Assembly: GCA_023548195.1 (NCBI GenBank)
Contig: JAJHZJ010000694.1
Span: forward strand, 3,874,501 to 3,938,500
DNA: 64,000 nt
Source of the DNA: Bettongia penicillata ogilbyi
Lineage: Eukaryota > Chordata > Mammalia > Diprotodontia > Potoroidae
Reading direction: 5' to 3'
How positions within the stretch are numbered: the stretch's first letter is position 1; the number at the start of each line of letters is the position of its first letter. This document shows positions 1-64,000 of this stretch, piece after piece. A program made the translations under genes and the position numbers. Below the pieces are notes generated by a model. That model had not been told where the DNA came from. It made no database searches and worked only from the letters and a program-made list of their open reading frames with translations.

Positions 1-1954
1 GCACCAGTAGATGCCTACAAGAGGTAGAAACAAGGAGCTATGATAATTTTGGGGAGGGAGTGGTTATTTGAATAAATGGCTTCAGCTCTTGTGCCACCTG
101 CTGTGGGATAACTTCACTGATTGCCTAACTGCTAATATCTCCCTCCACAATCCCTCCAGAAATATTGCCTATTATTTGAGTTTTACTTTTAAAGATTGGT
201 GGGAGTTGAGTAAGTGAAGAGGGAAGACACTCAGGTATAGGGAGTAGTCTGCATTAAGTCTTGGAGACCAGAATCCACAGAGTGTTTTCTGAAGGGAAAA
301 GAGTAGCATGGACTTAGATTATATAGAAACTTTTAAATTTAAGTAATGTAGGGATCCGAATAGTGGCCTAAAATGAGATAAGACTCATAAGCTTGTTATA
401 AGACCACTGATGTCAGACAAATTAGTTTGGACTTTAGTTGAAGGCTTATAGGAATATACTGAAGATTTAAAAAGTAATTATGCAATCATAAGAAAAAAAG
501 ATTTTAAGACAGTGTAAGAGTGAAATGTGACAAGTACAAAAATATAGTACCTACTGTGTACAGAGTGCTCCGTTGGCCACAATGATAGTTTCAAAGTTTA
601 TAAAGTTTCTATCCTCTTTTTGTTTTACTTTGTATATTGAAATGTCTGGATTTTCTCATTATTTAATTAATATAATTGGAATAAGGATTAAATCTGTGAT
701 TTTATTGTTAGAGAGAATTCTTGAACAAAGAAATTACCTATGCCAATGAATGTTGGCATCTTTTATGCAGCATATTATTTTATAGAGTTGCTAGAGCACT
801 GAAAGTAGTTTCCCAGGGTCAGACAGGGACTTGAAATCTTCCCTGATCCAAGGCCAGTTCTATATCTGTTATATCTTTTTGGCATATCTATAATGCCAAT
901 AGCAAAAACAAAAGCAATAATAGATTAATGGATGAATGAATAATATATAGTTCTTTATGTCACTGGTATATTATAGTAAGGGTACAGAAGAAAATGGAGT
1001 ATAGTAATAGCAAACTGTAAATGTATGAGATGTAATATAAAATTAGAGTTGAAATATGATGGGAAAGGTTATTATTGATGGAGGGATAAAGAGAAGCTCC
1101 ATATGATGTATCATTTTAATTAGCTTATAAAAGATGGGTATTAATTCAGGATAAGATGGGGAGATGGGAGGAAAGATGGGAAGAAGCGGAAGAGGGAAAG
1201 AAGAATGTTTCAGGCACAGATAACTGCCTAGGCAAAAACATAAAAGTGGAAAGGTACAAAATATGCTTAGTTGGCAAAGTAATACGATTTTGGCTAGAGT
1301 TTTGTAATTGGAGATAAGACTAAAAAGTTAAGGTTTGAGATTAACTTTATTTGAGTCTTCCTTTGCAAGCTTTATTTTTGCTCTATTAATACTGGTTTTA
1401 ATAGCGAAATAAATTTATATCTAGAGTGGTCTTCAGATTTTTTTGTGGATGAAGATCTGTGCAGATATTTCCAATATAATTAGATACATTTTTTTCTAAG
1501 GCTTAGATTACCTTACAACAGAAGTAATACATATAGTCATTGAGATTTAAAATTCAGTACAGATGCTCTAGTCTACTTACTTGGTTAAACAAATTACGCT
1601 ACTGAATTTTGTGAAGTAAAACACTTTCCATATTAGCTGAAAAAAATCCACCTGACATTTAAAGTTTAAGAGATCTTCAGTATATTTATAAGGCATGTTT
1701 ATTTTCCCCAAACATTAGCAAACAATTAAATATGTTAACTGTGCAAAGCCGCCAGTGTTAAAATGAATGGTCCTTAGGGATTTCATAGTGCCATTTATTT
1801 ATTAACACAAACTATAGAAAGTTCACCCATCCAGCCATAGATTTCCATATGAAAAAGAATGTGATTCTTATACTGAAGCATATGCAAGACTAGCAAATCA
1901 ACAAGGTGAATCAGACAGTAATAATTAATTTATTTCAGGGTTGCAGTGTCTAAT
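1..1954. other. Gene-free flank, mostly unrecognised
   Basis: No coding region or RNA gene is visible. The sequence is AT-rich. A worn minus-strand MIR/CORE-SINE-like remnant (the reverse complement of the usual 'cttgcccagggtcacac' core) lies near 781-875. A purine-rich stretch around 1150-1290 faintly resembles the old mammalian interspersed repeat seen again near 36500. I see nothing else I can name. Confidence 0.6.
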
Positions 1955-3285
1955 ATTTTATTCATTTGTTTGTAGTTTTTCACAATCACTTTCATAAATT
2001 TTAAAATTTCTCCTTTTCCCTTTCTGAGATGGAAGGCAATCTTATATGGGTTCTACACATGCATTCTTCTTAAAGACATTTTCACATTAGTCATATTGCA
2101 TAGAAGAATTAAAATGAATGGGAGAAACCATGGGAAAAACCAAACAAAAAAAAACGTAACACAAAAGAAAACAGTCTGCTTTATTCTGCATTCTGATTCC
2201 CTAGTTCTTTCTCTGGATGTGGATAGCATTTTGCATCGAGTCCTTTGGGAATGTTTTAGGCCCTTGCATTACTGTGAAGGGCCAAGTCCTTATACCCTGT
2301 GGCTGTTACTGTGTACAATATTCTCCTAGTTCTGCTCATTTCACTTAGCATTGGTTTATATAAGTCTTTCCAGGGTTTTCTGAAGTCCACCTATTCATCA
2401 TTTCTTATAACATAATAGTATTCCATTATATTCATATGCCACAATTTTTTCAGCCATTCCCCAATTGATGGGCATTTCCTCAACACCCAGTTCTTAGATA
2501 AGCTGCTATAAATATTTTAGTACATGTGGGACCTTTTTCCATTTTTATGATCTCTTTGGGATACAGCCCTAGGAGCAATATTGTTGAGTCAAAAAGGTAA
2601 TATGCATTTTAATAGCCCATGGGCATAGTTCCAAGTTGCTCTCCAGAATGGTTGGATCAGCTCACAGCTCCACCAACACCAAATGAATTAATGTTCCAAC
2701 TTATCCGCATCTCCAACATTTATCCTCTTCCTGTTTTGTCATGTTACCAATCTGATAGGTGTGATGTAATGCTTCAGAGTTGCTTTGCTTTACATCTCTC
2801 TAATCAACAGTGATTTAGAGCATTTTTTATATGACTATAAATAGCTTTAATTTTTTTCCTCTGAAAACTGCCTGTTTATATCCTTTGACAGTTTATCAAA
2901 TGGGAAATGACTTGTATTTTTGTAAATTTGATTCAGTTCTCTATATATTTTAGAAATGAGACCTTTATCAGAGACACTAGTAAAAATTCCTTCCCAGTTT
3001 TCTGCTTCCCTCCTAATCTTAGTTACATTGACTTTGTACAAAACTTTTTCAATTCAATGTAATCAAAATTATTCATTTTGCATTTCAAAATGTTCTCTGT
3101 CTCTTGTTTGGTTAAAAAGGCCTCCATTCTCCATAAATCTGACAAATACACCATTCCTTGCTCCCCTAATTTGTTTGTGGTATCAGCCTTTATACCTAGA
3201 TTGTTTACCTACTTGGACTTTATTCTTGTATACGGTGTCAGGCATTTTGCAATGTCTAAATTGAAAGATTCTGCTGTTTGAAACT
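1955..3285 (-). mobile_element. L1 LINE 3' end, 5'-truncated, decayed
   Basis: This is the 3' UTR and the C-terminal part of ORF2 of a LINE-1, read on the minus strand. The tail, with its 'caagatgg'-like 3' UTR, is at the left. Translated pieces recall the L1 ORF2 C-terminus: a 'DMNRQFSEE' type stretch is visible at 2847-3041, upstream of the 'WRGCG...GTL.HCWW' region. Reading frames are broken throughout, so it is dead. No convincing target-site duplication was found. Confidence 0.8.
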
Positions 3286-3693
3286 CATAGTTACAAAGCT
3301 AGTCATCAGTTCCAGGAGGTAGAATAGCATGGTGAGTAAAATTTTTGTTAGAAATGTGAAAATTAAGATTTGTAATTCTATATCTCATATGAATTTTTGG
3401 AGAGTTTGGAATATTACTGAGTTTGAAATGGGGGGAAGAAAGGAATAACACACACACACACACATATACATATATCCTCTCCTCTGTTTCTTCCTTCCCT
3501 CTTTTCCTTCCTCCTTCCTTCCTCCCACTCTGACTTGCCCTACCTGAAATGCCATATCTTGGGGCAAAGTCTTAAAACTATTTTAAAGAGATGGATATAA
3601 AAGTGGAGGTGAAAATAAAGTGTTAGAAAAATGAAGAGTAGGAGGAAATGTGGTTTAGGTAAAATAGAATGATGAAAGAGTCTTCTAAAGAGA
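3286..3693. other. Intervening flank with CA and CT simple repeats
   Basis: Unique-looking AT-rich DNA. It contains a short (CA)n run near 3449-3466 followed by a pyrimidine-rich CTTC-type stretch to about 3535. The ORFs here come from the simple repeat and are not genes. Confidence 0.7.
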
Positions 3694-3701
3694 ACTGACA
3701 C
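3694..3701. repeat. Target-site duplication, left copy (HAL1-1)
   Basis: The octamer ACTGACAC here recurs at 10612-10619, directly after the A-rich tail of the element. The two copies bracket a single original insertion, now 6.9 kb long because of later nested insertions. Confidence 0.75.
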
Positions 3702-4421
3702 TGGGGTGGAGCCAAGATGGCAGAGTAGAAAGATGGACCTGCTCTAGGTCTCCCCCCATAGCTCATAAAATACCTGTTAAAAGAACTTTAAACAAATTCT
3801 AGAGCAGCAGAAACAAAAAGTGACAGAATGAAAGAGATTTTGAGACTAAAACAGCCTGGAAGGCCAACAGGAAAGGTCTATCACACCAGCGTGAAGACTG
3901 AGCATAACCCAGGGAGGGCCATGTGGAATGGACAGGACTGGAGCAGGCTTCAGGGTATACAACCATTGGTAGCAGCTACAGTTCCCAGATTTCTCAACCC
4001 ACAAACACCAAAGACAGCTTCAAAGGTCAGTGAGAAAGCTCTTTCACCCAGGTTAGAGGGTTGTGTGATCTGGTCCCAGCCTTAGCACAACAGCAGGGTC
4101 TACTTTTGGGGTATTCAACCTAAAGATCCTGGGGTAATTGAGGAGCTGATAAGAGTCTCAGTCCTAGGTGGTGGTCCTGGGATAAGGAGAAGTGCTGATA
4201 TGGTGGAGCTGGTAGTGGCAGTGGAGAGGGAATTCTACTTGCAGATCCTAGGCAGGAAAAAGTGCTGGTGGTTTCTTACAGACCAGAGTATAGGCTAGGA
4301 GAGGAGTAAACTCCACTCCCTTGATTGTGCCACCTTGGAGAAAGTGAGAATTTACAGGTCCCTAGAGTATACCCTCTTCTTGAAAAAAAAAAACTCAAAA
4401 GTCAAGTAATTAGCTGGTAAA
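3702..4421 (+). promoter_or_regulatory. HAL1-1 5' UTR / internal promoter with YY1-like site
   Basis: The CCAAGATGGC motif at 3712-3721 matches the YY1-binding core that sits at the very 5' end of human L1, where it positions transcription start. The remaining 5' UTR resembles that of HAL1-2 and of the old copy at 25707-26241 more than that of the copies at 15787-16457 and 24595-25350. An 85-codon open stretch (3828-4085) lies inside it and is probably incidental. Confidence 0.6.
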
Positions 4422-4528
4422 ATGCCCAAAAAAAAGGAAAAAAAATAAGGCTGTAGAAGGCTACTTTTTTTGGTAAAAAGGGTGTTTTCTTCCATTCTGT
4501 CAGATGAAGAAGAACAAAGTATACCATC

Positions 4529-4538
4529 AGAAGAAGAC
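4529..4538. repeat. Target-site duplication of nested L1 (left)
   Basis: AGAAGAAGAC here is repeated exactly at 5706-5715, flanking the antisense L1 tail. It shows that the L1 inserted by target-primed reverse transcription into ORF1 of HAL1-1. Confidence 0.8.
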
Positions 4539-5705
4539 TTTATTTTTTTAAAATATTTTTTATATCTAATGTTCTACAATCACTACCATAAAACTTAGAT
4601 CTTTCCCCCCCCTACCTATCCCTCACCACCCCTCTCCCTCCCCAAGATGGCATATAATTCTATACAGGATCTACACATACTTTTCTATTGAATACGTTTT
4701 CACTATAGTCATGCTGTGTAGATGAACTAAAATAAATGGAAGAAATCATATAACAAATCAAAACCTAATACACACACACACAAAAATGATTGGTTACATT
4801 TTGTGAATGAATTCCATAGTTCTTTCTCTGAATATGGAAGGCATTTTGCCTTAGAAGACCATTGGAAATTTTTTTTAAGTTCTTGTGTTGTTACGAAGTT
4901 CTAAGTCTACCAGAAAAAACTCTCGCACACTATGGTCGTTGTTGTGCACAAAGTTCTCCTGGTTCAGCTCCTTTTGCTCACCATCAGATCATATAAGTCC
5001 TTCCAGGCCTCTCTCAAGTCTTCTTGTTCATCATTTCTTATGGCGCAATGGTACTCAATTACATTCATATACCATAATTTATTCAGCCATTCCCCAATTG
5101 ATGGGCATCCCCTTGATTTCCAGTTTTTGGCAACTACAAAGACAGCTGGTATATTTTTGTACATGTGGAACTCTTTCCCATTTTTATGATCTCTTGGGGA
5201 TACAGTCCTAGAAGTGATATTGCTGGGTCAAAGGGTATGCACATTTTTGTAGCCCTTTGGGCATAGTTCTAAACCACTCTCCAGAATGGTTGGATGAGCT
5301 CAAAGCTCCAGCAGCAATGAATTAGTGTTCCAACTCTCCCACATCCTCTCCAACATTTATCATTTTCCTGTTCTGTCATGTTTGCCAATCTAATAGGTGT
5401 GATGTGATACCTCAGAGTTGTTTTGATTTGCATCTCTTCAATCAAAAGTGATTTAGAGCATTTTTTCATATGATTATAGATATCTTTAATTTCTTCCTCT
5501 GAAAATTGCCTGTTCATATCCTTTGACCATTTATTAATTGAGGAATGATTTGTATAGTTGTACATTTGACTCACTTCTCTATATATTCTAGAAATGAGGC
5601 CTTTATCCCTGAGACTAGCTGTAAAAATTCTTTCCCAATTTACTACATCCCTCTGAATTTTGGTTGCATTGGGTTTGGTTGTGCAAAAACTTTTCAGTTT
5701 GACAT
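4539..5705 (-). mobile_element. L1 LINE 3' end inserted antisense in HAL1-1
   Basis: A 5'-truncated L1 containing the 3' UTR (4539-4900) and ORF2 C-terminus (about 4900-5690) on the minus strand. The ORF2 relic at 5269-5574 reads KDMNRQFSEEEI...EMQIKTTLRYHITPIR...CWRGCGRVGTLIHCCW, and 4964-5164 reads AKNWKSRGCPSIGEWLNKLW. Both are hallmark segments downstream of the L1 reverse transcriptase. It is bracketed by a perfect 10-bp duplication. It contains frame breaks and is inactive. Confidence 0.9.
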
Positions 5706-5902
5706 AGAAGAAGACAACTTTGCTAAAGGAGATCCAAAAATGCTAAAGAAAATAACACCTTTAAAAATAGACTAACCCAAGTGGCAAAAGAGTCCAAAAA
5801 TCCAATGAGGAGAAGAATGCCTTAAAAAGAAGAATTGGACTATTGGAAAAGGAGGTTCAAAAGCTCACTGAACAAAATAACTCTTTAACATGTAAAATGG
5901 AG

Positions 5903-8518
5903 TAGTGGAGCCAAGATGATGGAGTAAGACCATGGACTTTCTAGAGCACTCCAACCAAGCTCAGCCAAATACCTGTAAAAAATGACTCTAAACAAATTCT
6001 GAGGTTGAAAGAGTGAAGCAAATCTCCAGTTCACAAAAGCCTGAAAGGTTGCCAGGAAGTGTCTACTGCTCCATGCTTGGAAGAGAGCACAGTCCACTGT
6101 GGACCACAAATGCACAGAGGTGACCTGACTAGACCTTGGGGAGACTGAATCTCTCATACCTGTGATGGTTTCCAGACTTCATAACCCCAAAACACTGAGG
6201 ATAAATTTGAAGATCAGTGGAAAAAGCCTGTGGGATCAGTGTAGGAGAATGGAGTAGTCTGGCCCCAGTTCCAGGGAGGCTGATGGGGTGGAAGAACCTG
6301 TGGCAGCCACAGCAGCCATAGGGAAGCTGGAGCCACTGTTTCTGGAACTCTAGGCCCACAGCCTGTGGGGGCATCAAGCACCTGACAATACATCTTCCAC
6401 CCCCAATGAAAGCAGAGAACTACCTTGATAAGGAGCTCAAAGGTCATGTAAATGGCTGGGGAAATAAGCAAAAACAGGAAAAATAATCCAAATATAGAAT
6501 CTTAATTTGTTGGCAAGGAAGACCAAAACATGCAAACAGAAGACAACAAAGTCAAAGCTCCATCCAAAGCCTCCAAGAAAAACATGAATTGGTCTCAGGC
6601 CATGGAAGAGCTGAAGGAGAATTTTGAAAATCAAATAAGAGAAATAGAGCAAAACTTGAGAAGAAAAATGGGAGTGATGCAAGAAAATCATGAAAAAAGA
6701 GTCAACTGCTTGCTAAAGGAGACCCCAAAAAAATTCTGAAGAAAATAACAGTTTAAAAAAATAGAGTAACCCAAATGCCAAAAGAGATCCAAAAATTCAA
6801 GGAGGAGAAGAGTGCCCTAAAAAGCAGAATTGACCAGAGGGAAAAGGAGATGAAAAGGTCACTGAAGAAAAATAATTCCTTAAAGATTAGAATGGAGCAA
6901 ATGGAAGTTAATGACTTTATGAAAAATCAAGAAGTTATAAAACAAAACCAAAGGAATGAAAAAATAGCAGGCCATGTGAAATATCTCACTGGACAAACAA
7001 CTGACCTGGAAAATAGATCCAGGAGAAACAATTTGAAAATTATGGGACTAACTGAAAATCATGATCTAAAAAGAGCCAAGACATCATCTTTCATGAAATT
7101 ATCAAGGAAAACTGCCCTGATATTCTAGAATCCAAGGGTAAAATAGTGAAAGAGTCCCCTGATCACTTCCTAAATGAGATGAGAAAAAATCTCTTAGGAA
7201 TATTGTAGCCAAATTCCAGAGTTTCCAGGTCAAGGAGAAAGTGTTGCAAGCAGCTAGAAAGAAATAATTTGAGTACTGTGAAAATATAGTCAGGATAACA
7301 CAAGATCTAGCAGCTTCTACCTTAAGAGATTGAAGGTTTTGGAACATGATATTCCAAAAGTCAAAGAAGGTTGGGTTAAAATTAAGAATCATTTACCCAA
7401 TAAAACTGAGTATAATATTTCAGGGGAAAAAATGGTCATTCAATGAAATAGAGGACTTTCAGGCATTCATGATGAAAAGACTAGAATTGAACAGAAAATT
7501 TGACTTTCAAACACAAGAATCAAGAGAAGCATGAAAAGATAAACAGGAAAGAGAAATCATAAAGGACTTACTAATGTTGAGCTGTTTACATTCCTGCATG
7601 GAAAGATAATATTTGTAATTCTTGAAACTTTTCTCAGTGTTTGGGTAGTTGGCAGGATTATATACATATAGATAGAGGGCACAGGGTTAGTTGAATAAGA
7701 AGAGATGATATCTAAAAGATGGAATTAAGGGGTGAGACAAGAATATATTGGCATGAGAAAGGGAGAAATTGAATGGGGCAAATTATCCCTCATAAAAGAA
7801 GCAAGAAAAAGCTTTTTCAGTGGAGGGAAAAGAGGAGAGGTGAGAGGGGAAAAGTGAAGCTTACTCTCATCACATTTGGCTTAATGAAGGAATAATGCAC
7901 TCTCAATTTCATTTGAAAATTTATCTACAGCAAACTAGAGGACAAGGGGATAAGTGGGGTGTGGAGAGGTAGATGATAGAAGGGAGGGCAAATGGGAGGA
8001 CAGGTAATTAGAAGTAAACACTTGGGGAGGGAGAAGATCAAAAGAGAGAATAGAATAAATGGGGTGGCAGGATAGAATGGAGGGAAATATAGTTAGCCTT
8101 TCACAACATGACTTTTATGGAAGTCTTTTGCATAACTACACATGTATAAGCTATATTGAATTGCTTACCTTCTCAGTGAGGATAGGTAGGGAGCGAGGAA
8201 GGGAGAATAGCTGGAAGTCAAAGTTTTAAAAATAAATGTTAAAAAGTGTTTTTGCTTACAAATGAGAAATAAGAAATACAGGTAACGGAGCATAGAAATC
8301 TATCTTGCCCTAAAAGAAAATAGAAGAGATGAGGATAAGGGAAGGAAGAGCTGTGATTGAAGAGAGGGCCAATGTGGGGAAGGGATAATCAGAATGCATT
8401 GTGTCTTGAGGTGGGGGAAGGGGAGAGATGGGGAAAAAATTTGGGGCTCACAATCTTGTGGAAATGAATGTTGAAAACTAATAATAAATAAATTAATAGA
8501 TAGATAAATAAATAAAAT
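5903..8518 (+). mobile_element. HAL1-2: full-length HAL1 nested in HAL1-1
   Basis: This starts with an L1-type GTGGAGCCAAGATG end at 5903, runs through a 5' UTR (to about 6463), ORF1 (6464-7534), a purine-rich 3' UTR and an (AATA)n/(GATA)-type A-rich tail ending about 8518. ORF1 of the host HAL1-1 resumes directly afterwards. The flanks A(A/G)AATGGAG (5894-5902 and 8519-8527) fit a short target-site duplication inside the codons for RMEQME. The YY1-like motif is damaged (CCAAGATGAT). Confidence 0.8.
6464..7534 (+). pseudogene. HAL1-2 ORF1 pseudogene
   Basis: L1 ORF1-type protein gene in decay. The ATG is lost (ATA at 6464). Open pieces are 6530-6739 (WSQAMEELKENFENQ..., start of the coiled coil), 6775-7128 (coiled coil followed by the ENRSRRNNLKIMGL RRM signature) and 7346-7534 (C-terminal domain, ending FDFQTQESREA). 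Frameshifts near 6740, 7060-7130 and 7265, plus stops, separate them. Expected length is about 360 residues from the intact copy at 23491-24594. Confidence 0.8.
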
Positions 8519-9299
8519 AGAATGGAGCAGATGGAAGCTAATGACTTCATGAGGAATCAAGAAATTAAAAATGAAACCACAAGAATTGAAAAATAGAAGA
8601 CAATGTGAAATATCTCATTGGAAAAACCACTGACCTGGAAAATAGATTCAGGAGAGATAATTTAAAAATTATTGGTCTATCTGAAAACCATCATCAAAAA
8701 AAGAGCCCAGACATTATCTTTCAAGAAATTATCAAGGAAAACTGCCCTGATATTCTAGAACCAGAGGGTTAAACAGAAATGGAAAGAGTTCAACTATAAG
8801 TTCCTGAAAGATATCCCAAAAAGAAAACTCTGAGGAATATTGTGGCCAAATTCCAGAGTTCTCAGGTCAAGAAAAAATATTACAAGCAGCCAGAGAGAAG
8901 CATTTCAAGTACTGTGGAAATATAATCAGGATAACTCAGGATTTAGCAGCTTCTACATTAAGAGATCAAAGGGCTTGAAATATGATATTCAAGAGGTCAA
9001 AGGAGATAGGATTAAAACAAAGAATCACCTACCCAGCAAAACTGAGTATAACATTTCAGAGGAAAAAATGGAATTTTAATGAAATAGAGGACTTCCAAGC
9101 ATTCTTGTTGAAAAGATCAGAGCTGAATAGAAAATTTGACTTTCAAATACAAGAATTAAGAGAAACATGAATACATAAACAGGAAAGAGAAGCCTTAAGG
9201 AACTCATTAAAGTCGAATTGTTTACACTCTTACATGGAAAGATGTTATTTGTAAGTCATGAGACCTTTTTCAGTATTAGGGTAGTTAGAGGGAATATAC

Positions 9300-9462
9300 A
9301 TATATAAATATATGTATATATATACATATGTAAGTATATGTATATATATGTGTGTGTGTGTGTGTGTGTACGTATGTGGGTTTGGGTATGTATGTGCTGT
9401 ATAATATATATGTGTACATATGTATATGTACGTGTGTGTGTGTGTGTGTGTATACACATACA
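9300..9462. repeat. Alternating TA/TG microsatellite in HAL1-1 3' UTR
   Basis: A run of TATATA, TGTGTG and ACGTATG-type dinucleotides forms an alternating purine-pyrimidine tract. The same location in the other HAL1 copies (about 12600-12690, 14500-14555, 23300-23355) also has a TG-rich tract, so it is a family trait rather than a local accident. The CA/TG 'proteins' read from it are artefacts. Confidence 0.8.
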
Positions 9463-9745
9463 GGGTGAGCTGAATATGAAGGGAGAATACCTAAAAAATT
9501 TACTGTTGATTGGAATGTACTAGGAGTAAGAGAAAGGGAGAGGTATAATGTAGCAAATCATCTCATATAAAAGAGGGCAGAAAGAGCTTTTACAATGAAG
9601 GGGAAGAGCGGGGAGATTAAAGGAAATACTTGAGCCTTACTCTCATGAGATTTGGCTTAAAGAGAGAATACCACACCCTAAATTGGATATGGAAATCTAT
9701 TTTACCCTGCAGGAAGGCAAGGGGTTAGGGGAGAGGAGAGGAATT

Positions 9746-10058
9746 GTGTGTTCATCCTTTGTTGCCGAAAAAGAAGACCATGCCATCAGAGAAATGATGA
9801 CATAACTTTCACTTGACTTTGTTTTGAGTGATGGAGGGATATGCAGGACACAAGCCTCACTTCTCCTCTACAGACATCTGAATCCAGTGACCAGATATTC
9901 GTCAGAATGACTGAAGATGACCCAGGATGCATTGGGAGACCTTGGTCCCTTTAGGCCAGGGTCTTTGCAGGTACTCACTTAGGGAGAGGTAATGCCCATT
10001 TATTGAACAGGAGTGATTAAGAAGCAGCCAGGACATGGCCCCTTTAATGAGGCCAAGA
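9746..10058 (+). mobile_element. SINE (second marsupial family) inside HAL1-1 3' UTR
   Basis: This copy shares a long core with two minus-strand copies near 52784-52995 and 53338-53524: 'gaagaccatgccatcaga', 'cttgactttgttttgagtg', 'ccagtgaccagatatt'. I recall this family from marsupial genomes but cannot name it with certainty. Boundaries are approximate. It interrupts the purine-rich 3' UTR of HAL1-1, which resumes at GACAGCAAATTGGGG. Confidence 0.65.
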
Positions 10059-10611
10059 AGGGACAGCAAATTGGGGAAAGGGATGATCAGAAGCAAACAC
10101 TGTTGTGAGAGGACAGATCAAGGGAGAGAATGGAGTAAATGAAGGGCAAGATAGGACACAGGGAAATGTGGTTAGTCTTTTACAACATAAATGTTATGGA
10201 AGTCCTTTGCATTGTTACACTTGTGTGACCTATATTGAATTACTTGTTTTCTCAGTAATGGTGGATGGGGGCGGGGGGAGGGAGGGAGAGAATGTGGAAC
10301 TCAAAGTTTTAAGAATGAATGTTAAAAATTGTTTTGGCATGCAACTGGAAATTAAGTATACAGGCAATGTAGCATAGACATCTATTTTTTCCGACAAGAA
10401 AATAGAGGGGAAGGGAGATGGAAGAAGTGGGGGTAATAGAAGGGAGGGCAGACTGGAGGAAGGGGTAGATGGGTGCATGCTGTGTAGGGTGGGGGTGGGG
10501 AGAAATGGGGAGAAAATTTTGAATTCAAATTCTTATGGAAGTGAATGTTGAGGACTGAAAATAAACTATATAACAAAAGAAATTAAAATTCTAAATAAAT
10601 AAATAAAACAG

Positions 10612-10619
10612 ACTGACAC
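10612..10619. repeat. Target-site duplication, right copy (HAL1-1)
   Basis: ACTGACAC follows the A-rich tail (AAATAAAACAG) and matches 3694-3701. Confidence 0.75.
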
Positions 10620-11680
10620 AAATTGTGTGACATAACCCATCTCAGTTCCTAAAACTTTATGACTTTGATTGTCTGCCTTTCTTTTATTGCTTAAAAAGAA
10701 AGGTCCTTAGGAAACCATATAAGGACACCTCCCCAACCCCCCCACCACACACCACACACCACCCACCATTCTCCTCACCCCTAAGAAGGAGTCTTGTCAG
10801 GGTAAGAAATGGTAGCCACTATTCCCCTCATTCCTGTGATAATAGGGTAGACTATATAAATGATGGACCACAGGCCAGATATCTAAATGCTGACTCTGAT
10901 TTTTTGACTCTGACATCTACATTACGATTCCTGCTTTAGAGACATGATGGATTTTATAAAGTCTGCCTAAGCAGAATTATATTCTGTATATCATTTATTG
11001 ACTTGACAACAAGCAATAGTCAGGAGTTCTGAGTATATTTCCATGAAAGTGTACTTGGGATGAAAAATTTACTATATCAACCTCTACTTTGTATTCAATC
11101 TTTATAGTAGTATTGAAATTGAAGGTGGGTAGAAGTCATTTTCCATTTCTCCCTGTTCAGAGCTACCATTGAGTGTTTTCTTGTCTTTCATGTTGAATTT
11201 TGGGGTTAGTTTACTTTTCCACACTGGGCACTGATCCCTATCTCTACATCTTGCTTGCTTCCCTATGAGCACCATCTGAATCATTATATAATACCAATCC
11301 CTCAATGGGCATCAGATTTCATAGAGTCACTGGTAAAGAGTTTACACTGATTTCTCAGCATATATTCACCCCTGCTCTTTTGCTTTTTTTCTCTTTTCCG
11401 GGCAGTCAGTATTATGACTATATGGGAGTAGAAATTAGAAGTGTCAGATGTCTGTTCCTGTTGCTCTTTCCTCAGCTGTTGCTTACTGCTCCATTCTTCT
11501 GTACTCTTCTCTGGAGGGAGTTTTAAGGTGACTGGCTGAATAACTTATTTTTTACTTGTAAATGATGATTCTGTTACTCAGTTTCAAGTTGATTGTACTA
11601 GAAACTTGGGCTTCTTCATATTGGAGAATTAGACTGAAAATCATAATTGGGGTTAAATCCTAGTATTCTATTATAAGAGG
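10620..11680. other. Gene-free unique DNA
   Basis: No repeat family or gene was recognised. A C/A-rich low-complexity stretch lies at about 10725-10785. Short ORFs (11102-11305, 11305-11526) have no recognisable domain and are judged to be chance. Confidence 0.6.
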
Positions 11681-11687
11681 TCTCAAA
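11681..11687. repeat. Short target-site duplication of the HAL1 dimer (left)
   Basis: TCTCAAA followed by T-rich sequence (the antisense A tail). TCTCAAA recurs at 16458-16464, directly beyond the 5' end of the right-hand HAL1. Only 7 bases are exact, so support is moderate. Confidence 0.5.
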
Positions 11688-13661
11688 TTTTTTTTAATAT
11701 AAATTTGCTTATTTAACATTTTTTTTTGGTTTTTATCTTTTTATTTTTATTTAATTTTTTTTCTTTTTGTTTTTTTTAATGAAAATTTATTTATTTAACT
11801 TTTTACATTCATTTTCACAAAATTTTGGGTTCCAAATTTTCTCTCCATTTGTCCCCTCCGCCCACCACAATACACCGAGCATTCTAATTTCCCCTATCAC
11901 CAATCTGCCCTCTCTTCTATCATCCCTCCTTTCCCTTGTCCCCATCTTCTCTTTTGTCCTGTTGGGCCAGATAACTTTCTATTCCACATTACCTGTATTT
12001 CTTATTTCCTAGTAGCAAGAACAATACTCAACAGTTGTTCCTAAAACTTTGAATTCCAACTTCTCCCCATCCCTCCCTCCCCACCCATTCCCTTTGGGAA
12101 GGCAGACACTTCAATACAAGCCCTATCTGTATAGGTTTGCAAATGACTTCGATAATAGTTGTGCTGCATAACACTAACTGTATTTCCCTCCATCCTATCC
12201 TGCCCCCTATTGTTTCTATTCTGTCTTTTGATCCTGTCTCTCGCTGAGTGTTGACTCCAAATTGCTCCCTCCTTGCATTGCCCTCCCTTCCATCACCCCC
12301 TCCCACCCTGCTTATCTCCTTCTCCCCCACTTTCCTGTATTGTAAGATAGGTTTTCATACCAAAATGAGTGTGCATTTTATTCCTTCCTTTAGTCAAATG
12401 TGATGAGGGTAAACTTCATGTATTTTTCCTCAGCTCTCCTCCTTTTCCCTCCACTAAAAAGTCTCCTGTTTGCCTCTTCTATGAGAGATAATTTTCCCCA
12501 TTCCATTTCTCCCTTTCTCCTCCCAATACATTTCTCTTATACATTAACCTTAATTTCTTTTAAGATATGGTCCCATCCTATTCAACTCACTCTGTGCTCT
12601 CTGTCTCTGTGTGTGCGTGCATGTGTGTATATATGTGCGCGCACGTGTACGTGTGTGTGCGTGTGTGCCTGTGTATGTGTGTGTGTGATCCCACCAACTA
12701 CCCAGATACTGAAAAGTTTTAAGAGTTACAAATATTGTCTTTCCATGTAGGAATTTAAACAGTTCACCTTTGGTAAGTCCCTTATGACTTCTCTTTGCTG
12801 TTTACTTTTTCATGATTCTTCTCACTCGTGTGTTTGAAAGTCAAATTTTCTTTTCAGCTCTGGCCTTTTCATCAAGAATGATTGAAAGTCCTCTATTTCA
12901 TTGAAAGACCATTTTTTTCCCCTGAAGTATTATACTCAGTTTTGCTGGGTAGATGACTCTTGGTTTTAGTCCTAGTTCCTTTGACTTCTGGAATATCCTA
13001 TTCCACGGCTTTCGATCCCTCAATGTAGAAGCTGCTAGATCTTTAGTTATCCTGATTTTATTTCCACAATACTGGAATTGTTTCTTTCTAGCTGCTTGCA
13101 ATATTTTCTCCTTGACTGGGGAATTCTGGAATTTGGACACAATGTTCCTAGGAGTTTCTCTTTTTGGATCTCTTTCAGGTGGTGATCGATGGATTCCTTG
13201 AATACTTATTTTGCCCTCTGGTTATAGAATCTCAGGGAAGTTTTTCTTGATAATTTCATGAAAGATGATGTCTAGGCTCTTTTTATGATCATGGCTTGCA
13301 GGTAGTCCCATAATTTTTAAATTGTCTCTCCAGGATCTATTTTCCAGGTCAGTTGTTTTACCTATGAGATATTTCACATTATCTTCCCTTTTTTTTATTC
13401 TCTTGGTTTTGTGTGGTGATTTCTTGGTCACTCAGAAAGTCATTAGCCTCCATCTGTTCCATTCTAATTTTGAGGGAACTAGTCTCTTCAGTGAGCTTTT
13501 GAACCTCTTTTTTCCATTTGGCTAATTCTTCTTTTGAAAGCTTTCTTCTCCTCATTGGCTTTTTGGACCTCTTTTGCCAATTGAGTGAGCCTATTTTTCA
13601 AGGTGTTATTATCTTCCACATTTTTTTGGGTCTCCTTTAGCAAGGTATTGACCTGTTTTCC
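11688..13661 (-). mobile_element. HAL1-A: 3' part of HAL1, distal half of a head-to-tail dimer
   Basis: Minus-strand HAL1 containing the antisense A tail (11688-11785), a complete 3' UTR with TG-rich tract, and ORF1 from the coiled coil to the stop. It begins abruptly in ORF1 at the codons just before VNTLLKETQK, where the A tail of HAL1-B joins it. It has no 5' UTR. Confidence 0.8.
12822..13661 (-). pseudogene. HAL1-A ORF1, 5'-truncated
   Basis: Covers the coiled coil (broken near 13400-13550), the RRM signature ENRSWRDNLKIMGLP (within 13222-13431) and the C-terminal domain (12898-13140 open: AKLSIILQGKK region). It stops after ...FDFQTHE at 12822-12824. It carries a TAA at the codon equivalent to Glu235 of the intact copy, shared with HAL1-B. 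Relative to the intact copy, the C-terminal part keeps the Lys, Asn and Ile residues that are Arg, Gly/Ser and Val in the hypermutated copy. Confidence 0.8.
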
Positions 13662-14685
13662 TTTTTTTTAAAAAATATACATATATTTATTTAATTTTTT
13701 ACATTCATTTTCACAAACTTTTGGGTTCCAAATTTTCTCCCTTTGTCCCCTCCCCCACCCCAATACACTGAATATTCTAATTTTCCCTATCACCAATCTG
13801 CCCTCTCTTCTATCATCCCTCCCTTCTCCTGTCCCCATCTTCTCTTTTGTCCTATAGGTCCAGATGACTTTCTATTCCCCATTAACTGTATTTCTTATTT
13901 CCTAGTAGCAAGAACAATACTAAACAATTGTTCCTAAAACTTTGAGTTCCAAATTCTCCCCATCCCTCCCTCCCCACCCATTCCCTTTGGGAAGGCAGGC
14001 AATTCAATATAGGACCTATCTGTGTAGTTTTGCCAATGACTTTGATAATAGTCGTATTGTATAAGACTAATTGTATTTCCCTCCATCCTAGCCTGCCCCC
14101 CATTGTTTGTATTCTGTCTTTTGATCTTGTCTCTCCCTGAGTGTTGACTTCAAATTGCTCCCTCCTCCCATTGCCCTCCCTTCCATCATCCCCCCCACCC
14201 TGCTTATCTCCTTCTCCCCCACTTTCCTGTATTGTAAAGTAGGTTTTCATACCAAAATGAGTGTACATTTTATTCCTTCCTTTATTCGAACGTGATGAGG
14301 GTAAACTTCATGTTTTTTCTCAGCTCTCCTCTTTTTCCCTCCACTAAAATTTCTCCTGCTTGCCTCTTGAATGAGAGATAATTTACCCCATTCCATTCAC
14401 TCTCTCTCCTCCCACTACATTTCTCTCTCACTGCTTACATTAATTTCTTTTAAGATATGGTCCCATCCTATTCAATTCACTCTGTGCTCTCTGTCTCTGT
14501 ATGTGCGTGCATGTGTGTACGTGTGTGTGCATGTGTGTATGTATGTGTGTGGTCCCACCAACTACTCAGATACTGAAACGTTTTAAGAGTTACAAATATT
14601 GTATTTCCATGTAGGAATTTAAACAGTTCACCTTTGATAAGTCCCTTATGACTTCTCTTTGCTGTTTACTTTTTCATGATTCTTC

Positions 14686-15786
14686 TCATTCTTGTGTTTG
14701 AAAGTCAAATTTTCTTTTCAGCTCTGGTCTTTTCATCAGGAATGCTTGAAAGTCCTCTGTTTCATTGAAAGATCATATTTTCCCCTGAAGTATTATACTC
14801 ATTTTTGCTGGGTAGGTGATTCTTGGTTTGAGTCCTAGTTCCTTTGGCTTCTGGAATATTCTATTCCACGCCCTTCAATCCCTTAATGTAGAAGCTGCTA
14901 GATCTTGTGTTATCCTGATTGTATTTCCACAATACTGGAATTGTTTCTTTCTAGCTGCTTCCAATATTTTCTCCTTGACCTGAGAATTCTGGAATTTGGC
15001 CACAATGTTCCTAGGAGTTTCTCTTTTTGGATCTCTTTCAGGTGGTGATCGATGGATTCCTTGAATACTTATTTTTCCCTCTGGTTATAGAATCTCAGGG
15101 CAGTTTTCCGTGACAATTTCATGAAAGATGATGTCCAGGCTCTTTTTTTGATCATGGCTTTCAGGTAGTCCCATAATTTTTAAATTGTCTCTCCAGGATC
15201 TATTTTCCAGGTCAGTTGTTTTTCCAATGAGATATTTCACATTATCTTCCCTTTTTTCATTCTTTTGGTTTTGTTTTGTGATTTCTTGGTTTCTCAGAAA
15301 GTCTTTAGCCTCCATCTGTTCCATTCTAATTTTGAGAGAACTCTTTTCTTCAGTGAGCTTTTGAACCTCTTTTTCCCTTTGGCTAATTCTTCTTTTGAAA
15401 GCATTCTTCTCCTCATTGGCTTTTTGAACCTCTATTGCCAATTGAGTGAGCCTATTTTTCAAGATGTCATTTTCTTCCACCTTTTTTTGGGTCTCCTTTA
15501 GCAAAGTATTGACCCATTTTTCATGCTTTTGTTGCATCTCTCTCATTTCTCTTCCCAATTTTTCCTCCACCTGTCTAACTTGATTTTCCAAATCCTTTCT
15601 GAACTCTTCCATGGCCTGAGCCCATTGGATATCTATTTCAGATGTTTGGGATACAGAGGCCTTGGCTTCTATGTCTTTCCCTGATGGTAAGCATTGTTCT
15701 TCCTCGTCAGAAAGGAAAGGAGGAAATATCTGTTCACGAAGAAAGTAACCTTCTATGTTCTTATTTTTTTCCCCTTTTCTGGGCAT
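14686..15786 (-). pseudogene. HAL1-B ORF1 with premature stops
   Basis: ORF1 starts MPRKGEKNKN, with an acidic patch (SDEEEQ), then a long coiled coil (about residues 55-180, e.g. EEKLGREMREMQQKHEK) and the RRM signature ENRSWRDNLKIMGLPE. A TAA ends the open frame after 233 residues (15085). The same frame continues with L1 ORF1 C-terminal sequence and has a second stop (CGA to TGA) near 14873, reaching the natural end at 14686. RNA-binding chaperone function would require the missing C-terminal domain, so it is presumed inactive. Confidence 0.85.
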
Positions 15787-16457
15787 TTTCCCAGCCAGTT
15801 ACTTGACTTCTGAGATTCCTCTCCACCCATGCCTCACTAGCACTCACTAGTGCTTGGGGTCTGAGATTCAAATGCTGCTTCCCAGCCTCACAGCTTTCAG
15901 TGGGGTGGGGCTGATATTCAGTGCGATTAAGTTCAGATTCTCAGGTTGGGGCAGGGCTGATGCCCAGGCTCAGTTCCCTCTGGGGGTTTATGCAGAGACC
16001 TTCAACAATGGAGCCTTTGCCTGCTCCAGGAGTTTCCAGCCCACCCCCCCCCCCACACTTCCCCCTCTGCTTCCTCCCATGGGGGCCTGAGTTATGGAGA
16101 TACCCTGCTCCACTCTTGGCTGACCAGATAGGGTCTCTCACTGACCTGTAGCGCCTGTGGGTGGAGGGACCTTCGTGGCCACAAGAGATTCCGTCCCTGA
16201 ATCCTGGTCAGATTGGCTCCTCTGGGGGCCGCATGGCCAAGGCAGGTCTGGGCTCTGCTCCAGGTCTGGTGCATGGTGGACCTTTGCTGACAGTTTTTCA
16301 GGGCTCTCTGGAACAAAATTCTCCTCTGCTCCATTGCTGCATGGCTTCCACTGCTCCAGAACCCGTTGGGAGTTCTTTTTATAGGTAATTTATGGGCTGT
16401 GGGTTCGGAGCTAGCATATGTGAATCTTTTTGCTCCGCCATCTTGGCTCCTCCCCCC
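15787..16457 (-). promoter_or_regulatory. HAL1-B 5' UTR / internal promoter
   Basis: GC- and CpG-richer than its surroundings. A YY1-like core (GCCATCTTGGC on the plus strand, 16437-16447) lies within 21 bases of the 5' end, as in L1. An open frame runs on the sense strand from the 5' end (16092-16463, 123 codons) and aligns in frame with the one in the younger copy (24783-25355): SQDGG, EPTAH/KPTAH and FQRAL segments are shared. I do not know whether it is translated. Confidence 0.6.
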
Positions 16458-16464
16458 TCTCAAA
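16458..16464. repeat. Short target-site duplication of the HAL1 dimer (right)
   Basis: TCTCAAA, matching 11681-11687. Confidence 0.5.
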
Positions 16465-18417
16465 AATATTTGAGAGCTTGGTTTTGTTGATTTTAAGGAC
16501 AGATAGGAGCTCTTTTATCTTTTATGTATATGTGTGCAAAGTAAATGGGAAAACTGTGACAACTGTACAAATACTTTAGGTGAAAGCACTTTCATTTTTA
16601 TTTCAACTGTTTAAGTTTTTAGATCTGTGGTCTTGTATTTACATAGGTAATTCCTCTACCTCTACAAGTGACATTTTATGCTGTGGAACTCTTCTCTATG
16701 TCCCATCATAAGTTCTCCACAATAGGGCTATACAAGGTGCTGATTGCCTGCCCTCCCTTTTTTAAACATTCCTTTCAATAGGTGCAAGTTCAACCCTCAC
16801 TCATTATCCTTTTTTCTTTTTGTGTGAACTATGGGACTTTTTTATGAATATACATTGCCTTGGTGATGTCTTTTATGCTACTTGTTATGGAACAATTATT
16901 ATCAGCTCAGAAATTTGGATAAAATATTGGTGAACCTTATTTGAAGTTGGGGAGTGGGAAGACCAGTACTTGATGTGACAGAGCACTAAACTTGAAGGTG
17001 GAAGTAACTCACATCTCTGATATTTATCGTGTATTTTTAAGAAAATCACATAATTGCTCTTAGGCTCAGTTTTCCTATATGTACATGTAAGGCTAATAAT
17101 ATTTCAAAGTCCTATTTTCATAAGGTTGTTGTATTGAAAGTATATTGTTAACCATAAAGTGCACTATAAAGACTATCATTAGCATTATTGCTTCAATTTT
17201 CCAAACTTCCATCATCTTTCCCAGACAAAATGCTACACAATTTAGACCATGCTTATCACAAAAACTATTATGCTTCCTTGAAATCTTTAGGTATTGGCAA
17301 AGAAATGTATCATTTTGGGTTCTTAAAAACATACACCACATATTTTCTCTTAGGATTCTATCAATTTCAATTGTTGATTAGAAATTTTAGAGGAAAATTC
17401 TTAGGTTTCTTCTTCTAATTGAAGAAGTCACATACATAAAAGTATAATAGGAAGGACATGTGTTTTAGATCATGGGAGGAGAGTCCTAACATATTTGCAA
17501 GAGAATAACATGAATTTTGTACAATATTTCAAGATGTGATTTTTCAGTCCAATTGCAAGTTAACCCAAATACAGGTTATTTTTTTAAACTTTCATTTATT
17601 GTAGAGACTCTGAGGCTACCATGTCCATACTGCACCCAAATAAAAATTCTCAGGAAAAATTCAAATTTATTAAGAGCTGACTGATCACTCAACCTATTTC
17701 GACTTTGGAGACATATATCTGGAGATGAGATATCCAGACTAATCAAGTCAAAAAAGACTGCACCTACCACAGAATCCAATCCAGAGCTAGATCTCCAGAA
17801 GTCATTAGCTAAAATTTTTGGTACAGCATCTAAGTGGAGGAAATTTGGGTTTTTGCTCTTTTGTATCAACGGGTGGTAGAAATGAAAGATTATAGTTAAG
17901 AGTAGAAGAGGTGAGGGATTGAGGGAAAGCCAAAATATCAAATCCAATGAAAAAAAACATCATTTAATATAGTCTTTGTCAAAAATAATTCTTGGTCTTT
18001 AAAGTATCTTCTAGATCCATTCCATTACTTTGTTCCTTATTCTGACAAAACAGAAAAAAGAACATTAGGATACCTTAACCCATTCAGTTTATTTATTTAT
18101 CACACTTAGCTACTAGAATCATATTCCAGGAGATCCTATATTTTCCTGGGTGCCTCATTTCTGTAGAATTACATCTTAGCAAAGGTTCAGGAAATCCTGT
18201 GTCACTAACTGTATCCTTGATCTGAAGCCTATCCTCAGGGATAGGATGACTTCCTGATGAGTAAAGGGAGTTAGATTTGATAAACAGGAGTAGTCTTGTG
18301 GATAATGTAGATAGTCATGCTAAAGAATATTTAAAGGGTAACCACCACTCCATCCTACAACATCTTTCCTTCATGTAATTCCTTGATGTACATAATATCT
18401 TTAAGGGATGAGGAGTG

Positions 18418-18483
<66 letters not shown>

Positions 18484-19017
18484 TAGAGAGAGAGAATATT
18501 TAGACTTGAAATGTGAACAACCATTTAAATGTGTATCATTTAGTTAAATTACCAGTGCAGTGCCATTGCCATAGAAGATTATTTTATTTGTCCAGATTTT
18601 GATTGCGGTTGGGGTAAGGACACAAAAGAGAAAACATTACATACTGTGTAGGAAGAATGGTCTATAGCATAAAATAAGACCACACAAGGGAATGTTGTAC
18701 ACCAAAGACAAACTTTATGTCAAAATTTTGTTTCAGACAAATCCTTTTGATGAAAGTTGTGACAATAAAAGAATAAGGGAAGATGAAGAGGGGATTTTGT
18801 TATGTGAAAATATTCTCTTGGTGTGAAATGAGGCACTGGAAGAGGTATTGAAATCCTGATAACACACTCCATTTTTTTCTTCCCTAAGGTTCTTTCAATC
18901 TTTTATTTACTCTTTGTTACTTTTGTGAGATTGTGTACTCTATCTCCCAGAGTATTTTGTCACTGCAATAGAACTATGTGTTAGGGAAAAGATAGAATGT
19001 TTCATGAGACTCTGGCC
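16465..19017. other. Gene-free DNA with (GA)n microsatellite
   Basis: Mostly unrecognised AT-rich DNA. A (GA)n run with GACA interruptions occupies about 18419-18497. A 123-codon minus-strand open frame (17576-17947) shows no family I recognise, no signal peptide and no neighbouring gene structure. I treat it as chance. Confidence 0.6.
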
Positions 19018-19283
19018 CTCTAGGACAATGGTGTTGTTTTCCAGTTTCTGTTCAACTCTTTGTGATCCCATTTGGGGTTTTCTTGACAAAGATACTGGAA
19101 TGGTTTGCCATCTCCTTCTCCAGCTCATTTTACAGATGAGGATACTGTGAATATTGTTATTTATCCAGGGTCACACATCTAGAAAGTGTCTGAGATCAAA
19201 TTTGAACTAAAGAAGGTGAGTCTTCATGACACCAGGCTTGGCACTCTCTATCTACCATGCCACCTACCTGCTCTAGAATAATG
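19018..19283 (-). mobile_element. MAR1-type CORE-SINE with target-site duplication
   Basis: Reverse complement of the marsupial MAR1/THER-type SINE. Read left to right it shows the 3' part ('ctttgtgatcccatttgggg', 'ggtttgccatctccttctcc'), then the tRNA-related part ending 'gccacctacctg'. Flanks CTCTAGGACAATG (19018-19030) and CTCTAGAATAATG (19271-19283) are a 13-bp duplication with two mismatches, so the SINE proper is 19031-19270. This is the clearest single marker that the DNA is marsupial. Confidence 0.9.
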
Positions 19284-20714
19284 CTTAAGAAAAATTCCAG
19301 GACATCAGTTCTTGTGTGATTGTGTAACTAAATTATTGAATGTGGTGTCAAGAGTATCACAGAAACTCTTTGTGAAAATATGGAGCATATTTAACAGGAT
19401 TGTAATGACAACCTCTAGGGTGTGAAGGAGGGTAGCAGTGGCAGAGCTTTCTTTCAAGATGCTCAGAGAGACTGAAGGAAGATAAGAGAGAGAAGTACTT
19501 GCCTCAGCTGAGAAAAAAGGAAGTGATTGAAACTTTGCAATGAGATACAGACGCTTTGTGAGCGGTCTTTCACTATTTTCGTTCAGTCCAATTACATAGA
19601 GACTTTGCCATGAAACTTAGCGGTGATAGTATTCCTCAATATTAGTTTGGAGATGAGACCCTTAGCCTTGGAGTTCATATGTTTTGAGACTTTTTCTCCA
19701 GTTCTTTAATTATTTTAGTTCCAATTACATGTTTTATTGTTAGAATGGTGCAAACTATATTAAATAGCCTTCCCATTTCCAAGCTGAGGTGGGATGGAGG
19801 TTTGAGCCATATGAAGTGCCATCGCTATCCAAATTCCTCAAATACAACACAGTAAACTCAGGGAATGCAAATTTGAGTGACATTTAGATTATATTATATT
19901 TTACATTACCCCCTACTCAGCTCCTTCATTATGTGTAATTTTAAAAATTCAGCCTAGAAAGCTATGGCTTTCTCCCTCTTGTGTAGATTGTGACAGTCAT
20001 TGAGAGGTTAATAATATTTAGATAAGCTTAAATATTCCTTTAAATAGGCATGTGTTTACCACACATTTGTGAAGTGTGAGATTCAAGGCCATTTTAGGCA
20101 AATCCAAAACGCTTTGGGGCTTTTATGTGGAAGTCTAATTTCTCTGTAAACATTTTATGCTTGAGTTTTTTAGTCTTGAGACACTATTTAACTTAAGTTT
20201 CAAATGACCTTTTGGCCCATCAAACATTTCTTGAAAAGTATATTTTAGTTTGTTTGAAGTGTGAAGAGAATGAGAGACAAATTTATTGACATTTCAACTA
20301 GGAAGAATGAGAGAGGAGTTCTTAGTATTACTGCTGTTAATTGACTGGTGACAATTTAGACTTGAGAATTCAAAGAAATGACGTTTGGGCAAGTTCCCAA
20401 TATAAAACTGTAATTATTTTTCAGAACTTGTGCTAAAACCTTTGAAGCATATAAATGACTTATATAAGTGGAACTGATTAGATTTAGCTTGTTAATATCC
20501 TTCCAAAAAGAATGTTCAGAGATGTGGGCATTAAGAAATGAATGGTACTCACATTTTCATACCATGAGATTCTACTGGAGTTGTATCATATCATGTACTT
20601 ATCTCTTATTTCCTACTTAAGGTTTATAAAAGAATCTGACTTTATTATGACACTTAGATTTTATTTTTTTAAATCTTGTTGCAATATTTTATATCAAGAT
20701 GGTTTATTTTTTAC
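19284..20714. other. Gene-free unique DNA
   Basis: No repeat family or gene recognised. Short ORFs are uninformative. Confidence 0.6.
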
Positions 20715-22348
20715 ATTAGTTAATTTTTAATTTTGAACATTCACTCCCACAAAATTTTGAGTTCCAGATTTTCTCCCCATCTATCCCCTCTCCTACCCCA
20801 AGATGACATGCATTCTGATTATTCCTCCCCCAATCTGCGCTCCCTTCTATCTCTCACTGCTCCTTCTCTTATCCCCTTTGTTTCTATTTTCTTGTAGGGC
20901 AAGGTAGATTTCTATACCCCATTGTGCCTTTATGTCTTATTCCCTAGCTGCATGTGAAAACAATTTTTTAAGATTCATTTTTAAAGCTTTGAGTTCCACA
21001 TTCTCTCCCTTCCCCCCAACCTTATTGAGCAAGCAACCAATTCAATATATGCAAAACACTTCCATAATAATCATGTTGTGAAAGAATAACTGTATTTCCC
21101 TCCATCCTATCCAGCCTGCCATTAATTCTGTTCTCTCCTTTGGTCCTGTCTCCCCTCAAAAGTGTTTGCTTCTGATTATCCTTCTCCTCACATTTGCCCT
21201 GCCTTCTATCATCCTCCCTTCTTGTTCCCTTCCCTGCTACTTTCCTGTAGGGCAAGCTAGCTTTTTTCATACCCAATTGAGTGTGTATGTTATTCCCTCC
21301 TTAAACCAAATTTGATGAGATGTAAGGTTCCCTCATTCCCTCTCACATCCCCCCTCTTCCCCTCCATTATAAAAGTTTTTTCTTGCCTCTTTTATGTGAG
21401 ATAATTTACCACATTCTACTTCTTCCTTTTTCTTTCTCAATACATTCCTCTTTCACCCCTTAATTTTATTTTTTAGATGTCATCCTTTCATATCCAACTT
21501 GCCTTGTGTCCTTTTTCTATACATACACACACTAACACACACATATGCCCTGTGACAAGAGTTATAAATATCATCTTTCCATGTAGGAATACAAACAGTT
21601 CAATTTTAATGAGTCCCTTTTGATTTCTCTTTCCTGTGCACTTTTTCATGATTCTCTTTATTCTTGTATTTGAAAGTTAAATTTTCTATGCAGCTCTGGT
21701 CTTTTCTTTAAGAATGCTTGAATATCCTGTATTTCATTGAATATCCATTTTTCCACTGAAATATTATACTCACTTTTGCTGGGTATGTGATTCTTGGTTT
21801 TAATTCTATCTTCTTTGACTTCTGGAATATCATATTCCAGACCCTCTGATGTCTTCTTGTAGAAACTGCTAAATCTTTTATTATCTTGGTTCCACAATGC
21901 TTGAATTGTTTCTTTCTGACTACTTGCAATATTTTCCTTTTGTCCTGGGAACTCTGGAATTTGGCTAAAATATCTCTAGGAATTTTCCTTTTGGGATCAC
22001 TTGAAGAAGATGATCAGTGGTTTTTTTCAATTTCTATTTCCTCTCTGTAATTCCAGAATATCAGGGCAGTTTTCCTTGATAATTTCTTGGAAGATAATGT
22101 CTGGGCTCTTTTTTTGCCTCATAGCTTTCAGGTAGTCCAGTTACTTTTCAGTTGTCTCTCCTGGATCTATTTTCCAAGTTACTTTTTTTTTTCAGTGAGA
22201 TATTGTTTATTGCCTTCTATTTTTTCAGTATTTTGGTTTTGTTTTATAATTTCCTGATTTCTCATAGAGTCATTAGCTTCCATTAGGTCCATTCTAATTT
22301 TTAAAGGATATTTTCTTTGGTGAACTTTTAGACCTCCTTTTCCATTTG

Positions 22349-22364
22349 GTCAATACTTCTTTTC
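22349..22364. repeat. Perfect 16-bp target-site duplication (left)
   Basis: GTCAATACTTCTTTTC is repeated exactly at 25351-25366. With the element between removed, the ORF1 reading of the host HAL1-D joins across it. Perfect identity indicates a relatively recent insertion. Confidence 0.95.
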
Positions 22365-22431
22365 TTTTTCTTTTTTTTTCCCCTTCTTTTCTTAAATATT
22401 TTTTTCTCTTTATTCATTCATTCATTTATTC

Positions 22432-22481
<50 letters not shown>

Positions 22482-22498
22482 TTATTTATTTATTTAAC
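22432..22498. repeat. (TATC)n/(TTTA)n microsatellite in the HAL1-C tail
   Basis: About a dozen TCTA units followed by TTTA units. On the element's sense strand these are GATA and AATA repeats, an expansion of the A-rich tail. HAL1-2 has a short version of the same (AATAGATAGATAAATA, near 8495-8512). Confidence 0.9.
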
Positions 22499-22509
22499 TT
22501 TTTACATTC

Positions 22510-23757
22510 ATCCTCACAAAACCTTGGGTTCCAAACTTTCTCCCCCTCCATCCCCTCTGCCCACCCCAACACCCCAAGCAATCCAATTTTCCCTATCTCC
22601 AATCTGCCCTCTCCTCCGCCATCCCTCCCCTCTCTTGTCTCCATCCTCTCCCTTCTCCTGTAGGGCCAGATGACCCTCCACTCCCCATCAACTGCATGTC
22701 CCCCTTCCCAGTAGCAACAACAATACTAAACAGTTGTTCCCAAAACCCTGAGTTCCAAATTCTCCCCATCCCTCCCTCCCCACCCACTCCCCCTGCGAAG
22801 GCAGGCAACTCAACTTAGGCCATATCTGTGCAGTCTTGCAAATGACCTCCCCGATAGTCATGTTGTGTAAGACCAACTGAATTACCCTCCATCCTAACCC
22901 ACCCCCCATCATCTCCCCTCCGCCTCTCGATCCTGTCCCTCCCCAAGTGCTGACCCCAAATTGCTCCCTCCTCCCCCCGCCCTCCCCTCCATCACCCCCC
23001 TCCTGCCCATCTCTTTCTCCCCCACTCCCCTATACTGCAAGGTAGGCCTTCACACCAAAATGCGTGTGCATCTCATTCCCTCCCCCAGCCAAATGCGATG
23101 AGGGTAAACTTCCTATTTTTTTTTCTCAGCTCTCCTCTTCCTCCCTCCACCAAAAAGTCTCCTACTTGCCTCCTAAATGACATATAACTACCCCATTCCA
23201 TTTCACCCTCCCCCCTCCCACCACATCTCTCCCCCACCATCCACCCCAATCTCTTCCAAGACATGGTCCCATCCCACTCAACCCAATCTGTGCTCTCCGT
23301 CTCTGCATGTGCGTGCACGTGTGTATGTGTGCATGCGTGTACATGTGTGTGTATGGACCCACCAACCACCCAGACACTGAAAAGCTCCAAGAGCCACAAA
23401 CACTGTCTTTCCATGTAGGAATGCAAACAGTCCACTTCCGGCAAGTCCCCCAAGACCTCTCCCCGCTGTCCACCCCTCCATGCCCCTCTCTCACTCCTGC
23501 ACCTGAAAGTCAAACCTTCCCCTCAGCTCTGGTCCCCCCATCAAGAATGATTGAAAGTCCTCCATTTCACCGAAAGACCACATTTCCCCCCGAAGTACCA
23601 CACTCAGTTTAGCTGGGTAGGCGATTCCTGGCCTGAGTCCCAGTTCCCCCGACCTCTGGAACACCCCACTCCACGCCCTTCGATCCCCCAATGCAGAAGC
23701 CGCTAGATCCCGAGCCATCCCGATCCTACCTCCACAACAATGGAATTGCCTCTCTCT
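22510..23757 (-). other. Sense-strand A-to-G hypermutated tract in HAL1-C
   Basis: Against the aligned copies HAL1-A and HAL1-B, this tract differs chiefly by plus-strand T-to-C (sense A-to-G). Hand comparison of 23506-23766 with 14701-14960 gives about 49 T-to-C, 0 C-to-T, 1 A-to-G and about 9 other changes. In the next 260 bases (from 23767) T-to-C falls to about one. The tract starts after the microsatellite tail and ends sharply near codon 280 of ORF1. It covers the whole 3' UTR proper plus the last 88 or so codons. In protein this appears as Lys to Arg/Gly/Glu, Asn to Gly, Ile to Val/Met, Thr to Ala and Tyr to Cys. Confidence 0.85.
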
Positions 23758-24594
23758 AGCTGCTTGTAAGATTTTCTCCTTGACCTGGGAGTTCTGGAAT
23801 TTGGCCACAATGTTCCTAGGAGTTTCTCTTTTTGGATCTCTTTCAGGTGGTGATCGATGGATTCTTTCAATACTTATTTTGCCCTCTGGTTCTAGAATGT
23901 CAGGGCAGTTTTCCTCGATAATTTCATGGAAGATGATGTCTAGGCTCTTTTTTTGATCATGACTTTCAGGTAGTCCCATAATTTTTAAATTGTCTCTCCT
24001 GGATCTATTTTCCAGGTCAGTTGTTTTTCCCATGAGATATTTCACATTCTCTTCCATTTTTTCATTCTTTTGGTTTTGTTTGGTGATTTCTTGGTTTCTC
24101 GTAAAGTCATTAGACTCCATCTGTTCCATTCTAATTTTGAGAGAACTATTAAATTCAGTGAGCTTTTGAACCTCTTTTTCCATTTGGGTAATTCTGCTTT
24201 TGAAAGCATTCTTCTCCTCATTGGCTTTTTGAACCTCTTTTGCCAATTGAGTGAGCCTATTTTTCAAGGTGTTATTTTCTTCAGTATTTTTTTGGGTCTC
24301 CTTTACCAAGGTATTGACCTGTTTTTCATACTTTTCTTGCATCTCTCTCATTTCTCTTCCCAGCTTTTCCTCCACCTGTCCAACTTGCTTTTCAAAATCC
24401 TTTTTGAGCTCTTCCAAGGCCTGAGCCCACCCAACATCCCCCTGGGATGTCTGGGGTATTGAAGCCCTGCCCTCCACATCTTTCTCTGATGGCAAGAATA
24501 TGTCCTCGTCCTCGTCAGATCCAAAAGTCGGGATCATTTGCATCTGTTTGAAAAAACTCTCTGTAGTCGTATTTTTCTTCCCTTTTCTAGGCAT
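23491..24594 (-). CDS. HAL1-C ORF1 protein (L1 ORF1p-like RNA-binding protein), intact frame
   Basis: A 367-residue L1 ORF1-type protein, known in L1 as a trimeric RNA-binding and nucleic-acid chaperone that packages the element RNA in cytoplasmic particles. Residues 1-50 are polar with an acidic patch (GSDEDED, 25-31). About 55-185 forms heptad-rich coiled coil. The RRM signature ENRSRRDNLKIMGLPE lies at 195-210. The C-terminal domain spans about 255-355, with the conserved PRNIVAKF (259-266) and YPAKLS (326-331) segments. The ATG is the first in frame and matches the start of HAL1-B. The stop follows FDFQVQE. Residues 280-367 are altered by A-to-G changes and many conserved basic or asparagine positions are replaced, so binding activity is doubtful although the frame is open. 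There is no ORF2 downstream, so mobility would need L1 enzyme in trans. Confidence 0.85.
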   Translation of the reverse strand: MPRKGKKNTTTESFFKQMQMIPTFGSDEDEDIFLPSEKDVEGRASIPQTSQGDVGWAQALEELKKDFEKQVGQVEEKLGREMREMQEKYEKQVNTLVKETQKNTEENNTLKNRLTQLAKEVQKANEEKNAFKSRITQMEKEVQKLTEFNSSLKIRMEQMESNDFTRNQEITKQNQKNEKMEENVKYLMGKTTDLENRSRRDNLKIMGLPESHDQKKSLDIIFHEIIEENCPDILEPEGKISIERIHRSPPERDPKRETPRNIVAKFQNSQVKEKILQAARERQFHCCGGRIGMARDLAASALGDRRAWSGVFQRSGELGLRPGIAYPAKLSVVLRGEMWSFGEMEDFQSFLMGGPELRGRFDFQVQE

Positions 24595-25350
24595 TTTCCC
24601 AGCCAGTTACTTGACTTCTGAGATTCCTGTCCACCCCCGCCTAGATCAGCCCAGCTAGTGCTTGGGGTCTGAGATTCAAATGGGCTTTCCACGGCAGGCG
24701 CGGCTCCTATTCAATGTGAGGTTTAGTTCTGGTGCTGGGCTGGGGGCAGGGCCACCTCCCAGGCTCAGCTTCCTCAGGGGCTTTATGCAGAGACCTTCAG
24801 TAATGGAGCGGGTGGGGCAGGGCTGTCTCCCAGGCTCAGCTCCCTCAGGGGGTTTATGCTGAGACTCTCAGTAATGAAGATCCTGCCTGCTGCTGGGGGA
24901 GTCCCGGGCCGCTGCCGCAGCTGCTGCCTCCACCGCCGCCCCCGCCTCTGCCGCCACTGCTTCCTCCTGAGGGGGCCCGAGTCACAGAGACATCCCATTC
25001 CCCTTTCGGCCAGCCAGCCGTCTCTCTCACTGACCTGTAGCTTCTGTGGGCGGAGGGAATTTCCCGGCTGCCGGAGCTTCCCTCCCTGAAGCCTGCTTGG
25101 ATCAGCTTCTCTAGGGCCACAGCCAGGGCAGCACTGGGGTGGGGTCCGCTTTCTGCAGTGCGACGGACCCTGGGGACGGCTCTCCAGGGCTCTCTGGAAC
25201 GGAAATCTCTTCCACTCTGTTTCTGCACATCTTGCAGTGATCCAGAACTTCTGGGGAACTCTTCTTACATTAAATATATGGGCTGTGGGTTTGGAGCTTG
25301 TAAATGTGCGTCTTTCTACTCCGCCATCTTGGCTCTGCCCCGCCCCCCCC
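24595..25350 (-). promoter_or_regulatory. HAL1-C 5' UTR / internal promoter, CpG-rich
   Basis: The most GC- and CpG-rich stretch in the window. A YY1-like core (GCCATCTTGGC, 25323-25333) sits at the 5' end. A GCC/CTG-type trinucleotide-rich patch (24900-24965) and a duplicated 'cagggctgtctcccaggctc'-like segment (about 24735-24775 and 24815-24855) are present. A sense open frame of 190 codons (24783-25355) overlaps almost the whole UTR and begins just outside the element. Confidence 0.65.
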
Positions 25351-25366
25351 GTCAATACTTCTTTTC
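25351..25366. repeat. Perfect 16-bp target-site duplication (right)
   Basis: GTCAATACTTCTTTTC, identical to 22349-22364. Confidence 0.95.
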
Positions 25367-26241
25367 AAGACTTTCTTTTCCTCATTGACTTTTTGAACCT
25401 TTTTTGCCATTTGGGTTAGTCTATTATTTTTTAGGTGTTATTTTCTTCAACATTTTGCCATTTACTCATTTTTCACAATTTTCCTACTTCACTCTCATTT
25501 CTCTTCCCAATTTTCCATCTACTTCTCTTACTTGATTTTCAAAATACTTTTTGAACTCTTCCATGGCCTTTGACCAATTTATACTTTTCTTGAAGGTTTT
25601 GGATGTAGGAATTTTGATTTTGTTGTCTTCTTCTTGTTGTGTTTTGATCTTCCTTCTTACCAAAGTAAGATTTTACAGTCTGATATTTTTTCTGCTGTTT
25701 TCTCATTTTCCCAGTTAATTATTTTACTTTTTAGCTCTTTGTCAAGGTAGGACTCTACTTCTAGTGTGGGGTATTTTTGTCTAAGCATTTTCAGATATGC
25801 TTCTAGGGACCTGTAAATTTTCAGTTCTCTCAAGGTGGTATGATCAAAAGGTGGGTGTTTGCTCCTCTTCTGATCTGTAGTCTTATCTGTGAGTGACCTC
25901 TAGCACTCTTTTCTGCCTTGAAACTATGAGAATTCCCTTTTCACTGCTACCACACGTTCTGCCACACCAGCTCTCCTCTTCACCCCAGGACCACCACCCA
26001 GGACTGCCACCTAGATCAAAGCATGAGCAAAGCAAGAAAATCATGACTCAGCATGAGCAAAGAGATCCTTGCATGCCTCCTCTGATCAACTGCTTGATAC
26101 CCCACCATCTGTAGAATTAGAGCTACAGAAGCAGCCACTGCTGCTGCCCAACACTGCCCTTCCTTGGAGCTGGAACCAGATGGTTATCCTCTCTCACACA
26201 AGTTCAACAGACTGTTGCTACTTCTAGAATTCTCTAAGTGT

Positions 26242-27965
26242 ACCATTATATTATCTACATAGAGTGATAGTTTTGTTTCCTTAGTGACTATCCTAATTCC
26301 TTCAATTTCTTCTTTTTTCTCTTATTGCTAAAGCCAATATTTCAAATACAGTATGAATAATAGTGGTGATGATGGGCATCATTGTTTCAACTCTGTTCTT
26401 ATTGGGAATGCTTCTAGTTTATTCTTATTATGTATAATGCTTGTTGATTGTTTTAGATAGATACTGCTTATCAATTTAAGGACAACTTCATTTATTCCCA
26501 TGCTTTTTAGTGTTTGTAATAGGCATGGGTGCTACCAGAAGCTTTTTCTGCATCTATTGAGATAATCAAATTGTTTCTGTTAATTCTCTTATTGATACGG
26601 TTAATTATACTGATTGTTTTCCTAACATTGATCTAGCCCTGAATTCCTGGAATAAATTCCACCCAGCCATATTGTATTAACCTTGTGATAATTTGTTATA
26701 ATCTCTACTAATATTTTATTTGAAATTCTTGCATCAGTATTTCATAAGGAAATTGGTTCATAATTTTCTTTCTCTGTTTTGGCTCTTGCTGGTTTAGTTA
26801 TTAGCACCATATCTGTGTCATCAAAGAAATCTGGTACGACTCCTTTGTCATATATTTTTCCAAATAGTTTATATAATATTAGAATTAATTGTTCTTCAAA
26901 TCTTTGGTAGAATTCATTTATAAATCCATTTGACCCTAGGGATTTTTTCTTAGGGAGTTCAATAATGGCTTGTTCAATTTATTTTTTTAATGGGATTTTT
27001 CAAGTATTTGATTTCCTCTTGTGCTAATCTGGACTCTCTTTTTTTGTAAATATCCATTTCACTTAGATTGTAAGATTTATTGGTATACAGTTGGGTAAAA
27101 CAGCTTCTAATTGTTGCTTTAATTTCCTCTTCATTGGTGGTGAACTGACCCTTTTCATTTTTGATACTGGTAATTTGATTTCTTCCTTTCTTTAGTCAAT
27201 TTAACCAAAAGTTTGTATATTTTATTCTTTGCTTTCCCAAAAAAACAGCTCTTAGTTTTATTTATTGGTTCAATAGTTTTCTTTTAATTTTTATTAATCT
27301 TTCCTTTTGTTTTCAGAATTTCTAATTTGGTATTTAATTTTTTAAATATTATTTTTAATTTTTTTATTGCATGCTCTTCTCTTTTGTATTGTAGTCATTT
27401 AAACATTTAGTCATGTAGTCTACTACATTTAAACATGTAGTCTACTACATTTAAACATGTAGTCATTTAAACATTTTTAAATATCAAATTTCCTTTAAGA
27501 ACTGCTTTGGTGACATTCCAAAGTTTTGGTATGTTGTCCCATTGTCATTCTCTTTGGTGAAACCATTGACTATTTCTATGATTTGTTGTTTGACCCGCTA
27601 ATTCTTTAGAATTTCATTATTTAGTTTCCAACTAACTTCATTTTATCTTTTCATGGCCTTTTATTACATAATATACTGAAAATGATTGATTTAATATTTC
27701 TGCCTTTTTAATTTGATTGTGAGTGTTTTGTTCCCTAAAACATGGTCAATGTTTGTGGAGGTTCCACATGCCACTAAGAAAGATGTATATTACATTCTTT
27801 CCCCATTCAATTTTCTTTACAGGTCTATAATATCTAACTTTTCTAGAATTCTCTTTACCTCCTTCACTTCTTTCTTATTTTATAGTTAGATTCATCCAGT
27901 TATTAAACGGGGACTTTGAAGTCCCCTACTAGTATAGTTTTATCATCTATTTTTCCCCATAACTC
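26242..27965 (-). pseudogene. L1 ORF2 fragment (reverse transcriptase part)
   Basis: Minus-strand L1 ORF2 covering the segment after the endonuclease through much of the reverse transcriptase. The plus strand shows the familiar antisense signatures 'gcatctattgagataatca', 'aataatagtggtgatgatgg' and 'ttaattgttcttcaaatc'. It has no 3' UTR and ends abruptly at 26242 against HAL1-D, and at 27965 against plus-strand HAL1-E. Many stops. A 22-bp tandem repeat interrupts it at 27412-27472. Confidence 0.85.
27412..27472. repeat. 22-bp tandem repeat, nearly 3 copies
   Basis: CATGTAGTCTACTACATTTAAA occurs at 27412-27433 and 27434-27455, with a partial third copy from 27456. The unit contains a near-palindrome (ATGTAGTCTACTACAT). 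It lies within the L1 ORF2 relic and looks like local slippage or a short segmental duplication. Confidence 0.85.
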
Positions 27966-29145
27966 ATGGGAAGCTAATGACTCCATGAAATATCACAAAG
28001 CAATGAAACAAAATCAAAAGAATGAAAAAAAAAGAAAATGTGAAATATCTCATTGCCAAAATAACTGACTTGGAAAAATAGATCCAAAATAGATAATTTA
28101 AGAATTATTGAATGACCTGAAAATCATGATAAAAAATAGCCTATACTTTATCATTCAAGAAATTATGAAAGAAAACTGCTTTATATTTTAGAGTCAGAGG
28201 TTAAAATATAAATTGAAAATATCTATCAACCACCTCTTGAAAGAGATCCTAAAATGATAACTTCCAGAAATATTATAGCCAAATTACAAAGCTCCAAGGT
28301 CAATAAGAAACTGTTGAAAGCAGTTAGAAAGAAACAATTCAAATATTGTGGAGCTATAGTCAGGACAACACAAGAATTAATACCTTCTACATAAAAGGAT
28401 TGGAGAACATGGAATATAAAATTGTGGAAGACAAAAGAGCTAGGATTATAGCCAAGAATTGCCTACCCAGCAAGACTGAGTAGACTCCTTTGGAGCAAAA
28501 ATGGATATTCATTGAAAGGTGAGACTTTTAAGAATTCCTCATGAAAAGATCAGGGTTGAATAGAAATTTGACTTTCATATGCAAGATTGAAGATAAGCAT
28601 AAAAGTTAAACAGGAAAGATAAATCATAAGGGATTCAGTAAGGTTAAACCTTTTGCTTTCTGACATGAGAGGATGATATTTGAAATAAAAACTTCCTTCA
28701 TTATTAGGACAATTCAAAGGAGTATACATGGATGGCACAGGTATGAGTTGAATGTGATGGGATGATATTCAAAAAAATAAAATAAAATTAAGGACTGAGA
28801 AAGAAGAATGCCCTTGGAGAAGGGGAAAGGAAGAGGTAGAGTGGAGTAAATTATTTTGCAGTGGAAGGGAAGATAGGGAATATGAGGAGGGAACCATGTG
28901 CACCTTACTCTAATCAGAATTATCTCAAAGAGGAAATAGCATACACACTATGAGTTGAGAATAGAAATCTGTCTTAGCCTGTAGGAAATTAAGAGGGAAA
29001 ACAGATAAGATAATGGGAGGTTTATAGAAGGAAAGGCAGATTGGGGAGGTGTTAGTAAGAAGCAAAACACTTGAGGGTGGATGGGGTAAAAGGAAAAAGA
29101 GAATGGAATAAACAGGGAGGAAATAGGATGGAGGAAATGCAGGTA
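27966..29145 (+). mobile_element. HAL1-E: 5'-truncated old HAL1 (ORF1 distal part and 3' UTR)
   Basis: Starts inside ORF1 at the equivalent of MEANDFM and continues through ENRS-region remnants, the C-terminal domain (near 28430-28580) and part of the purine-rich 3' UTR, with frequent stops and indels. It lacks a clear A tail because L1 sequence begins at about 29146. Its orientation is opposite to HAL1-A, -B, -C and -D. Confidence 0.75.
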
Positions 29146-30224
29146 GTAATCAAAACTGAAAAAAAAAATTATAGCAATAGTCTCTGATAAGGGCCCCATT
29201 TCTCAGATATCTAGAAAACAGATTTAAATTTATTAAAATAAGAGACATTCTCCAATTGACAGTCAAAGGATAAGAATAGGTAGTTTTCAGAACAAATAAT
29301 TAATGCTATGAATGGAATATATATGGAATAAAAAAGCTCTAAATCACTATTGATCAGAGAAATGTTGATTACAATAATTCTCAAGTACTACCTCACACCT
29401 ATCAGATTGGTTAATATAATAGAAAAGGAAAAAGACAAATGTTGGATGTGATATAGAAAAATTGAGACACTAATGCACTGTTGGTGGAGTTGTGAACTGA
29501 TTCAACTATTTTGGAGAACAATCTGGAACTATAAAACCATGTATATACCCTTTGAGCCAGTAACACTACTGCTAGGTCTATGTTCCCAAAAGATTAAAAA
29601 AGATAAGACCCTATCTGTACAAAAATATTTATAGCAACTCTTTTCTGGTGGCAAACAATTGGAAATTAAGGGGAAGTCCATCATTTGGGGAATGGCTAAA
29701 CAAGTTGTGGCATATGATTATGATGGAATACTATTATATGCAATAAATGAGAAGCAAGATGCTCTTAGAAAAACCTGGAAAACCTCACATGAACTGAGGC
29801 AAAATAAAATGAACAGAACCAGGAGAATATTGTACAGAGTAACAGTTATATTGTAAGATGATCAACAGTGAATAACTTTGCTATTCTCAGCAATGCAATG
29901 ATCCAAGACCAAGATCCAAGATCCAAATCTGAAGAACTTAATGATGAAAAATGCTATCCGTCCCCAGAGGAAAAAAATGATGGAGTCTAAATGCAGAACA
30001 AAGCATACATTTTAACATTTTATTTTCCTGGTTTTTCTGTTATTTCTTTCACAATATGACTAATATTGAAATATGTTATGCTTGACTGCACATGAGTAAG
30101 TATCAAATTATTTGTCTTCTAAATTATGGGGAGAAGGGGAAAAAGAGGATGTGGAACTCAAAATTTTTAAAAATGAATGTTAAAATTTGTTTTTACATGA
30201 AATTGGTGAGAAATAAAATACCAG
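29146..30224 (+). mobile_element. L1 LINE 3' end
   Basis: ORF2 C-terminal relic followed by the 3' UTR. It includes the 'cactgttggtggagttgtga' signature and 29659-29856, reading NWK(L)..SIIWGMAKQVV...NEKQDALRKTW, which corresponds to the L1 ORF2 C-terminus. It ends with AAATAAAATA at about 30224. Inserted in, or recombined with, the end of HAL1-E. No duplication found. Confidence 0.8.
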
Positions 30225-31789
30225 GAAGGTTAAGAGCTAGGATTATAAACCAAGTCTTTCCAACTCTTAAGTATTGTTAATTTTGCCATTTACTGTATTA
30301 TTATGAAAAAATGGTAATGACAAACTATATTTCTGTTTTAAGAGAAAGGTTAGATGAATAAGAAAGCTTTTTTAGTTCTTGAACTTGGTTTTCACCATGT
30401 AACTTTTTATAAGATCAGAATGTAAAAATACCTAACTGATAAGAGATAATTTTTGGAAGGGTTATTTCCCTTCTTTGCTTATATTACTTATGTCTCAATT
30501 TGCTTCCTTCTGTGTGGATAAGCAAGAGTTGACTTTGTATATGGTAAAATAAATTTTAAGGTAGAGGGGAATGGCATGGTTAAAAAAACCCTAATTCCTC
30601 TGCCATCCTTTTTGTTCATTTTTATGCTGTTTAGAATTTGAGATATTAAAAAAGCAGCTCCTAAAACCACAAAAGGGCATCAACCAAAATCGTTGATAAG
30701 CTATGGAGATGGAGGCGGTGGAGCGACCAATATGATGCTATCATTAGACTCAGTATCTGGCTGACCCAAGTCCTTCATTTTGATTTTCCTAATAAAGAAA
30801 TGAGTTCACGTTTCCTCCCTCCCTGCTGAGCTTCTGCTCAATCTGAAGATTACATGAAAAAAATTTCCCAGTCTTTCCACACCTTAGGACCTGACAAATT
30901 TCACTTCTCAAATGCTCCATTCCAGATGTGGAGGTTTCCACTGGAGCCCAGCTGAACATGAACTTGCCCCCACAAAGAACTTAATGCTGTTACCATCAGA
31001 CCTGCAAGTTGCCTTCGAAACTGGCAGTACTACTTTATCATTTTGTTTCCCCATGGTAAATTCCAACTATGCCCTTGCATTGCTGTGACCACCTGTTCTC
31101 CCACACCTGTTTCAATTTATAAACCATATGTTTCAGTCACAGTCGAGAAACACGGTAGACATGATGCGATTTCTCATAAATATTTCATAAATTTGCTGCT
31201 CTCTGCACTTCAAAATAATATGAAGGCATTGATTTTACTGAAAACCTCAACAGAGACTGGGTATTCATCCTTTATTACCATCATTCCTTAGGCAAAGAGA
31301 TATAAAGCTCAGTGAATCATAAAATAACCCATATTGGGACCAGGGTAGCACTGCTAAGTATTTGCGCTATCATGCCAAAGTGAACCCTGCTGTGATATAA
31401 GGTAAAGAAATACAAAAGAAATAATTTGGTTTATAATGTGAAGGAGTTTATAAAAACCAGTAAAAAAGATAATTTACACTGCCATAATGGAATAAAAGAG
31501 TAGCATCTAACAGGACAATCACATGTTCACCAAGGGAAATGATATTTTTGATGTTAGGTTGATATTTAGATTTATGAAATCTAAATTTTTCCCTTAGGAA
31601 GTATTTGAATAAAGCAAACTTTCAACAACATAGTATAGATAAGGCAGTGTGGTCTATTGGAAATATTTCTGGACTTAGATTCAGCAGACATTTTTAGAAT
31701 AGTAACTTGATTGGATATTACTGTAAAAAAATGCTTGATTTTATAAGATTTTTATTGTATAATTTATTGTGTAACAATATGTTTTGCAT
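30225..31789. other. Gene-free DNA, mostly unique
   Basis: No recognised gene. A fragment of a MIR-like SINE ('ggcagtgtggtctattgg') lies at about 31645-31695. The 82-codon open frame at 31043-31291 has no recognisable domain. Confidence 0.6.
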
Positions 31790-32155
31790 TATTATATAAT
31801 TTATCCTCCTGATTCTACTTATTTCATTCTTTACTAGCTTATAGAAGTCTTAAAAATTGTGGATTTCATAATATTGGTGTTATAGTCAAAACTGATGTTC
31901 TGGCTTCTTTCACTTCTTTTTGCATCAGTTCACATGAGCCCATGTATCTTTGAAATCATCTCTCCTCCCCCTAATTTCTAGTAGTTTAATAGTATTGCAT
32001 CATATTTATATGCCACATTCAGGTCCCAATGATGGGTATCTCCTCAGTCTCCAGTTTCTACCCCCACAAAAAGCTGCTATACTTATTTTTTTGTACATAT
32101 AAGACCTTTTATTCCTTCATTGTTGAATTATACGTCTAATGGTGGTAAGAGCTGA
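31790..32155 (-). mobile_element. L1 3'-end remnant, worn
   Basis: Contains the antisense L1 tail signatures 'gcatcagttcacatgag', 'atgatgggtatctcctcag' and a 'ttttttgtacatataagacc' block. The first 90 bases repeat the 'ctgattctacttatttca' block, suggesting two overlapping fragments. Confidence 0.6.
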
Positions 32156-33854
32156 ATTAAATGGTCTGCTTTATTTAGTAACTTTTTGTATATAAATCTA
32201 AGTCTCTTTCTTGTATAGTAATTTGTTCACAAGGTTCATCAATTTGTCTTAAGACCACATGTAACCTGCCTATCTATTGTAAAGATTAATTTGCTTAGTG
32301 TCTAGCTTTGGATTCCCTATAGTTCAAAACAATTTCTCAAAATGTCTAAAACCTGTGCTAAAATTACTATTAGACACTAGGTGAATCTGAATCCGTAAAC
32401 TAAATTAAATCTTAGATTTTAATTAATGGTAGTAATTTCCCCCCCTAGAGTTGAAACTAATTCAGTCTATCCAGGATTATGTATCTCTCTGAAGTTCACT
32501 TCTTTTTTGTGGTCATTTCTGTCTTTGCTCCTACAATGACATATTACAGTTACAACATCATAATTCTTTTTGAATTATGATGCAGTAATGTACTACTTTG
32601 AATATTACTCTTTATAAGAAGACTTGTCTGATTCATAGCCATATTGCTTAAAGGAACTAGGAACCAAGGATTTTTATATTGGAAATCAGATGAGAAGTAG
32701 GGAGAAATATAGGAGGGCTGCCATGATGAGAAAGAGTTGCTCTACCTGGTCCCTGAGGACAGAAGTAAGAGCAGTGACCAGAAAGTTGCAGACTAGAAGT
32801 TTCCAGGTATGAAATAGGCTGCCTTGGGGGGAAATGGGAAGACTCCTCACTGAAAGTCTTGTACCATTAGTGCACTACCACTTTACAGAGATATTGTAGA
32901 AAGGACTCCTGCCTGTGTGTGGGTTGGATTAGACAGTGATTGAGAAATTTTATATGTCTTGAAAACCATGATTCTGTTGATGGAATTTCTGACTTCAAAG
33001 TGAGAACTAGTTGACTTGAAATCCAGTATTCTAAACATGTAACACATCATCGTATGGTAACATCAGTTTAGAAAGGGTTAAGGAAAAGGATAGTCCAAGT
33101 CTTTCAAGATTTCATTTGATACATCTTACAAGAAGCAAAGATATGACAACAAGGCTATGTCCCAAAGCCATTCTTGTGATAATTTTCAAATTACAGTCTT
33201 ATAGTCAGTCCCCAAATGCCATATATCAGTGTGCAGTAATTCCTTTAAATGCTGCAAAGTAGATCTGAGCCAGGCAGTTCAAATACAATTCAAGAACACT
33301 GATAAAACTGTGGATTAACCATTAAATTGTGTGAAGTCTTCAGATACTAATAAAAAGAAAGAAAACAACTCTCAAAGAGCTGTAAAATAGAAGTTAGGTT
33401 TAAATGGCTTTTATTTTCCTGAGTTTTGATTCATTCTCCTTCTTTATTTTCTCCTAATTAAAGTTTGTAGGGTATTTTAGAAAAACTGTTTAACAGTGTA
33501 AAACTGTTTTCATATAATGCTCATAGGAATTGACAACTTTTTCACACCCAAGTGGGCAGCAATTTTCCAGAAACTGAAGTATCTATATCTTTTTTAAATC
33601 CTTGTATTTATTTCTGGTTTCCTTGCTTGGTGCAGGAGAATTGTTTAATTTTTATTCAGCAGCTATGCTTTTGTACCGTGCACCAAATGCTTCTTAAGTG
33701 ATATTGAAATAATTCATCCATTTCCTGAAATAAGCAAACTCAATTCTAATTTTGATTCACCTTAAACTGAACTCTCTTTTACCTATCAATTGTATTTGTG
33801 TGTTTATTCATTCAACAAATATTAATTATCTACTGTGATTACCTCCCATGAAAA
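32156..33854. other. Gene-free DNA with a CR1/L3-type 3' end
   Basis: Mostly unrecognised. About 32805-32960 (plus strand) matches the 3' end of a CR1/L3-type LINE: 'aataggctgccttgggg', then 'gttggattagacagtgattg' in the order of that family. Confidence 0.5.
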
Positions 33855-34015
33855 GGCAGTGTGGTTAATTGGAATGAACACTGGATTTAGAGACATAAGA
33901 CCTGGGTTCAAATTCCTATTCTGACATTTGACTGTATAATTCTGAGTTATCCACTTTTAAAATGAGAAGTTCATATTGATGGCCTCTAAAACTCCTTCCA
34001 TTTCTAAATTTGTAA
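33855..34015 (+). mobile_element. MIR/THER-type SINE
   Basis: tRNA-related head ('gcagtgtggttaattgga', 'acctgggttcaaattcc') and a tail resembling the therian form ('cctccaaaactccttccatt'-like). Moderately diverged; no duplication noted. Confidence 0.7.
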
Positions 34016-36044
34016 TTTCCCACATATTGCTGTACTATATCTACACACCAAGATGGTCTTACCATTAGCTTATCCATCAATCTGAACTAATCTGTCTCTA
34101 AAATACTGAAATCTGAAATTCTTCCAAGAGACCACCATGAGTCAGATCTTTTTGATAACAACTGTGTTTTGGTATTCCTTTCCTCCCTACCAGAACTTGA
34201 TCATAGTATCATAAGGTCAAGAATATGATAGAAAAAGAAATATGGAATACTTGTTAAATATTATATATGTATGTGTGTGATAATATACTAAGAACAAGGG
34301 ATTTAAATCAAAGCATATTAGAAAGTCCTTATCTTCAATAACCTTGCATTCTAATGGAATAATTAGGAAACTGAGTCTTCAAGATATATGTGCAGTGTCT
34401 TGGCTAAAGATGTTATCATGTCTATTGTGGCTAGGAAATATGAAAAATAAGACAAACCTGACCTATCAAAGCTCAGGGAAGATATACGATTACTGAGATA
34501 GTAATAGAAGCACAACATATTTTTGTCTAATTCCATTTTGTTTGATAAAGCCCTGAATGAAGTCATTAGCCATCAACTGGAAATGTTAATATAATCCAAG
34601 GTCTCAAATTTTCTTTCCATTTTTAGGATCTTTCTATGTAAGTGGGAATTTATCTATAAATATCTACACATCTGTGTAAAATCTCATCCAGAATTTATTT
34701 TACAAGTTCTTGTACATAATTAAAACATTTAGAATAGGTGTATGCGTTCCCTATTTGCAGTGTACTTATAGATACCATTAAACTCTGTTCTTCTAAAAAT
34801 AGTATTGTTTCCATAGTAACTAATGTATTTCAAAGTGAACATGAACATTTGAGTAACTCAAGTGGTGCTCAAAATAACCCTCTTGAACTACACCTTAAAA
34901 ATAATATAGACTGCTTAAAAAAATAACAAAGAGGATTTTTCTTTTTAATGGCCATCCATCTGTGCAATTGTTGTTTACCCTTTGGTTAAAAGATGTTAAT
35001 GAGGGAAGGGGTCACTATGTATTGTTAAATAGTTTTATGAGAAGGTGAAGATGATTTCAACTTCATGGGATCAGCACAATCACAGGGACAGTTGCATTGT
35101 TGAAGGCTCATTGAATTGGATATAGAGTTGGCATCTAGGTTTGGCTACGTTGCTCCTTACTCCAAATAGGGAAGAGCTGCCTTTATATAAAGTAGTTTTG
35201 AGAGTGTCTTCCCTCCTGCTGGAAACCACTCAACTGGAACATGCCTCCCAGGAATCATTGACTTAGTCTCTTCTCTGGCTAGATGCAATCCGAATAAAAA
35301 TCCTCTGGCAATTTCCTACACTAAAATCCATTAAAAGTTCAGTTATCATGGACTTGGGAGCAATGTTTTCAGGGTTATAGAAGTCATTTGGAGATAGGTA
35401 AAATGGCAATTATAAACAGTGACTTCTTTGGACAAAGACTTGTTTCCATTAGTATTTTCCAGGATTCAAAGCAAGGACTGGATCAGTCTTATTTGACATT
35501 AATAAATGATCGAGACAAGAAAAATTTAATAAAATCTTCAAATTTAAGGTAATAAAGACAGAGGGCCATAGAGGTAGAGCTAGAATGATTTAAGAAGCTA
35601 TCTAGTTGAGTGGTTCATTTTTGAGAGTGTCATGGACCCTATTGGCAGTGTAGTGAAATGTATAGGTCCTTTCTCAAAATGGTATTTGGTTGCATGCATT
35701 AATAATTGAAAGAAATGCTAAAATGAGTGAAAATGAAGATAGGCCAGCACTCATTCTAATACATCATATTGCCAAGGTTGAGGTTAAGTAATTTGCCCAG
35801 GATTACATAGCTAGTAAGTTTCTGTGGCATTAATATCTTTTAGGAATTTGAAGAATTAAAGCATAGATCTTAATATAAAAACCCAAACTTTGGGCACATA
35901 GATACTCTATGAAGAAAAAGGTTACCTTTTTCTTAGTGGCATTAAATTCCATTTGCCCTCAATCTATAATATTCCTCTAAATATATTGGAGGGGTAAAGA
36001 AATATTTAAATACTCTTGTATCACTTCATTCACTGAACTATAAA
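34016..36044. other. Gene-free DNA, mostly unique
   Basis: No gene recognised. A short piece of reversed SINE core ('ttgcccaggattacatagct') lies at about 35785-35830. The stretch 34580-35060 is free of recognisable repeats and contains a near-palindromic X-box-like motif at 34807-34820. Confidence 0.55.
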
Positions 36045-36305
36045 TTTTCAGAGTTCATGGGTATCTCACCTGGTCTAACACATATCTAAGTAGAATGTAT
36101 TTCATCATATTCTGGCAAGTAGAAAGCAGATCTCAAGTAATAGGGCCCTTGCTATCTCCTAGACAGCTTATTTTCACTTTTGAATAACTCTAATTGTAAG
36201 GAAACTTTTCCTTGTATTGCCAGTCTGCCTCTCTATAATTTTAACTGCCTCTATAACTTTAACCTGTTGCTACCGAGTCTTTCTTACGTTGGGAGAAAAC
36301 AAGTT
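36045..36305 (-). mobile_element. CR1/L3-type LINE 3' end
   Basis: Antisense order of motifs typical of the mammalian CR1/L3 tail: 'cagcttattttcacttttg' / 'taactctaattgtaagga' / 'gcctctctataattttaac'. Old and diverged. Confidence 0.6.
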
Positions 36306-36499
36306 CACTGTCAGAGGTTATCCATTCAAGAGAATTCTGACTCCCCTCTCTCACTCCTCCCATGTGGCAGAAGCAAGAAATGCATTGGTTTGTGGAGATA
36401 AAAGAAACTGCCAGTTTGTTTGCAATCCAGAATGTAGTGTGGGGAGCAATGTGAAATAAGTTTGGAACAACAGGTTAAAACAAGAATATAAAGAAATTT

Positions 36500-36725
36500 A
36501 AATGTCCAGAGAGCTTTGTATCTCCTCTTAGAGGAAGAAGGGAGTCACTGAAACTTGTTGAGAAGGGGAGTGACATAGTCAGATGTGTTTTAGGAATATC
36601 AATTTAGTATCTGTCTGAAGATCATAGAGGAGAAGGGAGAGACTGGAAACAGGGAGAAATTACTACAATCATCCAAGGGAAAAGTCATGAGGGTGTGAAC
36701 TAATGTCGAGTCTAGAGTGGGATTC
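36500..36725 (+). repeat. Ancient mammalian interspersed repeat, family not named
   Basis: The order 'gggagtcactgaaacttgtt...gagtgacatagtcag...ttaggaatatcaatt...agactggaaacagggaga' matches a repeat common in mammals ('ggagccactg...gtgacatg.tcag...'). I cannot assign its family name with confidence. Confidence 0.55.
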
Positions 36726-37341
36726 TGGAGATGCAGGTGTCATTCTTGCTTTTGCTATGTAGAGCTGGAACAGCTAATCTTTAGTGGTTTCTTTGATTAA
36801 TGACCCATTTCAATGAATAAAAGCTCTGTCCCCAAGTCAGGTTATAGCTAAACCATCTGACATAGCCTATGTCTCAGGCAACTAGGGATAGCAAAACATG
36901 TTTTCTTCAGTGGTTTTTCCCATAAGGAATACATATTGCATGCTAGTTCATGATGGGCAGATGAGAGGGGGAAATCTTTGATATTACCAGGTTATTCTTA
37001 ATTTTGTGTTGTTATTGTGTTTGCCTTGGGCCAACCTTCATGATTGTTCTTGGTTGTTTGTTTGTAAGCGATATAGTCACCCCAACTCATCATCTACTTA
37101 TGAATAAGAGCATATAGTGAATAAAACCTAGCCAGGAAATGTTTTAATTTCCTCATTTATGTACCTATTTAAATACCATGTCTGGGTATTTTCTTGAAGA
37201 ACATTTTTACAATATATAAAATTAGGTTAAAATGAGTATCCAGTGAAGCTCTAAGGTCATGTAGTCCCCAAAATGAAACACACAGCCTTTGGGGGTTATG
37301 TGGATATACAGAGAGACCTTTAACCTTTAAATCTATAGTAT
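36726..37341. other. Gene-free unique DNA
   Basis: Nothing recognised. Confidence 0.5.
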
Positions 37342-37515
37342 CATAGATTGGAGGAAACCTCAGAGGCCATCTAGCCTAATATTCTTATTTTATGGATTTG
37401 GAAACTGAGGCCTGAGAGCTTAAGTGATTTGCTTAAAATCTCACAGACAGAGAATGAGGATTTGGACCCACGCTACCAGACTAAAAGTCCAATACTGTTT
37501 CCGTGTACCAGGCAA
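37342..37515 (-). mobile_element. MIR/THER-like SINE
   Basis: Reverse-complement core: 'gagaggccatctagcc'-type start, 'ggaaactgaggcctgagag', 'tcacagacagagaatgagg'. Orientation minus. Confidence 0.65.
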
Positions 37516-39354
37516 CCTTCTATGATGGTGAGGAGACACAATGAACTGATTGCATTTATTTGTAGTCATACATAGGTGTGTACATGTATACATAAGTCTT
37601 GGGGCTAACAGCAGAGGGTCTGAAGGTTGGAAGCATTTTCAGTGATCTTTCAATAGGCCCTCCACTGTCAATATGCCACAGAATGAGTACACAGAGTAAC
37701 ACCAAAAAATGGCATGGCTGCCACTTGGATAATTAAGAGAAAAAGAGAAAGAAGGAAAACCAAGAGGCTCATGAACATTCAAAGAAACAAATAAAATGAT
37801 TGGTCTAAAGGCCAAACTGCACCATAAACAGTGTCATACTGAGAAGATTCCGATGAAAATAGACAATCAAGATGCATGAAAAGAGAAATATGAAAGAAAA
37901 AAATGATGAAAAGAACTACTCAAGGAGCAGAACCTGCATATCTGCTGGACAGAGAGGGACCATCCCCAGTCCTTTCCAACATGATTAAACAGAAATGAAA
38001 AAGAAAGTTGGTAAATGGGAAATGTCCTTGCCAAAACTTCATATCCAGGGAGAAACAGAAGTGTTAAATGTTATTTGTATAGGAAAGAGAAAGAAGAAAA
38101 CTTGGAAGAGAATGGTTGCTAAAGTCTGCTTTACTGGGGATGGCTTTACTTGAAAACCAGTGAAATGTGAAAGCTAGATTAAGCCAATGGGTTTACTTCT
38201 TAAGAAGGCTCATGTAACTCATCCACAACTTAAAGCCACTTTTTGCCTCCCCATCCTTGGTGTGAAGAATCCCTCCTTCCCACTATCTACAAAGTCATGA
38301 AGTGAATGTGGATGAGCTGTGCCTTGTGACACAATGAGGCAACATTATCTGGGTAAAATATCCACAGGTTACCCACAATCTGGAAAATGATGGATACAGG
38401 AATGCTGTCTTGCTCATTTGATTGGCTGATTGAATGAAATTCTTCATCTCTGATAATTACTAAAGATTCTACAATATATTGAGAAAACCACAACAGTTAC
38501 TACATTGAGCCATCACAAAATACCCCAAAGACCCAGTTCTACACATTAGCTGTTTTGATTCAAGATTAACTTGGAAAAGAGACGAGACACTATTTTCTGT
38601 TCTTTTATGAGACTTTTTCCCATTTTGGAGTGGCAATAAAAAAAGCTTGTAGCTAAAAAAAAAGTCTTGGTACTTTTTTTTGCACAGGCTGACACATCAA
38701 CTCCTTATCCACGTCCCCAGTTGTTCATGAGTCCTCCAAATACAATGGTCCTAGTGAAAGATAATTACTCTGATTCCATTAATAAGTTCTCAATCATATG
38801 TGTAAACATTCTTCAAGTAGGCTCTGCCATGAGGGGAGATTCACGAAAGGAGACTTAAGTCTGATCCTGGTATAATTCTTATGCATTAAAAAAAGAATAA
38901 AGGGATACTCTCTTAAAATTTTGTCAAGGACAATGGGAAGAATCTAAATGTACACTGCTATTTTTTTGTTAGGGCCCAACTTTATGAAGTTGGAAATATT
39001 TGTTATTTATATGAATAAAATCATTAATCCTATGTTATATGAACAATCTATAGTTCCCCTCTCCATTAAAATAACTTCTACCTCTTGCCATTTGCCTTAT
39101 TAAGCAAACCTTGCAAGAACTGTGAAATAGTTCCTCCCCCCACTTCCAAGTAAATTCTATCGATTTTATGCATACAATTCTGGAATGTCCTTTTCCCTAA
39201 AGATCCAGAATTTGTCAGTTTTGACCACTCAGTCTACAGCTGAAGAATTATGAACCTGACTCTGACTCCTTAGCATTGCCATGTGCTGTCAAGTGCTCCT
39301 GTAGGTCCTGTATACTCAGAAAGAAAATGGAATGATTTTAGAAATCAGACTTCC
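37516..39354. other. Gene-free unique DNA
   Basis: No gene or repeat recognised. Short ORFs (38287-38493, 38667-38858) carry no recognisable domain. Confidence 0.55.
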
Positions 39355-39795
39355 TGACTTCTCACAGTTCCCATACCTTTGTGCCTTTGCACTGGCTGGT
39401 GCCCGTGCCTGGAATTCACTTCCTTCTTACCTCTATTTTGTAGAGTTCTCAGTTTCCTTCTAGGCTTAGCTCATCTGCTAGTTTCTGTATAAGTTACCTT
39501 TCCTGAACCTTCCAGTGTTATTTCCTCCTCCCTCCTATCAACCTATATCTATTTTGCATATGCTTTTACAAGATGGTCCAAAAGTCTTAATACACTTTGC
39601 TTAATAACCAAAGACTTAATAGGTTAAAATGCACTATGATTTTTGGGGAACCCTATCTATAAACATGTTTTCCCTGGATGACTGTTAATTGCTTGAGGCC
39701 AAGGGTTAATACCACTTTTGTTTAGGTATCCTCAGTGTCTAACACATTATCTCATACTTGGAAGGTCCTTAATAAGTGCTTTTTAATTGAAAGTA
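39355..39795 (+). mobile_element. L2 LINE 3' end
   Basis: Shows the L2 signatures 'gtgcctttgcactggctgg' and 'cctggaattcacttcc', then 'tgaggccaagggttaatacc' and a terminal 'cttaataagtgcttttta'. It is interrupted by an 85-bp mariner-like MITE at 39569-39653. Confidence 0.75.
39569..39653. mobile_element. Mariner-like MITE, 85 bp, TA duplication, inside L2
   Basis: Inverted ends: CAAGATGGTCCAAAAGTCTT at the left and, reversed, GGGTTCCCCAAAAATCATAG at the right. TA dinucleotides at 39567-39568 and 39654-39655 fit the mariner/Tc1 target duplication. L2 sequence flows on across the insertion ('tatgctttta' to 'tctataaaca'). Too short to encode anything. Confidence 0.6.
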
Positions 39796-41035
39796 TTTTT
39801 TAAAAGACATTTATCTTCCCTTAGAAAAAGCACTGATTAAGCAGATGTAACCGATCAATAATGTTGGAGTATAAAAAAAATCCCCCCATCGATGTCCAAG
39901 CCCCTCATTCCACTGGCACATGACTTTCCTAGGGAGACTAGGCACAGCTGATAGAAATTAGTGCAGTCTGAGACTAGCCCTGAAGTCTCCCGATAAGCCT
40001 TTGTCTTACCAAATACAATACAGGACAAAATTCTTCAGAATTTGGGCTTATATTGCTGTTAGTTATATAGAAACAGGAGTTTCTGCTGGAATGTGAAGGC
40101 ATGATTATAAAGAAAGAATTTTGCAACAAAGAGTGCCTTGGTTGCAGTTGATGAGCTGAATTCCACATCAAGACAGGAAAGAGGATCATCCATTTTTGTT
40201 TTTTTCCTCTAAACCTAGTTAATCATAAAGCGTATGGAAAATGTTATCTTACAGAAGATTCAGTCATAACTCTGTAGCCTACTCTATGCTCTTGTAGAAG
40301 GAACTTCAATAGGATTAAACATATAATATCAGAGGCAAAGGGGACCTTTTAAGTCATAGGCTCATGGATATAGAGCTGGAAGGGAGCTCAGAGTTCATCT
40401 AGCCTTACTTCATCATTTTCCCCGCATTTTCACTTTAAGAAAATGAGACCTTGGTTCTGAATCTACTTATATATGGAGATGGTCCAGAGATATGCTAAAA
40501 TGGGTAGAAGATAATTTCAAATGTATAGCACTTCAGTACTTAGGATTTTCCTTATAATGAGTCCATGAGCTAGCCAGTAGCCTAGTTCAGGCCCTTGTCA
40601 GTCATTAAGTGGTCAATAAATAATTATTGATCACTAGTAAGGTGCCAGACACTGGGCTAAGCACTGGGGAATACAAAGAAAGGTAAAAGTCTTTGCTTTC
40701 AAGCAGTTTACAATCTAATGGATTATCGTGTAGACTAAAAACTAGAATATATATGTATATATATATACATATATACTAAAAAGTCTATATTATCATCTTA
40801 CTTTTTACAGTTGAAGAGGGAAAAAAAGGAATGAAAACTGATTGAATACAACTGAAACATATAAGACAACCAAAGAATTAGACTCTTTAATAATAAAGAT
40901 TAAGTGAAAAATTGTATAAAACATTTTTATTTTGTAAAAACAGTTAAAATAATTTGTACTTAAAATCCCAAGGCCACTTCTGTTAAACTAAATGCACTAA
41001 ATAAATTCAACATAAACTTTTTGTAATTCTAGCGC
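39796..41035. other. Gene-free DNA with SINE remnants
   Basis: A minus-strand MIR-like remnant lies at about 40355-40450 ('ggatatagagctggaaggga'). A plus-strand old repeat ('gtgccagacactgggctaag') lies at about 40590-40735. A TA-rich alternating microsatellite lies at about 40747-40778. Confidence 0.55.
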
Positions 41036-41605
41036 CCTAACTCCAAAGTACATATAATACTACCTCCGGTGTCTTTTCTCTTCACTCCATCCTCCATACA
41101 GTTGCCAAAGTGGTTTTCCCAAAGTGTAGGGCTGACTATGACGGATTCTCCCACCGATCACATTCTGGTTTTTCCTCTCAATTGCTTCTAGTATGGCTAT
41201 TTAGCTTTGAAATCCTTTCAAGACCAGAATCCCACCCCACCATTCTAGGCTTATTATATATTGCTTTCTTTTTGTAGAACAAACTGACCATTTTTGCTTT
41301 TCCTAATCCATGATAATCCATGTCCTGTTTTTCATTTTTCCACTGCAAATTTGGAATGCATTCTCACCTCATATTTGACTCCAGAATCCTTTGTTTTCTT
41401 CAAAACTCTCCTCAGACAACATCTTTGACATGAAACCTTTCTCCTTGGTGCCAGTGCCTTTGCCATAAATTTAATGTGTATGTATTTAAAATATATTTGT
41501 GTTCTATAAGTAGAAGCAGTCTCTTGAGGGCAAGGACTGTTTCATTTGGTCTTTGTATCCATGATGCCTAATATCATGCCAGGGACATAGGGATGACTTT
41601 TTCAT
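41036..41605 (+). mobile_element. L2 LINE 3' end
   Basis: Ordered L2 motifs: 'ccatcctccatacagttgcc', 'aaagtggttttcccaaag', 'ttctaggcttattatata', 'cttgagggcaaggactgttt' and 'gtatccatgatgcctaata'. Diverged; 5'-truncated. Confidence 0.8.
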
Positions 41606-44574
41606 TGATAGACTGAAGTATTTTGATCATTCTTATTGCATAGTTCAAGAAATTGAGACTCAGAGATGTCAAGTGGCTTATATTTGGTTATACACACAGG
41701 GAGTTCAGAGTCAGTATTTAAACTCACAGTTAAGATTCTAGTGCTACCATGTGGCCTGGAAGTAAATTATGTGGAATACATCCAGCAATTATTCCTTAAC
41801 CTAAGGAAAGTGCAATTTCTGCTATACACATTATTTCCTTTCCATTAACTAAGTCACAGACCGGGCATTGACAACTCCCCTTCCCTTCCCAATCTAACCA
41901 TCAAAAATTCTCTCAGAAATACTCATTTGCTAGGGATATCACTGTTCTCGATAGGCCAAAGGTTGCCTAGTCCCAAGATTACTATTGTAGGCTTGTTGCC
42001 AAGCCTTTCTCTTTCTCTTGAGTTTCCTTTTCTCCCTGAGAAACTGTTTCTATTTAGTATTACGGAAGCATTACTAGTGATACAAGTGTTGGCTCAACGA
42101 TGCCTTTTATAAACTTTCACTTGTTAAACTTCCTCCAAAAGTAGGAATGAAGCCTTACTTACGGGTATCCAAAACAGGGAGTAAGATCCAAACATAATTC
42201 ACATTGCTATTTAAAATTCTAAATCTACAACATTATTGCACCCATCATACAAAGCATACAATTTATACACAGATAACAATTAGAAAAAATTATTGAGGCT
42301 AAATTAATTTCCGAGTATGTACAATATCAGAATTACACTCTGGTATTTATTGGGTCCCTCAGTATTTTCATCTCCAGAGCTCCTTTGCTCTCAGACATCT
42401 TCACTAAGCATATTTCTATAAATATAAGCCTTGCTCTTCCATAATCTTGCTAAATTCCCTGGATTGATAAGTCAGGTGGGTATTCATGCCAGACATTGAT
42501 TTCTTCATTTGGGCCATCTCCTAGATATCTTATCCTCTCTCTTCCTTGTGAAGTCTATTTAAAACTTTCCATTTTCTTATATACTGTCAGCTGGTTGCAA
42601 TATGTCGCTATAGATCCATAGCTAAGCCCCCATTCCCAACGAGACTCTCAGCATATTGTAACAAAATGCATAATAGTTCTTGTATCTCATTTTAATGTAG
42701 TTTCTCTCTGTGGTAGTGATTTCTACCTGTCTCTAATTCCTTTTACATTTTTCAATATTCATAGAATGTTAACAGCAAGGAACTTGAGGGATTATCTACT
42801 CATTCATTTTATAGGTGAGAAAACTGAGAACCAGAGCAGTATAATGACTTATACAGGGTCACATAGCAAACAAGAAGAAAATCTGGGACTTTATTCCATA
42901 TAATGACTCCAACTCCAGTGATCTTTCTACAATACCACAGACAGAACAAACTTTAAAAAAAATGTTTCCCTGCATTCATAACTTTTTTCAAACTAATTAA
43001 TAAAAAATTAGGCGCATTATTTAATAAAATCCTTTGTTCTAGTATGCAAATGGCAATATAAATGTAACTGGTAGTACTGTATATGTCTTGAGGTCCATTA
43101 GTACTGGGACCATGACATTAATGTTCTTTACAACCTCCCAAGAATTTCTTATGGGATCATATATAAAAGGGGGGGTTAGTAAGTTTTAGCTATTGCTAAA
43201 TGAATGAAATACCACTTTCTTACTTTAACTTCAAAAATGTGTATATTAGAGAAGGGCAAAGTGCAATTCTTTGGTCTCACAAGTCTTATTTCTATTTTAA
43301 ACTACTCAGAAACAGTGTGTTGTGCTTTCATGCTGTCCTCAAAATCCATGGAGTCCTCAACCTCCTCAAGTGGCAAATTATTTTTCTTGTTTTTCAGTAT
43401 TTATTCATAGATGCCTGAAATTATTTTCTAGATCTGGAGGCTAACTGTTCTTCTGCTGTTAATATGTTCCTTGGTGATTTTTCTGCTTATTCTCAAGGTC
43501 TTTGAGTTTTCTTCCTGACATCTTTAGTAATTTTGGTGTCTCATCTCCCCTTGTTTCCCACTGCTTTTGCTTTTCACTATTGCTTACTTTTTGACTGCCT
43601 TCTCTCTGATAGTAGTTTTCCTTAGTAAAATCTAGATTTTCTTAGAACTAGATCTCAAATCATCTCAGTCTCATCCTATACTGGAAAATTCACAGTTCAG
43701 TAGTCTAGGTGTCTACCTTATATGAGTTTTTTGAGGAACCATAACTGACTATGACTGTGAATGATGGACTTTTTCCTCTCTTACTTGGTGGAATGCCATG
43801 TAGCCTCTTCCTCTACCACAGGATCCTGTCTTATTCCATCTTTTTCCTCATTTTTCTAAGGCAGTGCTACCATACTGTTGCTATGGCAGCTTGGGCAAAT
43901 TTCTACATGTTGGATCTCCAAAGTACATAGAGGGGATGAAAGTTAGGCTGTAGGGTTGACCTGTATCCTGAGTCTTTTCCTTTGTGTCTCTTTCCTGCAG
44001 AGCTCTATTGAGCACAGAATGATATTTCCAATACTTGCTATTTGAGTCTTTAGCAAATTTCTGCAGTTTGGATTTTGAATCTCTAGATTCTGGAAAAGAG
44101 GTAATGGGGTCAGGGTATAGGATTGTGTTTGGTTGTAAGCACTGGGTCAGATTACCTAGTGCAGCCTTATTGCCCAGAGTATGTTGAGCAATGGGGGAAG
44201 GGATGCTGAGTGAATACAAGTCAGACATTATTCATGGAGCTTTTATCTTTTTTTGCATTCTTAGTGTTCCAGACCATTTAAACAGTCCAAATTGCTTTAT
44301 TGCTAGTATATAATTTCTATTTTGAAGAGATTTGAGAGGTCATGAGGTTCAAAGACAATATCTAGTCTATCTTTTTGGTCATTTGTATCTTTACTTCAGA
44401 GTGTAACTGATATAATGTTGTAGACATAGATGCACAGCACAAGTTTGTCTTTGTGGCTCAAGCATACCATTTCAATTTCCAGTTTTTATGTTTGTTCCAA
44501 TTAGTTTCCTTCATCCATTTTTGTTTTTACCAAATTCTATTCAATCTTTAAGAACCATTTCAAAGAACCACAAT
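41606..44574. other. Gene-free DNA with two reversed SINEs
   Basis: Minus-strand MIR/THER-like SINEs lie at about 41630-41775 and 42760-42945 ('aggtgagaaaactgagaacc', 'ggtcacatagcaaac'). A 115-codon minus-strand open frame at 43881-44228 has no recognisable motif. Two similar phrases within it ('gcaaatttct(a/g)ca(t/g)') hint at degenerate internal repetition. Confidence 0.5.
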
Positions 44575-44935
44575 ATTTTAGAATTTGAAAAAATCTTAGA
44601 GTTCATCTAGTACTACTTAAACCAGAATCCTCTCTATAAGATCTTTAAGTGATTATTGAGCTTCCACTTGAAGATTTCTGTTGAAAAGCTCACTGTCCTC
44701 CAAGGGAACATCTTTCTATAGTTCAGGTTCACCTTGTCACCAAATTATATAATCAGAGATTTTAAAATTAGAAGGGAACTTCACAGTCATTTAATTCAAT
44801 CCATTATGAAAAAGAAATTCCTACCATTACATACCTGACAAGTGACTACTTAACCTATGCTCAGGGTCTTTCCATGAGGCACCCAATCCCCTAGCTCCCA
44901 AAGATGCATATTCTATTTTGGAGAGATAGAAATAT
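44575..44935 (-). mobile_element. Two adjacent CR1/L3-type 3' ends
   Basis: Copies at about 44578-44740 and 44745-44935 repeat the same antisense order: 'gttcatctag'-type, 'gcttccacttgaag'/'ggtctttccatgagg', then the region before the tail. Both are diverged and lie in tandem on the same strand. Confidence 0.6.
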
Positions 44936-45004
44936 AGGAATTACAAAAAGAAACAAACAAACAACCTGACCCAGGAACTATATAAATAAAATTATAAAAA
45001 ATAC

Positions 45005-46675
45005 AAATAAAATCAGATTTAAATAATTGGAAAAATATTAACTGTTCATGAGTAGGCAGGATTTATATATAAAAATGAAAATTTTACCTAATTTAGTTTC
45101 TGTATGCAATGCCATCTCAATTGAATTACCAAAAATATTTTACTGAATTAGAAAACATAAAATTACTGTGGAAGAACAAAAAGGCAAAAACATCAATGGA
45201 ACTACTAAAAAATTCAAAGGAAGGAGGTTTAACTGAACCAAATCAAATTGTATTATAAGGCAGTAATTATCAAAACTATCTGGTACTGGCTAAGAAATAG
45301 AAAGGTAGATGAATGGAACAGAGTAGATACAAAATTTACAGAAACAAATACATGTAACAACCTTGTATTTGACAAGTATGAAAACTAAAGATTGTGAGAT
45401 AAGAATTCATTATTTGGTAAAAATTATTAGGAAAACTGGAAAGCAGTGTGGCAAAAACTGAGCATATGCCAAAATTTTACACCATTTACCATGATAAGGT
45501 CAAAATGGATACATGACCTGGATATAAAGACAGATAGTACAAAAACAATTAGAAGAACATGTAAAATATTGCTTATCAAACTTATAGATAGATGAACAAT
45601 TTATGAATGAACAAGAGATAGAGAAAAAAGCTGGATATAAATTGAATAATCTCTATTGCACTGAATTAAAATGTTTTTATACAAATAAAACACATGTATC
45701 CAAGATCAGAGAGAGGGCAGAAAATTGGAGGAAAACCTTATAGACAGTTTTTGAGGTAGAAGTCTCATATCTCAAATATATAAAGAATTTTGTCAAATCC
45801 ATAAAAATACACGTTATTCCCCAATTGAGAAATAGTCAAAGGATATGAAGAGCAGTTTTCCAATTAAAAAAAAGGACAATTTATAAATATGTGAAAAAGT
45901 GCTCTGTCATTATTGATTAGAGAAATGCAAATTAAAATAACCTCAAGATATCATTTTATACCTATCAGGTTGGCTAAAATGATTGTAAGGGAAAGCAACT
46001 AGTATTGGAGGGGATGTGGAAGAATTGAAATACCTGTTCATTGTTGTTGGAATTGTGAACTTTTCCAATCATTTTGGGGAGCAAACTGGAAGTATGCCTA
46101 AAGAGTTATTAAACTTCCTCATCCTTTGACCCTGCAATACTGATGCTAGGAATATTTCCAAAAATGATTAGGTAAAAAGGAAAAGAACTCATATGTTCTA
46201 AAATGTCTACAACAGCTATCTTTGATATGGCAAAAACTGGAGATTACAGGGATGCCCATCAATTGGGGAATTTCTAAACAAGTTGTCACATATGATTGTG
46301 ATGAAATACTACTATACTATAAAAAACGATGAGTTCAATGATCTTAGGAAAACATGGAAATCCATGTAGAAAATAATGAAAAGAAACAAAATGAACAGAA
46401 CATTGTATACAGTAATAGAAATATTGTTTTAAGAATGACTGAGCACATAAGTCATTTTATCTATAATAAAACACAAATTAACTGTAAAGGACTTGTGAAG
46501 AAAGAGGTTATCCACATCCAGAGAAAGAACTGATAGATAGAAGTCCGCATAAAATAATTTTACATATCTACATATCTATTTCTCTCTTACGGTAGCCATC
46601 TCTAGGTAAGGAGAGAAAGGAAGAAAAAAAGGGAAAAATAAATTTTACCTAATAATTTCAAGTTTTACATAATAG
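45005..46675 (+). mobile_element. L1 LINE 3' third (ORF2 C-terminal part and 3' UTR)
   Basis: Begins at the ORF2 segment 'attggaaaaatattaactg' and includes 'atggatacatgacctggat', 'gagaaatgcaaattaaaat' and 'gggatgcccatcaattgggg'. It runs through to an A-rich tail near 46640-46675. Numerous stops; inactive. Confidence 0.85.
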
Positions 46676-47110
46676 ATTTACAATTTCGTATCCAATCATC
46701 TTTGGGCATACTTCTAGTTTACTCTCGAAAATGGTTGGAAAAGTCAACAATTCCATCAACAATGAATAGGTATTTCAATTTTTCCACATCCCCTCCAAGA
46801 CTAGTTAGCTGCTTTCCCTTGCAATCATTTTAGCCAACCTGATAGGTATAAAATGATATCCTGAGGTTATTTTAATTTGCATTTCTCTTATCAATAATGA
46901 TGGAATTTTTTCACATATCTATAAATTATCTTGATTTCTTCATTGGAAAACTGCCTCTTCATGTCCTTTGACCATTTATCAATTAGGGAATAACTTGTGT
47001 ATTCTTAGGGATTTGACAAAATTCTCTATACATTTGAGATATGAGACTTTTATCTCAAAAAAGTTTGCCCCCAATTTTCTGCTCTCTCTCTGATCTTGGA
47101 TACAACGTAC
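46676..47110 (-). mobile_element. Inverted L1 ORF2 fragment
   Basis: Antisense L1 covering the same ORF2 segment as about 45680-46130 of the neighbouring plus-strand L1. It has no 3' UTR or A tail of its own. The two form a long inverted repeat with a spacer of about 550 bases. Confidence 0.8.
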
Positions 47111-47815
47111 AATGTTAAGGAATTGGTTGTTTTATTCCTCAAATTCAAAATAAGATAAATTTAAAAAAAAAACGTGGAAGGATAAATACCTTCTCTTCTT
47201 TTTATAGCCCACAGCACTTGGTTTAACTCAATTGTTTTTTTTTTTCTCTAATAAAAATTCCCCTAATATCCAGCCTCAATTTGCCTCTTTCCAACTTTTT
47301 AACATAATGCCTGTTGCTTCCTCTTTTTTTATCCAGACAGAGTAAGTCTAAAATCTCTTTCACATGATAGCTACTAATCTTATGAGTGAAAAAAAAATTA
47401 GCAGTAAGACTAGTCAAAAATGTATCAGCTTCACTACTATTATTAGACATTTTCCAAAGATGTGCAGAGTTGAAATCCCCCATCCCTGCTATACCTTGAA
47501 GCTTCTTTTGTTTCTGAACTCCTCATCCTTCCCTCTCTCTTTTTGGCTCAATGAACTATAGGATTACTTCTATTTTTCCTTTCATTATATACATTCACAT
47601 GCTCCTCACTATGTATTCTCCTTCTGATTCACTCATTAACCCGTAATGATTTATATTCTACTACTACTACACTGCCTTCTTTGTATCATCTCTTCCTTTT
47701 CATTTAGTTATGCTCCGAGGAATCCACCTTCCAAATATTCTTGTTTTCAGATGATGATGTCTGAGCCCATCAAGCACTATGATGTAGATCTCCTCAGGAG
47801 GATCACGAGTCACTC
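47111..47815. other. Gene-free unique DNA
   Basis: Nothing recognised. The ORF at 47223-47483 has no domain. Confidence 0.5.
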
Positions 47816-47965
47816 ATAAAAGCAACATGGCATGGTGGATAGAGAATCAGGCTTGAAGCCCATAGTATCTCACTTCAGTTGACACCTCTAACACATTGAC
47901 TTTGTGAGCCTGGACAAATCACTTAACCCCTCAAAGTTCTAGTTCAACTAAGATAATAAAAAGTG
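47816..47965 (+). mobile_element. MAR1/THER-type SINE, 5' part
   Basis: Head motifs 'catggcatggtggatagaga', 'tgagcctggacaaatcactt' and 'aacccctcaaagttctag' in sense order. Confidence 0.65.
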
Positions 47966-48025
47966 CCAATGCTGTTTAGTAGAGAGTTTCATACATACTA
48001 TATATCAGACATCTAGCCTCCATAC

Positions 48026-48177
48026 CAGGAATGGGGAATATACAGCTCTTCCTTGTGTGAGGCCTTTTGGTTGAGTCCAAATTTTAGAGAACAAATCCTT
48101 ATTAAGGAGATTTGTTCTTTGACATTTGCATTCAGAGGGCCACATGTGGCCTTGAGGGTTCAGGTTCCCCACTCCTA
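48026..48177. mobile_element. hAT-type miniature transposon, 152 bp
   Basis: Imperfect inverted ends: CAGGAATGGGGAA at the left and, reversed, TAGGAGTGGGGAACCTGAA at the right. There is a central palindrome around AACAAATCCTTATTAAGGAG. Flanking octamers CTCCATAC (48018-48025) and GTCTTTAC (48178-48185) match at 5 of 8 positions, fitting a decayed hAT duplication. Similar elements with 'gggccacatgtggcc' cores are known to me from marsupials. Confidence 0.7.
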
Positions 48178-48784
48178 GTCTTTACATTTTCTAATCACCC
48201 AAAAGAGTGTTTAAAAGGACCCATCTCACAAAAGATCCATCTATACAACAATAACAATAGACTTAGAATGAATATTTTTCAAATTACAGCATGGAGTTAC
48301 AGGGACAATGTATAGAGCTAAAAAAGTGTACCTGTGTGTATACACTTGTATTTATATTCACATATGTAACAGTTTGAATATGTGTATGTATACACACATG
48401 AATTTATGAACACAAATGTGTAGCATATGTATTTACGTGTAGTATATACTTCACTATATGCATACATATATGGGGTGGTATTTAAATACACATATATCTG
48501 TATACACACTCTGCAAATGTGGAGTGATTTTTGACTCAAAACTAAAGAGGGAGAGGGTGGAGCAGGCAGCAATATCTGGAACGTCTGAGAAATTACAAAG
48601 ACCCTAGGCTATTTCATACACTCAGAAGTCTATCTTTTAAATACTAATATTCAAGTGCTGATTCTGTATGGCTGCAAGTCATGGATAAATTAAAGTTGAG
48701 TACCATCTCAAAGGAATATGAAGTTTGCAGCGAGTGGAAAAGATTGTAACACATTTCAAACATGGAATTATAAAGAACTGAAAG
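48178..48784. other. Gene-free DNA with TA/TG-rich tract
   Basis: An alternating TA/TG/CA-rich stretch covers about 48330-48510. No gene recognised. Confidence 0.55.
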
Positions 48785-49001
48785 CAGTGGTGCGAAGCTC
48801 CAATAGAAACAGTGCCCATTACACCACGCACAAAGATCCCTAGGAATGTATACTGACTTAGAAAACCACATATTAACTTTATATGTTATTGTTTTTTTTA
48901 ATTTTGTTAAATAGGTCCCAATTAATTTCATTCTGGTTGGGACGCAGTGAGGAATATTAATGGCTGCGTTGCGACCCACAGCCTGCATCTTGACACTGCT
49001 G
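48785..49001. mobile_element. hAT-type miniature transposon, about 217 bp
   Basis: Starts CAGTGGTGCGAAGCTCC and ends CTTGACACTGCTG, so the ends are roughly inverted. The interior ('gttgcgacccacagcctgc', 'agaaaaccacatattaac') matches a nonautonomous Charlie-like family I recognise from marsupials. The 8-bp duplication is not convincing. Confidence 0.55.
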
Positions 49002-49540
49002 GTATAAATGGATGAAGAAATGCATAATTACATAATATAATGATCTCTGTTCATGAGTTGAGAAGGAGATATATTTGATAGACCATCTGAATATTCTATT
49101 TACAACCTTTTGTTCTCAAGAAAACTCGGAGACCATGACATAAAAGATTTTATCCATTAAAAATAGTGGAGCTGCCATACTTGTATTCTGACATGAAAAT
49201 CTTGATTATATTCCTAAGGGAGGCAGAAATAATACCAAATAGAATAAAGACAAAGATAGTTAAAGCAGCTCTTTTTGTGGTGGAAAACAATTGGAAATTG
49301 AAGAGATACCCTTCATATGGGGAATGGATGAATATGCTGTGGGATATGGATATAATGAAATACTATTGTGGTGTAAGAAATGATGAACAGGCGGATTTTA
49401 GAAAAGCCTAGAAAGACTTACATGAACTGATGCTGAGTGAAGTGAGCAGAACTGAGAAAACATTGTACACACAGTATCAGCAACATTGTGCGACGATCAA
49501 CTATCATGGATTTAGATCTTCTCAGCAAAATTATGATCCA

Positions 49541-49752
49541 TAGGTTCCCAAAATGTGTGATACCATATCCCAAGGGATACTGAAATGATCCAAGGGGGCA
49601 GTAATAGTCTTGGGTGTAATTAGAGGAGGAGGGGATTTGAATAAAAATAAGCGAGTGGTGGAAGCACAAAAAAAGAAGAAAATTTTGAAAAAACATTTGT
49701 ACATGTTTCATCTGTTGTATAACTTTTAAATTCATAGTGATTACATTTTATA

Positions 49753-49797
<45 letters not shown>

Positions 49798-50055
49798 GAC
49801 TTGTTTACAATGTAATACAATACCATTACATGACACAGTATTGTATCATCAAAATTTCAATACAGGAAAAAAACATATATTTACAATAAATTATTAAATT
49901 TAAGATATAACATTGAAAATATTTTATATATGTTGAAATGACATAAATTAAAAAGAAAAAATTTAAAGGGTTAAAGAAAGTAGATTTCCAGGGAGTGGCT
50001 CAGTAGTATTTTTTAAAAGGGGGCAGTTAGCCAAATAAGTTTGGGAACCTCTGCA
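49541..50055. mobile_element. hAT-Charlie-like nonautonomous transposon with exact 8-bp duplication
   Basis: Inverted ends: TAGGTTCCCAAA at the left and TTTGGGAACCTCTGCA at the right. It is flanked by ATGATCCA at 49533-49540 and exactly again at 50056-50063, the 8-bp duplication typical of hAT. Removing it restores continuous L1 3' UTR. There is no transposase frame. The right end reversed ('gaggttcccaaacttatttg', '...ctgcccccttttaaaa') resembles marsupial Charlie elements. Confidence 0.85.
49757..49795. repeat. (TA)n microsatellite
   Basis: A perfect run of about 19 TA units within the hAT element. Confidence 0.95.
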
Positions 50056-50486
50056 ATGATCCAAGATAATTCCAAAAGGCTTATGATGGAAATACAAACC
50101 ACATCTAGAGAAAGAATTATGACATCTAAGTACAGATCAAAGCATGCTATTTTCACTTTTTTTGTTTTTTTCTTTCTCATGGTTTTCCCCCTTTTTTCTG
50201 ATTCTTCTTTCACAACATGACTAATGTGAAAATATGTTTAATATGATTGTACTTGTATAATCTAATAATAGTTTTCTTGCCATCTTGGGGAAGGGAGAGA
50301 AGGAGGAAGAAAAGAATTGGAACTCAAAATCTTATAAAACTGAATGTCAAAAACTATTGTTACATGTAATTGGAAAAATAAAATACTATTAAGTGGAAAA
50401 AATAATAAAATTTAAAAATTAAAGAATGAGGTTTGGAAAAACAGCTAATGTAAACCAAATATACAGAGAGGAGATTGTATTGGAGA

Positions 50487-50640
50487 TAACATAAGTCACA
50501 ACCCTATTTGTCTCAGTTTTTCATCTGTAAAATAAGGTGGAGATGGAAGTGGCAAACCATTCTAGTATCTTTGCCAAACAAACTCCAAATGGGCTCATGG
50601 AGCATTGGATAGAACTGAAACAACACAACGATAACAACGT
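50487..50640 (+). mobile_element. MAR1-type SINE, 3' half
   Basis: Sense-strand motifs 'gtctcagtttttcatctgta', 'aagtggcaaaccattctagt', 'ctttgccaaacaaactccaa' and a terminal 'acaacgataacaac'. The 5' half is missing. Confidence 0.8.
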
Positions 50641-50889
50641 CACAATTGTGAGAGCATTCTGGGATAGATATACAAGATATCCGAAGGAGAGTATGATACC
50701 AAAGGTGTTGAAACTACCACTATTGTTATTTTTACTCCTGTCATCATATGGCATTGTTAGATACAGTAAAGAATGACCAAAATAATATATGCATTTAGAA
50801 ATCATCTTTATACAAATCAAGGGAATTCTTAATGAAGGTATTAGTAGAGGATTAGCAGACATTCACAAGTGATATTCAAAAGTATCCTA

Positions 50890-51840
50890 CACCTGTATCA
50901 TTTCACAATTAATTGAAAGTTGTAGCGAATATAATACCCCACTGACCATCATTTTTGATTTTGAAAAGGCTATTTATTTGCTAGACTAAAATTCTGCCTT
51001 TCAGGATCTTTTTCAATAAGGTGTCACCTGTACATACATTAAAATCATTAAAGGTACCTTAAACCTTTTTAACAACAGAAAGAACTCTGTTCAGTGGCCC
51101 TTAAATCATAAATATCTGATGAGGAATAAAACAGGAGATATATGATTGCCAAAGATGTATATCATTATGATGGGGTCTGGCACAAAATACAAGTTTAAAA
51201 GGAATCACACTGTGTATAGTAAGGATCTCCAGGTATATTTGATTGCAGATGGGATTGTGTTGTTTGGATCAAATTCTGGGGGAGGGAGGGTTTGCAGAAA
51301 AATATCTGTAATTCCATTTAAGAATTTGGACTGACTGAACATGAAAGAAAATCCTAGTGATGCTCAGATTATGAAATGCAATTGGATAGAGAGCCTAGTC
51401 AGTTTGTTTATCCATATGTATATTTGGGACTGCAGAACACATTTACAGTCAGTTGGGTCTAGAGTTGAATATGAGAAAGGAAAGTGAATCGGATTCCTTT
51501 CTGAACCTATAATGACCTGAAACTTCTCATGAAGCAAACTTATCTTTTTATTGCAGTATTCCACTACTGTTGCTCAATAGTAGTGAAACATGGAGTTCAA
51601 TGATCTCACAAATTTCCATTTAGTATTACAAAGAGAGAAATAGAAGGACAAGTAATGGATGTGACATATAATAAATGAGAAACTTTAAAGAACATGGATA
51701 AAAGATGTCATCAATGGATCCAGTGATAGCAAAAAAAGAGATTGGCTATCCACTTGGTGGGGGTGAAAAGTGACAGATGGATAGTAGAGTGCTTAGGAAT
51801 GCTGGTACCCTCATAATCTCAGGAGAAGGGAAAAAAAATT
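50890..51840 (+). pseudogene. RTE-type LINE reverse transcriptase relic
   Basis: Fragmentary translation recalls RTE-clade reverse transcriptase and its tail: GVTCTYIKIIKGTLN near 51020-51060, LQVYLIADGIVLFGSN at about 51228-51275 (the FADDIVLF active-site block, with Asp-Asp changed to Asp-Gly), and ITKREIEGQVMDV plus KKRLAIHLVGV further on. Loss of the second catalytic aspartate and many stops show that it is dead. Confidence 0.65.
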
Positions 51841-52774
51841 CTAAAATATTGAATGGGCTCCCTGTGAACTTGAAGAATGAAATGTACATGGAAAATCATG
51901 GACAATAGGAGCAGAGGATAAGAAAGCATGACAGTTTGTAATTCAAAATGGTGAAGGGAATATACACAACAATGGAAACATAGATCCATTGAAAACATAA
52001 TGGAAATAATAGTTTAGTTTTACTGATGATCAGTGGAATATCCTCATTTTTGCTTTGTGTCCTCCAGTTATCATGGTGGTATTAAAGCTCAGTCCCATTA
52101 TTATACAAGCTTTTGTGCATAACTTTCTTCTCTAGCTACATAATCAACTTGATCATTTGTGGGGGAGATATTTGCATCTCCTTTTGCAAGTCTTGCTTTT
52201 TAGTTGATTAACAATTAGTACCTACTATGCTTGATTACTTCCTTTGTAGACATGTTTCATTCCCTCTAACATTAAGGGATATATTATAGGGAAGTCCATA
52301 CACTCAATCATGTCCCCTTCTTTAGAAATATTTGGAAGAGAGCAGTTCTGCTTAGTTTTGAATAATAGTTTAGATTGTGTTTTCCTAAAATAGATTTGAT
52401 TACAGAGGTAGGGACTCATTGTAAAGAGTAGTGAAACTGAGCAACTTCCAAGTCCCTTTTGAATAAATTCTTGAATGGATAGCTTTTTGCTTTAGTTTGA
52501 AGAAAATTCCCAGAACACCAAATAACCCATATCTTAATACAAGTATAAAAATATCTTTAGAGAGTCCCAGAATATTGGAGGGGACTTATGGATTATGTGG
52601 TCCAAAATACTTAGTTTACAGATAAAGACTAAGAAGATGTAGAGGGAATTGACTTAGCCAGAGTCATACACCTTGTTAATGACTGAGCTGGGACTAGAAT
52701 GAGTCTCTTTATCCCCAGCATAGAGTTTTATTTTACCTTTTAATTCAGCTAGCATACAGATAATTCAATTGAAT
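51841..52774. other. Gene-free DNA with a reversed SINE
   Basis: A minus-strand MIR/THER-like SINE lies at about 52560-52725 ('ggaggggacttatggattat', 'gccagagtcatacacc'). 52762-52774 is the left flanking duplication of the next element. Confidence 0.55.
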
Positions 52775-53524
52775 TAATAGGCCAAGGTCTTCCATTGCAT
52801 CCTGGACCTTCTCCAGTCATCCTGATAAATATCTGCTCACTGGATCAAGATCACTCAGGAGAGAAAATTGAGACTGGTGACCTTGCACAGCCCTCCCTCA
52901 CTCAAAACAAAGTCAAGTGGAAGTCATGTCATAATTTCTCTGATGGCATGGTCTTTTTTGAAAATGAAGGACAAACACAGACCTGTGAGTAGACCAAGCT
53001 GCCTGAATGGAGATCCAGGTAGTTGGGTAACAGCTCATCTGCTCCCTTCTGTCCCCACTCTTCCTTCTCATCTTCAAAGGAAGGTAAATTTGGATGGCCA
53101 GAAGATACCATGTTAACTTGGGGTTTATGGGCCAGATTTCCTTCCTTCCTTCCTTCCTTCCTTCCTTCCTTCCTTCCTTCCTTCCTTCCTTCCTTCCTTC
53201 CTTCCTTCCTTCCTTCCTTCCTTCAACCCAGTACACTCTGAAGACCATACATTGCACAACAATAGGTTCCTGCCCAAACTCCACTTAGTCTCTTTTCAGG
53301 ACCTCCTGGCTTTAGAGTCGTTAACAATAGTAATTGCTGCTCTTTCCCTCTTGGGCCTTTTCCAGTTATCCTGAAAAGCATCTGGTCACTCAGATGGCTC
53401 AGGAGGGGAAATTGAGGCTGGTGACTTTGCACAGCCCTCTCTCACTCAGAACAAAGTCAAATGCAAGTCATGTCATCATTTCTTTGATGTCATGGTCTTC
53501 TTCAAAAACGAAGGACAAATACAG
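52775..53524 (-). mobile_element. Dimeric SINE with internal (CTTC)n, flanked by a 13-bp duplication
   Basis: Two minus-strand copies of the SINE seen at 9746-10058 (here about 52784-52995 and 53338-53524) are joined by a linker containing the (CTTC)n tract. AATTCAATTGAAT flanks the whole unit at 52762-52774 and 53525-53537, so both copies may have inserted together. The flank is part of a palindrome, which slightly weakens it as evidence. Confidence 0.65.
53139..53224. repeat. (CTTC)n microsatellite
   Basis: A perfect tetranucleotide run of about 21 units inside the SINE dimer linker. The K/E/G-R-rich or S/F-P-rich 'proteins' across it are artefacts. Confidence 0.95.
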
Positions 53525-53537
53525 AATTCAATTGAAT

Positions 53538-55619
53538 ACAATAAACATGCATTAAGAACCTACTTTTTGTGAAATACTGTGCTTGACATTAGTTATACAA
53601 AGATGAAAAACAGCACTTTCCTATCCTCAAAAAGATTACTGTCCAAGAGGAGCAAGGGCCATATACATCAAAAAGTATGAGACAAGGTAACATGTGGTAA
53701 GAAAAAAAGTGAGACACTGAAAAGGAATATAAGAAAAATTTTAGAAGGATCAATCACTTTTAGTTGGAAGATTTATGGAAGCATTTTGCAGGCAATTTCC
53801 TAACAAAAGAAGTTTGAGGATTGAAGTTCATGTTGGGCATTCTCTGCATAGGCCAAACGATATTTTCATGATATTGAGGAATTAATTCTCTAAGTGAGAT
53901 TTTGGTTGCTAAGTTTCAACCTTTGTTTTAAACTCCTGAAAATAAGGGTTACATTGGTAAAACTGACAGACTTCTGACTGTAGCAAGACTAATGGATGCC
54001 ACTATAATTCAGAGTTAGTATTCATGGGCCATCATCTGGTGTGACACCAAATTTAGCAGTCTGCATTGCTTACTCAAGAAAATGCCAGGCACATTCACAT
54101 CCACAAAGAAGTTTTATCATGTTTATTTCAGAAGATAATTTGAAAAAGAGAACACATCACTTTTCCTTTGTTTACTCATTGGAAACTATTTTTGAAAGGC
54201 ACAAAGTTAATTTGAAGCATAAAAACAAAATTCTTACTGGTTACTGACAATGATAGATCCATATAGTCATCAAGTTGTTTTGGAGGATGTTGACTGGATC
54301 CGTGTGTATGCGTACATTCAGACATATATAGCCATACACACAAGCACACATAAATACATACACACACACACACACATACACATTGGGGGAAAAATATCCA
54401 AGTGGCTTCAGATAACTTGAAAATAAAGTCCCTGCTGGTCTGACGAAATTGAGACTTTTGTGTGTTCAAATGAGTTACATACGTACATGTATCTGTGTGA
54501 CATCCATCCCCTCCAATGTACATATTTGTATAGAGGTACCCATTTAGAAACTTGTTTTCTATAAGACCTTTGAATACTTCATTCTGGGTTCTTTTAGCTT
54601 AAATAAATGCTCCCCCTCATTTTTTGCTTATCTAATTTTAAAAGTTCAACTAGTAAAGGAGGCTACCTACCAGGATATCTCTCCTCTCGTTAGTTCTGTT
54701 ACTAAAACGTTCCAATAAAGGAAAAGCAAGTAGAGGATTTACGGGACATGCTCCTAATCTATAAAGAATAAATACCTTTTAGATATGTATGCCAAGGAAT
54801 GGTACATTTCAGTTAGTGGAGAGAAAGACAATAATAAAATGGTAAAAAAGAAAAATGGCAACTGGAAAACACTCAGCAGGCACATTGAAGCCCAACTATC
54901 ACTGACAAGACTAATTATGAAGTGTTAAATATTTTTCTTGACTGTTAAAGACCTGTTTAGAATCAGCTAAAGGTTAATTAAATTTCAGGTAGATGGGAAA
55001 AGTCTATAGTCATCCTAAAATCTTTATGTCTTTTTTTTCCTCTTCTTTCTTGAGGGAATAAATACTTTGCGGTCTTCAAATTTAATGACTGCTCTACTAG
55101 GATCTGCCACTTTTGCATATAAGTGCTTTATTCTGCTCCAGAGGTCCTACACTAATGCTGCTTAGATATCTTTTTTTTTCTTTTAACTTACTTGTTGAGA
55201 GCTGAGAGTTATCTGGGTCTTGATAATTGCCTGGACTTTTTAATCTACTTTTCAGTATTTGTGTCTACCTGTTCCCAGTCTGCCACATATAGAAATCATT
55301 CTTTGTGGTGATCTTTGACATATACATATACTCTGTCTCTTGTTTCTCTGTCTGGTTTCTGATTCATCTACTTGACTTTCCTTTTGAGTTGACCATGTTC
55401 CAATTTCCAGTTGCCTTACTGTCCTTTAGGAGCTACTTGTTGTCTCCTTTTCTTCAGCAGGAAGAAAAGTAAGACTTCTGGAGTCTAAGTAGAATTATCT
55501 AAATTATAAATCCACCTCAGTTACAATTCAACTTCATTCACAACTATTAAGTCTCTGTTTTTCTATTTGTTCCTCCCCTGCCCCCTTTTCACCCCTGGAA
55601 ACTTAAAGGACCATAGGAG
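53538..55619. other. Gene-free DNA
   Basis: An old interspersed repeat lies at about 53545-53660 ('gtgaaatactgtgcttgaca'). A (CA)n run is at 54359-54378. The rest is unrecognised. Confidence 0.55.
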
Positions 55620-55795
55620 CAGAGATTCATAGATCTAGGCCTGAAAGGGGCCATAGAGGCCATCCAATTCAATACCCTGATTTTATAGATAAGAAAGGGA
55701 GGTTAAGTGATGCCTAAGAGGTTAAGTTAAGGCAGTATGGATCACAGGCAGTACTTGAACCTGTTCTCTACCTGGCTACAGTGGCTCTCAGTATA
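55620..55795 (-). mobile_element. MIR/THER-like SINE
   Basis: Reversed core: 'tcatagatctaggcctgaaa', 'gaggccatccaattcaa', then 'ggttaagtgatgcctaag' and the tRNA-related end. Confidence 0.65.
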
Positions 55796-55861
55796 ATTGC
55801 TATAATTGTTATTATTATGCGGTGTTTAATGGTTCTTTTTGGAAAGGACTTATGGCATAGA

Positions 55862-56360
55862 CCACTGTTTCTCAAACTTTTTAGTCTCAGGACCCTTTCA
55901 TACTCTTAAAAAGTATTCAGAACCCCAAAGAGCTTTTGTTTTTGTGGATTATGCATATCAATATTAGACCTATTAGAAATTATAAGTGATAAAATTTTAA
56001 AATATTTATTAATTCACTTAATAATAAACTGCATATTAATACATTGTCATGAAAATGAGTGTTTTCTAAAACAAAAAATTAGAAGAATGGCATTATTTCA
56101 TATAATTTTACAGTTTTCTTTAATGTCTGGCTCAATATAAAACAGCTAAATTCTCATGTCAACTACTGCATTCAGTCTTTTGAGATGTTATTTTGGTTGA
56201 AGTATATGACTTCATACAGATATGTACTTGGAAAAGGGGGGAATATTTTAATAGGAAAATAATAAGTTAGTATTATTGTGAAAATATTGTTGATGTCTTA
56301 GATTGCCTAAAATAGTCATCGGGGCCCTCAGGGGTCCACAGATGACAGTTTGAGAATCAT
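55862..56360. mobile_element. hAT-Charlie element, ancient therian type
   Basis: Left end CCACTGTTTCTCAAAC and right end GTTTGAGAATCATTGG are inverted. The interior 'tctcaggaccctttcatact' and 'aaccccaaagagcttttgtt' matches a family I recognise from placental mammals as well, so it predates the marsupial-placental split. No clean 8-bp duplication. Confidence 0.7.
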
Positions 56361-56364
56361 TGGT

Positions 56365-56860
56365 AGAGAGAAAAGAAAGCCTGACTTGGAGGCAGGAATT
56401 CATGGGATCCAGTCCTACCTTTGGCACTTGCAAGCTGGGTGACTCAGGCTAAATCATTTGTCCTCTTTCACCTGAGTTTCCTTATCTGTATAATAGGGAT
56501 AATAAGACCTGCAGTGAGAGAAAGTATGCTGTCATGGATCAGAGGTCTGGCCCTGGAGTCAGAGAGACATCAGCTAAAATCCTGTCTTTGACATGTATTT
56601 TCTGCATGTCCCTGAGCCAGTCATTTAACTTCTCTTTGCCCTAGGCAACTTTTTAAGACTCAGTTTCAGAGCAATTTTTAATCAACATTACTAATTGTGA
56701 AGATGGTGAAAGGGTCATCCCTTTCCAGGAATTAAACATACTAATGACATCAAATCACAAAAAAGTTTGTGTAGTACATGCCTTGGAGATTATAGTGATA
56801 ATCAAATAAATTAGTACATCTGAAGTGCTCTGTAAATCTAAGTGATAGTTTTAAATTCTT
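56365..56860 (+). mobile_element. MIR-type SINE interrupted by a second SINE
   Basis: The outer SINE runs 56370-56516 ('gacttggaggcaggaattca' ... 'ttatctgtataataggga') and its tail resumes at about 56760-56850 ('aagtgctctgtaaatct'). In between is another sense SINE head, 56519-56690 ('ggccctggagtcagagaga', 'ctgagccagtcatttaact'). A nested pair. Confidence 0.65.
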
Positions 56861-59219
56861 ATTTTTCTGGCCTTTATGTAAACCCCTTTAGATTAACAAC
56901 TTTCTTAATGTAAGACCAAATTGGGTTCTTATTATTTTCCTGGCCCAATTATCCCAACTAGAAATGACTTCTTCTGATTTCCTTTAACCATAGTTTTCTA
57001 ATGCCTTAGATGTCACCTTCAAACAAATCACTTGTGCCTTTTGTTATTTTGTTGTAGTGGAGCCTACCTATGCTCCCAACTCTGAATTACTCCTGGTTAT
57101 TTTGATTATGAGGGGAAGACTTATCGCCAGCATCTTGTTCAGTGTTGAGGTTGGGACAAAATGAAGCATTTTCAATCACTGAACAGTGGATAAAGGAGGT
57201 TTTCTTTAGAGTGGAAGATGGTCCTACTTCATTAGTCATGACTTATTTTGAGATTGTAAATTATAGTGAACTGTGTCTGGCTTTAAACCAGGGATAAGAT
57301 TTCTTTTAGCCTACAGAGATTATAGAATATATTGCCCATCTTATATAAACCGTAGATTACATTTTTAGGTCACTTGGCCTTAATATCCAGTTCAGTTTTT
57401 TTTAAGTATTTTAAAAGTAACTCTGTGCCAATTGTTATACTTTGTGCTATTGGTTCAAAGGCAAAAACTTAGTAGTCCTCATCCTTGGCTGTGAGAAGAG
57501 TACATCTGCTGCCAAGTAAACTGAATAAAAATTTGAAAATGGGAAGAAGATGGACTTTAGCATTGTTATATTATTATCTCTTAAAAGAGTATGTAAATGT
57601 TGGAGAGCTGTTTTTTTGTTTTCTGAAGAAAAAAAGACCTAGAGTGAGGCATGTTTATTATATCCCACTCTTTCCCAGAAGGCAGAGTTAGAAGCAATAG
57701 ATGGAAGTTGCAAAAAGGGAAATTTAGGCCGAATATAAGGGGAAAAAAATCCCACTTCTGAATTATTCGTCCTATCCCAAGGTAAAATGGACTGTTTTTC
57801 GACAGTTAATTTTAACTTCACAAATTGGTCTTTGAAACAAGGTCATCCTGACAGCTCCTCAGGAAGATTGTTTTGGGGGAGCAGGAGGGAGTTGAAACAG
57901 ATTTTTTTAGGTATGATTTCAGCTAGATGACCCTCTTGATCATCTGAACCAGGAACAAATCATTACTGAATGTTAAGGAAGCTTCTAGGCTAAGGTTTGA
58001 GTTGATTTTCTGACATTATACATGATGAAGCAGAGAAACTTATCATGAACTTTAGGTGACAGTCTCAAAGAATGATAAAATGTCATAAAGTCCCACTAGT
58101 CTAAGAAAAGCGATAGAGGCAATCTATCCTGTCTCAGTCTCACAAGAGAGTAATCACTGTGCACAGCTTTTAGCAGTGTTTGAGGCCAAACTCATATATG
58201 GCAATCAGCAGAAATGATATAAATTCAAGGTTTTCCTATGGAAAGGATATGACCATCAAATAGGAAGATGATGACCTCATCAAGATTTGGAGGTCAAGTG
58301 TTTCAAGATTCAGTAGCAGGCATGGATGGGAGGAGAATATAAAATTATTCTTCAGTAGAATTACAGATATAACCAAAGCTAATGCCTTTGTAAGGGCATA
58401 CTGAAGATCCTCATGGTATTAGCGATTGTTCTTTTTTATGAGCTTTTTGAATTACAACTCTGGAATGACCAGCCTATAGCCCAGTTGGCACCATACGTCT
58501 CCTGATCCTGGTTAATTTGGCTCAGAAATATAAAGAAAGTTCAGAGATAGTCTTCTTTTTCCTAAATAGAATGAGGAGGGAAGTGGATGCTTCATCATCT
58601 GTTGCATGTAGTAAACTATGAATCCTTATAATTGAGGATGAGAAATGCAGCTCAGCTTATGTGAACTGACTGGAAAGATCTTTGTGGTATAATTAACTTT
58701 AGTCACGAAGAAGAATTGGATAGTATAAACAAGTATACACAAGACACAGTGGGTCCCCTCTAAAATATCACCAGCCAGTGCCCATCCCAGTTCTATCTGA
58801 AGACCTTCAGTGTTAACGAAACTCGATCCCTTTTTGAAACTTCTCATTCTACTTTTTGACATTTCTAAAGGGTAAAATCAAGAGCAAATCCATCAAATGA
58901 TTTGACAGGCTTTTTTTTTCATAGAAAGTCATTGGTCTCTGACTTAAGCTTATATACTCTTATACCTCAGTATATAATTGTGTGTGTATGTATGTATGTA
59001 AGTATGCACACATGTGTGTATGAATAAAATGGATCTCCTGTTCCTAGCTGTCTCCTCTGTTTGTAAAATTCTTTTGTGATTATCGTTTTCATCCCAGTTC
59101 ACCTAAAGACCTTGTTCCCATTGTTATACCTAGCCTCTAATTCCTCAACAATCTTGTTTTACGAAGCACTGGTTCTTTTAAAATTTTAATTCAATGGAAG
59201 ATGATGGAGTAGAGAAGCA
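56861..59219. other. Gene-free unique DNA
   Basis: No gene or repeat recognised. A short (TGTA)n-like tract lies near 58980-59015. ORFs here are short and without domains. Confidence 0.55.
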
Positions 59220-59592
59220 TTGACTGATTTGACCTCCTTGCTGTCCAACAGACTCCCAAAAGTCTTCTCTAGCACCACAGTTCAAATATTGATCCTGTGA
59301 TAAGCTTTCCATATAGTTCAACTCTCATAGTCATACACTGATACTAGGAAAAACATAGCTTTGATTATGTGAACCTTTGAACAGATACCTGTTTTTTTGC
59401 ATGTTGTCAGATTAACCATAGCTTTCCTTCTAAGGAGCAAACATCTTTTAATTTCATGGAGGCACTCACTGTTTGCAGTCATCTTTGAATCCAAGTATGT
59501 AAAATCTAACACTACTTCCACATCTTCTTCCTCTATATTCCAAGAAGTGAGGAGACCAGTTTCCATAATCTTAGTTTTTAAATTAAGCTTCA
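59220..59592 (-). pseudogene. RTE-type LINE fragment (3' to the RT core)
   Basis: The minus-strand frame 59318-59626 reads ...FTYLDSKMTANSECLHEIKRCLLLRRKAM...KVHIIKAMFFLVSVYDYES. This is the 'DS.I..D..C..EIKRRL.LGRKAM...KA.V.PV..YG.ES' block found after the reverse-transcriptase core in RTE LINEs. It is a 5'- and 3'-truncated relic. Its first residues come from the adjoining L1. Confidence 0.75.
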
Positions 59593-59593
59593 A

Positions 59594-59900
59594 GCTTTTC
59601 CTCTTTTGTTCTGATTCTTCTTGCACAATATGACTAATGTGGAAATATGTTCGATATTATTGTACAAGTATAACCTATATCAGATTGCATGCCATCTTGG
59701 GGGAGTGAGGAGGAAAGGGGAATTTTAGAACTCAAAATCTTATAAAAGTGAATGTTGAAAACTAAAAATTAATTCATCAATTAATTATATCAGATTGCAT
59801 GCCATCTTGGGGGAGTGAGGAGGAAAGGGGAATTTTAGAACTCAAAATATTATAAAAGTGAATGTTGAAAACTAAAAATTAATTCATTAATTTTTTAAAA
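59594..59900 (+). mobile_element. L1 3' UTR with an internal 110-bp duplication
   Basis: Short L1 tail ('gcacaatatgactaatgtgg', 'gccatcttgggggagtg'). The segment from about 59675 is repeated 110 bases later, differing at only a few positions. The final tail is followed by TTTTTTAAAAAAAG. Confidence 0.85.
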
Positions 59901-60659
59901 AAAGATAATGTTTGCAGTCAGAGAACTTATGTTCATTCCTTCATTTATTCACTCCTTTAACAAGCATTTTTAATATTCCTGTTTATTTGTCAGGGGATAT
60001 AAAGCTAAACATTGAACATTTCTTGATCTCACAGAGCTTGCATTCTGTTAAGGATGAAAAACAATAGATATGTAGAAAGTTAAGCTTCCATATATGTCTA
60101 TATCATGTATCTATCATCTATCTGATCTGTGTTATATTCACACGCAAACATACACAAAATAATTTCCATGGGGAACGCACTAACAGCTGAACGATAATTG
60201 GCACATGCTTTCTGTCAGAGGTGATAATGGAGCTAAGTTCTGAAAATAACTAGAGACTCTATAATATTCAGGGAAAAAAATCTTAACTCTGTGTGACATG
60301 AATAGGTAAGGAACTTGTGAGTTCGTTGGTATAATGAACTAGTGGATGAATAAAATCCATCTGTCAATGCATCCTATTGCTTTAGAGGTTGCTTATAGCA
60401 TTGTATGGTCAAATGACTTTCCCAAAACCAGTGTATTTGAGAGGCAGGATTTGAACCTGAATCTTCCTGGCTGTAAAGTTGGCTCTCCCTCTCACTTGCT
60501 CATTTGTTCACTTTCAACTTTCATTTTGACCTTATGCATATCACTTGTCCTTTTTGAGTTCCGTTTTCTCCTCTGTATAATAAGAGGCTTGGAATACATG
60601 ACTTGTCAGTTCCCTTCTAACTCTTAATTTGTGATCCTCTGATCCAAAGTTCTATTTAT
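59901..60659. other. Gene-free DNA with repeat remnants
   Basis: An old interspersed repeat lies at about 59965-60060 ('tctcacagagcttgcattct'). A reversed SINE fragment lies at about 60400-60490 ('gaggcaggatttgaacctga'). Confidence 0.5.
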
Positions 60660-60965
60660 ACAGAATCACAGAATCTCAGAGATGGAAAATGTCCTAAGAG
60701 GTCACCTCTCATCTGTTCTTACATAGGAATTCCTTCTATGATATTCCTAGTAAGAAGTTATCTGTCCTCTACTTACTTATCTTCAATTTTAGTGATCACC
60801 CTACCTCTTATCACAGCTTCTTTCACTTTTCTTCTTCCATTGTTATGTATTTCTTTTTGTTTCTTATATTAAATTGAAGCCTACCTTTCTATAATTTCCA
60901 TTTATTGATCCGAGGTCTACTCTATTGGACCAAGCAAAACTTTGGGATAGATGTAATTGTCAAGA
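60660..60965 (-). mobile_element. CR1/L3-type LINE 3' end
   Basis: Antisense motif order 'tcacagaatctcagagatgg', 'cctaagaggtcacctctcat', then 'gaagcctacctttctataat' and 'ctattggaccaagcaaaac'. Diverged. Confidence 0.65.
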
Positions 60966-61299
60966 ATTTTCATAGGACAGCTCATAAATTAATTCTTTTT
61001 TTTCTTATTCTTTTCCACATATCTATATAATACCTCCGTGGAATATTTACCCAATGTGATAGATGACTTCCTCTGGTTATTTTAATAGTTCATGGATATA
61101 AGTGAAATACTTTGACTGAGTGATTGTTCCCTTACTCTTATATTATGAGTCCACCTTTTTTTTCAGTTCATTATTCATTTGTTGTCCATGGTAGATGTAT
61201 GTGCTAAGGTACTAAATCATTTGGTTTCCCCTTTAATTAAATATAATTATTTAGGAAATAGTTATTCTTCATCTATTTTCTATTTCCAGGATGAATTGC
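60966..61299. other. Gene-free DNA
   Basis: Nothing recognised. Confidence 0.5.
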
Positions 61300-61310
61300 A
61301 AGCCCATTGT

Positions 61311-61944
61311 CTTTTTAAAAAAATACTTAGTTAATTTCAATTTTCAACATTCATTTCCATACATTTTAAATTTTCTCCCCTTCCCTCCCCCATTATTCCC
61401 CAAGATGGTATGCAATCCTATATAGAGTCTACACATACATTCCTATTAAACACATTTTCATGTTAGTCATTCTGAATAGAAGAATTATAATGAATGGGAG
61501 AAATAAATGAGAACGAAAACAAAACAAAACAAAAGAGATGAGTCTGCTTTACTGTGTAATCCAACTCCATAGTTCTTTTTCTGGATGTGGATGGCATTTT
61601 CCATCATAAGTCCTTTGGAAAAGTTTTAGGTCCTTGCATTGCTACAAAGAATTAAGTCTGTCAAAATCAGTCCTTGCACACTGCGGCTGTTACTATGTTC
61701 AATGTTCTCCTGGTTCTGCTCATTTCACCCAGCATCAGTTCACATAAGTCTTTCCATGTTTTTCCGAAGTCTGCCTGTTCATCATTTCTTATAACGCAAT
61801 AGTATTCCATTACATTCATATTCCATTACTTGTTACCCCTAATTGATGGGCATCCTCTTGATTTCCAGTTCTTGGTCACAAGAAAGAACTGCTATAAATA
61901 TTTTTGTACATGTGGGTCTTTTTCACATTTTTATTATCTCTTTG
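61311..61944 (-). mobile_element. L1 LINE 3' end with 11-bp target-site duplication
   Basis: A 634-bp 5'-truncated L1: A tail (antisense T/A-run at 61311-61330), 3' UTR, and the last codons of ORF2 ('ctaattgatgggcatcctct' antisense). AAGCCCATTGT flanks it at 61300-61310 and 61945-61955. A textbook truncated insertion. Confidence 0.9.
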
Positions 61945-61955
61945 AAGCCCATTGT

Positions 61956-63122
61956 TTTTTGAGCAACTTTGGAGTGATCAGAAAGAACTAAGATCAATCC
62001 AAGAAAATTTCAGAGATATTTGAGCCCCCCAAAGAAACATTTCCTAACAAATAGAAGTATTCAACAGCAAAATGGGCTGCCTTGGGAATTAGTGAGCTCC
62101 CCTTTCCCCAACTAAAAAGTATTCGACAAAGAAATCTTCAAAACTGAATGCTCATATTAGGAATATCATAGACCAGATTCTTGATCCTATATGAGATAGA
62201 CTAGATGGCCTCTGCATATGCTGTCAGATCTGAGATTCTCTAAAGTTGTTTGTATGAGTTTTAAAAAATGGACTTTTAAAGTTGTAAAAAAATAAATCAA
62301 GGTATTGTATTGAGGGCAGGTAATGTTTTCTCCTCATATCTGATATGAACTTCAATTTATAGAAATCTAGAACTGAAAGGAAACAGGTCCTTTCATGTCT
62401 CTTACAAATTAGACCGAAGTCCCATCTCTATTGCCATTCAAGTAATTAATGAAATTTTTAAATAGCACAAAGACTGTGAGAGATCCTAGGGTTTCCATTG
62501 TAATCTTCCCATTCCTTTGAAAAGACATTGATCTGTCGATACATTCTCTGTCTATCTAGTCATTCAACCATTCAAAATCCACCTAACTACATTATCACTG
62601 ACCATCTTTCCATCTCATCCATCAGCATAACATGATAGACCTTGTCAAATGTTTTGATGAAACCCTAGAAATTTATTTTAATAGGATTCCCTTGGTCTGG
62701 GAGGAATTAGATTCTGTCTCTGACAGTCATTATGTGACTGTGGGCAGGTTAAATTCCTAAGCCTCAGTATCTCTGTCTGTCAGAAAGGAACAAGAACGCC
62801 TGTAGTATGTACCCAACAGGATTTTGGTGAAACTTAAATGAAACAACCTACAGCACTTTGCTAATTCTGCAATGCTTTTTTTAATATTAGCAATTATTGA
62901 TGTTACATTAATTATCCTGTTCACATTTCCTTGACTTCTCAGTGACAAAATTGTCACTTACCTTACATGTTCCTGATGTTTCTACTTTGGCAACTAATTT
63001 GCCAAATTTGTCAAACTTTTATTTTTAATCTTTCTCTTCTGACTCTGCTACTTTCAATTGCAGTGTTTTTTGGTTTTTTTTTAAATAACCTGTGGTCTTA
63101 AGCGTGATCATTTTTGGCATCG
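61956..63122. other. Gene-free DNA with CR1/L3 and MIR pieces
   Basis: A plus-strand CR1/L3 3' end lies at about 62055-62240 ('atgggctgccttgggaatta', 'agactagatggcctctgc'). A plus-strand MIR lies at about 62690-62875 ('tatgtgactgtgggcaggtt'). The remainder is unrecognised. Confidence 0.55.
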
Positions 63123-64000
63123 TCTTCCCCTTCCCTTCCCTTCCCTTCCCTTCCCTTCCCTTCCCTTCCCTTCCCCTTCCCTTCCCTTCCCTTCCCCTTC
63201 CCTTCCCTTCCCTTCCCTTCTCCTTCCCTTCCCTTCCCTTCCCTTCCCTTCCCTTCCCTTCCCTTCCCTTCCCTTCCCTTCCCTTCCCTTCCCCTTCCCT
63301 TCCCTTCCCTTCCCTTCCCTTCCCTTCCCCTTCCCTTCCCTTCCCTTCCCTTCCCTTCCCTTCCCTTCCCTTCCCTTCCCTTCCCTTCCCTTCCCTTCCC
63401 TTCCCTTCCCTTCCCTTCCCTTCCCTTCCCTTCCCTTCCCTTCCCTTCCCTTCCCTTCCCTTCCCTTCCCTTCCCTTCCTTCCCTTCCCTTCCCTTCCCT
63501 TCCCTTCCCTTCCCTTCCCTTCCTTCCCCTTCCCTTCCCTTCCCTTCCCTTCCCTTCCCTTCCTTCCCTTCCCTTCCCTTCCTCCTTCCCTTCCCTTCCC
63601 TTCCCTTCCCTTCCCTTCCCTTCCCTTCCCTTCCCTTCCCTTCCCCTTCCCTTCCTTCCCTTCCCTTCCCTTCCCTTCCCTTCCCTTCCCTTCCCTTCCC
63701 TTCCCTTCCCTTCCCTTCCCTTCCCTTCCCTTCCCTTCCCTTCCCTTCCCTTCCCTTCCCTTCCCTTCCCTTCCCTTCCCTTCCCTTCCCTTCCCTTCCC
63801 TTCCCTTCCCTTCCCTTCCCTTCCCTTCCCTTCCCTTCCCTTCCCTTCCCTTCCCTTCCCTTCCCTTCCCCTTCCCTTCCCTCCTCCCTTCCCTTCCCTT
63901 CCCTTCCCTTCCCTTCCCCTTCCCTTCCCTTCCTTCCCTTCCCTTCCCTTCCCTTCCCTTCCCTTCCCTTCCCTTCCCTTCCCTTCCCTTCCCTTCCCTT
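63123..64000. repeat. (TTCCC)n pentanucleotide satellite, runs off the window
   Basis: At least 878 bases of pure pyrimidine on the plus strand, almost entirely TTCCC units. Phase breaks of one or two bases (TTCCCC, TTCC, CTCC) occur for example near 63174, 63195, 63221, 63478, 63585, 63650 and 63880. It is unlike the vertebrate telomere repeat. Confidence 0.97.

What the first reader, a model, noticed from the sequence alone, without database searches (positions are those of the whole stretch)
22510..23757. Strand-asymmetric A-to-G hypermutation of a young HAL1: candidate ADAR-edited retrotransposition
Seen: relative to HAL1-A and HAL1-B, this tract carries very many sense-strand A-to-G changes and almost nothing else. 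By hand, 23506-23766 versus 14701-14960 gives about 49 plus-strand T-to-C, 0 C-to-T, 1 A-to-G and about 9 others. Known: ADAR deaminates adenosine to inosine in double-stranded RNA, read as G by reverse transcriptase. APOBEC acting on first-strand cDNA would leave sense G-to-A, the opposite direction, and GC-biased conversion would affect both strands. Inference: the RNA of this copy was hyper-edited and then inserted, leaving a DNA record of RNA editing in a marsupial LINE.
Basis: partly seen in the sequence, partly recalled or inferred. Interest (0 to 1): 0.92.

Follow-up and report, generated by a model that had tools for sequence, protein, structure and literature searches.

The report
RNA-edited LINE copies fixed in DNA
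A mobile element in this animal genome carries 184 changes of A to G, and few others, over a sharply bounded 1.24-kb stretch, in the pattern left by the RNA-editing enzyme ADAR; three other copies carry different stretches of the same kind, so edited RNA seems to have been copied back into DNA more than once.

Summary
HAL1-C (22365-25350, minus) is a full-length HAL1 insertion in an older HAL1 copy, with a perfect 16-bp target-site duplication. Against a consensus of 30 HAL1 rows, 184 of 473 sense adenosines in 22512-23754 are G; T>C is 2 of 258. Just upstream, 1 of 263 A sites is G. Edited adenosines prefer 5' T or A over C and G and a 3' G, as ADAR does; 25 background rows show no 5' preference. 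A second assembly copy of the locus has the tract. Of the 38 other HAL1 hits, three carry strong A>G tracts with other limits and their own duplications and fall apart from each other in a tree without A sites. No other row has G at more than 21% of HAL1-C's edited sites. Two more insertions share a nine-site A>G cluster, as if an edited copy had transposed again. Best explanation: ADAR edited double-stranded HAL1 RNA, which was then inserted. The duplex partner, genome-wide frequency and an unbiased T>C control remain untested; the genome search was mostly busy.

The parts
22365..25350 (-). HAL1-C, a full-length HAL1 insertion (5' end at 25350, tail at the low-coordinate side)
   Evidence: interrupts the older copy HAL1-D; flanked by a perfect 16-bp duplication
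22512..23754 (-). A>G hyperedited tract (sense strand), 184 of 473 consensus adenosines are G
23755..24350 (-). unedited stretch of the same element next to the tract, 1 of 263 or 1 of 266 A>G
22484..22511 (-). last 28 nt of the element body, unedited (0 of 17 A)
22365..22483 (-). 3' tail, sense (AAAT)n, (AGAT)n, then A-rich
22349..22364 (.). target-site duplication, copy 1 (GTCAATACTTCTTTTC)
25351..25366 (.). target-site duplication, copy 2
23491..24594 (-). open ORF1, 367 aa, L1 ORF1p type (Transposase_22, Tnp_22_dsRBD); its last 88 codons, stop included, lie in the edited tract
11785..13659 (-). HAL1-A, unedited comparison copy
13681..16455 (-). HAL1-B, unedited comparison copy
20726..22364 (-). 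HAL1-D, part of the older copy into which HAL1-C inserted; no A>G excess in 21557-22348
25351..25569 (-). HAL1-D, continuation on the other side of HAL1-C; no A>G excess

Best explanation
A HAL1 transcript was partly double-stranded, most likely paired over its 3' 1.24 kb with antisense HAL1 RNA. An ADAR deaminated about 39% of the sense adenosines in the duplex. L1 reverse transcriptase then copied the edited RNA into a new site by target-primed reverse transcription, reading inosine as G. The same happened independently to at least three other HAL1 insertions in this genome, over other stretches. Shown here: the A>G spectrum, the strand, the sharp limits, the neighbour preference, the separate insertions, their separate places in the tree. 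Inferred: ADAR as the enzyme, editing before rather than after insertion, and antisense HAL1 RNA as the partner.
For: Spectrum: A>G 184, all other changes 20, in 1236 columns. Five-prime neighbour in HAL1-C: T 43/71, A 98/171, C 23/93, G 20/136; pooled over five tracts T 106/244, A 243/670, C 46/347, G 44/475; 25 background rows are flat at 1.6-1.9%. Three-prime G, stratified by 5' neighbour: HAL1-C 61 of 135 observed edited, 50 expected, p = 0.008; five tracts 149 of 465, 114 expected, reached by 0 of 5000 permutations. Mammalian hyperediting sites show upstream-G depletion and downstream-G preference (PMC5625713, passages). Three other strong tracts: L014a 142/574, L016a 57/222, L013b 38/199, in full-length insertions with duplications of 16, 17 and 11 bp. 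With consensus-A columns removed the four edited copies sit in different parts of the tree. The flanking HAL1-D shows no excess: plus-strand T>C 20 against C>T 31, and 4 against 9. The locus is assembled twice with the same tract: 185 of 474 in L002, five differences inside the tract, colinear over the pieces fetched. Cytosines before an edited A show CpG-type decay, C>T 4/22 against 2/136 for other non-CpG cytosines, p = 0.004.
Against: No RNA data; no duplex partner identified; no ADAR gene looked for. Edited copies were found with an edited query, which favours sense A>G copies, and the planned T>C control search did not complete. Against HAL1-A and HAL1-B alone the 3' G preference of HAL1-C is absent (51/120, p = 0.44), and unstratified against the 30-row consensus it is p = 0.09. 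PMC5625713 reports the opossum, a marsupial, as falling outside the mammalian motif group, with too few sites for a good motif (passages). Edits shared between copies slightly exceed the trinucleotide expectation: 34 against 28 (p = 0.018), 34 against 29 (p = 0.043), 26 against 21 (p = 0.022), 12 against 9 (p = 0.10). The CpG decay rests on few sites, and L016a and L013b show none (0/5 and 0/2). L016a also has 25 other changes in its tract, eight of them G>A. L013b's 11-bp duplication was one of two 11-bp matches found.
Confidence: 0.92

Rival explanations
1. Deamination of DNA in place: an ADAR acting on the sense DNA strand of a DNA:RNA hybrid (R-loop) formed by antisense transcription over the inserted element.
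For: ADARs are known to act on DNA in hybrids in vitro (recalled, not looked up). Spectrum and neighbour preference would be the same.
Against: In HAL1-C the tract misses the flanks and the 3' end. The four strong tracts are all on the sense strand, although the query favoured this. A hybrid during first-strand synthesis would leave sense T>C, which is 2 of 258.
Confidence: 0.04
2. The G residues are inherited from a G-rich HAL1 subfamily.
For: L015a and L032a share nine A>G sites in 23028-23306, and HAL1-C has G at eight of them. HAL1-C shares two of the pair's eleven other states, but at these two the second assembly copy has the consensus state.
Against: After the second assembly copy the next best match to the tract is 84% identical. 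Of 44 other aligned rows none has G at more than 38 of 183 edited sites; 54 of 184 sites have G in no other row, and 111 of 184 in none of the 38 rows outside the strong and light set.
Confidence: 0.02
3. Strand-biased DNA mutagenesis (error-prone polymerase at WA motifs, transcription-associated A>G, biased conversion) or a sequencing or assembly error.
For: WA-motif polymerases share the preference for 5' A or T (recalled).
Against: A>G 184 against A>T 1 and A>C 0 in the tract; 184 of 473 inside against 1 of 263 just outside; two assembly copies agree; CpG-type decay after the change.
Confidence: 0.01
4. APOBEC editing of the first-strand cDNA.
For: It is a known cause of clustered mutation in retroelements (PMC2873906, passages).
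Against: It would leave sense G>A: 3 of 342 in the tract.
Confidence: 0.005

Closest known systems
ADAR hyperediting of repeat RNA (A-to-I in dsRNA)
   Same: Clustered A>G on one strand, 5' G depleted, 3' G favoured
   Different: There the change is in RNA and is lost with it; here it is in the genomic DNA of inserted copies
ADAR-type A-to-G clusters in retroviruses (BLV proviruses, PMC8025556 passages; two avian retroviruses, HTLV-2, STLV-3, PMC8586724 passages)
   Same: In BLV, edited RNA apparently reverse-transcribed and integrated
   Different: Those are infectious retroviruses; in BLV three proviruses had seven or more changes in about 70 bp. Here a LINE-type element in an assembled genome, 184 changes in 1.24 kb, with three further insertions
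APOBEC3 DNA editing of retroelements (PMC2873906, passages)
   Same: A permanent record of deaminase action in retroelement copies
   Different: G>A made on cDNA; here A>G, best explained by editing of RNA
HAL1 (half-L1) elements
   Same: L1-type ORF1, no L1-size ORF2, A-rich tail, target-site duplication
   Different: Ordinary member apart from the edited tract

Membership tests
ADAR hyperediting footprint | one substitution type, A>G, on one strand | tested here: met
   184 A>G, 2 T>C, 18 other changes in 22512-23754
ADAR hyperediting footprint | 5' neighbour order U/A > C > G | tested here: met
   T 43/71, A 98/171, C 23/93, G 20/136; background flat
ADAR hyperediting footprint | 3' G preferred (mammals) | tested here: met
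   stratified by 5' neighbour: HAL1-C p = 0.008, five tracts 0 of 5000 permutations; unstratified HAL1-C p = 0.09 and p = 0.44 against A and B alone
ADAR hyperediting footprint | clustered, with sharp limits | tested here: met
ADAR hyperediting footprint | double-stranded RNA substrate | not testable with these tools
   no RNA data; no partner identified
APOBEC-edited retroelement | sense G>A excess | tested here: not met
   3 of 342
L1-mobilised insertion | target-site duplication, A-rich 3' tail, L1-type nick site | tested here: met
   16 bp; nick read by me as TTTTC/AA on the bottom strand, close to the site quoted in PMC5974252 (passages)
HAL1 / L1 ORF1 element | L1 ORF1p domains | tested here: met
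   PF02994, PF17490; 2yko E = 6.8e-27
HAL1 / L1 ORF1 element | no ORF2 (reverse transcriptase) | tested here: inconclusive
   element of 2986 bp with tail; of the 8 frames of 80 aa or more overlapping 22300-25400 only the 367-aa frame was given to Pfam; none is as long as an L1 ORF2 (length recalled)
marsupial genome | species identity | not tested

The most novel reading that the evidence does not exclude
ADAR editing is a heritable mutagen of LINEs: edited RNAs are inserted repeatedly, and some lightly edited copies stay mobile and found new lineages. L015a and L032a, two insertions with different duplications and flanks, share nine A>G sites within about 280 bp, as expected if one edited copy transposed again.
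Probability: 0.35. Interest if true: 0.92.

Novelty: new variant of a known kind. Interest (0 to 1): 0.82.

Why it matters
RNA editing is normally lost when the RNA decays. Here it is written into the genome at several sites, with the enzyme's neighbour preference still readable. [quoted passage not shown] Such copies make the question testable: they record editing events, show which parts of LINE RNA were double-stranded in cells where new insertions arise, and could give a host's ADAR motif from DNA alone.

Tried and rejected
One search tabulated three minus-strand loci in the wrong orientation; it was discarded and redone. Weak HMM segments in two old copies, L025b (11/64) and L033b (15/64), were not counted as editing because those copies are diverged in all directions. 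L037 (21/430 A>G, 3/232 T>C), L034a (longest A>G run 8) and the pair L023a/L047 (8 shared A>G against 4 other shared states) are possible light cases, not counted. The HMM was run on 30 rows only; the 15 pieces (1.1-1.3 kb each) were tabulated without it. Of the 15 A>G sites shared by L015a and L032a I dropped six (24460, 23916, 23332, 23312, 23212, 22640) from the cluster because they lie outside it or occur in older or several other copies. The ORF1-part query from L014 scored 40 of 12513 candidates; after itself the best is 88% identical with a smooth decline; those hits were not cut out or tabulated. Pattern searches for edited HAL1 and a T>C control were designed but did not complete.

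Literature: ten counted searches. Nine on ADAR, A-to-G and retroelements listed no report that I recognised as A-to-G hyperedited LINE copies in a genome; some listings were capped (25 of 30, 15 of 21 and 12 of 70). I saw listings, and passages of seven papers. One search was on HAL1 in marsupials (listing). Searches timed out. The library holds open-licence papers only.

Full report
Observation. Where HAL1-A and HAL1-B agree, 172 of 448 sense adenosines in 22500-23745 are G in HAL1-C, T>C is 3 of 238, and changes other than A>G number 49 in 1136 columns; upstream in the same element A>G is 4 of 245. With a 30-row consensus the tract is 22512-23754, 184 of 473. Both limits are sharp: 0 of 40 A sites in the next 100 nt on the 5' side and 0 of 17 on the 3' side, where 15 and 9.4 would be expected.

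Anatomy. HAL1-C (22365-25350, minus) is a full-length insertion in the older copy HAL1-D, with a 16-bp perfect duplication at 22349-22364 and 25351-25366. It has an open ORF1 of 367 aa of the L1 ORF1p type whose last 88 codons, stop included, lie in the tract. HAL1-D has no A>G excess on either side.

Enzyme signature. Edited adenosines follow T or A far more often than C or G (T 45/66, A 90/162, C 22/85, G 15/122; all 14 TAA sites changed). In five pooled tracts the order is the same, and 25 background rows show none. A 3' G is favoured once the 5' neighbour is held fixed: p = 0.008 in HAL1-C, 0 of 5000 permutations in the pool; without that it is weak in HAL1-C (p = 0.09; p = 0.44 against A and B alone). 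Both fit the mammalian ADAR motif; the same paper found the opossum outside that group, with few sites (PMC5625713 passages). The pool includes the light tract of L015a, 16 of 166, whose own 5' G test is not significant (p = 0.24).

Not an error, not recent. A second contig (C845) carries the same locus at 98.75% over 4.25 kb, with five differences inside the tract, and is colinear with the window over the pieces fetched. Whether it is the other allele or a duplication was not settled. CpG-type decay has followed some edits in HAL1-C (4/22 against 2/136; with the A/B reference 6/20 against 5/60 for CA left unedited and 0/54 for C before C or T); L014a has 1/12, L016a 0/5 and L013b 0/2.

Other copies. 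One search scored 40 of 13933 candidates: the window, the C845 copy and 38 others. All 38 were tabulated (23, 15 shorter pieces). Three carry strong tracts: L014a (23254-24687 equivalents, 142/574), L016a (57/222, to 23086) and L013b (38/199, 23146-23644). L014a is edited again in its 5' part, 27/100 in 24901-25350 against 1 to 12 of 98 to 109 in 22 other rows, with 0/46 between. Each is a full-length insertion with a duplication, and with consensus-A columns removed the edited copies sit in different parts of the tree (several nodes have low support, and shared ancestry was not formally tested). Longest uninterrupted A>G runs are 39 (L014a), 31 (HAL1-C), 15 (L016a), 15 (L013b), then 12, 8, 7 and 6 in L015a, L034a, L037 and L047; runs of T>C, G>A or C>T reach at most 5 in any of 45 rows. 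The sample is not random: an edited query favours edited copies, so 3 of 38 is not a frequency.

A shared source? No other row has G at more than 38 of 183 of HAL1-C's edited sites (L016a), and 54 of 184 sites have G in no other row. L015a and L032a are separate insertions (different duplications and flanks) that share nine A>G sites in 23028-23306 which the older copies mostly have as A. L025a, near them in the tree, has none of the nine. HAL1-C has G at eight of the nine, but only two of the pair's eleven other shared states. L015a was drawn in because it resembles HAL1-C, so this overlap is partly selected; some of HAL1-C's G's may be inherited.

Mechanism. Editing of RNA before reverse transcription explains strand, spectrum, neighbour preference and limits together. 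The different limits suggest pairing with antisense HAL1 RNAs of different extents; a 5'-truncated antisense copy would explain a tract that runs from the 3' end to an internal limit, as in HAL1-C and L016a. This last step is inference.

Print. My nine ADAR and retroelement searches listed no report that I recognised as A-to-G hyperedited LINE copies. Nearest are retroviral cases (PMC8025556, PMC8586724, passages) and one endogenous mouse virus whose 5' half has an A>G excess without the ADAR context (PMC12548423, passages).

One search was run to recount.

Noticed in passing
L015 and L032: Two separate HAL1 insertions share a nine-site A>G cluster, as if a lightly edited copy had transposed again.
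   Followed up: partly
window 24459-24867 against C845: The two assembly copies of the locus differ much more densely here than in the rest of the 4.25 kb, including at two sites where the window copy agrees with L015a and L032a; conversion or an assembly effect.
   Followed up: no
L014, 24691-24900 equivalent: An unedited gap (0/46) between two edited blocks of the same copy, as if the duplex was interrupted.
   Followed up: no
L013: Two full-length HAL1 copies in opposite orientation about 1 kb apart; one is edited.
   Followed up: no
22420-22483: The tail of HAL1-C is an (AGAT)n array next to (AAAT)n; the two assembly copies differ there by a 12-base gap.
   Followed up: no
63120-63500: Long pyrimidine tandem array of about 5-base units (TTCCC) on the plus strand.
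   Followed up: no
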